NCBI RefSeq assembly: GCF_021044625.1
Contig: NZ_CP087999.1
Span: 5,105,001 to 5,169,000, forward strand
Direction of reading: 5' to 3'
Source of the DNA: Geomonas sp. RF6
GTDB lineage: Bacteria; Desulfobacterota; Desulfuromonadia; Geobacterales; Geobacteraceae
Length of the DNA: 64,000 nucleotides
The translations under genes and the position numbers were made by a program. The notes beneath the pieces were generated by a model that did not search any database, had not been told where the DNA came from, and saw only the letters and a program-made list of their open reading frames with translations. Position 1 is the stretch's first letter. Each line of letters begins with the position of its first letter. Positions 1-64,000 of this stretch are shown in pieces.

Positions 1-2
1 TT

Positions 3-173
3 GCCGATCGTCTCTGGGCCAGCGCGAGCCAGGGGGGAAAACCGATCATGACCTGCGCGACCTGCCACGACGTCCACAACAAGAAAAACAAGGACAAGGC
101 GGGCTCCACCAACTATCTCCTTCTTGCCACCAACGAAGGTTCCGCGCTCTGCCTCTCCTGCCACATCAAGTAG
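3..173 (+). CDS. c-type cytochrome, C-terminal fragment (gene starts before the window)
   Basis: The frame is open from the window edge to the TAG at 171-173. The last 56 residues hold two heme-binding motifs, CATCH and CLSCH, the second four residues from the end. The spacing and the 'TCATCHDVHN' context are typical of the paired-CXXCH domains of periplasmic or outer-surface multiheme cytochromes in Geobacter. The rest of the protein lies outside the window, so heme number and function cannot be given. The next cytochrome gene starts about 80 bases downstream on the same strand, which suggests one electron-transfer operon. Confidence 0.85.
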   Translation, partial: ADRLWASASQGGKPIMTCATCHDVHNKKNKDKAGSTNYLLLATNEGSALCLSCHIK

Positions 174-255
174 TGAGCCGGAATGGGATCCGCGAGCCTG
201 GCCGCTCGCGTCGTCCCGTGAAGCAGCGAAAAAAATACTTCCAAAGGAGAGATAC

Positions 256-3200
256 ATGTTGAGAAAAGTAGGGTTACTACTGACCCTCGCGCTCGCGGTA
301 CCGAGCTTTGCCCAGGCCTGGACGGTCACGGGAAAGATCAGTTCGGGGCTGGGGTCATTGCAGGCAGGTGCCGGGTCCGTCGGTTTTGGGACCTATTCCA
401 CTGGCACCCCACGGGTCTATTCCATCACCAAGACCGGGAACACGCCGCGCATCGGCTACTTCAAGTCGACCGCCGCGTCCCAGAGCTTCACCGTGGCACC
501 GGCGACAGGGTACTCCCTGTCTCAGGTCGCCGTCGACGGTGTGAAAGTCGACCCGGTAAACGGCGCCTACGTGGTTGCCGCCGGAGCCCCGGCGAAAAAC
601 CACACCCTCGTCGTCTACTACACCGCGACCACGTACACAGTATCCGTCGTACAGCCGGGACATGGCGTGGTGACGCTTCAGGCACTTTCATCCGATCCGG
701 TGCCCAGGCCGATCGGCTCCATCAGCAAAGGCTCCATCAGCGGCCTCAAGTCGGGCGCTAAGGTGAGGATTACCGCCGCGCCGAATGCCGATTACAAGAT
801 CGTTAAGGACATAAACGGCAACGCCGTCACCGGCGTCTTCGAAGGGGAGGCGCGCACCTACGATGTCACCGTCACCGGCGACGCCACCTATAACCAGATC
901 GGGTTCGGCCTGGTAGCGACCATAAAGGCGGCACCGTACGCTGATAACTACAGTGGCGTGGTAGACAGCCCCGTCCCCATCACCATCACCGCCGCCAGCA
1001 TCACCAACGACGGCCCCGCCACCTACCAGTTCAGCGCCAATGGCGGTACTCTGGCACCGGTTGCCAACCACCCGGAAAAGAGACTCTTTACGCCTACGGC
1101 CACCACCGGCGTGAGCGTCACAGTGACGGCTACCAGCGCCTCCGGCGCCAGCGATTCGAAGGTCCTGAGCTTCAATGTGAAGAGCGCCGATCAGGCTTCC
1201 ATCGACGCCTGCACCGGTTGCCACTACAACCGCAACCCCCAGTTCGCCACCACTGCACCGCACAAGGATTTCACCGGCACCTGCGTCTCCTGCCACGTCA
1301 CGGCGCACTCGGCGACTCGCACCCACGTAAGCGCCCCCGCCTCTTCGTGCATCGTGTGCCACGACGCCGTCCAGACGAAGTTCAGCACCAGCCTGCACGG
1401 TACCCGCCCCGGCAAGGGTACCTTCTACAATGACGGCCTTGGCGACCCCAACGCCACCCCGCTGCAGCTCGGCTTCGGCAACTACGTCGACACCCCCTAC
1501 TCGGAGATCCCCTGCGCCAGCTGCCACAATGCGCAGGCCACGACCGTCGACGGGGTAGACACCTGGACCGCAGCCTCCTGCGTCGACTGCCACACCCCCG
1601 CAACCCCCGCAACGGCCGTTTCCCCCATGACCTGCTACGGCTGCCACAGCCGCCAAGCATATGAAGGAAGCCCGCAAGGGTTCGGTCTCTCCGACGTACA
1701 CTTCGCAGCGGGTATGAGCTGCGCCGCCTGCCACTCCTCCAGCGACATGCACGGCGACGGCACGGCAAAAACCAGCCTCCTCTCCCCGGGCGCCATCACC
1801 GCGGCCTGCGCCAACTGCCACGGGCTGAACAAGGCTCAGGGCCCGATCAGCAACATCCCGGAGCACGTCCAGCACATGGCGGACATCGACTGCTCCACCT
1901 GCCACATCCAGTCCGTGGTCGCCTGCTACAACTGCCACTTCGACAACGAAGGGATCAAGGACGGCAGCGTGACCCACCAGAAGTTCGCCAGCGCGCGCTT
2001 CGGCGGGCAGGGCGACAAGTCGTGGCGCTTCCTCGTGAACCGCGTCATGCCGGACGGCAAGACGAAGGTGTATCCCGGCTCCATGCAGAGCCTCATGGCC
2101 GACCAGACTGCAAAAGGTAGCAGCGCGGACGACGGCCAGGGTGTGACGTTTGTCTCCATCGCTCCGTACTACAGCCACTCCATCACCAGAACCGGCGCGC
2201 TCAGGTGCGTATCGTGCCATGGCACCGCCACCGCCACGAACCTTGCCGCGGGCGTTCCCGTCGACGTCGTGAAGTGGAAAGCGGCAGCAGGTGTCGCGGT
2301 AGCAGATCTGAGCACCGCATGGCAAGGGCCGAAAGGGGTAATCCCGGTCCCGCAGAACGTGAGCCTCCTGAAGTTCGACTTCGTTGACCTCGTGGATCCG
2401 AAAGGAACCTGGATGCCTGAGCAGATGAACGTGGCGAGCCCGCGCGTCCTCTTCAAGCGTGGCGCCGACGCGGTGCACATGCCGGACGAGTTCGTCAAGC
2501 CTCTTACCGATGCACAGATGGATGCGCTCTCCAGACCGTTCACCAGCGGCGCAACCACCCTTGCCACAGCACACACCGAGGCGAATCTGGCGGCACAAGG
2601 TTCCTGCGCGAACTGCCACACCAGCGTCACCCCGGCCCACAACGGCGGCTCTTCCCTCCAGAAGGCCCAGTACATCAGCACCGCCTCCTTGCCGGTCTCC
2701 TGCGCCGAATGCCACGCCGATACGGCAGCGAACAAGACCGCCCTCCCGCAGTATGCCGGGTCCGCCCACGGCAATACCGCTGGCGAAGCGTGGATTCACT
2801 TCGACTGGCGCAGCGCCAACCGCTCTGCCTGCGCCCGCTGCCACAACGGCACCGCATTCGTGGAGAAGCTTGGAAACGAGAACAACATCGCTAACGTCTT
2901 TCAGGCAAGCGATGTCCTCAAGCCCGCTGAGACCCTCGCATGCTCCGCCTGCCACACCGACGTCGCCACCGGCGCACTGCGCGATGCGGCTCCGGAGTTC
3001 ACCATCAACATGACGAACACCACTGCCACCTTCAACGTTGCCGGAGCTTCCGCCCTCTGTGCCCGCTGCCACAGCGGTCGCGAAACGGGTAACAGCATCA
3101 AGGCCGATACAAACACCACCGGCATCCGCGTCTTCGTCGACCCCCACTACCAGCCGGCTGCCGCCACCCTGTACAACAAGGGGTATGACTTCGGTCTGAA

Positions 3201-3657
3201 CGACGATCTCGGCGCTCACAAGAACCTCGGCGCCACCGGCCAGGGCCCCTGCGTAACCTGCCACATGCCCGGCAAGAACCACAGCTTTGCCGCTGCCGCT
3301 TGTATCACCTGCCACGACGGGACGAAGGCCCGGACCCTGGACGCAGCGCAGCTGAAAGCAGATTACGATGCCGCCCTCAACAACCTGAAGCTCGCGCTTG
3401 CCGCCAAGGGGATCCACTACGGGCCGGTACACCCCTTCTTCTTCACCGCACCGTACGTGGAAGGCGGTGCTAACACTCCCGTCACAGACTGGGCGGCGGC
3501 ATACGGCGCCGCAAACTGGAAGCACACCATGGGTGCGGCTTACAACTACAACCTGCTCTGGAGCGAGAAGGGCGCCTATGCCCACAACTACAGCTACGCG
3601 ATGAAGCTCATAAACGATTCCATCGACTTCATAAGCGACGGCGCGCTCGGCCTGTAA
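256..3657 (+). CDS. secreted multiheme c-type cytochrome, 18 CXXCH motifs
   Basis: The 1133-residue protein starts at ATG 256, behind a good ribosome site (AAAGGAGA, 242-249) and with a Sec signal peptide (MLRKVGLLLTLALAVPSFAQA). A further in-frame start upstream would overlap the preceding gene and hide the signal. Residues about 20-320 lack hemes and look like beta-rich repeat or Ig-like modules (PVPITITAASITNDG and similar). Eighteen CXXCH motifs follow, from CTGCH to CITCH, then a heme-free helical tail of about 130 residues. Family knowledge points to periplasmic or extracellular electron transfer. The electron partner is unknown and no close named homologue is recognised. It probably shares an operon with the split-Soret type cytochrome downstream. 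Confidence 0.9.
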   Translation: MLRKVGLLLTLALAVPSFAQAWTVTGKISSGLGSLQAGAGSVGFGTYSTGTPRVYSITKTGNTPRIGYFKSTAASQSFTVAPATGYSLSQVAVDGVKVDPVNGAYVVAAGAPAKNHTLVVYYTATTYTVSVVQPGHGVVTLQALSSDPVPRPIGSISKGSISGLKSGAKVRITAAPNADYKIVKDINGNAVTGVFEGEARTYDVTVTGDATYNQIGFGLVATIKAAPYADNYSGVVDSPVPITITAASITNDGPATYQFSANGGTLAPVANHPEKRLFTPTATTGVSVTVTATSASGASDSKVLSFNVKSADQASIDACTGCHYNRNPQFATTAPHKDFTGTCVSCHVTAHSATRTHVSAPASSCIVCHDAVQTKFSTSLHGTRPGKGTFYNDGLGDPNATPLQLGFGNYVDTPYSEIPCASCHNAQATTVDGVDTWTAASCVDCHTPATPATAVSPMTCYGCHSRQAYEGSPQGFGLSDVHFAAGMSCAACHSSSDMHGDGTAKTSLLSPGAITAACANCHGLNKAQGPISNIPEHVQHMADIDCSTCHIQSVVACYNCHFDNEGIKDGSVTHQKFASARFGGQGDKSWRFLVNRVMPDGKTKVYPGSMQSLMADQTAKGSSADDGQGVTFVSIAPYYSHSITRTGALRCVSCHGTATATNLAAGVPVDVVKWKAAAGVAVADLSTAWQGPKGVIPVPQNVSLLKFDFVDLVDPKGTWMPEQMNVASPRVLFKRGADAVHMPDEFVKPLTDAQMDALSRPFTSGATTLATAHTEANLAAQGSCANCHTSVTPAHNGGSSLQKAQYISTASLPVSCAECHADTAANKTALPQYAGSAHGNTAGEAWIHFDWRSANRSACARCHNGTAFVEKLGNENNIANVFQASDVLKPAETLACSACHTDVATGALRDAAPEFTINMTNTTATFNVAGASALCARCHSGRETGNSIKADTNTTGIRVFVDPHYQPAAATLYNKGYDFGLNDDLGAHKNLGATGQGPCVTCHMPGKNHSFAAAACITCHDGTKARTLDAAQLKADYDAALNNLKLALAAKGIHYGPVHPFFFTAPYVEGGANTPVTDWAAAYGAANWKHTMGAAYNYNLLWSEKGAYAHNYSYAMKLINDSIDFISDGALGL

Positions 3658-3741
3658 CGACGAAGAAACTGCAATCCAGCAGTCAGAGATGCAAATCAAA
3701 TAATGACCGATCGCCCAGCGATCTCGAAAAGGAGAGAATTA

Positions 3742-4665
3742 ATGGAAGAGAAAAAAGAAGGTCTGTCCCGGCGCAGTTTCCTCAGCAACACGGCAGTGGG
3801 TGCCATTGGCCTTGCCGCCGTCGGCTTCACTGCGGGGTCTCTGGTCAATCCCCGTGAGGCCGAGGCTGCCACCCCGTCGATAGGTACGGCTGATTTCCCG
3901 CTCCCGACCGTCGCAATTGACGTTGAAAAGGTTCGGCAGTACGGCTACTACTGCTACAAAAGCTATAGTGGCTGCGGCCTCGGCTCCGCGCGCGCTCTGC
4001 TCGCAGGCATCCTCGATGCCCACACCAGGGGAGGCACCGACCCCAAGCGCTGGGTCGACGTCCCCCTCAATCTTTACGCCTGGTGCAACGGTGGCGGAGC
4101 TGGCGGCTGGGGCACACTGTGCGGCGCGATCGCCGGCTCCGCCGGGGTGCTGAACCTTATGAATCTGCACGGCACTCACGCCAGCAAGGTGTTCGAATGG
4201 TACACGAAGCAGAACTTCCCGCTGGCCGGCCTCGACAGTTACGACGGGTCAGTGGTTTTCCCGACCGCTTTCCCTGCGGAAGTAGCCGTCCCGCGTCCGA
4301 TACCGGATGCCGAGGTGAAAGGGCATGCGGTGACCGACTCGCCGCTGTGCCACATCTCGGTCAGCAAGTGGCTCGCCGCAGCCCATGTGAAACTGGGGGA
4401 TACGGACGGCGGGAGTCCGGCGAGAGGTCTGAAAGAAGACCGTTGCGCCAAGGTAACCGGCGATACCGCCGCCTACACGGCCGCCCTCCTGAACGAGACG
4501 ATTGTGAATAAGACGAACCCGTCCGCTTGGGCCAAACCCGCCGCCATGGCCGGCTGCTTCGATTGCCATGATCCTTCCGGGACGGCAGGTCTGACGAAAA
4601 AGGATGCGCAGACGAAGATGGACTGCCTCCCCTGCCATACCGAGCCGACCTCCGGCAGGAAGTAA
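3742..4665 (+). CDS. Tat-exported split-Soret-like cytochrome (C_GCAxxG_C_C family)
   Basis: The start at ATG 3742 is preferred because AAAAGGAGAG lies just upstream; an in-frame ATG at 3703 lacks such a site. The 307-residue protein opens with a twin-arginine signal (LSRRSFLSNTAVGAIGLAA) ending near the AEA site. The middle carries the C...GCGLGSARALL and GWGTLCGAIAGSAGVLNL segments of the C_GCAxxG_C_C family, to which split-Soret cytochrome c belongs. The tail has two heme motifs, CFDCH and CLPCH. Tat export suits a protein that folds or takes a cofactor before secretion. The tat genes immediately downstream make it a likely Tat client. Its redox partner cannot be read from the sequence. 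Confidence 0.85.
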   Translation: MEEKKEGLSRRSFLSNTAVGAIGLAAVGFTAGSLVNPREAEAATPSIGTADFPLPTVAIDVEKVRQYGYYCYKSYSGCGLGSARALLAGILDAHTRGGTDPKRWVDVPLNLYAWCNGGGAGGWGTLCGAIAGSAGVLNLMNLHGTHASKVFEWYTKQNFPLAGLDSYDGSVVFPTAFPAEVAVPRPIPDAEVKGHAVTDSPLCHISVSKWLAAAHVKLGDTDGGSPARGLKEDRCAKVTGDTAAYTAALLNETIVNKTNPSAWAKPAAMAGCFDCHDPSGTAGLTKKDAQTKMDCLPCHTEPTSGRK

Positions 4666-4702
4666 CCGCACACTGAAATAGAACCCTTGCAATGCGCAAA
4701 TT

Positions 4703-4724
4703 GGGCGGGCCGCGAGGCCCGCCC
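4703..4724 (+). terminator. GC-rich hairpin between cytochrome and tatA
   Basis: A perfect inverted repeat, GGGCGGGCC and GGCCCGCCC around a CGCGA-type loop, lies between the cytochrome stop and the tatA ribosome site. The bases after it (ACGTTTCC) are only weakly T-rich, so it may be a partial terminator or an mRNA-stabilising hairpin that sets the relative expression of the cytochrome and tat genes. Confidence 0.45.
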
Positions 4725-4758
4725 ACGTTTCCGCTGCAATAACTTTAGGGAGAAAGTG

Positions 4759-4926
4759 ATGTTTGGATTCGGAATGCCGCAGTTGGCAATCATACTTTTA
4801 ATCGTCCTCGTCCTCTTTGGAGCCAACCGTCTGCCTGAAATAGGCGGTGCATTCGGGAAATCGCTCCGTAACTTCAAAAACGCATCCGAAGGCCGTGATA
4901 TCGAGATCAAGCCCGAAGAAAACTGA
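4759..4926 (+). CDS. tatA: Sec-independent translocase subunit TatA/E (first copy)
   Basis: Fifty-five residues, from ATG 4759 behind AGGGAGA (4747-4753); the frame extends further upstream, but the conserved family start is MFGFGMPQL. One N-terminal membrane helix (LAIILLIVLVLFGANRLPEIG) carries the FG hinge, followed by the amphipathic helix GGAFGKSLRNFKNA and a short charged tail. TatA forms the protein-conducting assembly of the twin-arginine translocase in the inner membrane. It sits just after a Tat-signal cytochrome and 36 bases before tatC. The short tail resembles TatA or TatE rather than TatB. Confidence 0.92.
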   Translation: MFGFGMPQLAIILLIVLVLFGANRLPEIGGAFGKSLRNFKNASEGRDIEIKPEEN

Positions 4927-4962
4927 CCCGGCCGGTTTCTTTTTGACGAAAGAAGGTCTCAC

Positions 4963-5805
4963 ATGACTGATAGCAAAACGCTGACTTGGATTGAACACCT
5001 GACGGAGCTGAGAAAAAGGCTGATAGTCATGGTTGTGGCCTTGGTGATCGGTATGGGAGTGGCCTGGAACTTCTCCGGCGCCCTCCTCGAATTCGTTCAG
5101 CGGCCGCTGACGGGCCACACCTATCTTACAGGGATCAAGAAAGAGGTGTACCTCCAGGTAAAGGAGCTCTCCCCCGCCCTTTACGGCCATTATAAGCTCG
5201 AGCAGGAGATCGCCACCGCCCCCAAAAGGCACCTTCTCAACTACAGCGCACCGCTGGAACCGTTCTTCGTCCAGTGCAAGCTTTCCATGATGGCCGGGTT
5301 GATACTGGTCTTACCGGTGATCTTTCATCAGGTGTGGCTTTTCATTGCGCCGGGACTCACCGCCAGGGAACGCCGCATGGTGGTGCCCGTTGTCGCCGCA
5401 GCCTCCCTCGCTTTCTGTGTGGGGGCGGCGTTTTTCCTGACGGTGATCTGGCCGGTGATCATCAACTTCTCCCTCTCCTACGAGGCGGCGGGGTTGCAGG
5501 GTTGGTTCAACATCACAGCCTACATCAACTTCTGCCTACGCCTGATTCTGGTCTTCGGCCTGATCTTCGAGCTTCCCGTCCTCACCCTGGTACTCACGCG
5601 CTTTGGACTGGTCAGCTACCAGCTTTTAGCCCCCAAGCGGAAATACGCCCTTTTGGCGAGTTCCATCGTCGCCGCCTTTCACGCGGACCTGATCACCATG
5701 TTCGTGATCATGATCCCCATGTACCTGATGTACGAGATCAGCATTTGGACCGCGTTGATCTTTGGTAAAAGGGAGAAACTCGCGCCTGTGCCTGTTCCTG
5801 CCTGA
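4963..5805 (+). CDS. tatC: Sec-independent translocase subunit TatC
   Basis: A 280-residue protein with six predicted membrane helices and the TatC N-terminal signature HLTELRKRL; TatC is the receptor for twin-arginine signals. It is about 30 residues longer than common TatC because the first periplasmic loop (about residues 48-90, ending in SAPLEPFFVQCKLS) is enlarged. The usual TPPD-type segment before the last helices is replaced by AAFHADLITMF. These departures suggest a divergent branch, perhaps tuned to its local client, but the overall fold signature is clear. It is flanked by two tatA-type genes on the same strand. Confidence 0.93.
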   Translation: MTDSKTLTWIEHLTELRKRLIVMVVALVIGMGVAWNFSGALLEFVQRPLTGHTYLTGIKKEVYLQVKELSPALYGHYKLEQEIATAPKRHLLNYSAPLEPFFVQCKLSMMAGLILVLPVIFHQVWLFIAPGLTARERRMVVPVVAAASLAFCVGAAFFLTVIWPVIINFSLSYEAAGLQGWFNITAYINFCLRLILVFGLIFELPVLTLVLTRFGLVSYQLLAPKRKYALLASSIVAAFHADLITMFVIMIPMYLMYEISIWTALIFGKREKLAPVPVPA

Positions 5806-5878
5806 GCGGATGACTGTAGCATCTTTTGCTGTTGTGCAAGATGGCCCCACTTTTAGAAGTGCAAATAGGAGGTAGGAC

Positions 5879-6073
5879 ATGTTTGGAATCGGCATGCCGG
5901 AAATGGTAATCGTCATGGTCATCATGTTGGTGATCTTCGGCCCGGGGAAGCTCCCCCAACTCGGTGCGTCGCTTGGTGGCGCAATCAGGAGCTTCAAGAC
6001 GGCCTCGGAAGAAGAGCCGAAGGAGATCAGCTGCAAAGAAGAGTGCAAACAAGAGTGCAAAAACGAGCAGTAG
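5879..6073 (+). CDS. tatA: TatA/E family protein with a cysteine-bearing tail (second copy)
   Basis: Sixty-four residues from ATG 5879, with GGAGGT just upstream. The TatA pattern is clear: a membrane helix (MVIVMVIMLVIFG), the FGPGKLPQLG hinge and an amphipathic helix GGAIRSFKTA. The tail is unusual for TatA because it holds three cysteines in a heptad-like pattern (SCKEECKQECKNEQ). On the usual topology they would face the cytoplasm and could bind metal or form disulfides; this is inference. Two different tatA genes flanking tatC suggest a division of labour. A strong terminator follows. Confidence 0.9.
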   Translation: MFGIGMPEMVIVMVIMLVIFGPGKLPQLGASLGGAIRSFKTASEEEPKEISCKEECKQECKNEQ

Positions 6074-6100
6074 GTGCTCTGAAAAAGATGAATGAACGAA

Positions 6101-6137
6101 AGAGCCCGTCTCTCCATGGGGAGGCGGGCTCTCTTTT
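6101..6137. terminator. bidirectional intrinsic terminator
   Basis: The inverted repeat AGAGCCCG...CGGGCTCT with extra CTCC/GGAG pairing is followed by TTTTT on the plus strand. It lies between the convergent tatA and DUF4385 genes and could end both transcripts. Confidence 0.85.
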
Positions 6138-6590
6138 TCATACCCCTTCGTACAACTCCCGGTGCCTCTTCTTTAGCTCACTATAGTGGCTGTCTTCCCG
6201 AACCTTCTGCCACATCTCGTAGAATATAGCGGCCGAAGCCGCCTTCACCTGATCTTCTTCCCGCGGCAAGTGGATGCCGTCGCTGTCGTACTTCCGTCCG
6301 GAGCGGTGATTGGCGTACCGCCTCGACCTGGTGTACCCCATCTGGAGGAACTTGCGCGCCATGTCCATCCCCACGAAATCTCCCTGAGCGCTGTACTCCA
6401 GGAAGAGCCGGTAGATCCTCTCGGCAGATTGCCTCGCGAGGTCGGGAGTCTTGAAGCGCCAGTACGGAAGAATCTCGCTCTTGTAAGGCTCCACAAGCAG
6501 CACCCCCTGCTCCCCCTTCCCGATCCGGTAAAGCTCCGGGTGCTTTCTGAAGTCGATACTGGAGAAGTCGAGGGTGTAGTCAAAAGTCAT
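6138..6590 (-). CDS. DUF4385 family protein
   Basis: The 150-residue protein matches the DUF4385 family over its full length: an N-terminal YRIGKGEQGVLLVEPYKSE stretch, ILPYWRFKTP, then DFVGMDMARKFLQMGYTR and RRYANHRSGRKYD. Many conserved Arg, Lys and Tyr residues suggest a nucleic-acid or nucleotide ligand, but no function is established for the family as far as I know. No signal peptide or membrane helix is seen, so it should be cytoplasmic. It stands between the tat terminator and a VOC-fold gene on the same strand. The start is the most upstream ATG, and a DYTLDFSSIDF N-terminus fits the family. Confidence 0.85.
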   Translation of the reverse strand: MTFDYTLDFSSIDFRKHPELYRIGKGEQGVLLVEPYKSEILPYWRFKTPDLARQSAERIYRLFLEYSAQGDFVGMDMARKFLQMGYTRSRRYANHRSGRKYDSDGIHLPREEDQVKAASAAIFYEMWQKVREDSHYSELKKRHRELYEGV

Positions 6591-6643
6591 GGTTGCAGAT
6601 GGGCGTCTTCACTTTGCCCCAGCCAGTGCCCGACTTTCTACGC

Positions 6644-7018
6644 CTACATCGAGTGCAGGCCGATGGCGTTCCCTTCCGTATCAAACACGATCGATATGAA
6701 GCCGTACTGGCCGATGGAGGTCTTGCTGCGCTGCACCTCGCCACCGGCAGACGCTACGCGCCCTTCCTCGACAGCGCAGTCATCGCAATGGAAGTAGACC
6801 AGCGTCCCGCTCCCTCCGGAGGGGCACCCTTCCATCTTCACCAGCGCACCGGACGCGCCGTACGTTCCCATGTCGGCCGGAAACGCCCACAACTCCGGTC
6901 CCGGAAATGGCGACTCCAGCCTTTGCAGCGTGATCTGAAACACCGACTCGTAGAAGCGCCGTGCGCGCTCCATGTCCTGCACATAGATTTCGAACCAGGC
7001 AATGGGATTACCTTTCAT
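6644..7018 (-). CDS. VOC (glyoxalase/bleomycin resistance) family protein
   Basis: The start chosen is ATG 7018 (MKGNPIAWFEIYVQDM) because AGGAGA lies just upstream; a longer reading frame adds low-quality sequence. The 124 residues form one VOC unit: WFEIYVQDMERARRFYESVF, a central VYFHCDDC strand and a terminal YGFISIVFDTEGNAIGLHS. The family uses paired beta-alpha-beta-beta-beta units and often a metal site to act on small molecules. This short form is of the type annotated only as glyoxalase-like. Substrate unknown. It lies about 50 bases upstream of the DUF4385 gene on the same strand, so co-transcription is possible. Confidence 0.85.
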   Translation of the reverse strand: MKGNPIAWFEIYVQDMERARRFYESVFQITLQRLESPFPGPELWAFPADMGTYGASGALVKMEGCPSGGSGTLVYFHCDDCAVEEGRVASAGGEVQRSKTSIGQYGFISIVFDTEGNAIGLHSM

Positions 7019-7161
7019 TACTGTATCTCCTGTGAATGGCCTAAGGGCATGTTTGCAACTCACCGGACCGTTGCAGTACCTCAGAATGTCGCGCCGCAAC
7101 TTGCAGTGGCGTTCGCGGCTACACCTAAGGATATTTTCCACTGCTGGTCCTGCTCCTGTAA

Positions 7162-7943
7162 AGGGGAACCCGTACAGTTTATTTAAAAGGGATACGGAAA
7201 TGGGGGGGAGGAGACGTGAGCTGACATGTAGGCCGGAATAAGCGCTAGCGTTTCCGGCATCCGCTGGGGCGCGGCTGCGTCTGTGGTGGACTGCCGGGAA
7301 CGCCTGGCGGCTTATCCCGGCCTACGGTGACTCGATGGGCTCGACGTTGTCGTTGCTGCCGCAGGTTGGGGAACCGATACTTTTTTAGGATGGTTAGGGT
7401 AATGGGGGGGGGGAGACGTGAACTGACATGTAGGCCGGAATAAGCGCTAGCGTTTCCGGCATCCACTGGGGCGCGGCTGCGTCTGCGGTGGACTGCCGGG
7501 AACGCCTGGCGGCTTATCCCGGCCTACGGTGACTGGGTAGGCTCGACGTTTTCGTTGCTGCCGCAGGTTGGGGAACCGATACAGCTTGTTTAAGATGATT
7601 ACGGTAATGGGGGGAGGAGACGTGAAGTGACATGTAGGCCGGAATAAGCGCTAGCGTTTCCGGCATCCCCTGGGGCGCGGCTGCGTCTGTGGTGGACTGC
7701 CGGGAACGCCTGGCGGCTTATCCCGGCCTACGGTGACTCGATAGGCTCGACGTTTTCGTTGCTGCGGCAGGTTGGGGAACCGATACAGCTTGTTTAAGAT
7801 GGTTACGGTAATGGGGGGAGGAGACGTGAAGTGACATGTAGGCCGGAATAAGCGCTAGCGTTTCCGGCATCCGCTGGGGCGCGGCTGCGTCTGTGGTGGA
7901 CTGCCGGGAACGCCTGGCGGCTTATCCCGGCCTACGGTGACTC
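7162..7943. repeat. 203-bp tandem repeat, about 3.8 units, each carrying a REP/BIME pair
   Basis: Units begin with GGGGAACC(G)ATACAG at about 7162, 7368, 7570 and 7774; spacing is 202-204 bases apart from the slightly longer first unit. Each holds a poly-G run of variable length, the half-site GTAGGCCGGAATAAGC...TTTCCGGCA, a GC-rich spacer and the opposite half-site TGCCGGGAACGC...CCCGGCCTAC. Units differ at only a few positions, so amplification is recent. No convincing protein is encoded. It fills the gap between the divergently oriented VOC-side region and the recG 3' end. Confidence 0.9.
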
Positions 7944-8107
7944 GCCCCCCCCCTTCCACGGAGGGAGCTTTTATCGGAGGGACGCGTGCAGGCAAGCGAT
8001 TTTGGTGGTTTGCGGCAGGGGATCGTTACGCGATGGACGCACGTGGACTGCCGGGAACGCCTCGCGGCTTATCCCGGCCTACGGTGACTCGCCAGGCGCA
8101 ACGCCGG
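7944..8107. repeat. poly-C edge and solitary REP half-site next to recG
   Basis: After the tandem array comes a run of C (from 7944), then unique sequence and a single half-site TGCCGGGAACGCCTCG...CCCGGCCTAC at 8049-8082, which is the right half of the BIME in the array. It ends at the recG stop codon. No gene seen. Confidence 0.75.
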
Positions 8108-10414
8108 CTATGCGATGGAGGCAAGCTCGAGCCTGCCCCCCCAGCGGCGGATAAGTTCGCGGCGCAGCGTGTCGTGGCCGGGGGCGCGGAAATGGGGGTC
8201 ATCCTCTACAAGGGCGAACGCCTCCGTTCTTGCCTCTTCCAGCACCCCTGCGTCGCGCAGGAGATCGGCCACCTTAAGCTCGGGAATCCCCGCCTGGCGG
8301 GTGCCGAAGAAGTCGCCGGGGCCGCGGATCTCCAGATCGGCTTCTGCGATGACGAAGCCGTCGTTGCTCTGCTCCATCACCTCGAGTCGCCTCAGGCTAT
8401 CTTCGGAGACGCGGTCGCCGGTCATGAGGATGCAGCGCGAGCGGGCGCTGCCGCGCCCTACCCTGCCGCGAAGCTGGTGCAGCTGTGACAGGCCGAAACG
8501 CTCCGCGTGCTCCACCACCATGACGGTGACGTTCGGCACATCGATCCCCACCTCGATGACGGTCGTTGCCACGAGGATGTCGCTCTCGCCCGCCTTGAAC
8601 GCCTTCATTACCGCTTCCTTCTCGGCCGCGGCCATCCTGCCGTGCAGGACGCCGACGCGCAAGTCAGGGAAGATCTTCGTGCTCAACTCCTCAGCCATCT
8701 GCACCGCCGCCTTCAGGTCGCTCTTCTCGGTCTCTTCCACCAGGGGATAGATGATGTAGGCCTGCCGACCCTGGCTCACCTCTTCGCGCACGACTCCGTA
8801 CACCTGCTTGCGCCGCGACTCGCGCGCTACCTTCGTCTCTATCGGCGTTCTCCCCGGCGGGAGCTCATCGATAACCGAGAGCGAGAGGTCACCGAAGACG
8901 GTCATGGAGAGGGTGCGCGGTATCGGGGTGGCGGTCATGACAAGGATGTCCGGATTGATCCCTTTCCGCTTCAGAAGGGCCCGCTGCACGACGCCGAACC
9001 GGTGCTGCTCGTCGATGACCCCGAGCCCCAGCCGCCTGAACTCCACCTTCTCCTGGATCACCGCATGGGTCCCCACAACGATCTGCGTCTCTCCGGAGGC
9101 GATCTTTCCCAGCGTGTCGCTCTTCCCCTTGATGCTCCCGGTCAGAAGCGCGGTAGTCACTCCCAGGGTGTCGCAGTAGCCGCGGATGTTCAGATAGTGC
9201 TGCTCGGCGAGGAGCTCGGTGGGCGCCATAATAGCGACCTGGTAGTCGTTTTCCACCGCGATGAGCGCAGCCATGAGCGCCACAAGGGTCTTCCCGCAAC
9301 CGACGTCACCCTGCACCAGCCTGTGCATCGGGTGCGGAGTCATCATGTCCTCCTTTATCTCGGTGAGGACGCGGCGCTGGGCACCGGTGAGGGAAAAAGG
9401 GAGGAGCTTCGTGAGCTCCTTCGTGTAGCGGTGGGTGACCTGGAAGCTGATCCCCTCCTCCAGCGCGATGCCGCGCTTCTTGAGGGCGAGCCCGAGCTGC
9501 AGGAAGAAGAATTCGTCAAAGGCGAGAGATCTGTGTGCCGCACCGCGCCCCTCGTTCAGCTCCGCGAGGCGAGCCGTCGCCGGATCCGGATCGTGCGATT
9601 CCTTCAGCGCCCGCGGCAGGGGGAGAAGTGCCTGGCGCTCCACGATCTCGGCGGGGAGTAGATCGGGGACGAAACGCGCGTAGTCCCGCACGACCTGGCG
9701 CATGACCTTGCGCATCACCTTCTGGGTCACCCCTTCCGTCAGCGGGTACACCGGGAGTATGCGTCCGAAGTTCTCCGGATCGCGCGCCATGACCTCGGCG
9801 AGCTCTTCCCCCTCGCCAGCCCATTCCACCTCCGGGTGGTGCATCTCGCGCTGGTAGCCGAACTGGGAGACCTCGCCGATGAAGATCCCGCGCCGCCCCG
9901 GGAGCCAATTCTTCTTCATGAAGGCAGGGTGGAAGTGGAACCACTTCAACGTGAGGCTCCCGGTTTCGTCCTTTACGATCGCCTCGAAGTAGCGCCGCCC
10001 CCCCTTCGTGGTCATCTCCTGCGCAGACTCCACGGAAGCAAAAAACGCCGCGCTGCTGCCCGGCCGGAGCGCCGCAATCCTTTGCAGCTCGCGCCGGTCC
10101 TCGTACCGGTGCGGCAGGACGTAGAGGGCGTCCTCCACCGTGCACATCCCCTTTTTGGAAAGGATGTCGGACAGCCTGGGCCCCACCCCCTTGATGACGC
10201 GTATGGGGGTGGCGAGCTCGGCGGGATGCTGGAGATCCTGCGGTTTCCGGATCATGGGCTTCTCCGCTTTTTCTTTGGGGGTGTGCAGCGAGATGCGCAG
10301 GGAGCCGTCGACGGCCTCCACGCTGAGGAGGTCTCCGGGCCTGAGGGAGAGGGAGTCCCTGATCTCCTCGGGGAGCGCGAGGGTGCCGTCTGGGGAGAGA
10401 GTGATGATCGGCAT
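8108..10414 (-). CDS. recG: ATP-dependent DNA helicase RecG with N-terminal AbrB-like domain
   Basis: RecG remodels stalled replication forks and Holliday junctions. The 768-residue protein has a wedge/OB region (about 60-300), Walker A GDVGCGKT, the DEQH box in VIDEQHRFGV, TATPIPRTL and the C-terminal helicase motif QLRGRVGRG. Residues 1-45 (ITLSPDGTLALPEEI, LSLRPGDLLSVEAVDG) look like a SpoVT/AbrB swapped-hairpin domain, which is unusual for RecG and makes it longer than the common 680-700. An alternative start at the Met near residue 54 has a better ribosome site, so the fused domain could be partly bypassed. A terminator-like hairpin separates it from the upstream DUF1858 gene. Confidence 0.95.
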   Translation of the reverse strand: MPIITLSPDGTLALPEEIRDSLSLRPGDLLSVEAVDGSLRISLHTPKEKAEKPMIRKPQDLQHPAELATPIRVIKGVGPRLSDILSKKGMCTVEDALYVLPHRYEDRRELQRIAALRPGSSAAFFASVESAQEMTTKGGRRYFEAIVKDETGSLTLKWFHFHPAFMKKNWLPGRRGIFIGEVSQFGYQREMHHPEVEWAGEGEELAEVMARDPENFGRILPVYPLTEGVTQKVMRKVMRQVVRDYARFVPDLLPAEIVERQALLPLPRALKESHDPDPATARLAELNEGRGAAHRSLAFDEFFFLQLGLALKKRGIALEEGISFQVTHRYTKELTKLLPFSLTGAQRRVLTEIKEDMMTPHPMHRLVQGDVGCGKTLVALMAALIAVENDYQVAIMAPTELLAEQHYLNIRGYCDTLGVTTALLTGSIKGKSDTLGKIASGETQIVVGTHAVIQEKVEFRRLGLGVIDEQHRFGVVQRALLKRKGINPDILVMTATPIPRTLSMTVFGDLSLSVIDELPPGRTPIETKVARESRRKQVYGVVREEVSQGRQAYIIYPLVEETEKSDLKAAVQMAEELSTKIFPDLRVGVLHGRMAAAEKEAVMKAFKAGESDILVATTVIEVGIDVPNVTVMVVEHAERFGLSQLHQLRGRVGRGSARSRCILMTGDRVSEDSLRRLEVMEQSNDGFVIAEADLEIRGPGDFFGTRQAGIPELKVADLLRDAGVLEEARTEAFALVEDDPHFRAPGHDTLRRELIRRWGGRLELASIA

Positions 10415-10437
10415 CGGAAAGGAAGGGGGAAAGAAAC

Positions 10438-10466
10438 CGGGCGGAGGCCGATGTGGCCGCCGCCCG
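10438..10466 (-). terminator. intrinsic terminator after the DUF1858 gene
   Basis: On the minus strand CCGGGCGGCGGCC...GGCCTCCGCCCGG forms a strong stem followed by TTTCTTT. It lies between the DUF1858 stop and the recG start. Confidence 0.65.
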
Positions 10467-10474
10467 GGTCGGTC

Positions 10475-10675
10475 TTACTGGAAAATGGCGTTCAGGTCGT
10501 TGACGATGTCGTCGACGTTGATGCCGTGAGCGGCGCAACCCTGCTCGAGGGACTCGTTCTGGGCGCCCATGCAGCCGACGCAGCCGAGGTTGTACTTTTT
10601 AAGGACCTTGACCGTGTCCGGGTGCATTCTCATAACTGCGGCGAAGGTCATGTCTTTGGTTACCTGCTGGCTCAT
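10475..10675 (-). CDS. DUF1858 domain protein, free-standing
   Basis: Sixty-six residues: MSQQVTKDMTFAAVMR, then HPDTVKVLKKYNLGCVGCMGA and a C-terminal HGINVDDIVNDLNAIF. This is the whole DUF1858 domain, a small helical fold with a CxxC-type cysteine pair that is also found fused to hybrid-cluster and redox proteins. The cysteines suggest a redox or metal role, but no specific function is known. A ribosome site (AAAGGAGAA) precedes the ATG at 10675. It lies between greA and recG and is followed by its own terminator. A paralogue of similar size lies at 30820-31014. Confidence 0.85.
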   Translation of the reverse strand: MSQQVTKDMTFAAVMRMHPDTVKVLKKYNLGCVGCMGAQNESLEQGCAAHGINVDDIVNDLNAIFQ

Positions 10676-10774
10676 GTTATTCTCCTTTGGTAGTTGAGGC
10701 TGAAGGATAAAGAGTGAAGGCTGAGGAGGGTCTCCTCGCCGGCCTCCAATTTCCCTGCGGGGAACTTGGTTTTT

Positions 10775-11251
10775 CTATTCGTACCTGATTTCCAGGATCT
10801 CGTACTCCTTCAGACCGGCCGGGACGCTCACCTTCACGGTGTCGTCGAGCTTGTGGCCGATGAGGGCTTTTCCCACCGGGGAAGTACAGGAGATCTTGCC
10901 GACCTTGATGTCCGCCTCGTCCTCTCCCACGATCTTGTAGGTGATCTCTTCCTCTGTGGCGGTGTCGTACACCGTCACCGTGGCGCCGAAGACGACTTTG
11001 TCAGGCTTCAGGTTGGAAAGGTCGACGACGTAGGCGCGAGCGAGCTTGTCGCCGAGCTCGGCGATGCGCCCCTCGATGAAGGCCTGGCGGTGCTTGGCAG
11101 CGTCGTACTCTGCGTTCTCCGAGAGGTCGCCGTGCGATCTGGCCTCAGCTATGTCCTGAATAACCTTGGGACGTTCCTCCCTTATCAGGCGCTTCAGATC
11201 TTCCTGGAGTGCCTCATAGCTTTCCTTTGTCAAAGGGACGGACTGGGACAT
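10775..11251 (-). CDS. greA: transcription elongation factor GreA
   Basis: The 158-residue length is standard. GreA rescues backtracked RNA polymerase by stimulating cleavage of the nascent RNA 3' end. The N-terminal coiled coil contains the family signature EARSHGDLSENAEYDAAK, whose acidic tip residues (D and E) coordinate the catalytic metal in the polymerase channel. The C-terminal FKBP-like domain includes VGKISCTSPVGKALIGHK. It lies 100 bases downstream of carB and may be carried on the same transcript, although GC-rich hairpins lie between. Confidence 0.96.
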   Translation of the reverse strand: MSQSVPLTKESYEALQEDLKRLIREERPKVIQDIAEARSHGDLSENAEYDAAKHRQAFIEGRIAELGDKLARAYVVDLSNLKPDKVVFGATVTVYDTATEEEITYKIVGEDEADIKVGKISCTSPVGKALIGHKLDDTVKVSVPAGLKEYEILEIRYE

Positions 11252-11276
11252 CTCTTCTACTCCTCTTGTGAAGTGG

Positions 11277-11335
11277 TGAAGGGCCCGAAGGCCCCTCTTT
11301 CTCGAGTAACAAACGAGAGGGGAACGCCACGTTCG
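11277..11335 (-). terminator. two adjacent hairpins between carB and greA
   Basis: On the minus strand CCCCTCTCG...GAGAAAGAGGGG and then GGGCC-TTC-GGCCC can form consecutive stems. No clear T run follows, so they may be an incomplete terminator or an RNA-stability element. Confidence 0.3.
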
Positions 11336-11349
11336 CGCTCCCCCCTTTT

Positions 11350-14604
<3,255 letters not shown>

Positions 14605-14658
14605 GTGAAACCTTTCTCCTTCTTTAAGGCGGATGGCCCGCCACTGCAATGTATCTCT

Positions 14659-14702
14659 AGTCAGACCAGTCAGACTGGTCCGACGGGTCTGACTCGTCTG
14701 AC
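14659..14702. repeat. GTCAGAC/GTCTGAC short interspersed repeat
   Basis: Between the radical SAM gene and carB the motif GTCAGAC occurs twice and its complement GTCTGAC twice within 44 bases, with related GTCCGAC between. The block can fold into a hairpin. It has no T run and no coding role. Confidence 0.55.
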
Positions 14703-14715
14703 ATGTCGGATGGCC

Positions 14716-15627
14716 CTACTCCGGCTCGTCCTGCACCCAGCCGTTATCAAGCTCGCACTCCTCGAGAGCCTCCACCGCCTCGGCATACTCCTCCGCGGTG
14801 ATCCTCCTGCCGATCCCCGGGGTCTCCGGCGCCACGTGGGCGGGGAAGTACTGGCTCATGAGCGCTATGTGCGTCTCTCTCCCCAGGTGCTCAGCGATCC
14901 ATCGAAGGGTCTCGGCGCTCCCCGCCGCCCCTTCCGGGAGGACCAGGTGGCGGATGATGAGACCGCGGGTCCCGATACCATCCTCATCCGTCTCCAGGTG
15001 CCCCACCTGGGCGAGCATCTCGGCGACCGCGAGGCGGTTCAGCTCGGTGTATCCGGGGGCACCGGAGAGGCGCACCGCCTCGCTCTCCGAGGTGTACTTC
15101 ATGTCGGGGAGGTAGATGTCCACGATCCCCTCCAGAAGCTTCAGGGTATCGACTCGCTCGTATCCGCTGGTGTTCCAGACGATGGGGATGGTGAAGCCAT
15201 CTTGCACCGCGGCGTATAGCGCGGCCATGATCTGGGGGGTGTAGTGGGTCGGAGTAACGAAGTTTATGTTGTGCGCCCCTCGCGCCTGCAGCCCGAGCAT
15301 CTTGCCGGCGAGCTCGCGCACCGACAGGTCGGTGCCGTTTCTGAGCTGGCTTATCGGGAAGTTCTGGCAGAACCGGCAGGTGAGAGTGCACCCCGAGAGG
15401 AAGATGGTGCCCGAACCGCGGCTCCCGGAGATCGGCGGCTCCTCACCCCGGTGGATGTTTGCCGAGGCGATGCGGGGACCCTTTCCGGCTCCGCATCGCC
15501 CGACCTGCCCCGCGAGGCGATCGACCCCGCAGGCATGCGGGCAGATATCGCACTTCCTTAACCGCTGATACCCCTCTCTGACCCGCTCGAGGAGTTCACC
15601 GGATTCGAACATTTCCTTGTAGCGCAT
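14716..15627 (-). CDS. radical SAM protein, PflX-like (COG1313 type)
   Basis: The start is ATG 15627 (MRYKEMFESGELL) with GAAGGGA upstream; the longer frame runs into a repeat element. The 303 residues begin with a cysteine-rich motif (KCDICPHACGVDRLAGQ...RCGAG), then carry the radical SAM cluster CTLTCRFC (CX3CX2C), which binds a 4Fe-4S cluster and S-adenosylmethionine. The rest is a partial TIM barrel (IVWNTSGYE, VDIYLPDMKY). Resemblance is to the PflA/PflX group, whose members activate glycyl-radical enzymes or have unknown substrates. No glycyl-radical enzyme is encoded nearby. Its place between carA and carB is probably operon hitchhiking, but a pyrimidine link is not excluded. Confidence 0.88.
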   Translation of the reverse strand: MRYKEMFESGELLERVREGYQRLRKCDICPHACGVDRLAGQVGRCGAGKGPRIASANIHRGEEPPISGSRGSGTIFLSGCTLTCRFCQNFPISQLRNGTDLSVRELAGKMLGLQARGAHNINFVTPTHYTPQIMAALYAAVQDGFTIPIVWNTSGYERVDTLKLLEGIVDIYLPDMKYTSESEAVRLSGAPGYTELNRLAVAEMLAQVGHLETDEDGIGTRGLIIRHLVLPEGAAGSAETLRWIAEHLGRETHIALMSQYFPAHVAPETPGIGRRITAEEYAEAVEALEECELDNGWVQDEPE

Positions 15628-15652
15628 GCTCCCTTCTTGGCTTGTAGTCCAT

Positions 15653-15731
15653 GTAGGCCGGGATAAGCCGAAAGGCGTTCCCGGCAGCATTCCTGCCTTG
15701 TGCCGGAAACGCTCCGCTTATTCCGGCCTAC
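15653..15731. repeat. BIME-like repeat pair between carA and the radical SAM gene
   Basis: Two inverted half-sites, GTAGGCCGGGATAAGCCG...CCCGGCA and GCCGGAAACGC...TATTCCGGCCTAC, are separated by a short spacer. It is the same family as the 7162-7943 array, with different loop bases and a shorter spacer. Confidence 0.85.
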
Positions 15732-15742
15732 ATTTTATCGGC

Positions 15743-16867
15743 CTACTTCTTCTCACTCTCCATCATCTCCACGAAGCGCTTGAAGAGGTACTGCGAGTCG
15801 TGGGGGCCCGGCGAAGCTTCGGGGTGATGCTGCACCGAGAAGACCGGCAGGTTCTTGTGGAACATCCCCTCGACGGTCTGGTCGTTCAGGTTTTCGTGAC
15901 CGAGGTCGCAGTGGTCCCCGACGGAGAGGATGTCGACGGCAAAGCCGTGGTTCTGGGCAGTGATCTCCACCTTGTGCGTCTTCATGTCCATGACCGGGAG
16001 GTTTGAACCGTGGTTGCCAAATTTCAGCTTCACCGTCCGCCCGCCGAGTGCGAGCCCGAGGAGCTGATGGCCGAGGCAGATGCCGAAGGTCGGCTTCTTC
16101 CCGACCACCCCTTTCAGGTTCTCGATCACCTCTTTCATCGGCTCCGGGTCGCCCGGGCCATTGGAGAGGAAGATCCCGTCCGGATTCATGGCCAGGACCG
16201 ACTCCGCAGGGAAGGTGGCGGGTACCACGGTTACGTCGCAGCCGGCGGAGACGAGGCAGCGCAGGATGTTCAGCTTGATCCCGAAGTCGTATGCCACGAC
16301 CTTGTACTTGAGCTGCGACTTGTCGACCTGCGGGTAGCCCCCTTCCAACTCCCAGAGACCTTCGGTCCAGTGGTACGGCGCATCGCAGGTGACGCCGGTG
16401 GCGAGGTCGAGGCCGGACATGGAGGGGATGGCGCGCGCCTTGCGCACGAGGCTTTCCGGGTCGAAGTCGATGGTGGAGATGATGCCGTTCTGGGCACCCT
16501 TGTCGCGCAGGTGGCGGGTGAGCGCGCGGGTGTCGATCCCCTGGATCCCCACGATGCCGTTCTCCTTGAGGTAGGCATCGAGGCTCATGGTCGCTCTCCA
16601 GTTGGAGTAGCAGTCCTGGTATTCCCTGACGATGAAGCCGGAAAGATAGAGCTGTTTGCTCTCGATATCCTCCGGATTGATCCCGGTGTTGCCGATCTGG
16701 GTGTAGGTCATGGTGACCATCTGCCCCTTGTAGGAGGGATCGGTCAGGACCTCCTGGTAACCTGTCATGGCCGTATTGAAGACGACCTCGCCTGACGTTT
16801 CGCCCGATGCGCCGAACGCCTCACCCTTGAAGATCCGGCCATCCGCCAGAGCCAGTACTGCTTTCAT
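15743..16867 (-). CDS. carA: carbamoyl-phosphate synthase small subunit
   Basis: CarA hydrolyses glutamine and channels ammonia to CarB. ATG 16867 (MKAVLALADGRIFKG) follows CAGGAGCG; 374 residues is normal. The N-terminal CPSase domain has FNTAMTGYQEVLTDPSY. The class I amidotransferase domain carries the nucleophile elbow FGICLGHQLLGLALGG and the histidine/glutamate pair in VQHHPEASPGPHDS, so the Cys-His-Glu triad is intact. It lies 43 bases after pyrC in the pyrimidine operon. Confidence 0.97.
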   Translation of the reverse strand: MKAVLALADGRIFKGEAFGASGETSGEVVFNTAMTGYQEVLTDPSYKGQMVTMTYTQIGNTGINPEDIESKQLYLSGFIVREYQDCYSNWRATMSLDAYLKENGIVGIQGIDTRALTRHLRDKGAQNGIISTIDFDPESLVRKARAIPSMSGLDLATGVTCDAPYHWTEGLWELEGGYPQVDKSQLKYKVVAYDFGIKLNILRCLVSAGCDVTVVPATFPAESVLAMNPDGIFLSNGPGDPEPMKEVIENLKGVVGKKPTFGICLGHQLLGLALGGRTVKLKFGNHGSNLPVMDMKTHKVEITAQNHGFAVDILSVGDHCDLGHENLNDQTVEGMFHKNLPVFSVQHHPEASPGPHDSQYLFKRFVEMMESEKK

Positions 16868-16910
16868 GTTTCGCTCCTGAATCTTTTTCTGTTCGATCAA
16901 TCTGTAACGT

Positions 16911-18185
16911 CTATCCCTGGTGAACGACCTGCCCCTTCACGATAGTGTAGGCAGCCGCCCCTTTCAGGCGACACCCGAGAAACGGGGTGTTCTTCGACTT
17001 TGAATTGAGGCTCGCCGCATCCAGCATCCACTCCCTCTGCGGGTCGATGATGGTGACGTCGGCGATGGCTCCCGGCTTCAGCGTCCCTCTGGCTATGCCA
17101 AGGATCTTCGCGGGGTTGCACGACATTACCGTTACCAGCCCTTGAAGGTCGAGAACCCCCTCCTCGACAAGGGCGAGCGTCAGCGGCAGCGACGTCTCCA
17201 GCCCCACGATCCCGTTCATGGCGAGGGGGTATTCCACATCCTTCTCGTCCGCATGGTGCGGCGCGTGATCTGTGGCAATGGCGTCGATCGTCCCGTCGGC
17301 GAGAGCCACCTTCATCGCAGCGACGTCGTCGGCTCCGCGCAACGGCGGGTTCATCTTGGCATTGGTGTTGTAGCCGCGTACCGCCTCGTCCGTGAGGGTG
17401 AAGTAGTGCGGCGCGGTCTCGCAGGTGACCTTCACGCCACGGGCCTTCGCGTTGCGGATGATGCGAGCGGAGCCTTGCGTGGAGATGTGGGCGATATGAA
17501 CCGGGGAACCGGTGAACTCGGCGAGGTAGACGTCGCGGGCGACCGCCACGTCCTCCGCGGCCCACGGGATCCCCTTCAGGCCGAGCTCGGTGGAGACAGC
17601 ACCTTCGTTCATCACCCCTTCGCCGGCAAGGGACATCTCCTCGCTGTGGGAGATGACCGCGATGCCGATTCCCCTGGCGTACTCCAGCGCGCGGCGCATG
17701 AGGTCCGCGTCGGAAACGGGCTTCCCGTCGTCGGAGACGGCGACGCACCCGGCTTCCTTCAGCGTCCCGATCTCCGCGAGGCTCTCCCCCTTCCCCCCCT
17801 TGGTGATGCACCCGACGGGGAAGACGTTCACCACAGCCTCTTTCTCGGCGCGGTTCAGTATGTAGGAGGTGACCGCCTTGTTGTCGTTCACCGGAGAGGT
17901 GTTCGGCATGCAGGCGATGGAGGTGAAACCGCCGGCCGCCGCGGCGCGGCTGCCGCTGGCGATGTCTTCCTTGTACTCCAGCCCCGGATCGCGCAGGTGC
18001 ACGTGCATGTCGATCAGCCCGGGGGCCACCACCAGGCCGGCCGCGTCGATGACCGGGGTCGTCGCCGGAGCCACGAGATCCGACCCGATTTCCATGACAA
18101 CGCCGTCGGCGATCAGGATGTCGGTGACAGAGTCGATCCCCTGGGAAGGGTCTATCAGGCGGCCGCCCTTTATCAACAGGTTCAT
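16911..18185 (-). CDS. pyrC: dihydroorotase
   Basis: Dihydroorotase cyclises carbamoyl aspartate to dihydroorotate in pyrimidine synthesis. The start is ATG 18185 ([16 protein letters not shown]) behind GAGAGGTG; 424 residues fits the class I, zinc-dependent, catalytically competent type. Metal ligands are visible in [10 protein letters not shown], later His residues (VISHSEE, HIAHIST) and the catalytic Asp in IATDHAPHH. The terminal [10 protein letters not shown]...[11 protein letters not shown] block is standard for the amidohydrolase superfamily. It lies between pyrB and carA on the same strand. Confidence 0.96.
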
Positions 18186-18237
18186 CTGGCACCTCTCAAG
18201 CATTGCTGCGGGGGGGCTCCATGGCCGCCTCCGGTTT

Positions 18238-18343
18238 TGCCGGGAACGCTTCCCTTATCCCGGCCTACATTTCCCTTCGCTGGATCTGCCCCCCCGGCGT
18301 CCCCTCCCTTTCAAGGGGAGGGACAGGGTGGGGATGGGGTTCG
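18238..18343. repeat. solitary REP half-site followed by CCCTCCC repeat
   Basis: The pyrB-pyrC gap contains TGCCGGGAACGCTTCC...CCCGGCCTAC (18238-18268), a single half-site of the BIME family. Next comes the second dispersed repeat type at 18297-18340: CCCCTCCCTTTCAAGGGG then GAGGGACAGGGTGGGGA. Both are hairpin-forming and non-coding. Confidence 0.75.
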
Positions 18344-18351
18344 TCCACCCC

Positions 18352-19287
18352 CTACTCCGTCGCCAGCGTCCCGCCGCTGACGTGGTAGAGCATCGCCATG
18401 CGTACCGCCACGCCGTTTTCCACCTGCTTTAAAATGAATGACTGGTCGCCGTCCATGACGCTGGAGCCGAGTTCGACGCCGCGGTTCACAGGGCCTGGGT
18501 GCAGCACCATCGCCCCCGGCTTGGCAAGGGAGAGCACCTGCTCGTTAAGGCCGTAGTAGCGGGAGTATTCGGCGAGGCTCGGCAGGAGGCTCTTCCCCTG
18601 GCGCTCCAGCTGGATCCTCAGCATCATCACTACGTCCGCCTGGTCGACCGCCTCGCGGATGTCGCGGCACACAGTTACGTTGCCGAGTCTCTCGATCCCC
18701 GGCGGGATCATCGTCGCTGGTCCCGCAAGAAACACCTGCGACCCGAGCTTCGTTAGTCCATAGATGTTGGAGCGGGCTACCCGGCTGTGGGTGATGTCGC
18801 CAACGATCGCCACCTTCAGCCCCGCGAGGGTCCCCAGCTGCTGCCGAATGGTGAGCATGTCCAGAAGCGCCTGGGAGGGGTGCTCGTGGGCGCCGTCCCC
18901 TGCGTTGATGACGGAGCACGACACCTTCTGCGCCAGGTAGTGGTGGGCGCCGGAGATGCTGTGGCGCATGACGATGATGTCCGGCTGCATGGCCAGGAGG
19001 TTCAGCGCGGTGTCGGCGAGGGTCTCTCCCTTCACCACGGAGCTTGTGGAGGCGGAGATGTTCACCGTGTCGGCAGAGAGGCGCTTTGCGGCTATTTCGA
19101 AGGAGGTGCGGGTCCTGGTGGAGGCCTCGTAGAAGAGGTTGATGACCGTCTTGCCGCGCAGGGTCGGGACCTTCTTGATATCGCGTGAGTTGATTTCGCT
19201 GAGGTTGTCGGCCGTATCGAGGAGGAGCTCGATTTCTTCCCTGCTCAATTCGCTAAGGCCGATGATGTCTTTGTGCCTGAACCCCAT
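18352..19287 (-). CDS. pyrB: aspartate carbamoyltransferase catalytic subunit
   Basis: ATCase joins carbamoyl phosphate and aspartate, the committed step of pyrimidine synthesis. The 311 residues show the carbamoyl-phosphate loop [27 protein letters not shown], the [11 protein letters not shown] segment, the [12 protein letters not shown] motif and the aspartate-side sequence [11 protein letters not shown] regulatory subunit gene (pyrI) is not present here. AGGGGG precedes the ATG at 19287. It lies 55 bases after pyrR, with a terminator hairpin in that gap. Confidence 0.97.
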
Positions 19288-19304
19288 GGAACCCCCTGAT
19301 CATG

Positions 19305-19335
19305 AAAAAGGACCGGTCCGGGAGGCCGGACCGGC
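19305..19335 (-). terminator. intrinsic terminator between pyrR and pyrB
   Basis: Just after the pyrR stop, minus-strand CCGGTCCGG-CCTC-CCGGACCGG forms a near-perfect 9-bp stem followed by TCCTTTTT. It would stop part of the transcription before pyrB unless polymerase reads through, so it probably sets the pyrR to pyrB ratio. I see no PyrR-binding loop in the 55-base gap itself. Confidence 0.8.
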
Positions 19336-19342
19336 CGCACGA

Positions 19343-19927
<585 letters not shown>

Positions 19928-19956
19928 TTAAGATCCGAGCAGGTGCAGCCGCCTAC

Positions 19957-19989
19957 AAAAAAAGCCTTCTCGCAAGGGCGAAAAAGGCT
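19957..19989 (-). terminator. pyr leader attenuator terminator
   Basis: On the minus strand AGCCTTTTTCGCCC-TTGC-GAGAAGGCT is followed by TTTTTTT, a textbook terminator in the untranslated leader about 80 bases before the pyrR start. Together with the upstream PyrR-type motif it forms the OFF structure. Confidence 0.85.
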
Positions 19990-20044
19990 CGTTCCACAGC
20001 AGACAACCATAGATTGCGTGCGTGTATGCTTCTCCACCTTTGCT

Positions 20045-20058
20045 AACCTCACAGGGTT
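20045..20058 (-). promoter_or_regulatory. PyrR-binding loop motif (anti-antiterminator) in the pyr leader
   Basis: The minus-strand RNA reads AACCCTGTGAGGTT. It matches the known PyrR recognition consensus ARUCCNGNGAGGYU at 13 of 14 positions (C in place of U at position 3). It lies between the promoter and the terminator, as expected for PyrR attenuation. Confidence 0.85.
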
Positions 20059-20088
20059 AATTTAAAAGGCATCCGATAAATTTTACTC

Positions 20089-20117
20089 AAATTAGCATTG
20101 GGGCAGGCTGGAGTCAA
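20089..20117 (-). promoter_or_regulatory. sigma70-type promoter of the pyr operon
   Basis: TTGACT (forward 20112-20117) and TAATTT (forward 20089-20094) are separated by 17 bases on the minus strand. Transcription should start near 20082, giving a leader of about 205 bases that contains the PyrR-type motif and the attenuator. Confidence 0.75.
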
Positions 20118-20148
20118 GTTTGATTACTTTAATACATTAAAAACGTAC

Positions 20149-20247
20149 TGTCCGCAGATTACGCAGATTAACGCAGATTTTACCCCAAGAACAAGCTTTA
20201 TCTCCGGGTGTTTCAAATCTGCGGAATCTGCGTAATCTGCGGACAAA
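20149..20247. repeat. long inverted repeat with reiterated CGCAGATT motifs
   Basis: The left arm TGTCCGCAGATTACGCAG (20150 on) continues with TTAACGCAGATTT; the right arm ending near 20246 reads AAATCTGCGGAATCTGCG then TAATCTGCGGACA. The arms are internally repetitive (CGCAGATT several times) and about 33 bases apart, so a cruciform or long hairpin is possible. It sits between the glutamate synthase cluster end and the pyr promoter. There is no T run typical of a terminator. Confidence 0.8.
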
Positions 20248-20257
20248 GGTTTTTGAT

Positions 20258-21004
20258 TCACCGCGGCATAGGGCAGTACATGTTGCCGTACGGACGCTTG
20301 CTCTTCGGCACGACCTTCACGAACTTCTCACTGAGCACTTCCTGAAGTTCGACGCCGAAGTCGCTGCAGAACTCCTCCAGGTGGGCGTGCAGCGCGATCT
20401 CGTCGGTGGGTGTGAGCTCGAACACCCCCACCTCGCGCGAGAGCTTCGCCTCGTCCACACCGCCCCGCACGTAGATCGTCCCGCCGTGCATCCCGGTGCC
20501 GAAACTGTAGCCGTGCTTCGGGCGATCCGGGTTGTCGGAAAACATCCCCAGCAGGACGAGGATCCCCCCTGCCATGTACTCGCCGAAGAAGTCCCCGGCA
20601 CTCCCCCCGACGATCAGGATCGGCATGTTCTCCAGGTACGACTTCATGTGGATTCCCACCCGGTACCCCACGTCCTTCTTGATGTGTAGTTTCCCACCGC
20701 GCATCCCATAGCCCAAAACATCGCCGGCATGTCCGTGCACCACCACCTTCCCGGCATTCATGGTGTTGCCGATGTTGTCTTGCCCGTTGTCGTTCACGAT
20801 GACGGTGGCGCCGTTCATGAACGCGGCGAGGTCGTTTCCGGGGACGCCGTTCACGGTGATCGTCACCGGGCGGTTTACCCCGTCGCCGATGTAATACTGG
20901 CCGTTCACGTTGAGAAGCTCGATCCTTTCAGCCCCCTCGGAAACCGCCGCCCGAATCATCGCGTTCAGGTCCTTGTAGTACATGCCGCTCGCATCTATCT
21001 GCAT
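20258..21004 (-). CDS. glutamate synthase, GXGXG (domain 3) subunit
   Basis: The 248-residue protein corresponds to the C-terminal beta-helix domain of the glutamate synthase large chain, here a separate polypeptide. Glycine-rich turns recur: GKVVVHGHAGDVLGYGMRGG, GGSAGDFFGEYMAGG and GTGMHGGTIYVRGG. In full-length GltB this domain supports the ammonia tunnel. It is the last gene of the five-gene cluster 20258-25570, the split arrangement known from archaea and some deep bacterial groups. The terminal CPMPR tail is conserved in such subunits. Confidence 0.88.
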   Translation of the reverse strand: MQIDASGMYYKDLNAMIRAAVSEGAERIELLNVNGQYYIGDGVNRPVTITVNGVPGNDLAAFMNGATVIVNDNGQDNIGNTMNAGKVVVHGHAGDVLGYGMRGGKLHIKKDVGYRVGIHMKSYLENMPILIVGGSAGDFFGEYMAGGILVLLGMFSDNPDRPKHGYSFGTGMHGGTIYVRGGVDEAKLSREVGVFELTPTDEIALHAHLEEFCSDFGVELQEVLSEKFVKVVPKSKRPYGNMYCPMPR

Positions 21005-21056
21005 CGCGTGCTCCTTCCCTGTGTGTAGCTTCTGTCAGTCCTCAGGCAATGTGGAC

Positions 21057-21089
21057 CGCCGGGAACGCCTTCGGCTTATCCCGGCCTAC
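21057..21089. repeat. solitary REP half-site
   Basis: CCGCCGGGAACGCC...TATCCCGGCCTAC lies between the amidotransferase and GXGXG genes. It is a single half-site of the BIME family and non-coding. Confidence 0.75.
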
Positions 21090-21113
21090 ATGAACACCCT
21101 GTAGCCAATGAAC

Positions 21114-22229
21114 CTACGCCACGCCGGCATTCAGCTGCGCCACCACCGGCTCACCGCCGCGCGGCGCCCACACCTTGTCGGGAGCCGGGCAAATCTCCCT
21201 GATCGCCGCCTCCTCGGAAGCCATGTACACCATCTCTCCCTTCGTGGCGCACATCAGCGGGCGGAGCTTCACCCGGTCGTTCAGCCCGATCAGGCGTCCG
21301 TTGGAGGCGAAGAGGATGGCAAAGGGGCCGTTCAGGAGCGCGCAGCCGTACACCTGGCGGATGGCTGTGAAGAGCTCCTTCTCGTCCTGCGGGAGCTGGT
21401 CGATGTTGTCCCAGAAGGGGGAGGCCAGCGCCAGCGAGGCGAGCTCGGGGGAAAGCTGGTGCTTCCGGATCAGGAGGTCGAGCATGTACGCCACCACTTC
21501 CGTGTCGGTGAGCATGGTGCAGAGATAGCCGTACATCTCCAGGTAGCGCTTGTTGATCCCGTAGGAGGAGATTTCCCCGTTGTGCACGATCGACCAGTCG
21601 AGGAGCGTGAAGGGGTGCGCCCCGCCCCACCACCCCGGCGTGTTGGTCGGGAAGCGGTTGTGCGCGGTCCAGGTGTACCCCTTGTACTCGTCGAGGCGGA
21701 AGAACTCCGCGATCTCCTCGGGGTAGCCGACCCCCTTGAAGGCGCCCATGTTGCGCCCCGAGGAGACGACGAACGCCCCTTCGATCTCGTTGTTGATCCG
21801 CATCACGTGGCCGACCACGACGTCCTCGTCCGTCATTTTCTGGAACTCGATCGCCTCCTTGTAGGAGTCGGTGGCCAGAGGCTTCGCGAAGTAGCGCTTG
21901 AACACCGGCGGGTTCTTGATCGCAGCGACCCGCCTCGTCGGGATCTCCTCCTGCTGCTCCACCTCGAAATACGCCGCGAGGTATTCCTCGGTGAGCTCCA
22001 GCGCATGGTCGTTCTCGTACATGAGGTGAAAGGCGAAGAGATCCTTGTACTCGGGGTAGATCCCGTACGCCGCAAAGCCGCCGCCGAGGCCGTTGCCGCG
22101 GTCGTGCATGAGGGTGATGGAGCGGATGATGACTTCGCCGCCGATCAGTGCGCCGTCCTTGGCGATGAATCCGGTGAGGCCGCAGTTGGAGATGTCCTTC
22201 TGGTATATGTGGGTGGGCTTTTTATTCAT
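21114..22229 (-). CDS. glutamate synthase, class II glutamine amidotransferase subunit
   Basis: The 371-residue protein equals the N-terminal amidotransferase domain of GltB. The catalytic cysteine lies in DISNCGLTGFIA near residue 16, so a short propeptide is probably removed to expose it as the N-terminal nucleophile. Other class II landmarks are HNRFPTNTPGWWGGAHPF and WSIVHNGEISSYG. It should release ammonia from glutamine for the synthase subunit at 24041-25570. It follows the FAD oxidoreductase gene on the same strand. Confidence 0.88.
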   Translation of the reverse strand: MNKKPTHIYQKDISNCGLTGFIAKDGALIGGEVIIRSITLMHDRGNGLGGGFAAYGIYPEYKDLFAFHLMYENDHALELTEEYLAAYFEVEQQEEIPTRRVAAIKNPPVFKRYFAKPLATDSYKEAIEFQKMTDEDVVVGHVMRINNEIEGAFVVSSGRNMGAFKGVGYPEEIAEFFRLDEYKGYTWTAHNRFPTNTPGWWGGAHPFTLLDWSIVHNGEISSYGINKRYLEMYGYLCTMLTDTEVVAYMLDLLIRKHQLSPELASLALASPFWDNIDQLPQDEKELFTAIRQVYGCALLNGPFAILFASNGRLIGLNDRVKLRPLMCATKGEMVYMASEEAAIREICPAPDKVWAPRGGEPVVAQLNAGVA

Positions 22230-22272
22230 GGGGCAGTCGACCTCCGAATGTGTGAGCGATGCTGCGACCCTC

Positions 22273-23550
22273 TCAGGCGGCCTTCCCTTCCGGGGAGAAG
22301 AGCGTCGTGCGCATCTCCTTCGGGAGGTGAACGAAACCGAATTCCGGATCGAGGAGGTGATCCTTGAAAGGCGCCACCTCTACGCGCTGCCGGATCAGCC
22401 CCGCAAAAATCCCGGCCCGGTCCACCTTCCCGAGAAGGACCGCGCCGACGAGCCGCCCCTCTTCCAGGACGATCTTCCTGTACACGGATGCGCCGAGGTC
22501 GAGGTAGGTGAGTACCTCGTAGCGGTCCCCCGGGTCGGGGTTCGTTATCCCCATGGAAATCGTTGGTATCTTGAAGAGCTCGATGGAGTTCATCAGGAGC
22601 CCCCCCTGGTACTCGATCTCGCCACCCGCCATGCTTATCCCGGCGATGTCCCCCTGGATGTAGGCATCCGGCCAGATCGGCATCGGGAGCTTCTTGCCGT
22701 AAAAGAAGTCGCGCGCCTCGGCGACGTCCCCCGCCGCATAGACGTTCGGGACGGAGGTGCGCATGGTGTCGTCCACCACGACGCCGCGGTTCACCTCGAT
22801 GCCGCTCCCCTTCAGGAAGGAGGCGGCAGGGCGCACCCCGATCGCCACGATGACCGTGTCGCACGGGATGAAGTCGCCGGATTTGAGGGTGACGCCGATG
22901 ATCTCTTCCCCCTCACCGTCGATGCGCACCGCGGTGTCGCCGTTTATGACGTCGATGCCGTTCGCCTTCATCTTCTTCGCCACGATGCGCCCGGCGTTGA
23001 GATCGAACGCCGCGGAGAGGATGCGGTCGGCGAGTTCCACGATCGTCACCTGCTTGTCGATCTGGTGCAGACCCTCCGCCGCCTTCAGCCCGATGAGGCC
23101 GCCGCCCACGACCACCACCTTCCTGATATCCGCGGACATCCCCTTGATCCGTGCGGCATCGTCCCAGGTGGTGAAGGTAAAGACCCGCTCTTTCCCTGCC
23201 ATACCCTCGATGGGGGGGACGAACGGATCGCCGCCGGTAGCGATGAGGAGCCTGCCGTAGGGGATGACATCCCCCCCTGCCAGCTTCACCTGCGATGCTT
23301 CGCTGTCGACGGAGACCACTTCGCGGCCGAGCAGGAGGTTCACCCGGTTCTTCTCGTAGAAGTCCGCGGGGAGGTACGGCATCCTCTTTTCCGTCACGGC
23401 ACCCCCGAGGAGATACGAGATGAGCGGACGACCGTACGCCACGTGGCGCTCCCGGGAGATGACCGTGATCGTCCCCTCGCTGTCGACTTTCCTGATCCCC
23501 CTGATGGCGCCGACCGCGGCAACCGAATTTCCGATGATGACGTAGTTCAT
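22273..23550 (-). CDS. NAD(P)/FAD-dependent oxidoreductase of the glutamate synthase cluster
   Basis: The 425-residue flavoprotein starts at ATG 23550 (MNYVIIGNSVAAVGAI), overlapping the ferredoxin-like gene by four bases (ATGA). It has the FAD Rossmann start (YVIIGNSVAAVG), ATGGDP, the NAD(P) Rossmann motif VVVVGGGLIGLKAAEGL and a second FAD motif VPNVYAAGDVAE. This is the nitrite reductase/rubredoxin reductase type of pyridine nucleotide-disulfide oxidoreductase, without a redox-active disulfide that I can see. It probably delivers electrons from NAD(P)H through the ferredoxin-like subunit to the synthase. Confidence 0.88.
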   Translation of the reverse strand: MNYVIIGNSVAAVGAIRGIRKVDSEGTITVISRERHVAYGRPLISYLLGGAVTEKRMPYLPADFYEKNRVNLLLGREVVSVDSEASQVKLAGGDVIPYGRLLIATGGDPFVPPIEGMAGKERVFTFTTWDDAARIKGMSADIRKVVVVGGGLIGLKAAEGLHQIDKQVTIVELADRILSAAFDLNAGRIVAKKMKANGIDVINGDTAVRIDGEGEEIIGVTLKSGDFIPCDTVIVAIGVRPAASFLKGSGIEVNRGVVVDDTMRTSVPNVYAAGDVAEARDFFYGKKLPMPIWPDAYIQGDIAGISMAGGEIEYQGGLLMNSIELFKIPTISMGITNPDPGDRYEVLTYLDLGASVYRKIVLEEGRLVGAVLLGKVDRAGIFAGLIRQRVEVAPFKDHLLDPEFGFVHLPKEMRTTLFSPEGKAA

Positions 23551-23996
23551 TTGGGCGTCCCCTCCTTGAAGACGAGCGCCCTGTTCGGGCAGGCGCAGAC
23601 GCAGGCAGGGACCTCGCGGTCCGGGCACATGTCGCACTTGTTCGCCTTCTTCGCCTTCACGTTGCGCTGCACCGCGCCGTAGGGGCAGGCCATCACGCAG
23701 GACCAGCAGCCGATGCACTGCTCCGTGTCCATCCGTACCACCCCCGCCTCATCCTTCTGGATCGCGCCGGAGACGCAGGCCCTCAGGCAGTCCGGCTCGT
23801 CGCAGTGGCGGCAGTTGGTGGAGAAGGAAAGGATCCCCCCGTCGCGCTCCTCAACCGTGCAGCGGGCGATGGGGCGGTTCTCCTCGTGCAGGAAGGCCCG
23901 CACCGGATCCTTGGAGCGGGAATGCTCGGTAATGCAGGCTACCTCGCAGAGGTGGCAGCCGATGCAGACATCTTCCAGGGAATATACTCGTTTCAT
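23547..23996 (-). CDS. 4Fe-4S ferredoxin-like electron transfer subunit
   Basis: The 149-residue protein starts at ATG 23996 (MKRVYSLEDVCIGC). Four cysteine groups are present: CIGCHLCEVAC, CRHCDEPDCLRAC, CIGCWSCVMACPYG and CDMCPDREVPACVCACP, the layout of DMSO-reductase HycB-type subunits that carry up to four 4Fe-4S clusters. It should pass electrons between the adjacent flavoprotein and the glutamate synthase core. Overlap with the next gene indicates translational coupling. Confidence 0.88.
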   Translation of the reverse strand: MKRVYSLEDVCIGCHLCEVACITEHSRSKDPVRAFLHEENRPIARCTVEERDGGILSFSTNCRHCDEPDCLRACVSGAIQKDEAGVVRMDTEQCIGCWSCVMACPYGAVQRNVKAKKANKCDMCPDREVPACVCACPNRALVFKEGTPK

Positions 23997-24040
23997 TGCC
24001 GATCCTCTTTTTCCAGGAATCAACTGCCTCCCTACTCGCC

Positions 24041-25570
<1,530 letters not shown>

Positions 25571-25985
25571 TTTCCTCGCCTCCTGAGTGACGGTTCACAG
25601 CACGCGCAGTTGCTATTTATGTGCCGCTACCAATCTATCCTCACGCTCATGCCCAAACGGCTGTGATCATACTGCTTTTTTGGCTGATCGGCAACAGGCG
25701 ATTATAATATTGTTTAGTTAAAGCCAGCTTTCAGAGTAAAAAAATCTCTCCCTGCTGAGTAGCAGGAACACACGCAGACGCACGCTTGCCATCCCGAAGT
25801 CAAAGTGCTATAGCTACTGGTCCCCTGGCGTCTGGCCGGTACAGTTGACCGTGGCGTGCTTTGCTGGAATGCCGGAAGAATTCGTTGCAGACGGTGCGTT
25901 TTTTTTGTGGTTCGGGGTAAGAGGCAGGAAGTGCCGACGTCCGAATAGTGTGTGGCAATTAATCTAAAAAGGAAACGAGTTTTTT
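25571..25985. other. gap between glutamate synthase cluster and yhbY
   Basis: This 415-base divergent gap holds an AT-rich patch (GATTATAATATTG, about 25699-25711) that could serve as a -10 region on either strand, and an eight-base T run near 25902-25910. I find no convincing -35, no RNA gene and no open frame worth calling. It should contain the promoters for both flanking genes. Confidence 0.5.
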
Positions 25986-26276
25986 ATGCTGACAGGAAAA
26001 CAAAGAAGGTATCTACGGGGTATAGGGCACGGGCTGAAGCCTGTCATCACCGTGGGCAAGGGCGAGATCAGCGAAGCGGTGCTGCGCGAGACGAACGAGG
26101 CACTGGAAAGTCACGAACTCATCAAGGTGAAGATACTGGAAAGCTGCATGCTCGACCGCCACGAGGTGGCGGAGTCGCTCTCGAGCGAGTGCAGCGCAGA
26201 TGTGGCGCAGGTGCTGGGAAGGACGATCCTCCTGTACCGTGCTGCAAAGGAACCGCGGATGGAGCTGCCGAAGTAG
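25986..26276 (+). CDS. yhbY: YhbY family RNA-binding (CRM domain) protein
   Basis: Ninety-six residues of a single CRM domain: LTGKQRRYLRGIGHGLKPVI with the VGKGEISEAVLRET segment that follows, LIKVKI and ADVAQVLGRTILLYR. The GXXG loop appears as GKGE. YhbY associates with pre-50S ribosomal subunits in Escherichia coli; a ribosome assembly role is inferred from the family. AAAAAGGAAACGAG precedes the ATG. It is transcribed alone, away from the glutamate synthase cluster. Confidence 0.93.
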   Translation: MLTGKQRRYLRGIGHGLKPVITVGKGEISEAVLRETNEALESHELIKVKILESCMLDRHEVAESLSSECSADVAQVLGRTILLYRAAKEPRMELPK

Positions 26277-26562
26277 GAAATATCGTGGTGCGGGGGCGGG
26301 ATAGGGATTAGAGAACCCCATCCCCACCCTGTCCCTCCCCTTGAAAGGGAGGGGACGTTGGGGCGGCGAACGCTGCTAAAGTTGCATAAACAGTCGGGAC
26401 TCTGGATCTTCTTCAATCCTGAACGTCCCCTCCCCCCCGTGCGGAGGAGGGACAGGGTGGGGGGAAGGTGCCACGAGTTCAGGAGATGGCGGCTTCACCC
26501 ACCCCCTGCCCCCCTCCCGTCGAGGGAGGGGAACGTGATGGCGATCGCCTCTCTACATCCCT
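26277..26562. repeat. three CCCTCCCC-type dispersed repeats
   Basis: Hairpin units of the GGGGAGGGAC / GTCCCTCCCC family occur at 26316-26357, 26421-26464 and 26497-26537, each with a consensus like ACCCTGTCCCTCCCC and an adjacent complement. Similar units lie near 18297, 27775, 27850 and 38702. The convergent yhbY and dgt genes enclose them. Confidence 0.7.
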
Positions 26563-27711
26563 CTACACCCTCTCATACGGCTCGAAGAGCCTCTTGTACT
26601 CATCAAGCGCAAAACGGTCCGTCATCCCGGCGATGTAGTCGCAGATGACGCGCTCCCGCCCGTCCCGCTCCATCTTCAGCTGATGCTTCATGGGGAGCAG
26701 GGTCGGGTGCTTCAGGTACACCTCGAAAAGCTGCTCCAGGTAGCGCTCCGCCTTCACCCTCATACGCTCCACCTTGTGATGCCGGTAGAGATTGTGCATC
26801 AGGAAGCGCTTCAACTCCCTGTTCTTCTTCGCCATCTCGGTGCTGAACCCCACCACCTGCTGATTCAAGGACCGCAAGTCCTCCTGCGTCTTGATCCCGT
26901 GGTACTCCAGGTTTGCGAGGGTCGTCGTCACCACGTCGGTGATGAGGACGCCGATGAGTGCGCTTATCGTCTGGCAGCGGGCCCTCTCCCGGTCGATTCC
27001 GGGGTGCTTTTGCTCGATCGTCTCGTGCACCTCCCGCCAGAGCGCCACCTCCTTCAGCTGCGACATGGTGATGTACCCGGACTCCAGGCCGTCGTCGATG
27101 TCGTGGTTGTTGTAGGCGATTTCGTCGGCAAAGTTGATGAGCTGCGCCTCCACGGTCGGCACCGTGCCCGGGAGGAATTCCGCAAATGCCGCCGACGGAT
27201 TGTCGTAGCGGGAAGAATGCTTGATGATCCCCTCGCGCACCTCCCACGAGAGGTTGAGGCCGTTGAAGCCGGGGTAGCGCTCCTCGAGCTCGTCCACGAT
27301 GCGCAGCGACTGCAGGTTGTGCTCGAAGCCGCCTGCCCCTTCCATCAGCCGGTTCAGCACCTCCTCACCGGTATGCCCGAAGGGGGTATGCCCGAGATCA
27401 TGAGCGAGGGCAAGAGCCTCGGTGAGCTCCTCGTTCAGCCGCAGCCTGCGCGCTATCCCCTTCCCGATCTGAGCCACCTCGAGAGAGTGGGTGAGGCGGG
27501 TGCGGTAGTAGTCCCCCTCGTGATTGACGAAGACCTGCGTCTTGTATTCCAGACGCCGGAAAGCCGCGCAATGGATAATGCGATCGCGGTCCCTCTCGAA
27601 GGCGGGGCGGTCGTCGCGGAAATCTTCCTCATATTTCCTCCCCCGTGACACCTCGCTCCTCGCCGCGTACGCCGCAAGGTCCGTGCGCTCCATAGAATGC
27701 GCCTCTGTCAT
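26563..27711 (-). CDS. dgt: deoxyguanosinetriphosphate triphosphohydrolase-like protein
   Basis: HD-domain phosphohydrolase of the dGTPase family, which cleaves dNTPs to nucleosides and triphosphate. The start is ATG 27711 (MTEAHSMERTDLAAYA) behind GGAGGA, 382 residues. Metal-binding HD residues are seen in RLTHSLEVAQIGKG and AHDLGHTPFGHTGEE, with a later Asp in LINFADEIAYNNHD. IIHCAAFRRLEYKTQVF is the conserved N-terminal block. This is the shorter bacterial dNTPase type rather than the longer Escherichia coli Dgt. It is convergent with yhbY. Confidence 0.93.
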   Translation of the reverse strand: MTEAHSMERTDLAAYAARSEVSRGRKYEEDFRDDRPAFERDRDRIIHCAAFRRLEYKTQVFVNHEGDYYRTRLTHSLEVAQIGKGIARRLRLNEELTEALALAHDLGHTPFGHTGEEVLNRLMEGAGGFEHNLQSLRIVDELEERYPGFNGLNLSWEVREGIIKHSSRYDNPSAAFAEFLPGTVPTVEAQLINFADEIAYNNHDIDDGLESGYITMSQLKEVALWREVHETIEQKHPGIDRERARCQTISALIGVLITDVVTTTLANLEYHGIKTQEDLRSLNQQVVGFSTEMAKKNRELKRFLMHNLYRHHKVERMRVKAERYLEQLFEVYLKHPTLLPMKHQLKMERDGRERVICDYIAGMTDRFALDEYKRLFEPYERV

Positions 27712-28263
27712 CAATCATTCCTCCAGCATAAAAAAAAGTTCGTCATGGGCCAGTCTGGGGATAAAGCGGCAGGACGTCCCCTCCCCCCATGCGCGGGAGG
27801 GACAGGGTGGGGGGGAAGGCGCCACCAGTTCAGCCTATGGCAGCTTCACCCACCCCCTGTCCCCCTCCCGTCAAGGGAGGAGGGACCTCACGCTCTACCT
27901 CCCCCGTCACGTCGGCCGCACGGCTTTGTAGGCCGGGATAAGCCGAAGGCGTTCCCGGCATCTCCCGCGGCGCCGCGGATGAATCTACCACAACACGCGA
28001 CAGTTACAAAAGCCTAAGAAAAAGCTTTTATGGTGCAGGAGTGGACGGCTGTCAACCGGAAAGTTGCCATTGACGGGGTGCGCCCCCCGTGCTACAAGGG
28101 ACCCTTTCCGCCTTTACCTGTTAATGATAAACGATGAGACAATGCCTTTTCACGGATCAGGCAAGGTATACGTGGTAGCCGAAGGGGTTACGCTGTGCCA
28201 TAATCGCGCGGTCTGACCACCCGACCTTTGGCAGGGGGCAGAGCGGCAAGGGGAGTAGCGAAA
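27712..28263. repeat. dgt-rsmD gap with CCCTCCCC units and one REP half-site
   Basis: The gap holds two CCCTCCCC-family units (27775-27815 and 27850-27890), one half-site of the BIME family at 27928-27960 (GTAGGCCGGGATAAGCCG...CCCGGCA) and then the rsmD promoter region. No open frame is convincing. Confidence 0.7.
28070..28098 (+). promoter_or_regulatory. sigma70-type promoter upstream of rsmD
   Basis: TTGACG (28070-28075), a 17-base spacer and TACAAG (28093-28098) precede the rsmD-coaD-aspC genes by about 165 bases. Confidence 0.55.
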
Positions 28264-28860
28264 GTGCGCATAATCGCCGGAGTGGCACGGGGACAAAAGC
28301 TCAACGCACCGAAGGGGATGCGGGTGCGCCCGACCGCCGACCGGGTGAAGGAAGCGCTTTTCAGCATCATCGCCAGCCGTCTCGGGAGCTTCGAGGGACT
28401 TCGCGTCCTGGACATCTTCGCCGGCACCGGAAACCTCGGCATCGAGGCCCTGAGCCGCGGCGCGGGCTACGCTCTCTTCATCGATTCCCATCGCGATTCC
28501 GTGACTGTCTTGAAGCAGAACCTGCAGCAGGTGAAGCTGGCAGAGAAGGCAAAGGTACTGGCGCAGGATGCGGTCGCCGCGCTGAGAGCCGCTTCGGTCA
28601 CCGAGGCGCCCTTCGACCTCGTACTGCTCGATCCCCCGTACCGCCAGGGACACGCCGAGCGCGTGCTGGAAGTACTCGGGGCGTCCCCCCTTGTCTCTGA
28701 GGAAACGCTCGTCGTTGCAGAGTTCGCAAAGGGGGAAACTATCCCCGTATCCTTCGGGCGGCTGCAGGAGATCGACAGAAGGAACTATGGCGACACGGTC
28801 CTCTCTTTCCTGGTGCTGGGGACGGAAGAAACGGAGCCGGAGCCTTCCGAGGTCGAATAA
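28264..28860 (+). CDS. rsmD: 16S rRNA (guanine(966)-N(2))-methyltransferase RsmD
   Basis: RsmD methylates G966 of 16S rRNA in the 30S subunit. The GTG at 28264 (VRIIAGVARGQKL) is preferred because GGGGAG lies eight bases upstream and homologues begin there; 198 residues. SAM-binding motif I is VLDIFAGTGNLGIEALSRGA and the catalytic motif is LVLLDPPY, the D/NPPY signature of N-methylation. It heads a run with coaD, a frequent pairing in this phylum. Confidence 0.93.
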   Translation: MRIIAGVARGQKLNAPKGMRVRPTADRVKEALFSIIASRLGSFEGLRVLDIFAGTGNLGIEALSRGAGYALFIDSHRDSVTVLKQNLQQVKLAEKAKVLAQDAVAALRAASVTEAPFDLVLLDPPYRQGHAERVLEVLGASPLVSEETLVVAEFAKGETIPVSFGRLQEIDRRNYGDTVLSFLVLGTEETEPEPSEVE

Positions 28861-28992
28861 ATGTGATATTGTCCGCTAAACTTTTAAGGAGGGAGATTTT
28901 CCCCCTCTGGCGGACCGGCACGAAAGTCATCAGGCCTTGTCCGCGTGAAAATTCCCCTTTTCTGCCTCAACCTGATTACAAAGAGGTAAACA

Positions 28993-29478
28993 GTGTCCCC
29001 GAAAATAGCTGTATATCCAGGCTCTTTCGATCCCATCACCTATGGTCACCTGGACATAATCGAGCGCTCCCTGCAGGTCTTCGATCGCGTCATCGTCGCG
29101 GTCGCCATAAACTCCACCAAAAAATCGCTCTTTTCCATCGAGGAACGCACGGCGCTTCTGAACGAGGTACTGAAGGACGAGCCGCGGGTGCGGGTCGACT
29201 CCTTCAGCGGGCTCCTCGTGGACTACGTCAACTCCCAGGGAGCCGAGGTTATCGTCCGAGGGTTGCGGGCGGTCTCCGACTTCGAGTTCGAATTCCAGCT
29301 GGCCCAGATGAACAGAAGCCTCGCGCAACATATCCAGACTCTCTTCATGATGACCTCCGTCCCCTACAGCTTCCTCTCGTCTTCCATCATCAAGGAAGTC
29401 AGCTCACTTAATGGATCCGTTGACGGCATGGTGCCTCCGCTGGTAAAGGCGGCACTCGATGCCAAATTCAAAAGATAA
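28993..29478 (+). CDS. coaD: phosphopantetheine adenylyltransferase
   Basis: CoaD transfers AMP from ATP to 4'-phosphopantetheine, the penultimate step in coenzyme A synthesis. It begins at GTG 28993 behind AAGAGGTAA, 161 residues. The nucleotidyltransferase motif YPGSFDPITYGHLDII contains the TxGH-type site, and the second motif SFLSSSIIKEVS matches ISS-type binding. VRGLRAVSDFEFEFQLAQMN is the conserved middle block. It lies between rsmD and aspC on one strand. Confidence 0.95.
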   Translation: MSPKIAVYPGSFDPITYGHLDIIERSLQVFDRVIVAVAINSTKKSLFSIEERTALLNEVLKDEPRVRVDSFSGLLVDYVNSQGAEVIVRGLRAVSDFEFEFQLAQMNRSLAQHIQTLFMMTSVPYSFLSSSIIKEVSSLNGSVDGMVPPLVKAALDAKFKR

Positions 29479-29518
29479 ATAGGCCAAGCAGCACATTTGT
29501 CGACACAAGGAGACAGCA

Positions 29519-30712
29519 ATGAAACTTGCAGACCGCGTGAACAAGATCCAGCCCTCACCCACACTCGCCATCGACGCAAAGGCAAAGGCTCTCAAGGCCC
29601 AGGGCGTTGACATCGTCGGCTTCGGCGCCGGCGAGCCGGATTTCGACACCCCCGCCAACATCAAAGAGGCGGCGAAAAAGGCGATCGATGCCGGCTTCAC
29701 CAAGTACACCCCGGTAGGTGGCACCGATGAGCTCAAAGACGCCATCATTGCCAAGCTGCAGAGGGACAACGGTCTCTCCTACGAGCGCGGCGAGATCTCG
29801 GTAGCCTGCGGCGCGAAGCACACCCTGTACAACATCTCCCAGGCACTTATCCAGGAAGGTGACGAGGTCATCATCCCCGCTCCGTACTGGGTCTCCTACC
29901 CGGACCAGGTCGTTTTGGCCGGCGGCAAGCCTGTCTTCATCGAGACCGACCAGGCGAGCGGGTTCAAGATCACCCCGCAGCAGCTCGAGGCGGTCATCAC
30001 CCCGAACACGAAGGCGCTCCTCCTCAACTCCCCGTGCAACCCGACCGGCTCCGCCTACAGCGTCGAGGAGCTCCAGGCCCTCGGCCAGGTCTGCCTGAAG
30101 CACGACTTCTACATCATCTCCGACGACATTTATGAGAAGCTCGTGTACGACGGCCTGAAGTTCACCAACATCGCCACCGCTGTTCCCGAGCTCAAGCCGC
30201 GCGTCGTGGTGGTGAACGGCGTCTCCAAAGCGTACTCCATGACCGGCTGGAGGATCGGCTATGCCGCAGGTCCGAAGACCCTGATGGACGCCATCACCAA
30301 GATGCAGTCGCAGTCGACCTCCAACCCGACCTCCATCGCGCAGAAGGCCGCCGTGGAGGCGCTGAACGGTCCCCAGGACGCAGTCGCCGCCATGGTGGTG
30401 GAATTCGAGAAGCGCCGCACCTACATCGTCGACCGTCTGAACGCCATTCCCGGCGTCACCTGCTTCAGGTCGACCGGTGCCTTCTACGCCTTCCCGGACT
30501 TCTCCTCTATCTACGGCAAGAGCTTCGAGGGGAAGGTCATCAGCAACTCCACCGACTTCGCCGCCTATCTCCTGGAGCACGCGAAGGTGGCGCTCGTTCC
30601 GGGGATTGCCTTCGGCGCCGACAAGTACGCGCGCCTTTCCTATGCCACGAGCATGGATAACATCAAAAAGGGTCTCGACAGGATCGAAGAGGCAGTGCTC
30701 AATCTGAAGTAA
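29519..30712 (+). CDS. aspC: aspartate aminotransferase (class I PLP enzyme)
   Basis: The 397-residue protein is of the I-gamma aminotransferase type. It shows GAGEPDFDTPANIKEAA, YTPVGGTDELKDAI, NSPCNPTGSAYS, DDIYEKLVYDG and the PLP lysine motif NGVSKAYSMTGWRIGYAAG. The reaction joins aspartate plus 2-oxoglutarate to oxaloacetate plus glutamate, linking amino-acid synthesis to the TCA cycle. AAGGAGACAGCA precedes the ATG. A terminator follows. Broad specificity for aromatic substrates or prephenate is possible in this subfamily and cannot be excluded. Confidence 0.93.
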   Translation: MKLADRVNKIQPSPTLAIDAKAKALKAQGVDIVGFGAGEPDFDTPANIKEAAKKAIDAGFTKYTPVGGTDELKDAIIAKLQRDNGLSYERGEISVACGAKHTLYNISQALIQEGDEVIIPAPYWVSYPDQVVLAGGKPVFIETDQASGFKITPQQLEAVITPNTKALLLNSPCNPTGSAYSVEELQALGQVCLKHDFYIISDDIYEKLVYDGLKFTNIATAVPELKPRVVVVNGVSKAYSMTGWRIGYAAGPKTLMDAITKMQSQSTSNPTSIAQKAAVEALNGPQDAVAAMVVEFEKRRTYIVDRLNAIPGVTCFRSTGAFYAFPDFSSIYGKSFEGKVISNSTDFAAYLLEHAKVALVPGIAFGADKYARLSYATSMDNIKKGLDRIEEAVLNLK

Positions 30713-30747
30713 ACCCGCTCTTGCAAGGCGGAAAACCATCTGCTAGT

Positions 30748-30782
30748 CTTAGGGCGTCCGTATAGCGCGGGCGCCCTTTTTT
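30748..30782 (+). terminator. intrinsic terminator after aspC
   Basis: GGGCGTCCG...CGGGCGCCC with one G-U pair is followed by TTTTTTAT. It ends the rsmD-coaD-aspC transcript before the DUF1858 gene. Confidence 0.85.
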
Positions 30783-30819
30783 ATGTATCAACGCTGTTTG
30801 GAACCGTGAGGGAACTACC

Positions 30820-31014
30820 GTGATCAGCAAGGAAATGACTATAACCGAGATACTGCGGCGCTATCCCGAGACCCTCCCCATCCTCCAAAGCTACGGTCTC
30901 GACTGTTACGACTGCCAGCTTGCGGAGTTCGAGGCGCTCGAGCACGGCGCGAAGGTACACAAGATCGACCTCGACACCCTCCTGAACGAGCTGAACGCGA
31001 AGCTCGCCGCATAA
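30820..31014 (+). CDS. DUF1858 domain protein, free-standing (second copy)
   Basis: Sixty-four residues from GTG 30820, with GAGGGA upstream. The domain is complete: ISKEMTITEILRRYPETLPIL, the cysteine pair in GLDCYDCQLAEFEALEHGA, and HKIDLDTLLNELNAKL. Compared with the copy at 10475-10675 the CxxC spacing is kept but the flanking residues differ. Role unknown; redox or metal binding is inferred. It lies alone between the aspC terminator and the convergent CHASE2 gene. Confidence 0.85.
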   Translation: MISKEMTITEILRRYPETLPILQSYGLDCYDCQLAEFEALEHGAKVHKIDLDTLLNELNAKLAA

Positions 31015-31090
31015 ACCGGCTCCCCCCTCCTCTTCCTGATCATCGCCCTCCCCGCGGCGCTGTCGTCGCACGTCTGCTGTCCGAAAAAGA

Positions 31091-33037
31091 TCACAGCTCA
31101 TCTTCATCCCGTATCTCCTGAACCACCCGCTGCCACTTTTCCTGCACACATAGAAACGCATCCACAACATCGGGATCAAAGAGCTTTCCTTTCCCTTGCA
31201 TCATGATCTTTACCGCGTCATCGTGTGTGATCGGCTTGTTGTACACCCTCTGTGTCACCATCGCATCGTAGGCGTCGACGAGCGCCATGGCACGCCCCAC
31301 CCACGGTATGTCGTCACCCGCCAGCCCCTGAGGGTAGCCGCTTCCGTCCCAGCGCTCGTGGTGTGTGTAGATAATCTCCTTCGCGTAGCGGATCAGTTCG
31401 TCGTCGTGGATCCCCACCCGCGCCGCTGCTTTGGCAATGGCGTCCCGGCCGAATATGGTGTGCTTCTTCACCAGGTCGTATTCCTCCCTGGTGAATCCCG
31501 ACGCCTTGCGCAGCAGCTGGTCGGGAAGCCCCACCTTCCCGATGTCGTGCAGCGGAGCAAGCTTCGAGACGAGCTCGATCGTCTCCTGGTCGAGGAAACC
31601 GAATCGGGGGAAGCGCCTGAGCTCCTCGCAGAGGATGTGGAGATAGCGCTGGCAGCGCAGCACGTGCGCGCCTGTCTCCATGTCCCTGATCTCTGTCAAC
31701 GAAGCGAGCGAGGTCATAACCAGATCCCGCGCCTTCACAAGATCGTGCCCCTGATGCTCCACCCCCTTTTCGAGATACACGGTCCGCAGGACCGTCAGGA
31801 GCGAGAAGTTCACACCCAGCACCACGATCGGAAAGACCGGGCCCAGGAGGATGCCGTGGGAGCGCAGCAGCCACGCTCCGGCCGACCAGGCCGCAAAGGC
31901 GATCGCGCCAAGGACGAGGGCGCCGCGCAGCGCCGGCAGAAAAAGGGGGAGAAGAGTTGCGCAGCCGCCGAGCGCCAGGACGAGGAGAATGCGCCACACC
32001 CACGGGCTCTCACGAACCAGATCCCCCCGCATGATGTTATCAGCCGCGGTGGCATGCACCTGCACACCCGAGAGCATTGCCTCGAGAGGAGTCGCCACCG
32101 CCTCCCCCATCCCCGTCGCCGTCGCACCCACAAAGACGATGCGTCCCCTGAGGATGTCCGGGGGAACTCGTCCCTGAAGAAGAGCGGCGGCCGAGATCGG
32201 CTTCACCCCCCCGTACTCCCGGTAGCGCAGCAGAAGCCGTCCCCGCGAATCGAGCGGAACCCGCTCACTTCCAAGCTGCAGGATCCTCTCACCGCTCCAG
32301 GTCGAACGAAAAGAGATCCCCCCGCTTCCTTTCCCCTTGAGGACCGCCGCCAGGGCGAGACTCGGAAAGAGCCTCCCCTCCCGCGCCATCACCACAGGCA
32401 TGCGCCGCAGTATCCCGCCGTGCTCCATGGCGGCGTTCACAAAGCCGGAACGCGCGCACCCGGCGAACTCGGGGAGGCTCGCTACCGCGCCGGTCGGATG
32501 CCAGAGCGTCTCTGCCGGGTCAGCCCCCCCCTTTTCCCTCACAGTTACGACCGGCAGCGGATGCAGCACCTGCCGCCCCCGGGGCGCCTCGCGGGCCCCG
32601 AAGGTGAATTCGTACCCCAGCACGAACGGCCCCCGGCAAAGAATGGCCGCAAGCTCGCGATCCCCTGGCGAAAGCACGGCAGCATTCTCCCCCGGGATCC
32701 TCTCCCTCTCTGGAAAAAGTGCATCGATGGCGATGACCGCGGGTTTCTGCGCAGCTATCGATTTCAGAAGGCGGGCGACTTCGGAGCGGGGCCAGGGCCA
32801 GCGGCCGACGAGAGCGAGTGCTTCATCGTCGACGGCCACGACGGCTGGAGGGGGAGCTTGCGTTGCAGGGGGACCTGCGGCGATTTCCAGGTCGAAGAAG
32901 CGATCCTCAAGGTGGGCAAGATGTGCGGGATTGTACAGTGCGATCAGTGCGGCGAGAACGGTGACTCCCAGGCCGATGGAAAGGAGGAGGGGGATGCGGG
33001 TCAATTCACGGCGGCGATCCTTTATGCTGGAGTGCAC
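31091..33037 (-). CDS. CHASE2 sensor with HD-GYP output domain
   Basis: The 648-residue membrane protein has an N-terminal helix (LLLSIGLGVTVLAALIAL), a large periplasmic CHASE2 domain (about 40-345, with VAVDDEALALVGRWPWPR and GRIVFVGATATG), three further helices (about 350-425) and a cytoplasmic HD-GYP domain. The HD site is LAPLHDIGKVGLPD and the GYP motif HHERWDGSGYPQGLAG, both intact. HD-GYP domains hydrolyse cyclic di-GMP, so this should couple an envelope signal to second-messenger turnover. It follows genes for OmpA-like and FecR-domain proteins with 19- and minus-4-base spacing, which implies one functional unit. Confidence 0.9.
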   Translation of the reverse strand: MHSSIKDRRRELTRIPLLLSIGLGVTVLAALIALYNPAHLAHLEDRFFDLEIAAGPPATQAPPPAVVAVDDEALALVGRWPWPRSEVARLLKSIAAQKPAVIAIDALFPERERIPGENAAVLSPGDRELAAILCRGPFVLGYEFTFGAREAPRGRQVLHPLPVVTVREKGGADPAETLWHPTGAVASLPEFAGCARSGFVNAAMEHGGILRRMPVVMAREGRLFPSLALAAVLKGKGSGGISFRSTWSGERILQLGSERVPLDSRGRLLLRYREYGGVKPISAAALLQGRVPPDILRGRIVFVGATATGMGEAVATPLEAMLSGVQVHATAADNIMRGDLVRESPWVWRILLVLALGGCATLLPLFLPALRGALVLGAIAFAAWSAGAWLLRSHGILLGPVFPIVVLGVNFSLLTVLRTVYLEKGVEHQGHDLVKARDLVMTSLASLTEIRDMETGAHVLRCQRYLHILCEELRRFPRFGFLDQETIELVSKLAPLHDIGKVGLPDQLLRKASGFTREEYDLVKKHTIFGRDAIAKAAARVGIHDDELIRYAKEIIYTHHERWDGSGYPQGLAGDDIPWVGRAMALVDAYDAMVTQRVYNKPITHDDAVKIMMQGKGKLFDPDVVDAFLCVQEKWQRVVQEIRDEDEL

Positions 33038-33056
33038 GATTCCTCACCGTCCTTTC

Positions 33057-33674
33057 TCAGCGTACCGTTACCTCCGCCCGCCGGTTGCACGACTCCGACG
33101 TCTGATCGGGGGTCTGCACCTTGAGCTCGCATTCGCCGCGGGAAAGGAGGTCGACCCGGAGCGGCGCCGCTCCCATCTTCTGCAGGAGGTTAAGGACCTT
33201 CCGAGCGCGCCGGGTGGCGAGGTCGTAGTTGTATGGCTCAGATGCCACCGTATCTGTATGCCCTACGATGATCACCTCGGCAGCAGGACGTTGCTGCACG
33301 CATCTGACGATCTCGGGCAGGAGGCGCTGCGACTGCGCGGTCAGCTCTGTGGAGTTGAAATGGAAGAAAAGGACGAAGTGCACGGGCTGTGGCGGAAGGG
33401 CGGACAGAACCTTCAGAACCTCCGACTGCGCGTTCATCTCCCCTACCCTCTCAGGCTTCCCGGGGGGGACCAGATCATTCCGGATCTCCACCTTTTCCCA
33501 CGGTTGGTTCAGCACCTGGCTCCCCTCCAAGGTGGAGACAACGACCTCACCGGGAGGCTCCCCCTCTTTCGGTAGGAGGACCACATAGCTCTTTGGCGCC
33601 GCGCACCCGGAGAGGATGGCGAGCAAAAGGAGACAGCAGCAATACGCCGGGGGGAGGCGGAGGAACGGAGTCAT
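33057..33674 (-). CDS. OmpA-family lipoprotein
   Basis: A 205-residue protein with a lipoprotein signal (LLLLAILSGC, lipobox LSGC) and a C-terminal OmpA-like peptidoglycan-binding domain: HFVLFFHFNSTELTAQS, VGHTDTVASEPYNYDLATRRA. It probably anchors to the outer membrane and touches peptidoglycan. It overlaps the preceding FecR gene by four bases, and the CHASE2/HD-GYP gene follows 19 bases later, so the three are likely co-translated. Direct binding to the CHASE2 domain is plausible but not shown. Confidence 0.87.
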   Translation of the reverse strand: MTPFLRLPPAYCCCLLLLAILSGCAAPKSYVVLLPKEGEPPGEVVVSTLEGSQVLNQPWEKVEIRNDLVPPGKPERVGEMNAQSEVLKVLSALPPQPVHFVLFFHFNSTELTAQSQRLLPEIVRCVQQRPAAEVIIVGHTDTVASEPYNYDLATRRARKVLNLLQKMGAAPLRVDLLSRGECELKVQTPDQTSESCNRRAEVTVR

Positions 33675-34198
33675 GGCTCTATCCTGGCGACGAAGTAGGT
33701 CCCTCGGACCCCGAGGGTGGCAACCGGTGTCTCTACCCGTACGCTCCCTGGTGCGAGCTTTGCGATCTTGCCCGAGAGATAGCCGAAGACGCCCCGCGCG
33801 ACCCGCACCACCATCCCGAGACTTCCGCGGGCCGGGTCGTAGGCAAAGTGCTCGATGGTACTTTCGGTGGAGGGCCCGAGCGAGAGGGCCGTGTCATCCT
33901 CCAGCAGGACCCCCATGGTGCCATTGCTGCCGGTGAGAAGCCTGTCCCCCCGGAGAAGCTGAAACCCCACCGTGGCTGGGAGACGGCGGCCATCGCGGAC
34001 GACGTATCCTTCGCCCGATACGTTCTTGACCATGCCTACCCGCCCCTGAGGCGCCTCGGCGGAAACAGTGCAGGGATCTGCGATGGACAGGAAGACGACA
34101 AGGATGAAAAAGAGAAGTCTTGCCCCTGCTTGCCGCAGGTGCATAGCGTGGAAGGTAGCACTACCGGTGAAGCCCCCTTTGTCATTGAGAAAGTCCAT
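33671..34198 (-). CDS. FecR-domain periplasmic protein
   Basis: A 175-residue protein from ATG 34198 with AAAGGG upstream; a later Met (HLRQAGARLLFFILVVFLSI) begins the hydrophobic signal segment. The mature part is a FecR domain: GRVGMVKNVSGEGYVVRDG, LLRGDRLLTGSNGTMGVLLEDDTALSLGP spread over about 50 residues, and TPVATLGVRGTYF. FecR domains next to CHASE2 proteins are a known gene association. Here it lacks the anti-sigma N-terminus and should act in the periplasm, perhaps presenting a ligand to the CHASE2 sensor. Confidence 0.82.
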   Translation of the reverse strand: MDFLNDKGGFTGSATFHAMHLRQAGARLLFFILVVFLSIADPCTVSAEAPQGRVGMVKNVSGEGYVVRDGRRLPATVGFQLLRGDRLLTGSNGTMGVLLEDDTALSLGPSTESTIEHFAYDPARGSLGMVVRVARGVFGYLSGKIAKLAPGSVRVETPVATLGVRGTYFVARIEP

Positions 34199-34314
34199 CT
34201 GATTGCACCCTTTCTCCCTCCGGGAAAGGCCGGGCAAGGGAAGGTACTCTCCTCGCCCGGCTCTATTGCACCTCTGCGCACCGGGATAGCTCCCGGTGCC
34301 TCTAAAGGGACATC

Positions 34315-35313
34315 TTACTGCGAAACGCGCCCTCCGGCAGCACCCTGGTTCAGGATGATGACTTCCACCCTGCGGTTCAGCTGCCTGCCGTGGCGGGTGT
34401 CGTTGCTCGCCACCGGGTTTGTCTTGCCGTTCCCCTTGATGCTGATGCGGTCGTCGTCGACACCGCGATCGGCCAGGGCCTGGCGCACTGCGTCCGCCCT
34501 CCTTTCAGAGAGATCCTTGTTGTACGCCGCGCTCCCAACGTTGTCGGTGTACCCCTCGATCATCAGGTTGCGGTCCGGATGGTTGTTCAGGAAGTCCGCG
34601 AGTTTGTCTATGGCATTCTTCGCGCGCGGCGATATGTCGGATTTTCCCGTCTCGAAGAGGACGTCGCCGAGCGTCACCACAAGCCCGCGCTCCGTCTCCG
34701 TCGCCTTCATGTTGGAAAGTTCCCTCATAAGCTCGGCCTGCTCGGTCCGGGCCTGCATCGCCTCGGCCCGTGCCTGTTCCGAGGTCTTTCTCGCCTCTTC
34801 AGCCGTCGCGGCGTTCTGCTGGGCTTCCTGACGGACCTTCGCGAGCTCCTGCTCCCGTGTGGCCATCTGTTCCTTGGCCTGGCGCGCTTCCTGGGCAGTC
34901 ATGGCAGCCCGCTCGTTTGCCAGGCGCGCCTCGCGTTCACGTTTCTGCATGAGGAGCGCCGTGTTCTCCTTGCTCATCTTTTGCAGCTGCGCCTCAGCCA
35001 TTTTCCCTTCTGTCATGCTACGCGCGGTCTGCACCTTCTTTTGCGCGACGTAGGCGAAGCTGCTCATCTTGTCCGCGTTATGTGCCTTTTCCGCCTCCTG
35101 CAGCGCCAGGTTCGCCTCCAGAAGCATGTCGGGAGCGGTGGCCTCCACATGCGGATCGGCTTTTGCTGCCGCATACGCCGCTCGCGCCTGCTCAAGCTGG
35201 TCCTGGGCATAGGTATCGTCGAGTGTGGAACTGCACCCTCCGATGACCAGCCCCAGCGGAACGAGCGCGAGGGCAGCGGCTATCGTCAACACTCTGCTTG
35301 CGGTATGAATCAT
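34315..35313 (-). CDS. DUF4398/OmpA-domain lipoprotein
   Basis: The 332-residue protein has a lipobox (VIGGCSS), an N-terminal DUF4398-like helical segment (TYAQDQLEQARAAYAAAKAD, LLEANLALQEAEKAHN), a long charged coiled coil (about 110-205) and a C-terminal OmpA domain (ERGLVVTLGDVLFETGKSDI, IEGYTDNVGSAAYNKDLSER). It should span from the outer membrane to peptidoglycan. It lies 21 bases after a small DUF4398-like lipoprotein gene, its natural partner. Confidence 0.88.
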   Translation of the reverse strand: MIHTASRVLTIAAALALVPLGLVIGGCSSTLDDTYAQDQLEQARAAYAAAKADPHVEATAPDMLLEANLALQEAEKAHNADKMSSFAYVAQKKVQTARSMTEGKMAEAQLQKMSKENTALLMQKREREARLANERAAMTAQEARQAKEQMATREQELAKVRQEAQQNAATAEEARKTSEQARAEAMQARTEQAELMRELSNMKATETERGLVVTLGDVLFETGKSDISPRAKNAIDKLADFLNNHPDRNLMIEGYTDNVGSAAYNKDLSERRADAVRQALADRGVDDDRISIKGNGKTNPVASNDTRHGRQLNRRVEVIILNQGAAGGRVSQ

Positions 35314-35334
35314 GGCCCTTTTACCTCCGAGGTA

Positions 35335-35724
35335 TTACGGTGACTGGCTGTTTTGTATCTCCTTTCTGAGCATGCTCACGCTCTCCTGAACGTCCTTCAC
35401 CATCTGCTGTGTTCTTGCCGTCGTTGCCCTCGCGCGGGCGTAGTCGGCATCAGCCGCCGCCTCGTTGGCGAGTCTCATTGCCCCATCGTAATCCTGGTTT
35501 ATCTGGGCAGCCTTCGCGGCGTTTAGCTTGTCCTGCGCCATTCTGAGCTCGGCCGGAGCCACTGTCCTCGTATTTCCTTCACTTGCTACGGCAACGGCCT
35601 TGTCGGCCGCGTCGATCCTGCCTGTCGCCATTTCGCTCGTGGCGGCGCACCCTCCGAGGAGGGCAAGCCCCAGGAGCGCCAGCGCTGCGGGTAGGCCGTG
35701 CAGCTTGATGTTATTTGAATGCAT
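35335..35724 (-). CDS. small DUF4398-type lipoprotein
   Basis: A 129-residue protein with a lipoprotein signal (LALLGLALLGGC) and a helical DUF4398-like body (VAPAELRMAQDKLNAAKAAQ, AMRLANEAAADADYARARA). Ala-rich helices suggest a coiled-coil envelope protein. It is the first gene of the pair with the OmpA-domain lipoprotein. Function unknown. Confidence 0.82.
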   Translation of the reverse strand: MHSNNIKLHGLPAALALLGLALLGGCAATSEMATGRIDAADKAVAVASEGNTRTVAPAELRMAQDKLNAAKAAQINQDYDGAMRLANEAAADADYARARATTARTQQMVKDVQESVSMLRKEIQNSQSP

Positions 35725-36150
35725 AGTGGTCGCCTCCCGATCGTTTGAATTAGTGCGTCTACACCAGTGTAAATTTTATCAGATTTTGCGGCACTCTCCT
35801 TTCAACCCCCGAAGAAAGGGTGCGCCGTGCGTGAAATGAAGCTATGTGAAGGCGGCAGGACTCAGTGGATGAGAATTACGCGGAAGGGATAAGTCAGATT
35901 GGTTTTTGCTAATCTTTATAAGAATAAGAAGGATGGAGGGCTCAATGTGAAGAATTTGGAGAAGAAAGCAGAGACAGACCAGAGTAATAGTGCGGACAGT
36001 GCAGACGAAGAATGAGAAAAGTTGCACAAAGCCCTGCCTTTAAGCACCTTCGCGCCGCTGTCTCCACCCTTTTTCCGCCAGAAATCCCTTTACAATCCAG
36101 CCCCTCTTATATATCATTCATTGGCTAAACTCCCCACAATAAAGGACGTT
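35725..36150. other. gap between the lipoprotein gene and lepA
   Basis: This divergent 426-base gap holds the lepA promoter (36089-36117) and, on the other side, the start of the lipoprotein pair. No RNA gene or repeat was recognised in the remainder, which is locally AT-rich from 35860 to 36010. Confidence 0.5.
36089..36117 (+). promoter_or_regulatory. sigma70-type promoter of lepA
   Basis: TTTACA (36089-36094), 17 bases and TATCAT (36112-36117), with a start expected near 36124. This supports the ATG at 36151 over any upstream in-frame start. Confidence 0.65.
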
Positions 36151-37950
36151 ATGGTAATCGAGCATATCCGCAATTTCTCCATCATCGCCCACATCGATCA
36201 CGGCAAGTCGACCATCGCCGACAGACTTCTCGAATTTACAGGCGCCCTCTCCGACAGGGAAAAACAGGACCAGTTTCTGGACAAGATGGACCTCGAAAGA
36301 GAGCGCGGCATCACCATCAAGGCGCAGACCGTCCGTCTCAATTACCGCGCCGACGATGGCAAAGACTACATCCTAAACCTTATCGACACCCCGGGGCACG
36401 TCGACTTCACCTACGAGGTCTCCCGCTCCCTCACCGCCTGCGAGGGGGGGCTTCTCGTGGTGGACGCCTCCCAGGGTGTGGAAGCGCAGACCCTTGCCAA
36501 CGTCTACCTTGCGCTGGACAACAACCTGGAAGTATTCCCGGTCCTCAACAAGATCGACCTCCCCGCGGCCGAGCCGGAGCGCGTCAAGCAGGAGATCGAG
36601 GAGATCATCGGCCTCGACACCCATGACGCAGTCCTTGCGAGCGCAAAGGAAGGAATCGGGACAAAGGAGATACTCGAGGAGATCGTGAAGAAGATCCCCC
36701 CTCCGGTCGGCGACCCCGAAAAGCCGCTGAAGGCGCTCCTTTTCGACTCGTGGTACGACCAGTACCAGGGGGTCATCATCCTCGTGCGCATCATGGACGG
36801 CACGGTGAAGAAGGGGGACAAGATCCAGCTCATGTCCACCAGGAAGACCCACGAGGTGCTGAAGGTCGGCGTCTTCGCCCCCGACATGCGCGAGGTCCCC
36901 GGTCTCTCCTGCGGCGAGGTCGGCTTCCTCATCGCCGGGATAAAGGACGTCTCCGACGCGAAGGTCGGCGACACGGTGACGCACCTGCACAAGCCGTGTG
37001 ACACCGCGCTCCCCGGGTACAAGGAGGTGAAGCCGATGGTCTTCTCCGGCCTCTACCCGATCGACACCTCCCAGTACGAGCAGCTGCGCGACGCGCTTGC
37101 AAAACTGAAGCTCAACGACTCCTCCTTCTCCTACGACCCGGAGACCTCCCTGGCGCTCGGCTTCGGCTTCCGCTGCGGCTTCCTCGGGCTCTTGCACATG
37201 GAGATCATCCAGGAGCGCCTGGAGCGCGAGTTCAACCTCGAGCTCATCACCACAGCCCCGACCGTCGTGTACAGGGTGCACGCGCCCAGCGGGACGATGA
37301 CGACGATCGAGAGCGCGAACCAGCTCCCGCCGGTGCAGGACATCGCCTACATCGAGGAGCCGTTCATCCTCGCCTCCATCCACGTGCCGAACGAGTTCGT
37401 GGGGGGGATCCTCGCCCTTTGCGAGGAAAAGCGCGGCGTGCAGCGGGAGATCAAATACCTGACGCCGACGCGTGTTATGGTAGTGTATGAGCTTCCCCTG
37501 AACGAGGTCGTTCTCGACTTCTACGACCGCCTCAAGTCGATCACAAAAGGGTACGCCTCGCTCGATTACGAGATCCTCGACTACCGTCAGAGCGACCTGG
37601 TGCGCCTCAACATCATGATCAACGGCGAGGTCGTCGACGCCCTCTCACTCATCATCCACAAGGACAAGGCGTACTACCGCGGCCGGGAGCTGGTCAGCAA
37701 GATGAAGGAGCTGATACCGCGCCAGATGTTCGAGATCGCCATCCAGGCCGCCATCGGCGCGAAGGTCATCGCCCGCGAAACGGTGAAGGCTCTCAGGAAG
37801 GACGTTCTCGCCAAGTGCTACGGGGGCGACATCACCAGGAAGCGCAAGCTTCTGGAGAAGCAGAAGGAAGGGAAGAAGCGAATGAAGAACGTGGGGAACG
37901 TGGAACTCCCCCAGGAAGCATTCCTGGCAATCCTCAAGGTCGAAGGGTAG
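36151..37950 (+). CDS. lepA: elongation factor 4 (LepA)
   Basis: LepA is a ribosome-associated GTPase that affects translocation and initiation. ATG 36151 ([20 protein letters not shown]) follows AAAGGAC and gives the normal 599 residues. GTPase motifs are AHIDHGKST (G1), the GIT of RERGITIK (G2), DTPGHVDF (G3) and NKIDLP (G4). The LepA-specific C-terminal domain is intact ([20 protein letters not shown]). lepB follows 57 bases downstream, a common arrangement. Confidence 0.97.
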
Positions 37951-38007
37951 CCGTAAAATCCCGGACGCCCTGAAGGGGCTCCCATGAGACGAAAAGGAAA
38001 AGGACAA

Positions 38008-38670
38008 ATGGAAGATCTTAAGAACATTACGGGTGAAGCCCCGGTGCAGGATGTGAAGCCCGTCAAGACGAAACACGTGGTGCGTGAGTACGCAGAGTCG
38101 ATCATCATCGCGGTGCTCCTGGCTCTGGTGATCCGCACTTTCGTGGTGCAGGCCTTCAAGATCCCTTCGGGTTCCATGGAAGATACCCTCGCCATCGGCG
38201 ACCACATCCTGGTCAACAAGTTCATCTACGGCACCAAGATCCCCTTTACCGATTCACGTCTTGTGAAGCTGCGCGATCCGAGGCAGGGGGACGTCATCGT
38301 CTTTGAATACCCGGAGGATCCCTCCAAGGACTTCATCAAGCGCGTCGTCGGTACCCCGGGCGACACCGTCGAGGTGATCAACAAGAAGGTGTACGTCAAC
38401 GGCAAGGCGTACGACAACCCGCACGAAGTGCACAAGGAGCAGGACATCATCCCGAAGGAGCAGAACCCGCGCGACTTCATGGGTCCGGTGAAGGTGCCGG
38501 CGAACGCCTACTTCGTCATGGGGGACAACAGGGACAGGTCTTACGACAGCCGCTTCTGGGGTTTTGTGAGCAACGAGAAGATCAAGGGGCTCGCCTTCAT
38601 CAAGTACTGGTCCTGGGACAAGGACAACTTCCGCGTCCGCTTCGGCAGCATCGGGAAGTTGATCGACTAA
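38008..38670 (+). CDS. lepB: signal peptidase I
   Basis: Signal peptidase I removes Sec signal peptides at the inner membrane. The start is ATG 38008 behind AAAAGGAAAAGGAC; 220 residues. A membrane helix (SIIIAVLLALVIRTFVV) precedes the catalytic serine in IPSGSMEDTL and the general-base lysine in FIKRVVGTPGD; the GDNRDRSYDSRFWG box is present. It is an efficient fit for the dense set of secreted cytochromes and lipoproteins in the window. A terminator follows. Confidence 0.96.
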   Translation: MEDLKNITGEAPVQDVKPVKTKHVVREYAESIIIAVLLALVIRTFVVQAFKIPSGSMEDTLAIGDHILVNKFIYGTKIPFTDSRLVKLRDPRQGDVIVFEYPEDPSKDFIKRVVGTPGDTVEVINKKVYVNGKAYDNPHEVHKEQDIIPKEQNPRDFMGPVKVPANAYFVMGDNRDRSYDSRFWGFVSNEKIKGLAFIKYWSWDKDNFRVRFGSIGKLID

Positions 38671-38701
38671 GAAAAGGTTCGTGACCTCCGCCGCCGGCAG
38701 C

Positions 38702-38745
38702 ACGTCCCTCCCCTTTCAAGGGGGAGGACAGGAGGGGGATGGGGT
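38702..38745. repeat. CCCTCCCC-type dispersed repeat after lepB
   Basis: CGTCCCTCCCCTTTCAAGGG followed by GGAGGACAGGAGGGGGATGG is another member of the hairpin family seen near 18297, 26316, 26421, 26497, 27775 and 27850. Confidence 0.65.
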
Positions 38746-38756
38746 TCATACTAAAG

Positions 38757-38793
38757 AAAAGGCCCTCTGGAGAAGCTCCGGAGGGCCTTTTTA
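38757..38793 (+). terminator. intrinsic terminator after lepB
   Basis: AAAAGGCCCTCTGGAG and CTCCGGAGGGCC pair as a long stem followed by TTTTTA. It closes the lepA-lepB transcript. Confidence 0.85.
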
Positions 38794-38826
38794 CGTGCGG
38801 CAATTTTCCTGCGCTCAGTCCATTCT

Positions 38827-38875
38827 TACCCGAGCGTGAAGAAGAACGTTGCACCGCCGTTTGGTTTACCTTCCG
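38827..38875 (-). repeat. 49-bp copy of the histidine kinase gene 3' end
   Basis: TACCCGAGCGTGAAGAAG... to TTTACCTTCCG matches 44417-44465 with about one difference in 49. The latter is the last part of the histidine kinase gene, coding (minus strand) GKPNGGATFFFTLG. The two copies lie in the same orientation at the two sides of the 5.5-kb Rhs/transposon block. Confidence 0.8.
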
Positions 38876-38941
38876 GGTCAGCCCAGAGGGTCGGTCAGCC
38901 CAGAAAGTCACTCAGCCCGTAGGGTCACTCAGCCCGGAGGG
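38875..38941. repeat. 17-bp tandem repeats abutting the transposon end
   Basis: TCAGCCC recurs at 38878, 38895, 38912 and 38929, an exact 17-base period, with AGGGTCACTC-type connecting bases. The array runs directly into the transposon terminus GGGTCAGACCTGGACA, whose GGGTCA resembles the repeat. Confidence 0.75.
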
Positions 38942-39981
38942 TCAGACCTGGACAATGGACAACGCCCTTTCCAGGGCCTGCAACTGCCGCTTCAACCCGT
39001 CATTGCATTCAAGCTCTTTTATCAATCTTTGGTGTATCTTCGCCGCCGAGCTACTCGTTCGCAGCGAAAGAACCTCGCTAATATGTTTGTTAGTAGCGCC
39101 ACAGTGCTTTTTCAGCACGTAGACGCACAACTTACGCCTGATATCCCCTTTCCTCTTAACTTCATCCAAGGCACAACCAAAGTGCTGGCAGAGTCGACCA
39201 AGAGTCATTTCCACATGCATCGTTTGGCTCAGAGCCTTCCTATGTGCTACCTCCTCGTCATCAAGTCGATTACTGTCAACGTTTGAGAGTACGTCAGCCA
39301 CAAATGCTTCGTCACCGAGGATGCCGCCGGGGTAAGCCTTCTCCAGGGGGCTTTCCGTACCCTCAGCGATCACAACTTCAACGAAGGCCCTGTAGGCAGA
39401 TTTCGCCTGGCTGACATCAGCTCCGAAAGTGGCGAGGATACTTCGACTGCTCACCATCCCGTCGGTGATATCCGACACGTAGGCGTGATAACTGCTGTAA
39501 GGGTAGTCTTCTGGCCGCACAACAATCTTCGCCCGAACCGGATTTAGATGTATGTAGCGGCTCAACTCTGCCAAGTAGCTGTCTTTATCTATGACAATGG
39601 ACTTATATCTCCCCTGAAAAAGATGGCCGCTCCGTTTCCGCTTTGTGTTGGTATAGACTGAATACGACCCATTCAAATAATGCATGACTCTTTGAAGATT
39701 CATTCTCGGTGTTTCTATTAGCAAATGGTAGTGGTTTGACATCAACACGTAACAATGAAGAATGAAGCCGAATTTTTTCTTCGCTTCCAAAAGATATTCC
39801 CTGAACTTCTCATAATCCCGCTTCGTAAAGAAGATCTTCTTCCGCTCGTTCCCTCGCGATGTTACGTGATAAAGAGCCCCTTCAAACTCAATCCGCAATG
39901 GTCTGGTCATCTCGCACTTCCTCCTTTTCAGGAAGAGGTTAAATTACTTTTGTCCAATGTCCAGGTGTGACCCCTTGGTGT
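38939..39981. mobile_element. full-length HUH transposon (REP-associated transposase type)
   Basis: The element is bounded by imperfect inverted ends: GGGTCAGACCTGGACAATGG at 38939 and, read inward from the other side, GGGGTCACACCTGGACATTG near 39977. It contains one transposase gene whose stop codon lies inside the left end. Four shortened relatives lie between 39986 and 42067. A target duplication is not evident. Confidence 0.75.
38942..39910 (-). CDS. REP-associated tyrosine transposase (HUH, IS200-like)
   Basis: The 322-residue protein shows the Y1 HUH signature: LHCYVLMSNHYHLLIETP supplies the His-x-His metal site and SRYIHLNPVRAKIV the catalytic tyrosine. GHLFQGRYKS is the conserved block between them. 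The N-terminus (MTRPLRIEFEGALYHVTSRG) is typical of the group. Residues about 225-310 (LGRLCQHFGCALDEVKRKG, NKHISEVLSL) resemble a DnaA-like C-terminal helix-turn-helix. A strong ribosome site (AAAGGAGGA) precedes ATG 39910. The last codons and TGA stop fall within the element's terminal repeat. The gene appears intact and could act on the shortened copies nearby. Confidence 0.9.
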   Translation of the reverse strand: MTRPLRIEFEGALYHVTSRGNERKKIFFTKRDYEKFREYLLEAKKKFGFILHCYVLMSNHYHLLIETPRMNLQRVMHYLNGSYSVYTNTKRKRSGHLFQGRYKSIVIDKDSYLAELSRYIHLNPVRAKIVVRPEDYPYSSYHAYVSDITDGMVSSRSILATFGADVSQAKSAYRAFVEVVIAEGTESPLEKAYPGGILGDEAFVADVLSNVDSNRLDDEEVAHRKALSQTMHVEMTLGRLCQHFGCALDEVKRKGDIRRKLCVYVLKKHCGATNKHISEVLSLRTSSSAAKIHQRLIKELECNDGLKRQLQALERALSIVQV

Positions 39982-39985
39982 GACC

Positions 39986-40092
39986 CCAGTGCTTTTTCAA
40001 TCCGCAATGGTCTGGTCATCTCGCACCTCCTCCTTTTCAGGAAGAGGCTAAATTACTTTTGTCCAATGTCCAGATGTGACCCCTTGGTGTGG
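39986..40092. mobile_element. truncated mini-element (right end with the shared junction)
   Basis: It starts within CAGTGCTTTTTCAATCCGCA, the same internal deletion junction as the mini-elements at 40993 and 41553. It continues through the transposase start codon and leader to the right end GTGACCCCTTGGTGTG. Its left part is missing. Confidence 0.75.
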
Positions 40093-40128
40093 TGCTTCCT
40101 TATGCCAGGGACTGCTTCGTTTATGCTT

Positions 40129-40335
40129 TCAAAACTCTGTCCACACAATTTCTAGTTGATGACCTTTCAGAGTCACAAGCGCTAGAGTTATTCCTTCTTC
40201 ATCGCAAAACTCGACTTCATATTCGTCTGACTGTGGGTCAAACACAATCAGTACAGTACCAGTATCACCTTTTTTTAAATTATAGCTAGGAACATCACAC
40301 ATCAATCTAACAACGTCATACTCTTTAAATTTCAT
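40129..40335 (-). CDS. DUF4926 family protein, likely immunity partner
   Basis: A 68-residue protein from ATG 40335 with GAGGTG upstream: MKFKEYDVVRLMCDVPSYN, KKGDTGTVLIVF, YEVEFCDEEGITLALVTL. This beta-barrel-like pattern is the DUF4926 family, which is often encoded next to DUF6883 genes. Here it starts four bases after the stop of a DUF6883-like reading frame. By analogy with toxin-immunity pairs it should neutralise that domain; this is inference. The gene itself appears intact although its partner is frameshifted. Confidence 0.75.
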   Translation of the reverse strand: MKFKEYDVVRLMCDVPSYNLKKGDTGTVLIVFDPQSDEYEVEFCDEEGITLALVTLKGHQLEIVWTEF

Positions 40336-40339
40336 AGCA

Positions 40340-40992
40340 TCACCTCTTGCTTGGAATAGCGGTAACAAGTCTAACTATGCCATCATTGTTACTAATCCAT
40401 TCAAAGATAACGTCAATAACCTTTCCATTTGTTCCTATGATTGGAATGACTTGATTGTATGTGGTCCCGTGTTGGGTTACTTCTCTGACAACCGCGCTTT
40501 TCGGGTTAAATATAATCTTGTTTAGCCAAATTATCAGCATTGCTAAGGTTAAACCCGAGGGCTTTCTCAAACCATATGGCTTTATCTTTTCCCTTCGGGT
40601 GATTAGTATTCAATAGATATCTTTGCAACTTATCCTGAACACTTAATTGAGTTTTTTCGCACTGTGCACCTTTTGCAATCCTCCCAAACCTTGATAAATC
40701 GGCAAAGACCGCAGCAAGAATATCATCTGGCATCACCGGGGTAGCCTGTGCTAGTGCCACCATATCATCTGATCCCAGGTAGTTGATGACTGGCCACAAG
40801 CTATTTGCAACGAAATTGGCAGCATTTGCTGCAGTGTTAAGTGCGCCTAGAACAGTGTGATCAATAAAGTTGTTACCTGACCTAATATCTACTACTCCAA
40901 ATGGCCCATTGCCGGGATGAATGGGACCTGGGTTGAGCCCATCCTCATCGATTAAAGAAGTTGGAGTGTTGAGCGCATACTGGTAAGTATTT
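40340..40992 (-). pseudogene. orphan Rhs tip with DUF6883-like domain, frameshifted
   Basis: Read on the minus strand, the frame begins at the mini-element edge with an Rhs core tail (NTYQYALNTPTSLIDEDGLN). It continues through a linker to LSVQDKLQRYLLNTNHPKGK and FEKALGFNLSNADNLAKQ, then stops after DYI. The next frame carries the rest: IIFNPKSAVVREVTQHG, TTYNQVIPIIG and DGIVRLVTAIPSK. Removing one base near 40520 joins them. The joined product matches the DUF6883 family, which occurs in polymorphic toxins. Neither a core nor a start codon remains, so it cannot be expressed as a full Rhs protein. Confidence 0.7.
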
Positions 40993-41275
40993 GGGGGTCA
41001 CCCCCAGGGGTCAGACCTGGACAAAGGACAACGCCCTTTCCAGGGCCTGCAACTGCCGCTTCAACCCGTCATTGCACTCAAGCTCTTTTATCAATCTTTG
41101 GTGTGTATTCGCCGCCGAGCTACTCGTTCGCAGTAAAAGAACCTCGCTGATGTGCTTGTTAGTAGCGCCACAGTGCTTTTTCAATCCGCAATGGTCTGGT
41201 CATCTCGCACCTCCTCCTTTTCAGGAAGAGGCTAAATTACTTTTGTCCAATGTCCAGATGTGACCCCTTGGTGTG
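40993..41275. mobile_element. 283-bp mini-element (internal deletion derivative)
   Basis: Left end GGGGGTCACCCCCAGGGG runs into TCAGACCTGGACAAAGG, followed by about 170 bases of the transposase 3' end. A junction at GTGCTTTTTCA/ATCCGCAATGG skips roughly 770 bases to the start-codon region, leader and right end GTGACCCCTTGGTGTG. It separates two orphan Rhs tips. Confidence 0.85.
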
Positions 41276-41552
41276 GTTTTGCTCGGCAAGCTGATGAGCA
41301 GTCATACCACCAAAGGTAAGCGGCCTACCTTTAGCAAGAGCCTGCTTTGTAGTGTGCCCTGTAATGGTCAGCGTGAAAGCGCCACCCACGTCGGGTGCTG
41401 CTTGGAAAGCACCATACATCTCGGGGTCTTTGTCGGGGTTCAGCAGGTTGAGCTTTCTGAGACCGTTAACATCAAAGGAATTCTGAGGATTATTCAACAC
41501 AAACCTGTACCAGTTGTAATCATCCCCGTACAGCCCCACAGGGTCACGCTGA
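41276..41552 (-). pseudogene. orphan Rhs tip fragment, truncated at both ends by mini-elements
   Basis: The minus-strand frame starts at the 41553 mini-element edge as RDPVGLYGDDYNWYRFVLNN then PQNSFDVNGL, the last strand of the Rhs core. It continues as a short tip (KLNLLNPDKDPEMYGAFQ, GGAFTLTITGHTTKQALAKG, GGMTAHQLAEQ). At 41275 it runs into the other mini-element and adds 13 foreign residues before a stop. The tip family is not recognised. Both the core and the natural C-terminus are lost. Confidence 0.7.
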
Positions 41553-41836
41553 GGGGGTCACCCCCAGGGGTCAGACCTGGACAAAGGACAACGCCCTTTC
41601 CAGGGCCTGCAACTGCCGCTTCAACCCGTCATTGCACTCAAGCTCTTTTATCAATCTTTGGTGTATCTTCGCCGCCGAGCTACTCGTTCGCAGCAAAAGA
41701 ACCTCGCTGATGTGCTTGTTAGTAGCGCCACAGTGCTTTTTCGATCCGCAATGGTCTGGTCATCTCGCACCTCCTCCTTTTCAGGAAGAAGGCTAAATTA
41801 CTTTTGTCCAATGTCCAGATGTGACCCCTTGGTGTG
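41553..41836. mobile_element. 284-bp mini-element (second copy of the deletion derivative)
   Basis: It has the same left end, the same 3' transposase segment and the same internal junction (GTGCTTTTTCG/ATCCGC) as the copy at 40993-41275, with a few substitutions and a one-base insertion. It lies between the orphan tip at 41276-41552 and a 5' transposase fragment. Confidence 0.85.
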
Positions 41837-41840
41837 GTTT

Positions 41841-42067
41841 GAATAATGAAGCCGAATTTTTTCTTCGCTTCCAAAAGATATTCCCTGAACTTCTCATAAT
41901 CCCGCTTCGTAAAGAAGATCTTCTTCCGCTCGTTCCCTCGCGATGTTACGTGATAAAGAGCCCCTTCAAACTCAATCCGCAATGGTCTAGTCATCTCGCA
42001 CCTCCTCCTTTTCAGGAAGAGGCTAAATTACTTTTGTCCAATGTCCAGATGTGACCCCTTGGTGTGG
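41841..42067. mobile_element. right-end fragment of the transposon with 5' part of the transposase gene
   Basis: From GAATAATGAAGCCGAATTTT to GTGACCCCTTGGTGTG this matches 39757-39981 of the full element almost base for base. On the minus strand it encodes only the first 49 or so transposase residues (start codon near 41994), then runs into the adjoining mini-element. It is a truncated, inactive copy. Confidence 0.8.
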
Positions 42068-42186
42068 CTTTGTCCTGCTTTTACATCAACTGGTGCAATT
42101 AAGAATAGAATCCACCCCCCCCTCGAACTGGTTGTCAGAGAACAGGCGGCCGCTAGACTCCAAGGCAGTCGAAGCAACTGTACATG

Positions 42187-42408
42187 CTACTTGTCCCATT
42201 TATTCTTTTCGAATCTTTTTATTACTTTTTTGAGGTAGAGAAACCCTGGGACACTGATTATGGCTGCCACTACAACCACAACCACATAGGCCTCAGTGCT
42301 CTTTGACATAAAGCCAAAGACCTTATCCATGGGCACTACAGTAAAAACAACAAATCCAATGATGCCAATAACCATAAGGGTTGCATAATCATCTTTTGGA
42401 AATCTCAC
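42187..42408 (-). CDS. small two-helix membrane protein, candidate Rhs immunity protein
   Basis: A 73-residue protein from GTG 42408 with GGGAGAG five bases upstream. Two hydrophobic helices are clear: ATLMVIGIIGFVVFTVV and AYVVVVVVAAIISVPGFLYL, ending in a basic tail (KKVIKRFEKNKWDK). It begins 11 bases after the Rhs gene stop, the classical position of the immunity gene for an Rhs tip. No family is recognised. A membrane immunity protein would suit a tip that acts on the membrane. Confidence 0.65.
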   Translation of the reverse strand: MRFPKDDYATLMVIGIIGFVVFTVVPMDKVFGFMSKSTEAYVVVVVVAAIISVPGFLYLKKVIKRFEKNKWDK

Positions 42409-42419
42409 ACTATCTCTCC

Positions 42420-44480
42420 CTATGACCTGTAGTAATGACGAGTCTTATATTCTATGTTGTCAAGTGGCCTAGGCCTTGATGGCGGATTCCTTATCTCAAG
42501 GTCTTTAGGGAATGATGGCTGCGTTGGAATTGTAGATGGATATGTAGTTGTTTTACTCAGTGGAACTGGAGGTATCAGAGGTATACCTAGCCCAAAGTGT
42601 AAAGCAATTCCTCCTTTTGATTTAACACCACAGCCATCTTCGCTATATACCCCAACGCCTAAATGCCTACTAAAGCCAAGTGTAGTTTCACTATACTGCT
42701 TATTAATCGGTATCTGCGAACCTATTTGTATGTCAATACTTGCACCAAACCAATCAGTGCTGGTAGTTTTTTGCTCAACACCATTATTTATGGTACTGCC
42801 TTTAAAGAAGACAGTGGAGCTATAGGAGACAGATACCCATGTTCTTAAATCCCACCAATCGCCCTTAGTGAAACCAGCCGGGTCGACGTATTTGAGAACC
42901 GAGTTTCCAACATATCTATAAAGATTGGCATCTCCTGCGGCAAAACCGAGGGGGTCAACTTGCACATACCGTCCGACCGCAGGATTGAAGTACCTGTGCC
43001 AGTTGTAGTGCAGCCCTGTCTCCTCATCGAAGTACTGGCCCGGGAAACGCAGGTTGTTTTCCACCGTCGAGGCCGGATCGATGACGGCTTCGCCGAAGGC
43101 TGTATACTCCGCAGCCCACACAATATTCCCGGCATCGTCTACCAGCTTCTGCGGCGTCCCCAGGTGATCATTCTGGTAGAAGTAGTAATTCCCGTCCTCC
43201 GTCATAAAGAGCGGATCGCTTCCCCAGATGCCGTCGGGCTTCCACCCGTACCCCTTTTCCGCGTTGCCGCTTGCGTCATACTCCCCTATCAGCCCCTCGT
43301 CGGAGTAGAGGTAGTAGGTAATCTCGCCGTTGACATCCTTCTTGATCCTTCTGCCGAAAGGATCGTAGGTGTACGTCGCCGTGCTGCCGTCCGGCAGAAA
43401 CACCTGCTCCAGCCGGTCTGCGGAGTTGTACACGAAGGTCGTGGTCGCCTCGCCCTCGGTCTTCGAAACCGTGTTGCCGTTGGCGTCGTAGGTAAAGGTG
43501 GCGCTTCCCGCCGCCTGCGTCTCGTTGCTGCCGTTGTGGCTGTACGAGGCGCTCTCGGCGCCGCGGGAAGACGCGGTTCGATTGCCGGCGTCGTCGTAGC
43601 TGAACCCTTCCGCGGGCAGCGTCTGATGGGTCGCGCTGGTAAGCTGATAGGTCAAGTCGTAGCCATAGGCGCTGCTTCCCGCCCCGGAGCCTTTCGAAAT
43701 GATGTTGCCAATCTTGTCGAAGCCGTAGCCGTTCTCCTCCACGGTGCCGCCCGCGTTCTTCCTGGTCATGGAGGAAAGCCACGAGGCGTCGTTGTAGCCG
43801 TACTCCGTGAAGAGGCCATTCGGGAAGGCCGTCTTCCACAGCCTTCCGCGGTCGTAGTCGAGGACCACCTGTCTCCCGAGGAAGGTAATGGAGGTCAGCT
43901 GATTGTTCTTGTCGTACCCGTAGGTGTAGGCGGTCCCTTCCGGCGAGACGAAAGTCTCCTTGTTCCCCCTGGCGTCGTAGCTGTAGCTGAAGCTCTTGCT
44001 GAAGGTGCCGAAGTTCACCGTCTCCGAGACCTTACGGTTCAGCTCGTCATAGCCGATGTTTCCACTCACCCCCCCCTTTCCGTAGCTCGTGAGATTCCCG
44101 GCACCGTCGTAGTCAAAGGTGTCCTTCCTGCCGTCCGCGTACAGAACCTCAGTGAGGTGCCCGACCGGATCGTAGGAGTAGGTGGTCAGTTGCCCCTTGG
44201 CATCGGTCACGGTCTTCAGCAGCCCGTCCGGATAGTAGGTGTACACTGTCGCCTGTCCCAGCGGGCGGGTTTCCTTCGTCTTTCGTCCCGCGCTGTCGTA
44301 TTCGGCAGCGTCAAGCCGAACGTCTCGTTTCGCCGGGTTCAGGAGCGGGCCGTGGAGCAGGCAAATTTCCCCTTCTTTCTCGCGTCGGCGCTTTATCCTG
44401 CGATTCACTCTATTGCTACCCGAGCGTGAAGAAAAACGTTGCACCGCCGTTTGGTTTACCTTCCGCCCAGACGGATCCAC
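42420..44480 (-). CDS. Rhs/YD-repeat protein, 5'-truncated, with variable C-terminal tip
   Basis: The frame is open for 686 residues, but Rhs similarity starts only near residue 50, at LDAAEYDSAGRKTKETRPLG. The first about 45 residues come from the histidine kinase 3' end read in another frame, so the real N-terminus is lost. About ten YD repeats follow (YTYYPDGLLKTVTDAKGQL and others). Then come the Rhs core signature YYFYQNDHLGTPQKLVDDAG, RFPGQYFDEETGLHYNWHRY and YVQVDPLGFAAGDANLYRYV. After KYVDPAGF comes a tip of about 145 unrecognised residues. Base composition drops in the tip, consistent with tip exchange. Without the N-terminal parts it probably cannot be secreted. Confidence 0.8.
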   Translation of the reverse strand: MDPSGRKVNQTAVQRFSSRSGSNRVNRRIKRRREKEGEICLLHGPLLNPAKRDVRLDAAEYDSAGRKTKETRPLGQATVYTYYPDGLLKTVTDAKGQLTTYSYDPVGHLTEVLYADGRKDTFDYDGAGNLTSYGKGGVSGNIGYDELNRKVSETVNFGTFSKSFSYSYDARGNKETFVSPEGTAYTYGYDKNNQLTSITFLGRQVVLDYDRGRLWKTAFPNGLFTEYGYNDASWLSSMTRKNAGGTVEENGYGFDKIGNIISKGSGAGSSAYGYDLTYQLTSATHQTLPAEGFSYDDAGNRTASSRGAESASYSHNGSNETQAAGSATFTYDANGNTVSKTEGEATTTFVYNSADRLEQVFLPDGSTATYTYDPFGRRIKKDVNGEITYYLYSDEGLIGEYDASGNAEKGYGWKPDGIWGSDPLFMTEDGNYYFYQNDHLGTPQKLVDDAGNIVWAAEYTAFGEAVIDPASTVENNLRFPGQYFDEETGLHYNWHRYFNPAVGRYVQVDPLGFAAGDANLYRYVGNSVLKYVDPAGFTKGDWWDLRTWVSVSYSSTVFFKGSTINNGVEQKTTSTDWFGASIDIQIGSQIPINKQYSETTLGFSRHLGVGVYSEDGCGVKSKGGIALHFGLGIPLIPPVPLSKTTTYPSTIPTQPSFPKDLEIRNPPSRPRPLDNIEYKTRHYYRS

Positions 44481-45552
44481 CGTGCCGCTCCACGATCCGC
44501 TTCACCGTGGCGAGGCCGATGCCGAGCCCGCCGTACTCGTCGCCGTGCAGCCGCTGGAAGACTCCGAAGAGCTGATTCTTGTAGGCCATGTCGAATCCCG
44601 CCCCGTTGTCGCGCACGAGATAAATGGACCCTGCATCGGCTTCGCGCGTGCCTACCTCGATGCGCGCGGGAGAGACCTTCGAGGTGTACTTCCAGGCGTT
44701 TTCCAGGAGGTTTTTCAACACCACCCAGAGAAGGGTCTTGTCTGCCTCGGCGACGATATCCTTCTGCACCGTCACCTCCACGGCCCGCTCCGGGTCCGCC
44801 TCACGCAGGAGCGACACCACACTCGTTGCCAGCTCGCTCACGTTTACCGGCTCGCGCACCATGGTTGCGTACCCGATGCGCGGGAGCTTCAGGAGGTTGT
44901 CGATGAGGTCCCCCATGTGGCGGCTCACGGCGCAGATGCGATCGAGGTGGCGGTTGAGCTCTGGCGAGAGGGTGCCGGCGAGCTCCTCCTGGAGGATGGA
45001 GGCATAGCAGTTGATGTGGCGCAAAGGAGCGCGCAGGTCGTGCGAGACGGTGTAGCTGAACGATTCCTGCTCCCGCACCGCCGCCTGCAGCTGCGCCGTT
45101 CTCTCCAGGACGCGCCGCTCCAGCTCTTCATTGAGGTTTCGTACCTCCTGCTCCGCTCGCCGCTGATCAGTGATGTCGATGATGACGGCGCGGCACTCCG
45201 TTCCGGAACGGGAGGCGGTAGCCTCTATGCGTGCGAAATGCGGCTCCCCCCACATCCCGCTCAGCTTCACGTCACACGACTCCTTTTCCTGCAGTTCAAA
45301 GACCCTTTGCACCATCTTCATGAAAGGCTTGCGGCAGGAAGGGGCGAGGAAGAACTCCAGGTGCCTGCCGATGAGACGGAAGCGCTCCACCCCCAGAAGG
45401 CTTGCCGCCCTCAGGTTCGCGGCGGTGACCATCCCACCCGCATCGAGGGTGACAAAACCGACGGGGGCGCAGTCGTAGAAGTCGGCATACTGCTCCAGTA
45501 CCGCCGTCAGGAGGCCGTTTGCATCGCTTTTTTCTTCAGACGAAACAGGCAT
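44416..45552 (-). CDS. PAS-domain sensor histidine kinase
   Basis: A 378-residue soluble kinase from ATG 45552 behind GGAGGAG. A PAS domain (about 25-130, APVGFVTLDAGGMVTAAN, LLGVERFRLIGRHLEFFL) is followed by a short coiled coil, the HisKA dimerisation box SYTVSHDLRAPLRHI with the phospho-accepting His, and an HATPase domain: NLLENAWKYTSK (N), DNGAGFD (G1), GGLGIGLATVKRIVERHGG (G2). No membrane helix, so it senses a cytoplasmic cue; similar kinases resemble phytochrome-type outputs. No response regulator is adjacent. Its 3' end is duplicated at 38827-38875. Confidence 0.92.
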   Translation of the reverse strand: MPVSSEEKSDANGLLTAVLEQYADFYDCAPVGFVTLDAGGMVTAANLRAASLLGVERFRLIGRHLEFFLAPSCRKPFMKMVQRVFELQEKESCDVKLSGMWGEPHFARIEATASRSGTECRAVIIDITDQRRAEQEVRNLNEELERRVLERTAQLQAAVREQESFSYTVSHDLRAPLRHINCYASILQEELAGTLSPELNRHLDRICAVSRHMGDLIDNLLKLPRIGYATMVREPVNVSELATSVVSLLREADPERAVEVTVQKDIVAEADKTLLWVVLKNLLENAWKYTSKVSPARIEVGTREADAGSIYLVRDNGAGFDMAYKNQLFGVFQRLHGDEYGGLGIGLATVKRIVERHGGSVWAEGKPNGGATFFFTLG

Positions 45553-45929
45553 GACTCCTCCGCAATGCCTGGGTGAGCGGGCTCTGGGGGTATGAGGCAG
45601 AAAAAGAAGGAGAGCGCAGGCGAGACGTGTAGGCCCGAAAGCTGTATACGATACCAAAGATTTTCTCGTTAACCAAACAAAATCCGGCTCCGAAATTATT
45701 TCTTTCTCCGCGACTGCGACCACGCAAGGAAGAGGGTGTCATGTAGGCCGGGATAAGCCGCCAGGCGTTCCCGGCAGTCCACCACAGACGCAGCCGCGCG
45801 GCAGCGAATGCCGGAAACGCTAGCGCTTATTCCGGCCTACAAGTGTCAGCGGGCGTCATACCAGCCACAAAAATGCCCCGCCGGAGTGACCGGGCGGGGC
45901 ATTGATGTAAAGCATCACGCGAGCGGTTG
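45553..45929. repeat. kinase-phosphoglycerate mutase gap with a complete BIME
   Basis: The gap contains a full BIME at 45743-45840, inverted relative to the 7162-7943 units but with the same spacer family, then a terminator (45872-45905). The rest is promoter-sized sequence with nothing else recognised. Confidence 0.8.
45872..45905 (-). terminator. intrinsic terminator after the phosphoglycerate mutase gene
   Basis: The minus strand reads ATGCCCCGCCCGG...CCGGCGGGGCAT then TTTTTG, a strong GC stem with T run 25 bases past the stop codon. Confidence 0.85.
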
Positions 45930-47126
45930 CTAGCGCTCCAGCAGCATCTCCATGAGGCGGAATCCCTTTTCCACTACGACACCTGATGCCGCGGCGGAAA
46001 CCTCGTCATACCCCGCCACGGTCTTATCCGTTTCTTCACCCGCATAGATCACGAAAGGCACAGCATCGGCGGTGTGAGTCTTCAACCTGATCGGCGTCGG
46101 GTGGTCCGGAGCGCACAGGACCCGGTACGGCCCGAGCCCCTTCAGACCCTCGAGAACAGGTCCCACAACGAGTGCGTCAAATAGCTCGATTGCCTTTATC
46201 TTGTCGGCGAGGTTCCCCGAGTGCGATGCCTCGTCGGGCGCCTCAACGTGCAGAAAGACGAAGTCCTTCTCCTTGAGCGCATCGAGGGCGGCCTGAGCCT
46301 TTCCGGACCAGTTGGTGTCCACGTACCCGGTGGCGCCGGGAACATTGACGATGTCGAGGCCGGCATAGACGCCGATCCCCTTGATGAGATCGACGGCCGA
46401 GATGACGGCACCGCTCAGGCCGAATTTCGCCTGGAACGTCTCCATCGCCGGGGCCTTCCCCTGCCCCCACGGCCAGATCGAATTCGCTGGTGTCTTCCCC
46501 TGCCCCGCTCTCTGCTGGTACTGCGGATGTCTGCTGAAGATCATCTGGGAGGAGTTCATGAGATCGATGAGATCGTCCGCCCCGTCCCCTTTGGGGAGAA
46601 AATCGTTGATCTCCTGGCCGCTGATGTCGTGCGGCGGAGTGAGCTGCAGCTTCTCTTTTCCGTGGTGCCAGACGAGGAGGTGACGGTAGCTGACGCCAGG
46701 GTGGAAGGAGAAGTTTTCATCACCGAGCTGCTTTTGCAGTTCCGTTACGAGCTCGGCACCTTCCGCGGTGGAGATATGACCGGAGGAGTAGTCACCCATG
46801 GTGATCTTCCCTTCCTCCTCCTTGAGATGCACGAGGTTGATACGGAAGGCCACATCGTCGGAGGCGAGTTCCACCCCTATGCTGGCGGCTTCCAGAGGAG
46901 ACCTGCCGGTGTAGCACAGGGAAGGATCGTAGCCAAACATGGAGAGGTTCGCCACATCGCTGCCGGGGGGGTACCCTTCGGGGACGGTGTGGGCCATGCC
47001 GAGAGTCCCGCGGCGGGCCATCAGGTCCATATTCGGCGTGTTCGCCACCTGCAGCGGAGTCTTCCCCCCCAGCACATCCAAAGCCTCATCCGACATCCCA
47101 TCGCCCAGCAGTACAATGTATTTCAT
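45930..47126 (-). CDS. apgM: 2,3-bisphosphoglycerate-independent phosphoglycerate mutase, ApgM type
   Basis: The 398-residue protein belongs to the archaeal-type, metal-dependent mutase group that interconverts 3- and 2-phosphoglycerate. Landmarks are the metal site at the start (YIVLLGDGMSDEALD), the nucleophilic serine in GYPPGSDVANLSMFGYDP, GRSPLEAASIGVEL, the histidine pair in HVEAPDEASHSGN and CAPDHPTPIRLKTH. No signal peptide, so cytoplasmic. Distant relatives include cofactor-independent homoserine kinase, which is less likely here. Confidence 0.9.
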   Translation of the reverse strand: MKYIVLLGDGMSDEALDVLGGKTPLQVANTPNMDLMARRGTLGMAHTVPEGYPPGSDVANLSMFGYDPSLCYTGRSPLEAASIGVELASDDVAFRINLVHLKEEEGKITMGDYSSGHISTAEGAELVTELQKQLGDENFSFHPGVSYRHLLVWHHGKEKLQLTPPHDISGQEINDFLPKGDGADDLIDLMNSSQMIFSRHPQYQQRAGQGKTPANSIWPWGQGKAPAMETFQAKFGLSGAVISAVDLIKGIGVYAGLDIVNVPGATGYVDTNWSGKAQAALDALKEKDFVFLHVEAPDEASHSGNLADKIKAIELFDALVVGPVLEGLKGLGPYRVLCAPDHPTPIRLKTHTADAVPFVIYAGEETDKTVAGYDEVSAAASGVVVEKGFRLMEMLLER

Positions 47127-47190
47127 GAGCCCTTCCCTTCCCCTTTATTCCTCATCGAGTTTTTCAACTGCGTGTTCTTCAGCCAACAAT

Positions 47191-47251
47191 GCCAAATTTC
47201 AAGACCTGACCCCGTACCTTGAAAATGCCAACTTTCAAGACCTGACCCTGG
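47191..47251. repeat. two direct copies of the AAGACCTGACCC motif
   Basis: TTTCAAGACCTGACCCC occurs near 47197-47213 and again as TTTCAAGACCTGACCCTG near 47233-47250. It is the same sequence as an arm of the palindrome at 55952-55987 and resembles ends of other HUH-type elements. It lies between the mutase and xer genes. Confidence 0.65.
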
Positions 47252-47260
47252 CTCATGAGG

Positions 47261-48142
47261 CTAGCCGCGGGGGTGCTTCTCTGCGTGAAGCCGCTTCAGC
47301 CGCTCCCGCGTCACGTGGGTGTAAATCTGCGTGGAGGAAAGGTCAGCGTGCCCGAGCATGATCTGCACGCTGCGCAGGTCGGCGCCGTTCTCCAGGAGGT
47401 GCGTGGCGAATGAGTGCCGCAGCGTGTGGGGCGAGATGTTCTTCACCACCCCCGCCTCCAGTGCCCGCCGCTTCACGATGTTCCAGAACGCCTGGCGGCT
47501 CATGCCGTCCCCGAGCCTGCTCACGAAGAGAAACCTGCTCTCCCCTTCCCCCAGAAGGGTGCGCCGCGCTTCCCCCAGGTAGTGCCCGACCGCGAGGCAG
47601 GCGCTCTGCCCGATCGGGACGAGCCGCTCCTTGCTCCCTTTCCCGACCGTCATCAGGTACCCCGCCGGCAGGTTCACCTCGGCGAGTTTCAGCCCCACCA
47701 GCTCCGATACGCGCAGGCCGGTGGCGTAGAGTAACTCCAGCATCGCCCGGTCCCGCACCTCGATCGCCCCTTCCCCCTGCGGCGCAGCAAGGAGCGCCTC
47801 GACTTCCCTCCCCGAGAGCACCGACGGGAGCCGCACTATCCCCTTCGGCGCCTCCGTGCTGGAGGTGGGGTTTGTCTCGGAGTACCCCTGTTCCACCAGA
47901 AAGCGGTGCAGCGTGCGGATCGCGGAGAGAGCGCGCGCCCGGCTGCGGGGGGAGATCCCCTTCCCCTTCAGGAGAGAGAGGTAGTCGGCAAGGTGGGTCG
48001 GCCGCACCTGCTGCAGCGGCGTTCCCCCGAGATAATCGAGGTACTTCCCGAGATCGCGGCTGTACGCCTCTATCGTGTTGGCTGCCGCCCCCTTCTCCAC
48101 AGTCAGGTGGGTGAGAAAGATGTCGAGATATGCGTCGCTCAC
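47261..48142 (-). CDS. xerC/xerD: site-specific tyrosine recombinase XerC/XerD
   Basis: A 293-residue recombinase from GTG 48142, overlapping the glnD stop by four bases (GTGA). The SAM-like N-terminal domain (residues 1-90) precedes the catalytic domain: the first Arg in TGLRVSELVGLKL, Lys in VGKGSKERLVPI, HTLRHSFATHLLENGADL and the GHADLSSTQIYTH nucleophile block with Tyr. All catalytic residues are present. Xer proteins resolve chromosome dimers at dif. XerC and XerD cannot be told apart with confidence here; a longer in-frame extension upstream is antisense-free but spurious because it lies within glnD. Confidence 0.9.
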   Translation of the reverse strand: MSDAYLDIFLTHLTVEKGAAANTIEAYSRDLGKYLDYLGGTPLQQVRPTHLADYLSLLKGKGISPRSRARALSAIRTLHRFLVEQGYSETNPTSSTEAPKGIVRLPSVLSGREVEALLAAPQGEGAIEVRDRAMLELLYATGLRVSELVGLKLAEVNLPAGYLMTVGKGSKERLVPIGQSACLAVGHYLGEARRTLLGEGESRFLFVSRLGDGMSRQAFWNIVKRRALEAGVVKNISPHTLRHSFATHLLENGADLRSVQIMLGHADLSSTQIYTHVTRERLKRLHAEKHPRG

Positions 48143-50826
48143 TCTTCTATCGCGCTCAAAAGCTCCACCTTCACTTCCTCGAGCTTCACAGGGTCGGTCA
48201 CCTTCTGGCCGAAGATGTCCTTGACGTAGAAGACGTCGGCGACCTGGTCGACTTTGGTGGAAATCTTGGAGACCCCGATGTAGAGGCCGAGCCTCGTCAA
48301 GGTGCTCGTTATGCCGTACAAAAGGCCCACCTTGTCGTGGGCGTAGACGTCGATGACGGTGTAGTCGCTGGAGACCTCGTTGTCGATCTCCACCCGCGCC
48401 GGGAACTTCGGCTTCGCCTTTCCGGCGAGGATGCTCGGGCGGTAGCGCTTCGTCACCAGGTCGCCGACGCGCACCTCTCCCTGCAGCACCTGGCGCAGGT
48501 CGGACTCGAACCGCTTCCAGCGGTTCTCCTCGGTGATGACGAAACCCTGCGGGGAGTTCACCTGGAGGATGTCGAGGACCTTTCCGTTCGTGTTGGTGTG
48601 GATCTGGGCCCCGAGAATGTTCATGCCGTTTGCGGCCATGACGCCGGTGATCATGGAGAAGAGCCCCGGCACGTCGTAGGTGCAGACGGTGCAGTTCGTG
48701 TAGCCGCGCTCCGTCTCGTGGGAGAGCCTCAGCACCAGGAGGGTCTTTCCGGAAAGCTGCAACAGCGTCCCGAGGTGCCCGGCGATCGTCTCCGGCGTGT
48801 AGGAGAGGACGTGGCGCGTGGTGAGCGCCTGCAGCTCGTCCTTCACCGCCTGTCCCGGCCATTCCTCGCGCATGAGGTCGAAGACCGCACGCTTCGTCCT
48901 GCGCACCCGGTCGCTCGATGCCTCCAGCTTGAAATCGCCGCGCTCCAGCACCTGGAATGCCTTCTCGTACAACTCCTGCAGGAGAAGCGCCTTCCAGTCC
49001 GTCCACACCTCCGGCCCGACCGCGCGGATGTCCGCATAGGTAAGGAGATAGAGGAGCTTCAGGTTCTCGCTCTTCTCCATCTGGCGGGCGAACTGGATGA
49101 TCATCTTCTCGTCGTGCAGATCGCGGCGCTGGGCGATGTGGGCCATGAGGAGGTGCTGGCGCACGAGGAAGACGAGGCGGTCGCCGTCCTCCTTCGTGAG
49201 CCCCATCCTTCTGGCGACGGTGCGGGCAAGCTCTGCGCCGCGCTCGGCGTGTCCCCCCCCGCCCCCTTTCCCGACGTCGTGCAGCATGACCGCCAGAAGC
49301 AGAAGCCAGCGCTTGTCCACGGAGCGGGCGAGCTCGGTAAGAAGCGGCAGCGCCGTCTGGTGCTCGCCGCGCCACAGCTTCATGACCTCGTCGATGGCGA
49401 AGAGGGTGTGGGTGTCGACAGTGTAGATGTGGTAGACGTCGTGCTGCACCTTGCAGTAGATCCGCTCGAACTCGGGGAGGAAACGGTTCAGAAAGCCGAG
49501 CTGGTGCATCTTCTGCAGCGTTTCCGCGACGAGCTTCTCCGACTGGAGGATCCGCACAAAGGAGGCATTGACTTCCTTGTTGCGGCGGAACTTGTCGTTC
49601 ACGAGCTCGAGGGAATTTCGCACCAGACCCTGGGTGGCCACCGAGAGCCCCACCCCCTGCCTCTGGGCGTGCTCGAAGATGCGCATGAGGGTCGCCGGCT
49701 CCTTCACCGCCAGCGACTCGTCAGGCACGACGATCTCTCCGCGCATGACGAAAAGGCCGTCCCCCACAGGTCTCCTGGTGAAGTAGCCGAGGATCTTCCG
49801 GGCGGCGGCAGCCTCGCGCTGGGTGCAGCGGGCGAACATGAGGGAGCTTATGTACTCCACGTGGTTCGCGTGGCGATAGAAGTCACGCATGAACTCCTCG
49901 ACGCCGAGGCTCTTGCCGTGGTCGAAGTATCCGAAGAAGTTCGCCACCGTCGTCTGCACGTCGAAGGTCAGCTGGTCGTTCTTGCGCCCGGCGAGGTAGT
50001 GCAGTTCGTTGCGGATGCGCCAGAGGTAGCTCAGCGAGTCGGTGTAGAGGGAGAGCTCCTCGTCGGAGAGAACACCCTTCACGATGAGCTCGCGCGGCTC
50101 GTCCACCTTGTACTTTATCTTTGCGCACCAAAGGGCGGTGTGCAGGTCGCGCAGGCACCCCTCCCCTTCCTTCAGGTGGGGCTCGAGGATGTAGACGCTG
50201 GAGCCGTATTTCTCCCGCCTTTTTTTCAACTCCTCCAGCTTCTCGTCGATGAAGGCGTCGCTTCTCTTGGCAAGTACCTGGCTCACCATGACCTTCTTGA
50301 ACTCGTGAAAGAGGGGCTCGCTTCCGGTCAGGAGACGCGCGTCGAGAAGGGCGGTCTTCACGGTGGAGTCCCCCGCGGCCATCTCCACGCAGTCGGAGAT
50401 GGTGCGCACGGAGTACCCCACATCGAGCTTCAGATCCCACAGGAAGTAGAGAAGACGGCTCGCCACCGCCTCCACCCCCTGCAGGTCCTTCCCGTTGTAG
50501 AGAAACATGAGATCGAGGTCGGAGTAGGGATTGAGTTCCCGTCGCCCGTAGCCGCCGATGCAGACGAGGGAGACATCGCTGGTTCTGGTTTTCAGGTCGC
50601 TGGAGAGGACGCTGAAGAGGCGGGTAATGAGGGAGTCGGACATGGCGGTGATGAGCTCAACCACCTCCACGCCGCCGGCTCCTTCCCGGTGCACGCGCTT
50701 GATCTCCTCGCGGTAGTGTTCCAGGAACTCCCGGGCCGCCGCCAGGTAGGCGTCCCGCTTATCCTCGAACTTCGCGGAGGAGCTCTTCAGCGAGTGGGAA
50801 AGGTAGCCGTCTATATTGAACTGCAT
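48139..50826 (-). CDS. glnD: [protein-PII] uridylyltransferase / uridylyl-removing enzyme
   Basis: GlnD senses glutamine and adds or removes UMP on PII proteins. ATG 50826 (MQFNIDGYLSHSLKS) gives 895 residues; a GTG three bases upstream overlaps the preceding stop. The nucleotidyltransferase motif is GGYGRRELNPYSDLDL, the HD hydrolase site is LAVMLHDVGKGGGGGHAERG, and two C-terminal ACT domains follow (YDVPGLFSMITGVMAAN, HDKVGLLYGITSTLTRL). Overlaps with both neighbours imply translational coupling with the gene at 50826 and with xer. Confidence 0.95.
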   Translation of the reverse strand: MQFNIDGYLSHSLKSSSAKFEDKRDAYLAAAREFLEHYREEIKRVHREGAGGVEVVELITAMSDSLITRLFSVLSSDLKTRTSDVSLVCIGGYGRRELNPYSDLDLMFLYNGKDLQGVEAVASRLLYFLWDLKLDVGYSVRTISDCVEMAAGDSTVKTALLDARLLTGSEPLFHEFKKVMVSQVLAKRSDAFIDEKLEELKKRREKYGSSVYILEPHLKEGEGCLRDLHTALWCAKIKYKVDEPRELIVKGVLSDEELSLYTDSLSYLWRIRNELHYLAGRKNDQLTFDVQTTVANFFGYFDHGKSLGVEEFMRDFYRHANHVEYISSLMFARCTQREAAAARKILGYFTRRPVGDGLFVMRGEIVVPDESLAVKEPATLMRIFEHAQRQGVGLSVATQGLVRNSLELVNDKFRRNKEVNASFVRILQSEKLVAETLQKMHQLGFLNRFLPEFERIYCKVQHDVYHIYTVDTHTLFAIDEVMKLWRGEHQTALPLLTELARSVDKRWLLLLAVMLHDVGKGGGGGHAERGAELARTVARRMGLTKEDGDRLVFLVRQHLLMAHIAQRRDLHDEKMIIQFARQMEKSENLKLLYLLTYADIRAVGPEVWTDWKALLLQELYEKAFQVLERGDFKLEASSDRVRRTKRAVFDLMREEWPGQAVKDELQALTTRHVLSYTPETIAGHLGTLLQLSGKTLLVLRLSHETERGYTNCTVCTYDVPGLFSMITGVMAANGMNILGAQIHTNTNGKVLDILQVNSPQGFVITEENRWKRFESDLRQVLQGEVRVGDLVTKRYRPSILAGKAKPKFPARVEIDNEVSSDYTVIDVYAHDKVGLLYGITSTLTRLGLYIGVSKISTKVDQVADVFYVKDIFGQKVTDPVKLEEVKVELLSAIEE

Positions 50827-51035
50827 CACTCTTCCTTTGCGATCCTTACCACCTGAAGCACCCCCGGGAGCTTTTCCAGGTCCGCCTCGGAGAGGCTCCC
50901 GGTGTCCCCGATGACCCCGATGATGACGCGGTTCGCGCCGGTCGACTGGTGGATGTCGAACCCGCGTTCGATGAGGTAGGCCTTCACGCAGTCCTGGGCC
51001 TTTTCGTCCGCCTCTTTGCGCATGACTATCAGCAC
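50826..51035 (-). CDS. free-standing DAHP-synthase-type ferredoxin-like (FXD) domain
   Basis: Sixty-nine residues, MLIVMRKEADEKAQDCVKAY, GFDIHQSTGANRVIIGVIGD and LPGVLQVVRIAKEE. The pattern matches the N-terminal ferredoxin-like regulatory domain of type I-beta DAHP synthase (ITV.. G.. RTVIGIIGD .. V..VVR), which binds aromatic amino acids in longer enzymes. Here it is alone, 20 bases after a chorismate mutase gene and overlapping glnD. A role as a regulatory subunit for aromatic synthesis is inferred. Length and lack of other domains argue against a complete enzyme. Confidence 0.7.
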   Translation of the reverse strand: MLIVMRKEADEKAQDCVKAYLIERGFDIHQSTGANRVIIGVIGDTGSLSEADLEKLPGVLQVVRIAKEE

Positions 51036-51054
51036 AGTGCTCTCCTTCCGGGCA

Positions 51055-51348
51055 TCAGTGTTCCCCCTCCGTGCGGATCCGCTCCAGGCGACGCGACTCG
51101 TCGATCACCCTCTCGAAAAGCCTCACGATGGCGGCATCATCCAGGGGACCGGCGTTCTCGGCGGTCATCCTGGCGAAGATCTTCTTCTCGCGGGAAGGGT
51201 CATAGACCGGGAGCCCCTTTTCCTTCTTCAGCTTCCCGATCTTCAGCGCAAGCTCCGCGCGCTCGTTGAATATGCGCAGAAGATCGCTGTCGAGGGCGTC
51301 TATCGCCTTCCTGATATCGTCTATGGTCATTCGTTTCTCTTCGCTCAT
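51055..51348 (-). CDS. chorismate mutase, AroQ type
   Basis: A 97-residue, all-helical protein: IDDIRKAIDALDSDLLRIFN, ERAELALKIGKLKKEKGLPV, then YDPSREKKIFARM and ERVIDESRRLE. These contain the AroQ active-site residues (Arg of IR, Lys of GKLKKEKG, Arg/Glu of the third helix). It should convert chorismate to prephenate for phenylalanine and tyrosine. No prephenate dehydratase domain is fused. The gene lies between nadB and the FXD-domain gene. Confidence 0.85.
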   Translation of the reverse strand: MSEEKRMTIDDIRKAIDALDSDLLRIFNERAELALKIGKLKKEKGLPVYDPSREKKIFARMTAENAGPLDDAAIVRLFERVIDESRRLERIRTEGEH

Positions 51349-51372
51349 CCTGATGGTACGGGATCACCCGGT

Positions 51373-52965
51373 CTAGGCCGTCTTTTTCATGTAGGTGTCG
51401 CGCGGCAGGGAATCGTCCTGGTTCGGGTGGTCGATGTTGTAGTTCAGGCCGCGGCTCTCCTTCCGCTGCTGCGCGCAGGCGATGATGAGGTAGGCCACGG
51501 TGGCGATGTTTCGCAGCTCGATGAGGTCGGAGGTGACGGTGAAGTTCCAGTAGTACTCCTCGATCTCGTCCTGGATGAGGCGGATGCGCCGCATGGCGCG
51601 CGCCAGCCTCTTGTCCGAGCGCACGATCCCCACGTAGTTCCACATGAAGCGCCTGACCTCGTCCCAGTTCTGGGAGACGACGACCATTTCATCGGAGTTG
51701 GTGGCGTGGCTGCTGTCCCACTCGGGGATGACGGAGTCGGGAAATTCGAAGCTCTTGAAGGTATCCACCGCATGCCGGTAGGCGCGCCCCGCGTAGACCG
51801 CCGCCTCCAGGAGGGAGTTGCTGGCGAGGCGGTTCGCGCCGTGCAGACCGGTAAAGGCGGCCTCGCCGATGGCGTAGAGGTTCTTCACGTCGCTCTCGCC
51901 GTTCTTGTCCACGGCGACGCCGCCGCACAGGTAGTGGGCCGCGGGTACGACCGGGATCATCTCGCGGGTCATGTCGAGGCCGAACTCCAGGCAGGTCTTG
52001 GAGATGTTGGGGAAGCGCCCGGTGATGTACTCCGGGTCGCGGTGGGTGATGTCGAGATAGACGCAGTCGTCGCCGTGCGTCTTCATCTCGTTGTCGATGG
52101 CGCGGGCCACGATGTCGCGCGGGGCGAGGTCCTTCAGGGGGTGGTAGTGCTCCATGAAGGCGGTGCCGTCGCGGCGCCGCAGGATCGCCCCCTCGCCGCG
52201 CACCGCTTCAGAGATAAGGAAGGAGCGGGCGTTCGGGTGAAAGAGGGTCGTGGGGTGAAACTGCATGAACTCCATGTTGGCGACGGTGGCGCCTGCGCGG
52301 TACGCCATCGCGACCCCGTCGCCGGTGGCGACGTCGGGGTTGCAGGTGTACAGGTACACCTTCCCCGCACCGCCGGTGGCAAGGAGCGTGATGCGCGCCG
52401 TGAAGGTCTTTACGGTGTCGGAGCTGATGTCGAGGACATGGGCGCCGAGGCAGCGGTCCTGGGAAAGCTGCTTCTTGAAGATCTTGCTCTCGGTGATGAG
52501 ATCCACCGCGGCGTGCTCTTCGTATATGGAGATGTTCTTGTGCTTTCGGGCCGCCACCGCCAGGGCGCGCTGGATCTCGCGGCCGGTGATGTCCTGGGCG
52601 TGCAGGATGCGGCGCTGGCTGTGCCCACCCTCGCGGGTGAGGTCATAGACCCCGTTCTCCTTGCTGAACTGCACCCCCCACTCGATGAGGTTCTTTATGA
52701 CCCCCGGCCCCTCCTCCACCACCATGCGCACGACGTCCTCGTGGCAGATCCCCGCACCCGCCACCATGGTATCCTTCACGTGGGCGTCGAAGCTGTCCTC
52801 GCTGGAAGATACCGACGCGATCCCGCCCTGGGCGTAGTTCGTGGCGGTCTCGCTCATTTCACGCTTCGTTACGATGGCGACGGTGCCATGATCTGCCGCC
52901 TGCAATGCAAAGTAAAGCCCGGCGATGCCGCTGCCGATTACAAGAAAATCACTGTGGACCTTCAT
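51373..52965 (-). CDS. nadB: L-aspartate oxidase
   Basis: NadB oxidises L-aspartate to iminoaspartate, the first step of bacterial NAD synthesis. The 530-residue flavoprotein has the FAD Rossmann start (SDFLVIGSGIAGLYFALQAA), NYAQGGIASVSS, HSQRRILHAQDITGREI, the substrate-arginine region ARSFLISEAVRGEGA and the FAD motif GANRLASNSLLEAAVYAGR. Anaerobic bacteria can use fumarate as electron acceptor. A terminal helical domain includes RRIRLIQDEIEEYYW. A promoter is visible upstream at 53020-53048. Confidence 0.95.
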   Translation of the reverse strand: MKVHSDFLVIGSGIAGLYFALQAADHGTVAIVTKREMSETATNYAQGGIASVSSSEDSFDAHVKDTMVAGAGICHEDVVRMVVEEGPGVIKNLIEWGVQFSKENGVYDLTREGGHSQRRILHAQDITGREIQRALAVAARKHKNISIYEEHAAVDLITESKIFKKQLSQDRCLGAHVLDISSDTVKTFTARITLLATGGAGKVYLYTCNPDVATGDGVAMAYRAGATVANMEFMQFHPTTLFHPNARSFLISEAVRGEGAILRRRDGTAFMEHYHPLKDLAPRDIVARAIDNEMKTHGDDCVYLDITHRDPEYITGRFPNISKTCLEFGLDMTREMIPVVPAAHYLCGGVAVDKNGESDVKNLYAIGEAAFTGLHGANRLASNSLLEAAVYAGRAYRHAVDTFKSFEFPDSVIPEWDSSHATNSDEMVVVSQNWDEVRRFMWNYVGIVRSDKRLARAMRRIRLIQDEIEEYYWNFTVTSDLIELRNIATVAYLIIACAQQRKESRGLNYNIDHPNQDDSLPRDTYMKKTA

Positions 52966-53019
52966 GAAACCCCCAGTACTTGGTGAGTCTTGCAGGGTGA
53001 TTTGGATTTAAGCTGGCAA

Positions 53020-53048
53020 ATTATTTACTTCCGTGCATTTTTTGTCAA
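53020..53048 (-). promoter_or_regulatory. sigma70-type promoter of nadB
   Basis: TTGACA (forward 53043-53048) and AATAAT (forward 53020-53025), 17 bases apart on the minus strand. The start would be near 53013, giving an untranslated leader of about 48 bases. Confidence 0.65.
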
Positions 53049-53088
53049 GGCTTTTGACCTGTTATGCAATCGCTGGATAGATTAACCC

Positions 53089-53117
53089 TTGAATTATCCC
53101 GTGCTTTCGTCTATATC
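53089..53117 (+). promoter_or_regulatory. candidate promoter of the transglycosylase gene
   Basis: TTGAAT (53089-53094), 17 bases, TATATC (53112-53117) precede the transglycosylase ATG by about 52 bases. The match is moderate. Confidence 0.4.
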
Positions 53118-53168
53118 TTTCAAGGTTCTTTTACATTCCTCCACCTTATAAGGAAGCAAACGCACCGC

Positions 53169-53759
53169 ATGAAAATATACCGGACACTCTTTATATGTCT
53201 GGCTCTGGCCGTAGCCTGCCCAGCCGCGGCGGATATCTACCGTTATGAGGATCCCGACGGGACGGTGCATTTCACCGACGCCCCGACAGACAGGCGCTTC
53301 AAGATATTCATGCGCGACTTGAAGAAGGACAAGAAGTTGCGCACCTCCTTCAAACTCCCCGGCTACGCCAGGAATCCAGCAGAGTTCGAGCCGATCATCC
53401 AGTCGTGCGCGAAGGAGTTCGGAGTCGACTGTTCGCTTGTAAAGGCGGTCATCCACGCCGAGAGCGGCTACAACCCCAACGCGGTTTCCCCGAAAGGGGC
53501 GCAGGGGCTCATGCAGCTCATGCCGAAGACCGCCCAGGGGCTGAAAGTCGCCGACAGCCTGAACCCGTCGGACAACATCCGCGGAGGCGTGCGCTACCTC
53601 AGGTTTCTCCTCGACACCTTCAAGGGGAACGAGGAACTGGCGCTGGCGGCGTACAACTCCGGCCTGAACAAAGTGGCCAGATACGGCGGGATTCCTCCGT
53701 ATCAGGAGACGAGACAGTACGTCTCCAAGGTCTTGAGTTACCGAAACAACTACCGTTAA
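53169..53759 (+). CDS. secreted lytic transglycosylase with DUF4124 domain
   Basis: A 196-residue protein from ATG 53169 (MKIYRTLFICLALAVACPAA) with AAGGAAG upstream. After the signal peptide comes a DUF4124 segment (IYRYEDPDGTVHFTDAP), then the SLT domain: the catalytic glutamate in VIHAESGYNPNAVSPKGAQG, LMQLMPKTA and NIRGGVRYLRFLLD with YNSGLNKVARYGGIPPY. Such enzymes cleave peptidoglycan for remodelling or assembly of envelope structures. It is followed by pgsA. Confidence 0.93.
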   Translation: MKIYRTLFICLALAVACPAAADIYRYEDPDGTVHFTDAPTDRRFKIFMRDLKKDKKLRTSFKLPGYARNPAEFEPIIQSCAKEFGVDCSLVKAVIHAESGYNPNAVSPKGAQGLMQLMPKTAQGLKVADSLNPSDNIRGGVRYLRFLLDTFKGNEELALAAYNSGLNKVARYGGIPPYQETRQYVSKVLSYRNNYR

Positions 53760-53783
53760 CCTCCGTTAGCAGCAAAGGCCGTG

Positions 53784-54377
53784 ATGATGTCCAAACCCCA
53801 CAGTCCGATCCTGAACGCCCCGAACATTCTCACACTGCTGCGCATCGCCGCCATTCCGCTGTTGTGCGTGCTCCTCCTCTCCCCTTCGCGGGATTCCGGC
53901 TTCTGGGCCGCCGCCCTTTTCTCCGCAGCCTCCTTTACGGACTGGCTCGACGGCTATCTGGCGCGCCGCATGGGGATCGTCACCGTCTTCGGGCAGTTCC
54001 TCGACCCGATCGCCGACAAGCTCATCGTCATGGCGGCGCTCATCATGATCCTCCCGTACGACCGTGCTCCCGCCTGGATGGTGCTGGTGATCCTCGGACG
54101 CGAGATCATCATCACCGGACTGCGCGGCATCGCCTCCCAGGAAGGGATCGTCATCGCTGCGAGCCAGCTCGGAAAGTTCAAGACGATCTTCCAGCTCGTC
54201 GCCATCATCGGGCTTTTGCTGCACTACGACTACCACTGGTTCTTCTCAGTCGACCACCCGCTTCTGGTGGCGAACATGCACAACGTCGGCATGTTCTACC
54301 TGTGGATCGCCACCATCATCACCATCTGGTCCGGCGTGGACTACCTCTACAAGTTCATGAAGGTCATCGTCAAGTGA
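53784..54377 (+). CDS. pgsA: CDP-diacylglycerol-glycerol-3-phosphate 3-phosphatidyltransferase
   Basis: PgsA makes phosphatidylglycerol phosphate, the committed step of acidic phospholipid synthesis. The start is one of GTG 53781, ATG 53784 or ATG 53787; AAAGG at 53774 fits an ATG. Four or five membrane helices are visible and the CDP-alcohol phosphotransferase motif is intact: DWLDGYLARRMG...GQFLDPIADK (D-G-x2-A-R-x8-G-x3-D-x3-D). A tRNA gene follows. Confidence 0.95.
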   Translation: MMSKPHSPILNAPNILTLLRIAAIPLLCVLLLSPSRDSGFWAAALFSAASFTDWLDGYLARRMGIVTVFGQFLDPIADKLIVMAALIMILPYDRAPAWMVLVILGREIIITGLRGIASQEGIVIAASQLGKFKTIFQLVAIIGLLLHYDYHWFFSVDHPLLVANMHNVGMFYLWIATIITIWSGVDYLYKFMKVIVK

Positions 54378-54393
54378 CCATGAAAATTGTCAT

Positions 54394-54422
54394 TGACAGC
54401 AAAAACGAAAAAGGATATAAGG
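54394..54422 (+). promoter_or_regulatory. sigma70-type promoter of tRNA-Cys
   Basis: TTGACA (54394-54399), 17 bases, TATAAG (54417-54422), a near-consensus promoter about 20 bases before the tRNA 5' end. Confidence 0.8.
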
Positions 54423-54442
54423 TTGTTCGCTTCTGACAACAG

Positions 54443-54517
54443 GGCGGCGTGGCCAAGTGGTAAGGCAAAGGACTGCAAATCCTTCATTCCCCGGTTCGAA
54501 TCCGGGCGCCGCCTCCA
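54443..54517 (+). tRNA. tRNA-Cys (GCA)
   Basis: The acceptor stem GGCGGCG pairs with CGCCGCC, followed by U73 and an encoded CCA. The anticodon arm AAGGA-CTGCAAA-TCCTT gives anticodon GCA, and the T arm is CCCGG-TTCGAAT-CCGGG. U at position 73 and GCA are identity elements of tRNA-Cys. Confidence 0.97.
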
Positions 54518-54526
54518 TAATAGGAA

Positions 54527-54557
54527 AAAGGGTTAGCTTTCACGGCTAACCCTTTTT
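54527..54557 (+). terminator. intrinsic terminator after tRNA-Cys
   Basis: AAAGGGTTAGC-TTTCACG-GCTAACCC then TTTTTT. Confidence 0.9.
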
Positions 54558-54725
54558 TCATTCCGCCATCCCATCATGACCCGCTGATACTTTCCTCCCT
54601 TTCTTTCATTCAGACCGAGCTTTGCCAGATACTGCTATCCCGGCGGCCAATAGAATCGCGCCGTAGCGACGTTCAATGCCGTCACACCAGCGTGTCCTTC
54701 AGATGCGTTCCACACTCACACTGCT

Positions 54726-54754
54726 TTGACAGAGTAAGGTTTATGCTTTTTAAT
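54726..54754 (+). promoter_or_regulatory. sigma70-type promoter of the PAP2 gene
   Basis: TTGACA (54726-54731), 17 bases, TTTAAT (54749-54754). The start should fall at about 54761, at the ATG of the following gene. Confidence 0.7.
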
Positions 54755-54761
54755 TGTGAGC

Positions 54762-55805
54762 ATGACCGCATTGAGAATACTCATCTTTACGCTCCTCTTC
54801 GTTCTGAACTGCACGGTGTCGGCCCCTGCGGAGGATAGCGGGAGCCCGCTCGCCGGGGTTGATCTCGGAAAGGAAGCCTGCTACCAGGAGCCTCCTCATC
54901 CCGCACAGGCGTGCATGGACGTTGCCGCCGTTTCCGCCTCGCCAATCGCAGATGTTGCCGAAAAGAGAGCCGCGGGCCCCAATGCCGCGGCCACCGCGCC
55001 CCCACCTGCTGGGCATGGCGCATGGAAATGGAGGCGATCCACGCTCTGGGAAAAAGCGATCGCCGTCGGCGCCATCGGCTCCTCACTCTACCTGGAGACG
55101 ATCGACCCCGATACGCCGAAGTGGAGCTCGCGCAACGACTTCGATGAGGGGGTGCGCAACGCACTCAGGCTGGGGGGGGATGCCGACGACCGGCGGTGGG
55201 TATACAACGCCAGTGATGTTATCATGGCCATCATGATAGCGGCACCGGAAATAGATGCCGCTGTCACCCTCGGCTACCGCGACCGCGACTGGGACGGATT
55301 GTACGAGACGCTGCTGATGGACCTCGAATCGTTCACCTTCACATCGTTTGTCTCGGTCCTTCTCCAGACGCAGATCGCACGCGAGCGCCCCTTCGGGCGA
55401 AACTGCAAGGACGGGCAGTGCGAGTCGGAGGAAGTGAACCGCAGCATGCCGAGCGGTCACGCTGCCTACGCCTTTACCAGCGCCGGGCTTCTCTGCACCC
55501 ACCACCACTACCAGAACAGCTACGGAAACCGTGAGACGGAGGGTGCCGTCTGTGCCACCGCACTGGGGGTCGCCTCACTCGAAGGGATCCTGCGCATCGT
55601 CGCGGACGGCCACTACGCCACCGACGTCCTTGCCGGGACCGCCATCGGTCTCTTCTCAGGTTTTCTCCTCCCCCGGCTGCTGCACTACTGGCACCCCGAG
55701 GCGCAGAGCGATGCGAAGGAAGCCGGTAAGGTGACGCGGCTCGTGGTGGCCCCCACGCTCCTCCCCGGAAACGGCGCAGGACTCGCCTGCAGCTTCAGGT
55801 TCTGA
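54762..55805 (+). CDS. PAP2-family membrane phosphatase, putatively leaderless
   Basis: About 347 residues from ATG 54762 (MTALRILIFTLLFVLNCTVS); a GTG two codons earlier is also in frame, but neither has a ribosome site and the promoter would start transcription at the ATG. A signal or anchor helix is followed by a proline- and alanine-rich stretch and a PAP2 domain with the three catalytic motifs: ARERPFGRN, SMPSGHAAYAF and RIVADGHYATDV. Such enzymes dephosphorylate lipids such as undecaprenyl-PP or PG-P. The last 20 residues (VVAPTLLPGNGAGLACSFRF) end like an outer-membrane strand. Confidence 0.85.
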   Translation: MTALRILIFTLLFVLNCTVSAPAEDSGSPLAGVDLGKEACYQEPPHPAQACMDVAAVSASPIADVAEKRAAGPNAAATAPPPAGHGAWKWRRSTLWEKAIAVGAIGSSLYLETIDPDTPKWSSRNDFDEGVRNALRLGGDADDRRWVYNASDVIMAIMIAAPEIDAAVTLGYRDRDWDGLYETLLMDLESFTFTSFVSVLLQTQIARERPFGRNCKDGQCESEEVNRSMPSGHAAYAFTSAGLLCTHHHYQNSYGNRETEGAVCATALGVASLEGILRIVADGHYATDVLAGTAIGLFSGFLLPRLLHYWHPEAQSDAKEAGKVTRLVVAPTLLPGNGAGLACSFRF

Positions 55806-56038
55806 CCCCGAGCACCCTCCCCCCCTGTCTGTCTCTTGACCGCTGTTCAAAACTCTGACACCCTCTGCACCGTCCCCCTCACTCGCATCGTTCGCTAAAT
55901 CAGCACATTAGAGACCATAGCCCCGTCGGCCGACTTCTTGCAAAAACTGATAATTCAAGACCTGACCCCGGGGTCAGGTCTTGAATTTTAGCTTCTTGCA
56001 GTGGAACTTGACACTGCGCCATGCACTGAGGAGGGAAC
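55806..56038. repeat. gap with 36-bp perfect palindrome
   Basis: At 55952-55987 AATTCAAGACCTGACCCC is followed immediately by its exact complement. The 9-base word CTTCTTGCA flanks it on both sides (55934-55942 and 55992-56000), which could be a target duplication. No T run follows, so termination is unlikely. Confidence 0.85.
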
Positions 56039-56254
56039 ATGATCTGGCTTGTCGTCATCACCATCACATTGCTCATAACGAAGGTAATTCTCGCCACATT
56101 GATCCCCTCTGCCCGACGCAAGGCTGAAGAGACGCTCCCTCTCCCGAAGACCGTGGTGGCGCAGGAAGGGCAATGGCTGACCCTCACGGACATACACAGC
56201 TCAGGTGCACCGGTCCGGGTGCGGGTGCGGACTGACGACCCGGCGCGGCATTAA
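56039..56254 (+). CDS. small membrane-anchored protein of unknown function
   Basis: Seventy-one residues with GAGGAGG upstream of ATG 56039. The first 24 residues form a hydrophobic anchor (MIWLVVITITLLITKVILAT), followed by a charged soluble part (RRKAEETLPLPKTVVAQEGQ) and an Arg-rich tail. No family is recognised. The ribosome site and anchor favour a real gene; the short length and C-rich tail leave doubt. Confidence 0.5.
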   Translation: MIWLVVITITLLITKVILATLIPSARRKAEETLPLPKTVVAQEGQWLTLTDIHSSGAPVRVRVRTDDPARH

Positions 56255-56361
56255 AGGAGGGGAGCGCGTCGCCTCTCCCTGCCCTCCGGCCCGATCCGTC
56301 CGCCCCCTCTCCGGAGGGGGTGCTTCAATCCCCTCCAGCTTCTTTCCTGCCACTTTACCCT

Positions 56362-56389
56362 TTGAATCTTCACATCGCTGACTTATAGT
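56362..56389 (+). promoter_or_regulatory. candidate promoter of the fetAB-like operon
   Basis: TTGAAT (56362-56367), 16 bases, TATAGT (56384-56389), about 33 bases before the ATPase ATG. Confidence 0.5.
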
Positions 56390-56421
56390 ACACGCACACT
56401 TCACCCCCCTCTGGAGACGAC

Positions 56422-57183
56422 ATGGACCGGGAAAAGAGCGCGGCGGCGCTTGTGCGCCTCGAAGAGATCCGCGTGGAGCGCCAAAGCCCCCGCGGTGAGC
56501 GCTCGGAGATCGTGCGGGGTGTGTCCTTTTCCGCCGCTGCCGCGGAGATTACCGTCATCATCGGCCCCTCCGGCGGTGGAAAGAGCACCCTCATCCGCCT
56601 CATCAACCGTCTGAGCGATCCGACTTCCGGCCGGATCTTCCTCTCCGGCACCGACATTGTCGATATCGACCCTCTGCAGCTGCGGCGCCGTGTCGGCGCA
56701 GTCCCCCAGAAGCCCTTCATGTTCCAGGGGACGGTCCTGTCCAACCTGCAGCGCCCCTTTCTCTACCGCCAGGCCCCGCTGCCGGATGCCGACTCTCCCG
56801 ATGTGGCCTACGCCATGAACCTCGCCCGGGTCCCCTCGGCGCTCCTTCAAAGGGAGGCGCGCACCCTCTCCGTCGGGGAACAGCAGCGCGTAAGCCTCGC
56901 CCGCGCGCTGGTGACGCGGCCGGAGGTCCTTCTCCTGGACGAGCCGACCAGCGCCCTCGACCGCCCCACCGGCGACCAGCTCGCCGCAAACCTCCAGGAG
57001 ATCAGCCACGAGCAGCGAATCGCCATTATCCTCGTCACCCACGACCTGCGCCTCGCCGAGAAGGTGGCGGACTACCTCCTCTTCCTCGAGGGTGGGCGAC
57101 TCATCGAAGAGGGGAAGACGGCCGCGCTCCTTAACCACCCGCAATCACCGGAACTGCGAACATTCCTCGCGGAGCCGGCGTAG
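56422..57183 (+). CDS. fetA: ABC transporter ATP-binding protein, FetA-like
   Basis: A 253-residue ATPase from ATG 56422 with GGAGA upstream. Walker A is IIGPSGGGKSTL, the Q-loop is VPQKPFMFQGTV, the signature is LSVGEQQRVSLARAL, Walker B is EVLLLDEPTSALDR and the switch His is in VTHDLRLAEKVA. Next to a UPF0014/FetB gene it should power metal (iron) export, as shown for the Escherichia coli pair. PstB-like similarity is also visible, so the partner is the main evidence for the call. Confidence 0.85.
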   Translation: MDREKSAAALVRLEEIRVERQSPRGERSEIVRGVSFSAAAAEITVIIGPSGGGKSTLIRLINRLSDPTSGRIFLSGTDIVDIDPLQLRRRVGAVPQKPFMFQGTVLSNLQRPFLYRQAPLPDADSPDVAYAMNLARVPSALLQREARTLSVGEQQRVSLARALVTRPEVLLLDEPTSALDRPTGDQLAANLQEISHEQRIAIILVTHDLRLAEKVADYLLFLEGGRLIEEGKTAALLNHPQSPELRTFLAEPA

Positions 57184-57204
57184 ACGCCGCGAGAAGGATC
57201 CACG

Positions 57205-57990
57205 ATGGAAAGCGACCAGATGGTAAGCCTCACTCTCCTCGACCTCGCCGTCGCCTACGGCCTCATCCTTTTCAGCATCGCGCTTGCGCGCCTGAGAGGG
57301 GTCGGGCAGGAAGGGCAGATGCTCTGGGCATCGGTGCGCATGGTGCTGCAGCTTTTCGCCATGGGATACCTGCTGCACATCGTCTTTTCCGTCGACAGTC
57401 CGCTTCCGGTACTGGTCATGCTCCTTGTCATGGGTGCCTTCTCGCTGCAGGTCATCGGCGGGAGGATCCGGAACAAGATGCCGCGCTTTTACACGGTGGT
57501 GGGGAGTTCCATCTTCATCGGGTGCGGGGGCGCCACTTTCCTCCTGTGCGCCGCGGTGGTGCGTTACGCCCCGTGGTACGACCCGCGCTACCTGATCCCC
57601 CTTGCCGGAATGATCGTCGGGAACTCCATGAACGGCGCGAGCCTCGCCGCGGAGCGACTGGCCTCCGAGATGCGTGAGCGCCGCGAGGAGATAGAGGGTG
57701 CACTCTGCCTCGGCGCCACGTCGAGGCAGGCCTCGCAGAGCGCGGTGCGCAGCGCCTTCCGGGCCGCATTGATGCCGACGATGAACACGATGGCGGCGAT
57801 GGGGCTCGTCTCCCTCCCGGGGATGATGACCGGGCAGATCCTCTCAGGAACCGACCCGGTCCTCGCCGTGCGCTACCAGATAGCGATCATGTGCGCCATC
57901 ACCGCAGCGGTGGCGGTAACCTCCTACCTCATCGTCCTGCAAGGATGCCGTCACTATTTCAGCGCAGCCCACCAGCTCAAAGTCGACTGA
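57205..57990 (+). CDS. fetB: FetB-like (UPF0014) ABC permease
   Basis: A 261-residue integral membrane protein with about seven helices and the UPF0014 signatures GMIVGNSMNGASLAAERL, EGALCLGATSRQASQSAVR and AALMPTMNTMAAMGLVSLPG with MMTGQILSGTDP. FetA-FetB pairs export iron and protect against oxidative stress. The gene starts 21 bases after the ATPase gene. Confidence 0.92.
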   Translation: MESDQMVSLTLLDLAVAYGLILFSIALARLRGVGQEGQMLWASVRMVLQLFAMGYLLHIVFSVDSPLPVLVMLLVMGAFSLQVIGGRIRNKMPRFYTVVGSSIFIGCGGATFLLCAAVVRYAPWYDPRYLIPLAGMIVGNSMNGASLAAERLASEMRERREEIEGALCLGATSRQASQSAVRSAFRAALMPTMNTMAAMGLVSLPGMMTGQILSGTDPVLAVRYQIAIMCAITAAVAVTSYLIVLQGCRHYFSAAHQLKVD

Positions 57991-58125
57991 AGCGTCGCCG
58001 GCCTCCGAATTCCCTCCATTTTTATCTCTTCATCATTGCCAAGCGAAACTTTCCGCCACTTTCAGAGTGATTGCCATGCAGAAAATTCTGCGCCACAATT
58101 TATCAGTTAGTCACATTTAATCCTC

Positions 58126-58154
58126 TTGCGATTTTGGAAATACAACTGTATACA
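58126..58154 (+). promoter_or_regulatory. candidate promoter of sixA
   Basis: TTGCGA (58126-58131), 17 bases, TATACA (58149-58154), about 78 bases before the sixA ATG. Confidence 0.45.
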
Positions 58155-58232
58155 ATAGATGGCGGCGCAGTCGCGGCCAGAAAAGCTTCTACTAGAGAAA
58201 ACGCAGCAGAAAATGAGAGTGCGAGGTTCGAA

Positions 58233-58748
58233 ATGAAGATCCATCTCATTCGTCATGCGGAAGCGGTCGATCGTTCCTCCGAGATAGAGGAGGATCACCG
58301 ATACCTCACTCCGAAGGGGCGAAGCCGGTTTCGCGAAGTGGCGTCTACTCTTAAAAAGTCGGATATGGCACCGAAGCTCATCGTCACGAGTCCCCTGGTC
58401 CGCGCGGTGCAGACCGCCGACATTCTCGCAGAGGAGCTCGACTATGAAGGGGAGCTCGTGCTCTCCTCCGAGGTGGGACCGGGGTTCAGCCCGACGCGGC
58501 TGCGCAAGCTCCTCGACAGGTACCACGAAGCGAGTGAGATCGCTTTCGTGGGGCACGAACCCGATCTCGGGGGCGTCACCGGGCGCCTCCTCGACATCGG
58601 GCACTGCTCCCTCACGAAGGGGATGGCGATCACCGTGAAGATCTCCGGCGACGGCTCGGCTCAATTCGTCCAGATGGTCACCGGCGGCGGAAAACTCGTG
58701 AAGTCACGCGACCAGGCGGTTTCCCGCCTCTCCAAGGGGGAGGAGTAG
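58233..58748 (+). CDS. sixA: SixA-like phosphohistidine phosphatase
   Basis: A 171-residue histidine phosphatase from ATG 58233 (MKIHLIRHAEAVDRSSE) with GAGG upstream; an in-frame ATG at 58071 upstream precedes the promoter and is rejected. The RHG catalytic motif is LIRHAEA and the second His is in FVGHEPDLGGV. SixA removes phosphate from phosphohistidine of HPt domains. Like other members it lies beside polyphosphate-related genes (Ppx) in this cluster. Confidence 0.9.
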   Translation: MKIHLIRHAEAVDRSSEIEEDHRYLTPKGRSRFREVASTLKKSDMAPKLIVTSPLVRAVQTADILAEELDYEGELVLSSEVGPGFSPTRLRKLLDRYHEASEIAFVGHEPDLGGVTGRLLDIGHCSLTKGMAITVKISGDGSAQFVQMVTGGGKLVKSRDQAVSRLSKGEE

Positions 58749-58835
58749 CGAAACGGAAGTCGTTGTCCTCGGGGCGCCGGTGAAGCCTCTTCAATCGATG
58801 CCGGGCCCACACACGGCGGTGGCAAGGGAAGAGAG

Positions 58836-59357
58836 ATGAAAAAGATCGATGAGCTGCAACAGCTGCGGGGGATCGGCGCTGTTCTCGCGAAACGCCTGCG
58901 GAATGCAGGACTGGACAGCTTCCAGCGGATTGCCGAAGCCGGTGAGGGCGGTGTCGGGGGTATTTCGGGGATCAACCAGCATCTGGTGGCGGGGATAGTG
59001 CAGCAGGCGGCGCTCCTCTCTGCGCATCCCCCGGAGGAGGGCGCGAAGCACGACGAAGATGGGCTTTCCGAAAAGATCGACGCGGTGAAAGGCCTCCTTC
59101 AGTCCGTGGCAAAGGACGCGCGGCAGCGCTTCGCCGGGAAGATCGGCGGCAAGAGGGGGAGACGTCTCAGCGAGACTGTGGTCTGCATCTGCGACTCCCT
59201 CGACCGCATCGCCGACACCGGCAAGCACAGGAAGAGATCCCGGAAAGGGCTCGAGAAGGTACAGCACAGGATGGAGACCCTCGATCAGGTGAAGCTTAAG
59301 AAATTCGGCAAGGGGCTCAAGAAGAGCAGACGCCTTCTGGCGGAGCTCGCGCGATGA
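58836..59357 (+). CDS. basic helix-hairpin-helix protein
   Basis: A 173-residue protein: an N-terminal helix-hairpin-helix (LQQLRGIGAVLAKRLRNAGL, GGVGGISGINQHLVAGIV), a linker and a very basic helical C-terminus (GKIGGKRGRRLSETV, TGKHRKRSRKGLEKVQHRM, KKFGKGLKKSRRLLAELAR). HhH usually binds DNA, and the positive tail could bind DNA or polyphosphate. It overlaps the Ppx/GppA gene by four bases (ATGA). Function unknown; a link to the SixA-Ppx neighbours is inference. Confidence 0.8.
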   Translation: MKKIDELQQLRGIGAVLAKRLRNAGLDSFQRIAEAGEGGVGGISGINQHLVAGIVQQAALLSAHPPEEGAKHDEDGLSEKIDAVKGLLQSVAKDARQRFAGKIGGKRGRRLSETVVCICDSLDRIADTGKHRKRSRKGLEKVQHRMETLDQVKLKKFGKGLKKSRRLLAELAR

Positions 59358-61000
59358 AAGGGACGGGGGAAGATCTTTCGGGGGGAGCCGGCAGCGATCG
59401 CCGTGAGGTACCACCGGAAGTGGAAGGAAAGAAGGGAAAGACCCGGCGCATCGCAGCGATCGACATCGGCACGAACTCCATACGGAGCATCGTCGTCCAG
59501 GTGGCACCGGAGGGAACGTACCGGATCCTCGACGACGAGAGGGCGCTGGTAAGGCTCGGCGAAGGGCTGAACGAGAGCGGCAGCATCGCGCCGGCCGCCT
59601 GGCAGCGCGCCCTGGAGGCACTTTCGCGCCAGAAGAAGATCATCGACGGCTACGGTGTCGACGCCATAGAGGCGGTCGCCACGAGCGCCGTACGCAAGGC
59701 TGCAAACGGAGGGGCGCTGATAGACGCCATTGCGGCAGAGGTAGGGCTCCAGGTCGACATCATCAGCGGCGAGGAGGAGGCCGCACTCGCCGCGGCAAGC
59801 GCCTTCCACAACTTCGACCTGGAGGGGGTGCGCCACCTGATCGTGGACATCGGCGGCGGCAGCCTCGAGCTCATCACCGCGCTCGGCAGCCACACCGAGG
59901 AGGTCCTTTCCCTCGAGCTCGGGGCGGTCTTCCTGACGGAGCGTTTCATAAAAAGCGATCCGGTCTCCCCTGCCGATCTGGCGAAGCTCAGGAAGTACGT
60001 GCGAAAGACGCTGAAGGCGCACTACGACCGGGGGTACGGGCCGCTGCACTGCCTTGTCGGCTCCGGGGGGACCATCACTTCGCTCGCCGCCATGGTCACC
60101 GCCTCCCGCCGCGAGCGCTTCGATTCGATCCACGGCTACGAGCTCCTCCGCTCTGAAGTGGTCCACCTCCTGGCGATGCTGCACCGCAAGAGCGCGAAGG
60201 AGCGGCGTGCCCTGCCGGGGCTGAACCCGGAGCGCGCCGACATCATCGTCGCCGGTGTGGCGGTCGTCGACGAGCTCATGGACTACTTCCAGGTGAACCT
60301 CCTGAAGGTGAACGAGCACGGCATCCGGGAGGGGCTGATCCTCAAGGGACTGCACCGGCAAAAGCTTCTGCCGGAAGACAGGAAGATCCGCACCTGGCGC
60401 GATTCCGCCCTCGCCTTCGCCAGATCGTGCCATTTCGAGGAGACCCACTCGCTGCACACCGCAAAGCTCGCACTGCAGCTCTTCGGCGCGGTGGCGAAGA
60501 GGTTCAGGCTCAAGGAAAGGGAGCGGCGGCTCCTGGAGGCGGCGGCGATCCTGCACGACGTCGGGTACTTCATCAGCTACTCGGCGCACCACAAGCACTC
60601 GTACCACCTGATCCGGCATGCGCAGCTCTTCGGATTCACCCCGCGCGAGCGCGAGCTCATCGCAAACGTGGCAAGGTACCACAGGAAGTCGGCGCCGAAG
60701 AAAAAGCACGAGGAGTATACCCGCCTCCCTGCGCCCGACCGCCTGCTCGTCTCACGGCTCGGCGGGATACTGCGCCTCGCCGACGGGCTGGACCGGCGCC
60801 GCACGAGCGCAGTGCAGGACCTCGAGTGCCTGCTCGGCAAGGACACCCTGCAGGTGAAGCTCATCGGCGAGGACGATCTCTCCGTGGAGCTCTTCGGGGC
60901 CAGGGGGAAAGGGGACCTCTTCGAGAGCGCCTTCAAGGTGAAGCTCGAGTTGGAGGAGCCACCCCGGGAAGGGATTCAGGGAAACGGTTTTCAACCGTAG
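59354..61000 (+). CDS. ppx: Ppx/GppA phosphatase with C-terminal HD domain
   Basis: A 548-residue protein. The exopolyphosphatase/guanosine pentaphosphatase domain shows AAIDIGTNSIRSIVVQV, ISGEEEAALAA, LIVDIGGGSLELITA and VGSGGTITSLAAM. After it comes an HD domain with AILHDVGYFISYSAHHKHS and LPAPDRLLVSRLGGILRLADG. Such enzymes degrade polyphosphate or pppGpp. The first 30 residues are poorly conserved; a later start is possible. The preceding HhH gene overlaps it. Confidence 0.92.
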   Translation: MKGTGEDLSGGAGSDRREVPPEVEGKKGKTRRIAAIDIGTNSIRSIVVQVAPEGTYRILDDERALVRLGEGLNESGSIAPAAWQRALEALSRQKKIIDGYGVDAIEAVATSAVRKAANGGALIDAIAAEVGLQVDIISGEEEAALAAASAFHNFDLEGVRHLIVDIGGGSLELITALGSHTEEVLSLELGAVFLTERFIKSDPVSPADLAKLRKYVRKTLKAHYDRGYGPLHCLVGSGGTITSLAAMVTASRRERFDSIHGYELLRSEVVHLLAMLHRKSAKERRALPGLNPERADIIVAGVAVVDELMDYFQVNLLKVNEHGIREGLILKGLHRQKLLPEDRKIRTWRDSALAFARSCHFEETHSLHTAKLALQLFGAVAKRFRLKERERRLLEAAAILHDVGYFISYSAHHKHSYHLIRHAQLFGFTPRERELIANVARYHRKSAPKKKHEEYTRLPAPDRLLVSRLGGILRLADGLDRRRTSAVQDLECLLGKDTLQVKLIGEDDLSVELFGARGKGDLFESAFKVKLELEEPPREGIQGNGFQP

Positions 61001-61067
61001 GCGGCGTGCGATTTCGCACCGGCCGCCGCGGATTCAGCGTTATTCCAACAGTGAAAGGAGAATAGGT

Positions 61068-61370
61068 ATGACCCAGGAACCGACGAACACGGTGAAAATG
61101 TTCGGCTGCCTCCACACCATCAGGAAGGACCGGGGGCTCCCCGTGAATGCCGACATCACCCTTCCCCCCGAGGGGCGCACCGCCGAACAGATCGCCCACG
61201 ACCTCGACCTCCCCCTGGACAAGATCGAAGGGGTCTTCGTGAACAACCTCGTTTTCAACCTGGACAAGGTCGTACTTCCCGGGGACCAGGTCGCCTTTGT
61301 CCCCACCGGGGTCCCCGGCCCGCACCGGTATACCCTCGGCATCTACAGCGCCGGAAAACAGGAGCAGTAA
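61068..61370 (+). CDS. ThiS/MoaD-like ubiquitin-fold protein without a C-terminal GG
   Basis: A 100-residue protein from ATG 61068 behind AAAGGAGAA. The beta-grasp pattern is MFGCLHTIRKDRGLPVNADI, AHDLDLPLDKIEGVFVNN and LPGDQVAFVPTGVPGPHRYT. The end lacks the diglycine needed for thiocarboxylate sulfur transfer, so a MoaD or ThiS sulfur-carrier role is doubtful. It could be structural or an AOR-family partner, but no such enzyme is nearby. Confidence 0.75.
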   Translation: MTQEPTNTVKMFGCLHTIRKDRGLPVNADITLPPEGRTAEQIAHDLDLPLDKIEGVFVNNLVFNLDKVVLPGDQVAFVPTGVPGPHRYTLGIYSAGKQEQ

Positions 61371-61409
61371 AGCCGCGCCAGCGGCAGCTCGAGTAAAGGG
61401 GTGGCGACG

Positions 61410-61565
61410 ATGGCTAAAAAGCCGCTGTGTTCATGGGACAAGGACGACCTGAAGGATAAGCTGGAGAAGCTGAAAAAGATCGTCTCGAAGCCGGAGTACG
61501 TCTGCCTCAAATGCGGCCGGGCCGCCAGGAAGGACGACTACCTCTGCAAACCGGAAAAACTGTAG
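61410..61565 (+). CDS. small zinc-ribbon protein
   Basis: Fifty-one residues from ATG 61410 with AAAGGGG nine bases upstream: MAKKPLCSWDKDDLKDKLEK, then VSKPEYVCLKCGRAARKDDY and LCKPEKL. The CLKC...C pattern with the final Cys gives a one-sided zinc ribbon or rubredoxin-like site. Short length keeps it out of most gene calls, but the ribosome site and composition support it. It follows the ThiS/MoaD-like gene and precedes a terminator. Confidence 0.75.
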   Translation: MAKKPLCSWDKDDLKDKLEKLKKIVSKPEYVCLKCGRAARKDDYLCKPEKL

Positions 61566-61589
61566 GGCAGTGCGACAGACACGAATTCC

Positions 61590-61613
61590 AGAGGGGCGGC
61601 AGCGCCCCTCTTT
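61590..61613 (+). terminator. intrinsic terminator after the zinc-ribbon gene
   Basis: AGAGGGGCG-GCAG-CGCCCCTCT followed by TTCT. The T run is short but the stem is perfect. Confidence 0.75.
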
Positions 61614-61749
61614 CTGCATCAGCTCATTTCCCGTCCACACCTCTCTCCCGAGCGAATAATCACCCCTTCGTCAACCAATCCGCCAACGCCCTGATATAAT
61701 TAGCTGCCATTAACGTATCGAGATAGTACGATATGGGACGGGAGCTGCG

Positions 61750-63558
61750 ATGGATCAGCCGAACCTTCAGCAGGTGGAGCATCTTTCCGAGGCGACAAAC
61801 CTCCGGCACTTCGTGGAAGCGGCGCGACAGGAGATAAAGAAGGATCCGCGCCTCGGCGACATCCTCGTCGCCGCGCGCTTCGTCTCGCGGGAGGAAGTCG
61901 AAAAGACGGTCGAGCTGCAAGGTAAGGGTGGATCGAGAAAGATCGGCGAGCTCCTGGTGGAGCGCGGCCTCATCTCGGAGGAGCAGCTCCTTACCGCCCT
62001 CTCCATCAAGTTCCGCATGACCTTCGTCGACCTGGAAAAGATCACCCCCCACCCCGACGCGCTGAAACTGCTCACCAAGGAAACGGTGAACCAGCTCCAG
62101 GTTTTCCCGTTCGACTTTTCAGGAAGGAAACTCGTCGTCGCCACCTCGCAACCTTCCGACGGCACGATTCTCGACCGTCTCTGCTTCAGTGCCAACCGTA
62201 CGGTGGAACTCGTCGCCGCGCGCGCATCGCACATCTGCGCTGCCATCAAAAAGCACTACAACCAGTCGGACGACATCGTGGACGCCCTGATCAGCGAGCT
62301 GCGCGAGGAGCAGATCACGGTCGTCGAGGAGCCGGTGGAGACGAACTTCGTGGAGCCGGACAGCAAGGTCATCCGGCTAGTAAACCGCATCCTCATCGGC
62401 GCCCACGAGCTCGGCGCCTCCGACATCCATTTCGAGCCGGGACCGAGACACGCGCCGCTCATGCTGCGCTACCGGGTCGATGGCGAATGCTTCCAGGCGC
62501 ACCAGATCCCGCACATGTACAAGGGGGCCATTATCTCGAGGCTCAAGATCATCGCCAACCTGGACATCGCGGAGCGGCGCAAGCCGCAGAGCGGGAAGAT
62601 CGTGCTGCAGACGGCGCATGCTGCTCTGGAGTACCGGCTGGAGATCACCCCCACCGTCGGGAGACAGGAAGACGCGGTGCTGAGGGTGCTGAGCACGTCG
62701 AAGCCGCTCCCTCTGGAGAACATGGCCTTTTCCGGACGCAACCTCGACACCTTCACAAAGATGCTCACGAGGCCGTACGGGATCATCCTCTGTGTCGGCC
62801 CGACCGGCTCGGGGAAAACGACCACCCTTCACTCAGCCCTCGCCCACATCAACTCCCCGGGGCGCAAGATCTGGACCGCGGAAGACCCGGTGGAGATCGT
62901 ACAGGAAGGGCTGAGGCAGGTTCAGGTGAACCCGAAGATCGGCTTCACCTTCGCTGAGGCGCTGAAGTCCTTCCTGCGAGCGGACCCGGATGTGATCATG
63001 ATCGGCGAGATCCGCGACCCCGACACGGCAAAGACCGCCATCGCCGCCTCGCTGAGCGGCCACCTCGTCTTCAGCACGCTGCACACAAACAGTGCGCTGG
63101 AGACGGTCATGCGTCTCATCGAGATGGGGATGGAACCCTTCTACTTCGCCGACGCGCTGCGGGGGATCCTGGCCCAGCGCCTCGCCCGCAAGCTGTGCGA
63201 AAGCTGCAGGGAGGAGTACCACCCCTCGCGCGAGGAATACTTCGAGCTGTTGCAGCACTATGGAGCGGGTATGGCGCAGGAACATGGACTGCCGCAGTCG
63301 CACGAAGAAGTGACGCTGATGAGGAAGAAGGGGTGTGAAAAGTGCTCCGGCAGCGGCTACCGCGGCCGCATTGCGCTGCACGAGATGCTGGAGGCGAGCC
63401 CTGCGTTGAAGGAAGAGATCAAGGGGAAACCGAAACTGGATGCGCTGCGTGCCGTGGCACTGGGGGAAGGCATGCGCACCCTGAAGATGGACGGCATCGA
63501 AAAGGTCCTGCAGGGACTTACCGACGTGAACCAGGTTCTCAAGGTGTGCATTGAGTAG
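61750..63558 (+). CDS. GspE/PilB-family secretion ATPase
   Basis: A 602-residue hexameric ATPase. Residues about 1-155 include a GspII_E/MshEN N-domain (PRLGDILVAARFVSREEVEK, KIGELLVERGLISEEQLL). The catalytic domain has Walker A GPTGSGKTTTL, the Asp box TAEDPVEIVQEGLRQVQVN, Walker B and His boxes (DPDVIMIGEIRDPDTAK, FSTLHTNSA) and a zinc-binding CESC/CEKC pair. It could drive type IV pilus extension or type II secretion; no other pilus gene is in view, so the symbol is left open. GGGAG precedes ATG 61750. Confidence 0.88.
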   Translation: MDQPNLQQVEHLSEATNLRHFVEAARQEIKKDPRLGDILVAARFVSREEVEKTVELQGKGGSRKIGELLVERGLISEEQLLTALSIKFRMTFVDLEKITPHPDALKLLTKETVNQLQVFPFDFSGRKLVVATSQPSDGTILDRLCFSANRTVELVAARASHICAAIKKHYNQSDDIVDALISELREEQITVVEEPVETNFVEPDSKVIRLVNRILIGAHELGASDIHFEPGPRHAPLMLRYRVDGECFQAHQIPHMYKGAIISRLKIIANLDIAERRKPQSGKIVLQTAHAALEYRLEITPTVGRQEDAVLRVLSTSKPLPLENMAFSGRNLDTFTKMLTRPYGIILCVGPTGSGKTTTLHSALAHINSPGRKIWTAEDPVEIVQEGLRQVQVNPKIGFTFAEALKSFLRADPDVIMIGEIRDPDTAKTAIAASLSGHLVFSTLHTNSALETVMRLIEMGMEPFYFADALRGILAQRLARKLCESCREEYHPSREEYFELLQHYGAGMAQEHGLPQSHEEVTLMRKKGCEKCSGSGYRGRIALHEMLEASPALKEEIKGKPKLDALRAVALGEGMRTLKMDGIEKVLQGLTDVNQVLKVCIE

Positions 63559-63618
63559 CGTACGAAGAGAGTGCCGGAAGAAATTCGCGGACGGCGCTTC
63601 ACGGTGCAACCGTGTCGC

Positions 63619-63644
63619 CGGTGGCAGCGGAGCCGCTGCCACCG
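63619..63644. other. hairpin between convergent genes
   Basis: CGGTGGCAGCGG and its complement CCGCTGCCACCG are separated by two bases. No T run, so it is a weak terminator candidate for either convergent gene. Confidence 0.4.
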
Positions 63645-63678
63645 TCATGATCCGATAACCGGCGCTATTTCACCTTTC

Positions 63679-63999
63679 TCAGGAGATCCCCTTCAGGCGC
63701 TTGTTGAGGGTCTGGCGCCCCATCCCGAGGAGTTTTCCCGCGATACCTTGATTCCCCTTCGCGAGCTTCATCGCCTCTTTTATCATGTACGTCTCCACTT
63801 CCTCGATGGTGGGGAAGTGGCCAAAGAGCGCGGTGAGCGGCTCCTCCCCCGATGCCGGTGCGGCAGCCGCAGGGAGGACCGGCCTGTCGTCGCCGATGAC
63901 GGCGCGGAAGCTCTCCATGGAGAGTATCCCGGAGGTGTGGCGCACCACCGCGTCGAAGACGAGCGCCTCCAGTTCCCTCACGTTTCCGGGGAAGGGGTA
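63679..63999 (-). CDS. sigma54-dependent transcriptional activator, C-terminal part (continues past the window)
   Basis: The frame is open to the window edge. It begins with YPFPGNVRELEALV, the conserved C-terminal end of the AAA+ domain, followed by a linker and a Fis-type helix-turn-helix (EAMKLAKGNQGIAGKLLGMG, RQTLNKRLKG). NtrC-type activators bind upstream enhancers and open sigma54 promoters. The receiver or input domain lies outside, so the target is unknown. It is convergent with the secretion ATPase gene. Confidence 0.88.
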   Translation of the reverse strand, partial: YPFPGNVRELEALVFDAVVRHTSGILSMESFRAVIGDDRPVLPAAAAPASGEEPLTALFGHFPTIEEVETYMIKEAMKLAKGNQGIAGKLLGMGRQTLNKRLKGIS

Positions 64000-64000
64000 C

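Follow-up and report, generated by a model that had tools for sequence, protein, structure and literature searches.

An AbrB-fold domain at the N terminus of RecG throughout one bacterial order, a possible clasp for two helicase molecules

The recG gene of Geomonas sp. RF6 raises the question of why a DNA helicase should begin with a short domain of the AbrB type, and what that domain could do for the enzyme behind it. The gene lies in a stretch of 64,000 nucleotides of contig NZ_CP087999.1 (positions 5,105,001 to 5,169,000 of the forward strand), which is called the window here. The coordinates, strand and frame that a sequence-only reading had assigned to the RecG open reading frame (ORF) were right and are listed with its parts in Table 1. 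The encoded protein scores 1021.5 bits against the NCBIfam RecG model NF008168, which has a cut-off of 718, and its matches to RecG_wedge (PF17191), DEAD (PF00270), Helicase_C (PF00271) and RecG_dom3_C (PF19833) all exceed the Pfam cut-offs. The best solved-structure match of its full-length predicted model is the RecG of T. maritima (1gm5). Judged by these matches, the ORF is a complete RecG helicase. We read the gene as the order's housekeeping recG, taking the order to be Geobacterales; the genes upstream of it are a 66-aa DUF1858 gene and greA.

Table 1. Features of the recG locus, with positions counted from the first nucleotide of the window.
Feature	Position	Strand	Remarks
recG	8108..10414	-	768 aa + stop; ATG start
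RecG core of ordinary type (wedge; both motor domains; C-terminus of RecG domain 3), residues 67-768	8111..10216	-	Profiles, fold match
Variable linker, residues 47-66	10217..10276	-	pLDDT <50 at residues 47-61
Met54 codon, possible internal start	10253..10255	-	
GGAG preceding Met54	10262..10265	-	
AbrB/SpoVT/MazE-fold domain, residues 1-46	10277..10414	-	Profiles, predicted model, fold matches, conservation
Leader rich in pyrimidines, lacking GGAG, GAGG and AGGA, from the hairpin to ATG1	10415..10436	-	
Terminator-like, GC-rich hairpin shortly before the ATG of recG	10437..10467	-	

Two further features were also observed in the window. Just downstream of recG, at 7203-8103, lies a tandem array in which a 204-nt unit occurs four times and a 61-nt core five times; a 20-base piece of the core has 253 occurrences in the genome with up to two mismatches and none in the reversed control. 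We liken this array to REP elements. A Y1-type transposase-like gene at about 39548-39877 on the minus strand, among six loci of the genome that score above the PF01797 cut-off, may be a RAYT partner of the repeats.

The sequence-only reading had described the first 45 or so residues of the protein as AbrB-type and foreign to ordinary RecG. Taken by themselves, the window's own profile scores are marginal: PF04014 matches the N terminus with E 3.3e-5 and 24.2 bits, which is 0.5 bit under its cut-off of 24.7, and the whole protein with 18.9 bits, and the AbrB model TIGR01439 matches the N terminus with E 1.9e-5 and 24.3 bits, below its cut-off of 28.3. At the level of the family the domain appears clearly. 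PF04014 was matched at E<=1e-3 by 55 of the 64 distinct RecG N termini of the order, with a best value of 1.6e-13, and the other Pfam matches among these sequences were to MraZ in three and to CDC48_N in one. When 58 genomes of the order were scanned, several RecG ORFs scored above the curated cut-off of PF04014 and stood among the top matches (e.g., 49.3 bits in genome G009). A profile built from the 64 N termini returned PHS018, SpoVT and AbrB as its top PDB sequences. We also evaluated a single-chain model of the isolated domain (pLDDT 85.8, pTM 0.54), for which Foldseek ranks 1-20 were occupied by AbrB, SpoVT, MazE and Sso7c4, together with two small pSSV proteins, none of them at E<=0.001 with so short a chain. 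The predicted domain superposed on the AbrB N-domain 1yfb with TM scores of 0.78 and 0.75. VIA-align Z values were 7.0 to SpoVT and 6.3 to AbrB, as against 2.6 or less for unrelated rows, all of which lie below the tool's caution line of Z 8. Three residues, P15, L22 and G27, are conserved in at least 90% of the order's sequences. Taken together, the family profiles, the PDB profile search and the predicted fold indicate that residues 1-46 are a SpoVT-AbrB/MazE-fold domain, which bears out the first description. A MazE-type antitoxin, which would be a small protein beside a toxin gene, was considered and ruled out, as the domain sits within a 768-aa RecG and its upstream neighbours are the DUF1858 gene and greA.

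A comparison of RecG N termini across the order, as had been proposed from the window alone, found the domain in every relative read. It was present in all 64 distinct RecG sequences, which came from four families (82 loci read, repeats removed), and was joined to the core by linkers of 13-119 residues. Scanning 141 genomes of the order gave a RecG match in 136. In a survey of 226 genomes of the class, 119 of them from the order, the domain was found in all 118 order genomes that had a recG match, genome G073 being the one without such a match; by a count made by eye on matches listed to about E 1.5e-5, the profile match fell within an ORF of 475-893 aa in at least 116 of the 119. The domain was confirmed from the DNA in G074 and G062. 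Five weak or broken cases (G094, in which recG is split between contigs, and G067, G099, G101 and G126) were read individually, and each carries the domain before the RecG core at 26-58 bits. Divergent members include locus L078, at 10.8 bits by the seed profile, and G074, G126 and G101, at about 26-28 bits. A patchy distribution was rejected on reading six complete RecGs that align from residue 56 or later (G036, G042, G044, G045, G070 and G139), all of which have the domain, either diverged in sequence or set off from the core by a longer linker.

Outside the order, the 5' regions of 66 recG loci (49 from the class and 17 from the rest of the phylum, out of 68 loci, with some genomes counted twice and three upstream frames reaching the edge of the stretch read) scored at most 3.6 bits against the domain profile. 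The corresponding floor of 42 bits for order members is circular, the profile having been made from those 64 sequences, and the outside scores and the Pfam matches are independent of it. In 43 of the 49 class loci the frame opens 41 residues or fewer before the core, and the remaining six, with 60-85 residues, gave no match to the profile. A scan of 394 genomes of the phylum gave profile matches in RecG-sized ORFs in all 12 order genomes; outside the order, the longest ORF with a match, among the matches listed, had 630 aa and lay away from the recG of its genome (G391). A scan of named genomes gave matches in close relatives only. Other RecGs of the phylum (the genes at L116, L117, L118, L126, L128, L131 and L132) begin with an extension unlike this domain, some 100 aa long and helical-looking by eye. 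Apparent alignments to residues 9-24 in G496, G511, G288, G510 and G549 were discarded, as by eye they are of this kind. This extension showed no match to the domain profile, none to Pfam in L116, L126 or L128, and no significant PDB sequence match for L116.

In a tree of the RecG core, the 62 rows of the order were separated from 26 others by one branch with an SH-aLRT value of 100; the tree was built by a quick method, and a single origin is compatible with it rather than proven by it. Two loci were omitted from this and other full-length work, L075 at a contig end and L048 for an early end of its frame. At L048 (4001-4936), on a metagenome-derived Geobacter contig, the recG frame stops after 312 residues, which may reflect a frameshift or an assembly error. 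Two labels did not agree with the RecG sequences that bear them. Locus L063, labelled geobacteraceae_2, lacks the domain, and its RecG is 73% identical to outside loci and at best 57% identical to order members; on this RecG identity it was counted outside the order. Locus L074, labelled geobacteraceae_1, clusters outside the order in the core tree. From the comparison within the phylum, one gain of the domain at the base of the order would be the simplest account.

The sequence-only reading was to be refuted by relatives that lack the domain and by an upstream frame that is not translated, and the data speak against both. Across the 64 sequences the first codon is ATG in 55, GTG in seven and TTG in two. 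In 168 sequence pairs drawn from 20 members of the Geomonas clade, pooled dN/dS was 0.32 for residues 1-46, 0.41 for the linker, 0.15 for the wedge and 0.08 for the motor, which indicates that the domain is under purifying selection as protein, weaker than that on the core. The upstream frame is therefore translated. Most leaders ahead of it lack a Shine-Dalgarno motif. ATG1 of the window has no GGAG-type motif, and GGAG, GAGG or AGGA was found at -18 to -5 in 15 of the 64 order leaders. The Shine-Dalgarno contrast with class loci outside the order is not a sharp one, such a motif being counted in 23 of 46 of these under the more lenient rule of accepting any candidate start. The 79-nt stretch of the window that contains the hairpin gave a shuffle z-score of -3.22, and the last 60 nt of the leader fold at -20 kcal/mol or lower in 19 of 21 window-clade loci as against five of 43 elsewhere, by a count made by eye on energies controlled for GC content in the window only. 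The hairpin resembles a terminator of the DUF1858 gene that extends into the start of recG. No sigma-70-like site was found upstream of recG, which may be expressed by read-through or from a promoter of its own.

A start at ATG54 would yield a RecG of normal length, and a short form made from this codon had been suggested on the ground of its ribosome-binding site. In the window itself the suggestion holds up to a point, as GGAG precedes ATG54 while ATG1 lacks such a motif, but the arrangement is not general, and seven of 61 relatives have unrelated internal starts instead. Among the 62 complete sequences, eight have an in-frame start after GGAG, GAGG or AGGA between residue 47 and the core, and these eight (the window, L008, L010, L020, L027, L079, L088 and L095) use scattered, unrelated places. 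Three of them (L008, L010 and L088) have an ATG five residues before the core motif, L020 has such an ATG together with a TTG, and L027, L079 and L095 have GTG or TTG. Met54 of the window is the sole motif-preceded ATG among the 62 that lies more than five residues before the core motif. An ATG of any kind between residue 47 and the core occurs in 36 of 62, mostly near the core and without a motif. These counts make a conserved short form of RecG unlikely, and a short form may exist in the species of the window alone.

We next consider what the domain might contact. The fold neighbours are DNA-binding proteins, and one of two roles suggested from the window alone, the other being dimerisation, was that the domain could recruit the helicase; in the fuller form of this idea, a dimer of the domain would still bind DNA and thereby add a grip on duplex DNA, or a preferred site, to RecG. 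To set this idea against the sequences, the DNA-facing segment was defined as P-11 to P+7 around P15 and compared between the 64 RecGs and stand-alone AbrB-type proteins of the order, for which 15 of 23 loci were used; the other eight gave no ORF or an unlikely one with the RecG profile, so this yardstick leans to proteins that resemble the RecG domain. The mean net charge of the segment was -1.28 in RecG, with a positive value in two of 64, as against +2.4 in the stand-alone proteins, with a positive value in 14 of 15. At P-6 a basic residue is present in three of 64 RecGs as compared with 11 of 15 stand-alone proteins, and an acidic one in 37 of 64 as compared with none of 15. P+1 shows the same pattern (basic, 3/64 and 8/15; acidic, 30/64 and 0/15), and at P+4 basic residues are fewer in RecG (24/64) than in the stand-alone proteins (12/15). 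Recruitment by DNA binding is weakened by this acidic character, which is shared by most members, and on these data it is the less likely role.

The residues known from AbrB itself do not separate the two sets. The accessible part of the AbrB study proposes R8, R15, R23 and R24 as the DNA-contact set (PMC4022651). Basic residues at these four places occur in 0, 8, 24 and 13 of the 64 RecGs and in 1, 0, 12 and 3 of the 15 stand-alone proteins. By these counts AbrB's arginines are a poor yardstick, and what distinguishes RecG from the stand-alone proteins appears to be the differences at other places and the added acids. The scarcity of R8, R15 and R24 among stand-alone relatives too is one of several points that keep a DNA-binding dimer in consideration. 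The others are the DNA-binding N-domains that form its nearest folds (AbrB, SpoVT, MazE and Sso7c4), an arginine at the R23 place in 24 of 64 RecGs including that of the window, linkers that are Lys-rich by eye in the Geomonas clade, and the R15A variant of AbrB, which according to the same portion of that study has an affinity lowered only about five-fold and still binds DNA (PMC4022651). For Sso7c4, the part of the report at hand describes a loss of most DNA binding when both of its two arginines are replaced (PMC5222340). Against these points stand the rarity in RecG of the basic residues at P-6 and P+1 that are common in the stand-alone proteins and the acids found there instead, and we regard a domain that still binds DNA as unlikely.

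Based on the fold, dimerisation is the most likely and most natural reading of the domain. The AbrB N-domain is described as a stable dimer in the available part of its report (PMC4022651). Because the fold is elsewhere completed by two interleaved chains, the domain would join two RecG molecules through flexible linkers, and residues 47-61 have pLDDT below 50 in the full-length model. In both single-chain models residues 30-35 and 38-43 form strands, and the first two strands are reduced to one bridge residue each (6 and 12), a pattern that would fit a fold that is completed by a second chain. Because the DNA-facing part is acidic, the domain would dimerise or tether RecG rather than anchor it to DNA, a step that we infer less firmly than the dimer. 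Two motors linked in this way may engage a fork, D-loop or R-loop at both of its arms or sides, or may be concentrated at stalled forks. We give a probability of about one half to this account as a whole, in which RecG acquired the domain once, at the root of the order, and the domain most likely holds two RecGs together as a tether rather than a DNA anchor.

Several observations count against a clasp. E. coli RecG is described as an active monomer in the accessible portions of two papers (PMC7290993; PMC3368886), the different N-terminal extensions of D. radiodurans and A. aeolicus RecG are reported to be dispensable in the available part of PMC7889586, and purifying selection acts less strongly on the domain than on the core. 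The last two would also suit a domain that was fixed once and has been tolerated since as a passenger, as would the divergence of some members (L078, G074, G126 and G101). Against a passenger, the domain was lost in none of 64 distinct sequences from four families and has a dN/dS near 0.3, and a mere passenger seems highly improbable. Somewhat better placed, although still improbable, is a docking role, in which the domain would bind another protein, for example SSB, a part of the replisome or a stand-alone protein of the AbrB fold, and dimerisation would be incidental. The order has many stand-alone AbrB-type genes, with whose products the fold could pair, and RecG functions together with SSB according to the accessible part of PMC7290993; however, the positions conserved in at least 90% of sequences appear structural, and no candidate partner turned up incidentally.

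The clasp admits a stronger form, in which an AbrB-type clasp with an acidified DNA-binding face makes the order's RecG an obligate dimer and two tethered fork-remodelling motors cooperate. We offer this form tentatively, as a possibility with the odds against it. If it were true, the motors might act, for example, on both arms of one fork, on both ends of a D-loop, or at two converging forks. An obligate paired mode of RecG was not found described elsewhere in the literature searched. The same literature, from which most subscription papers are absent, gave no recognisable RecG fused to an AbrB domain in titles and abstract openings, and no paper on RecG with SpoVT. Both parts are already known, and what appears new against the literature searched is the combination of a known helicase with a known fold. 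A RecG that gained a dimer-forming fold, apparently a single time, and retained it in every member read would provide a natural test of paired RecG in fork remodelling, and it would represent a reuse of the AbrB fold within an enzyme, with the DNA-facing side acidified.

RecG of the window shares its wedge, motor and C-terminal domains with E. coli RecG and with the RecGs of other orders in its class, and the core is comparable over its length. To our knowledge, E. coli RecG has no N-terminal domain, and the RecGs read from other orders in the class lack the AbrB-fold domain that is present in the window's order. The RecGs of T. maritima (1gm5), D. radiodurans and A. aeolicus likewise have an N-terminal extension. 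In the accessible parts of the reports, the function of the T. maritima extension is given as not known (PMC7290993), neither growth nor gamma resistance requires the 99-aa extension of D. radiodurans RecG, and the activity of A. aeolicus RecG does not depend on its extension (PMC7889586). By profile and predicted structure, the RecG domain has the same fold as the N-domains of AbrB, SpoVT and MazE and as Sso7c4. Those proteins are dimeric DNA-binding regulators, antitoxins and chromatin proteins, whereas the RecG domain has an acidic DNA-facing segment and is fused to a helicase.
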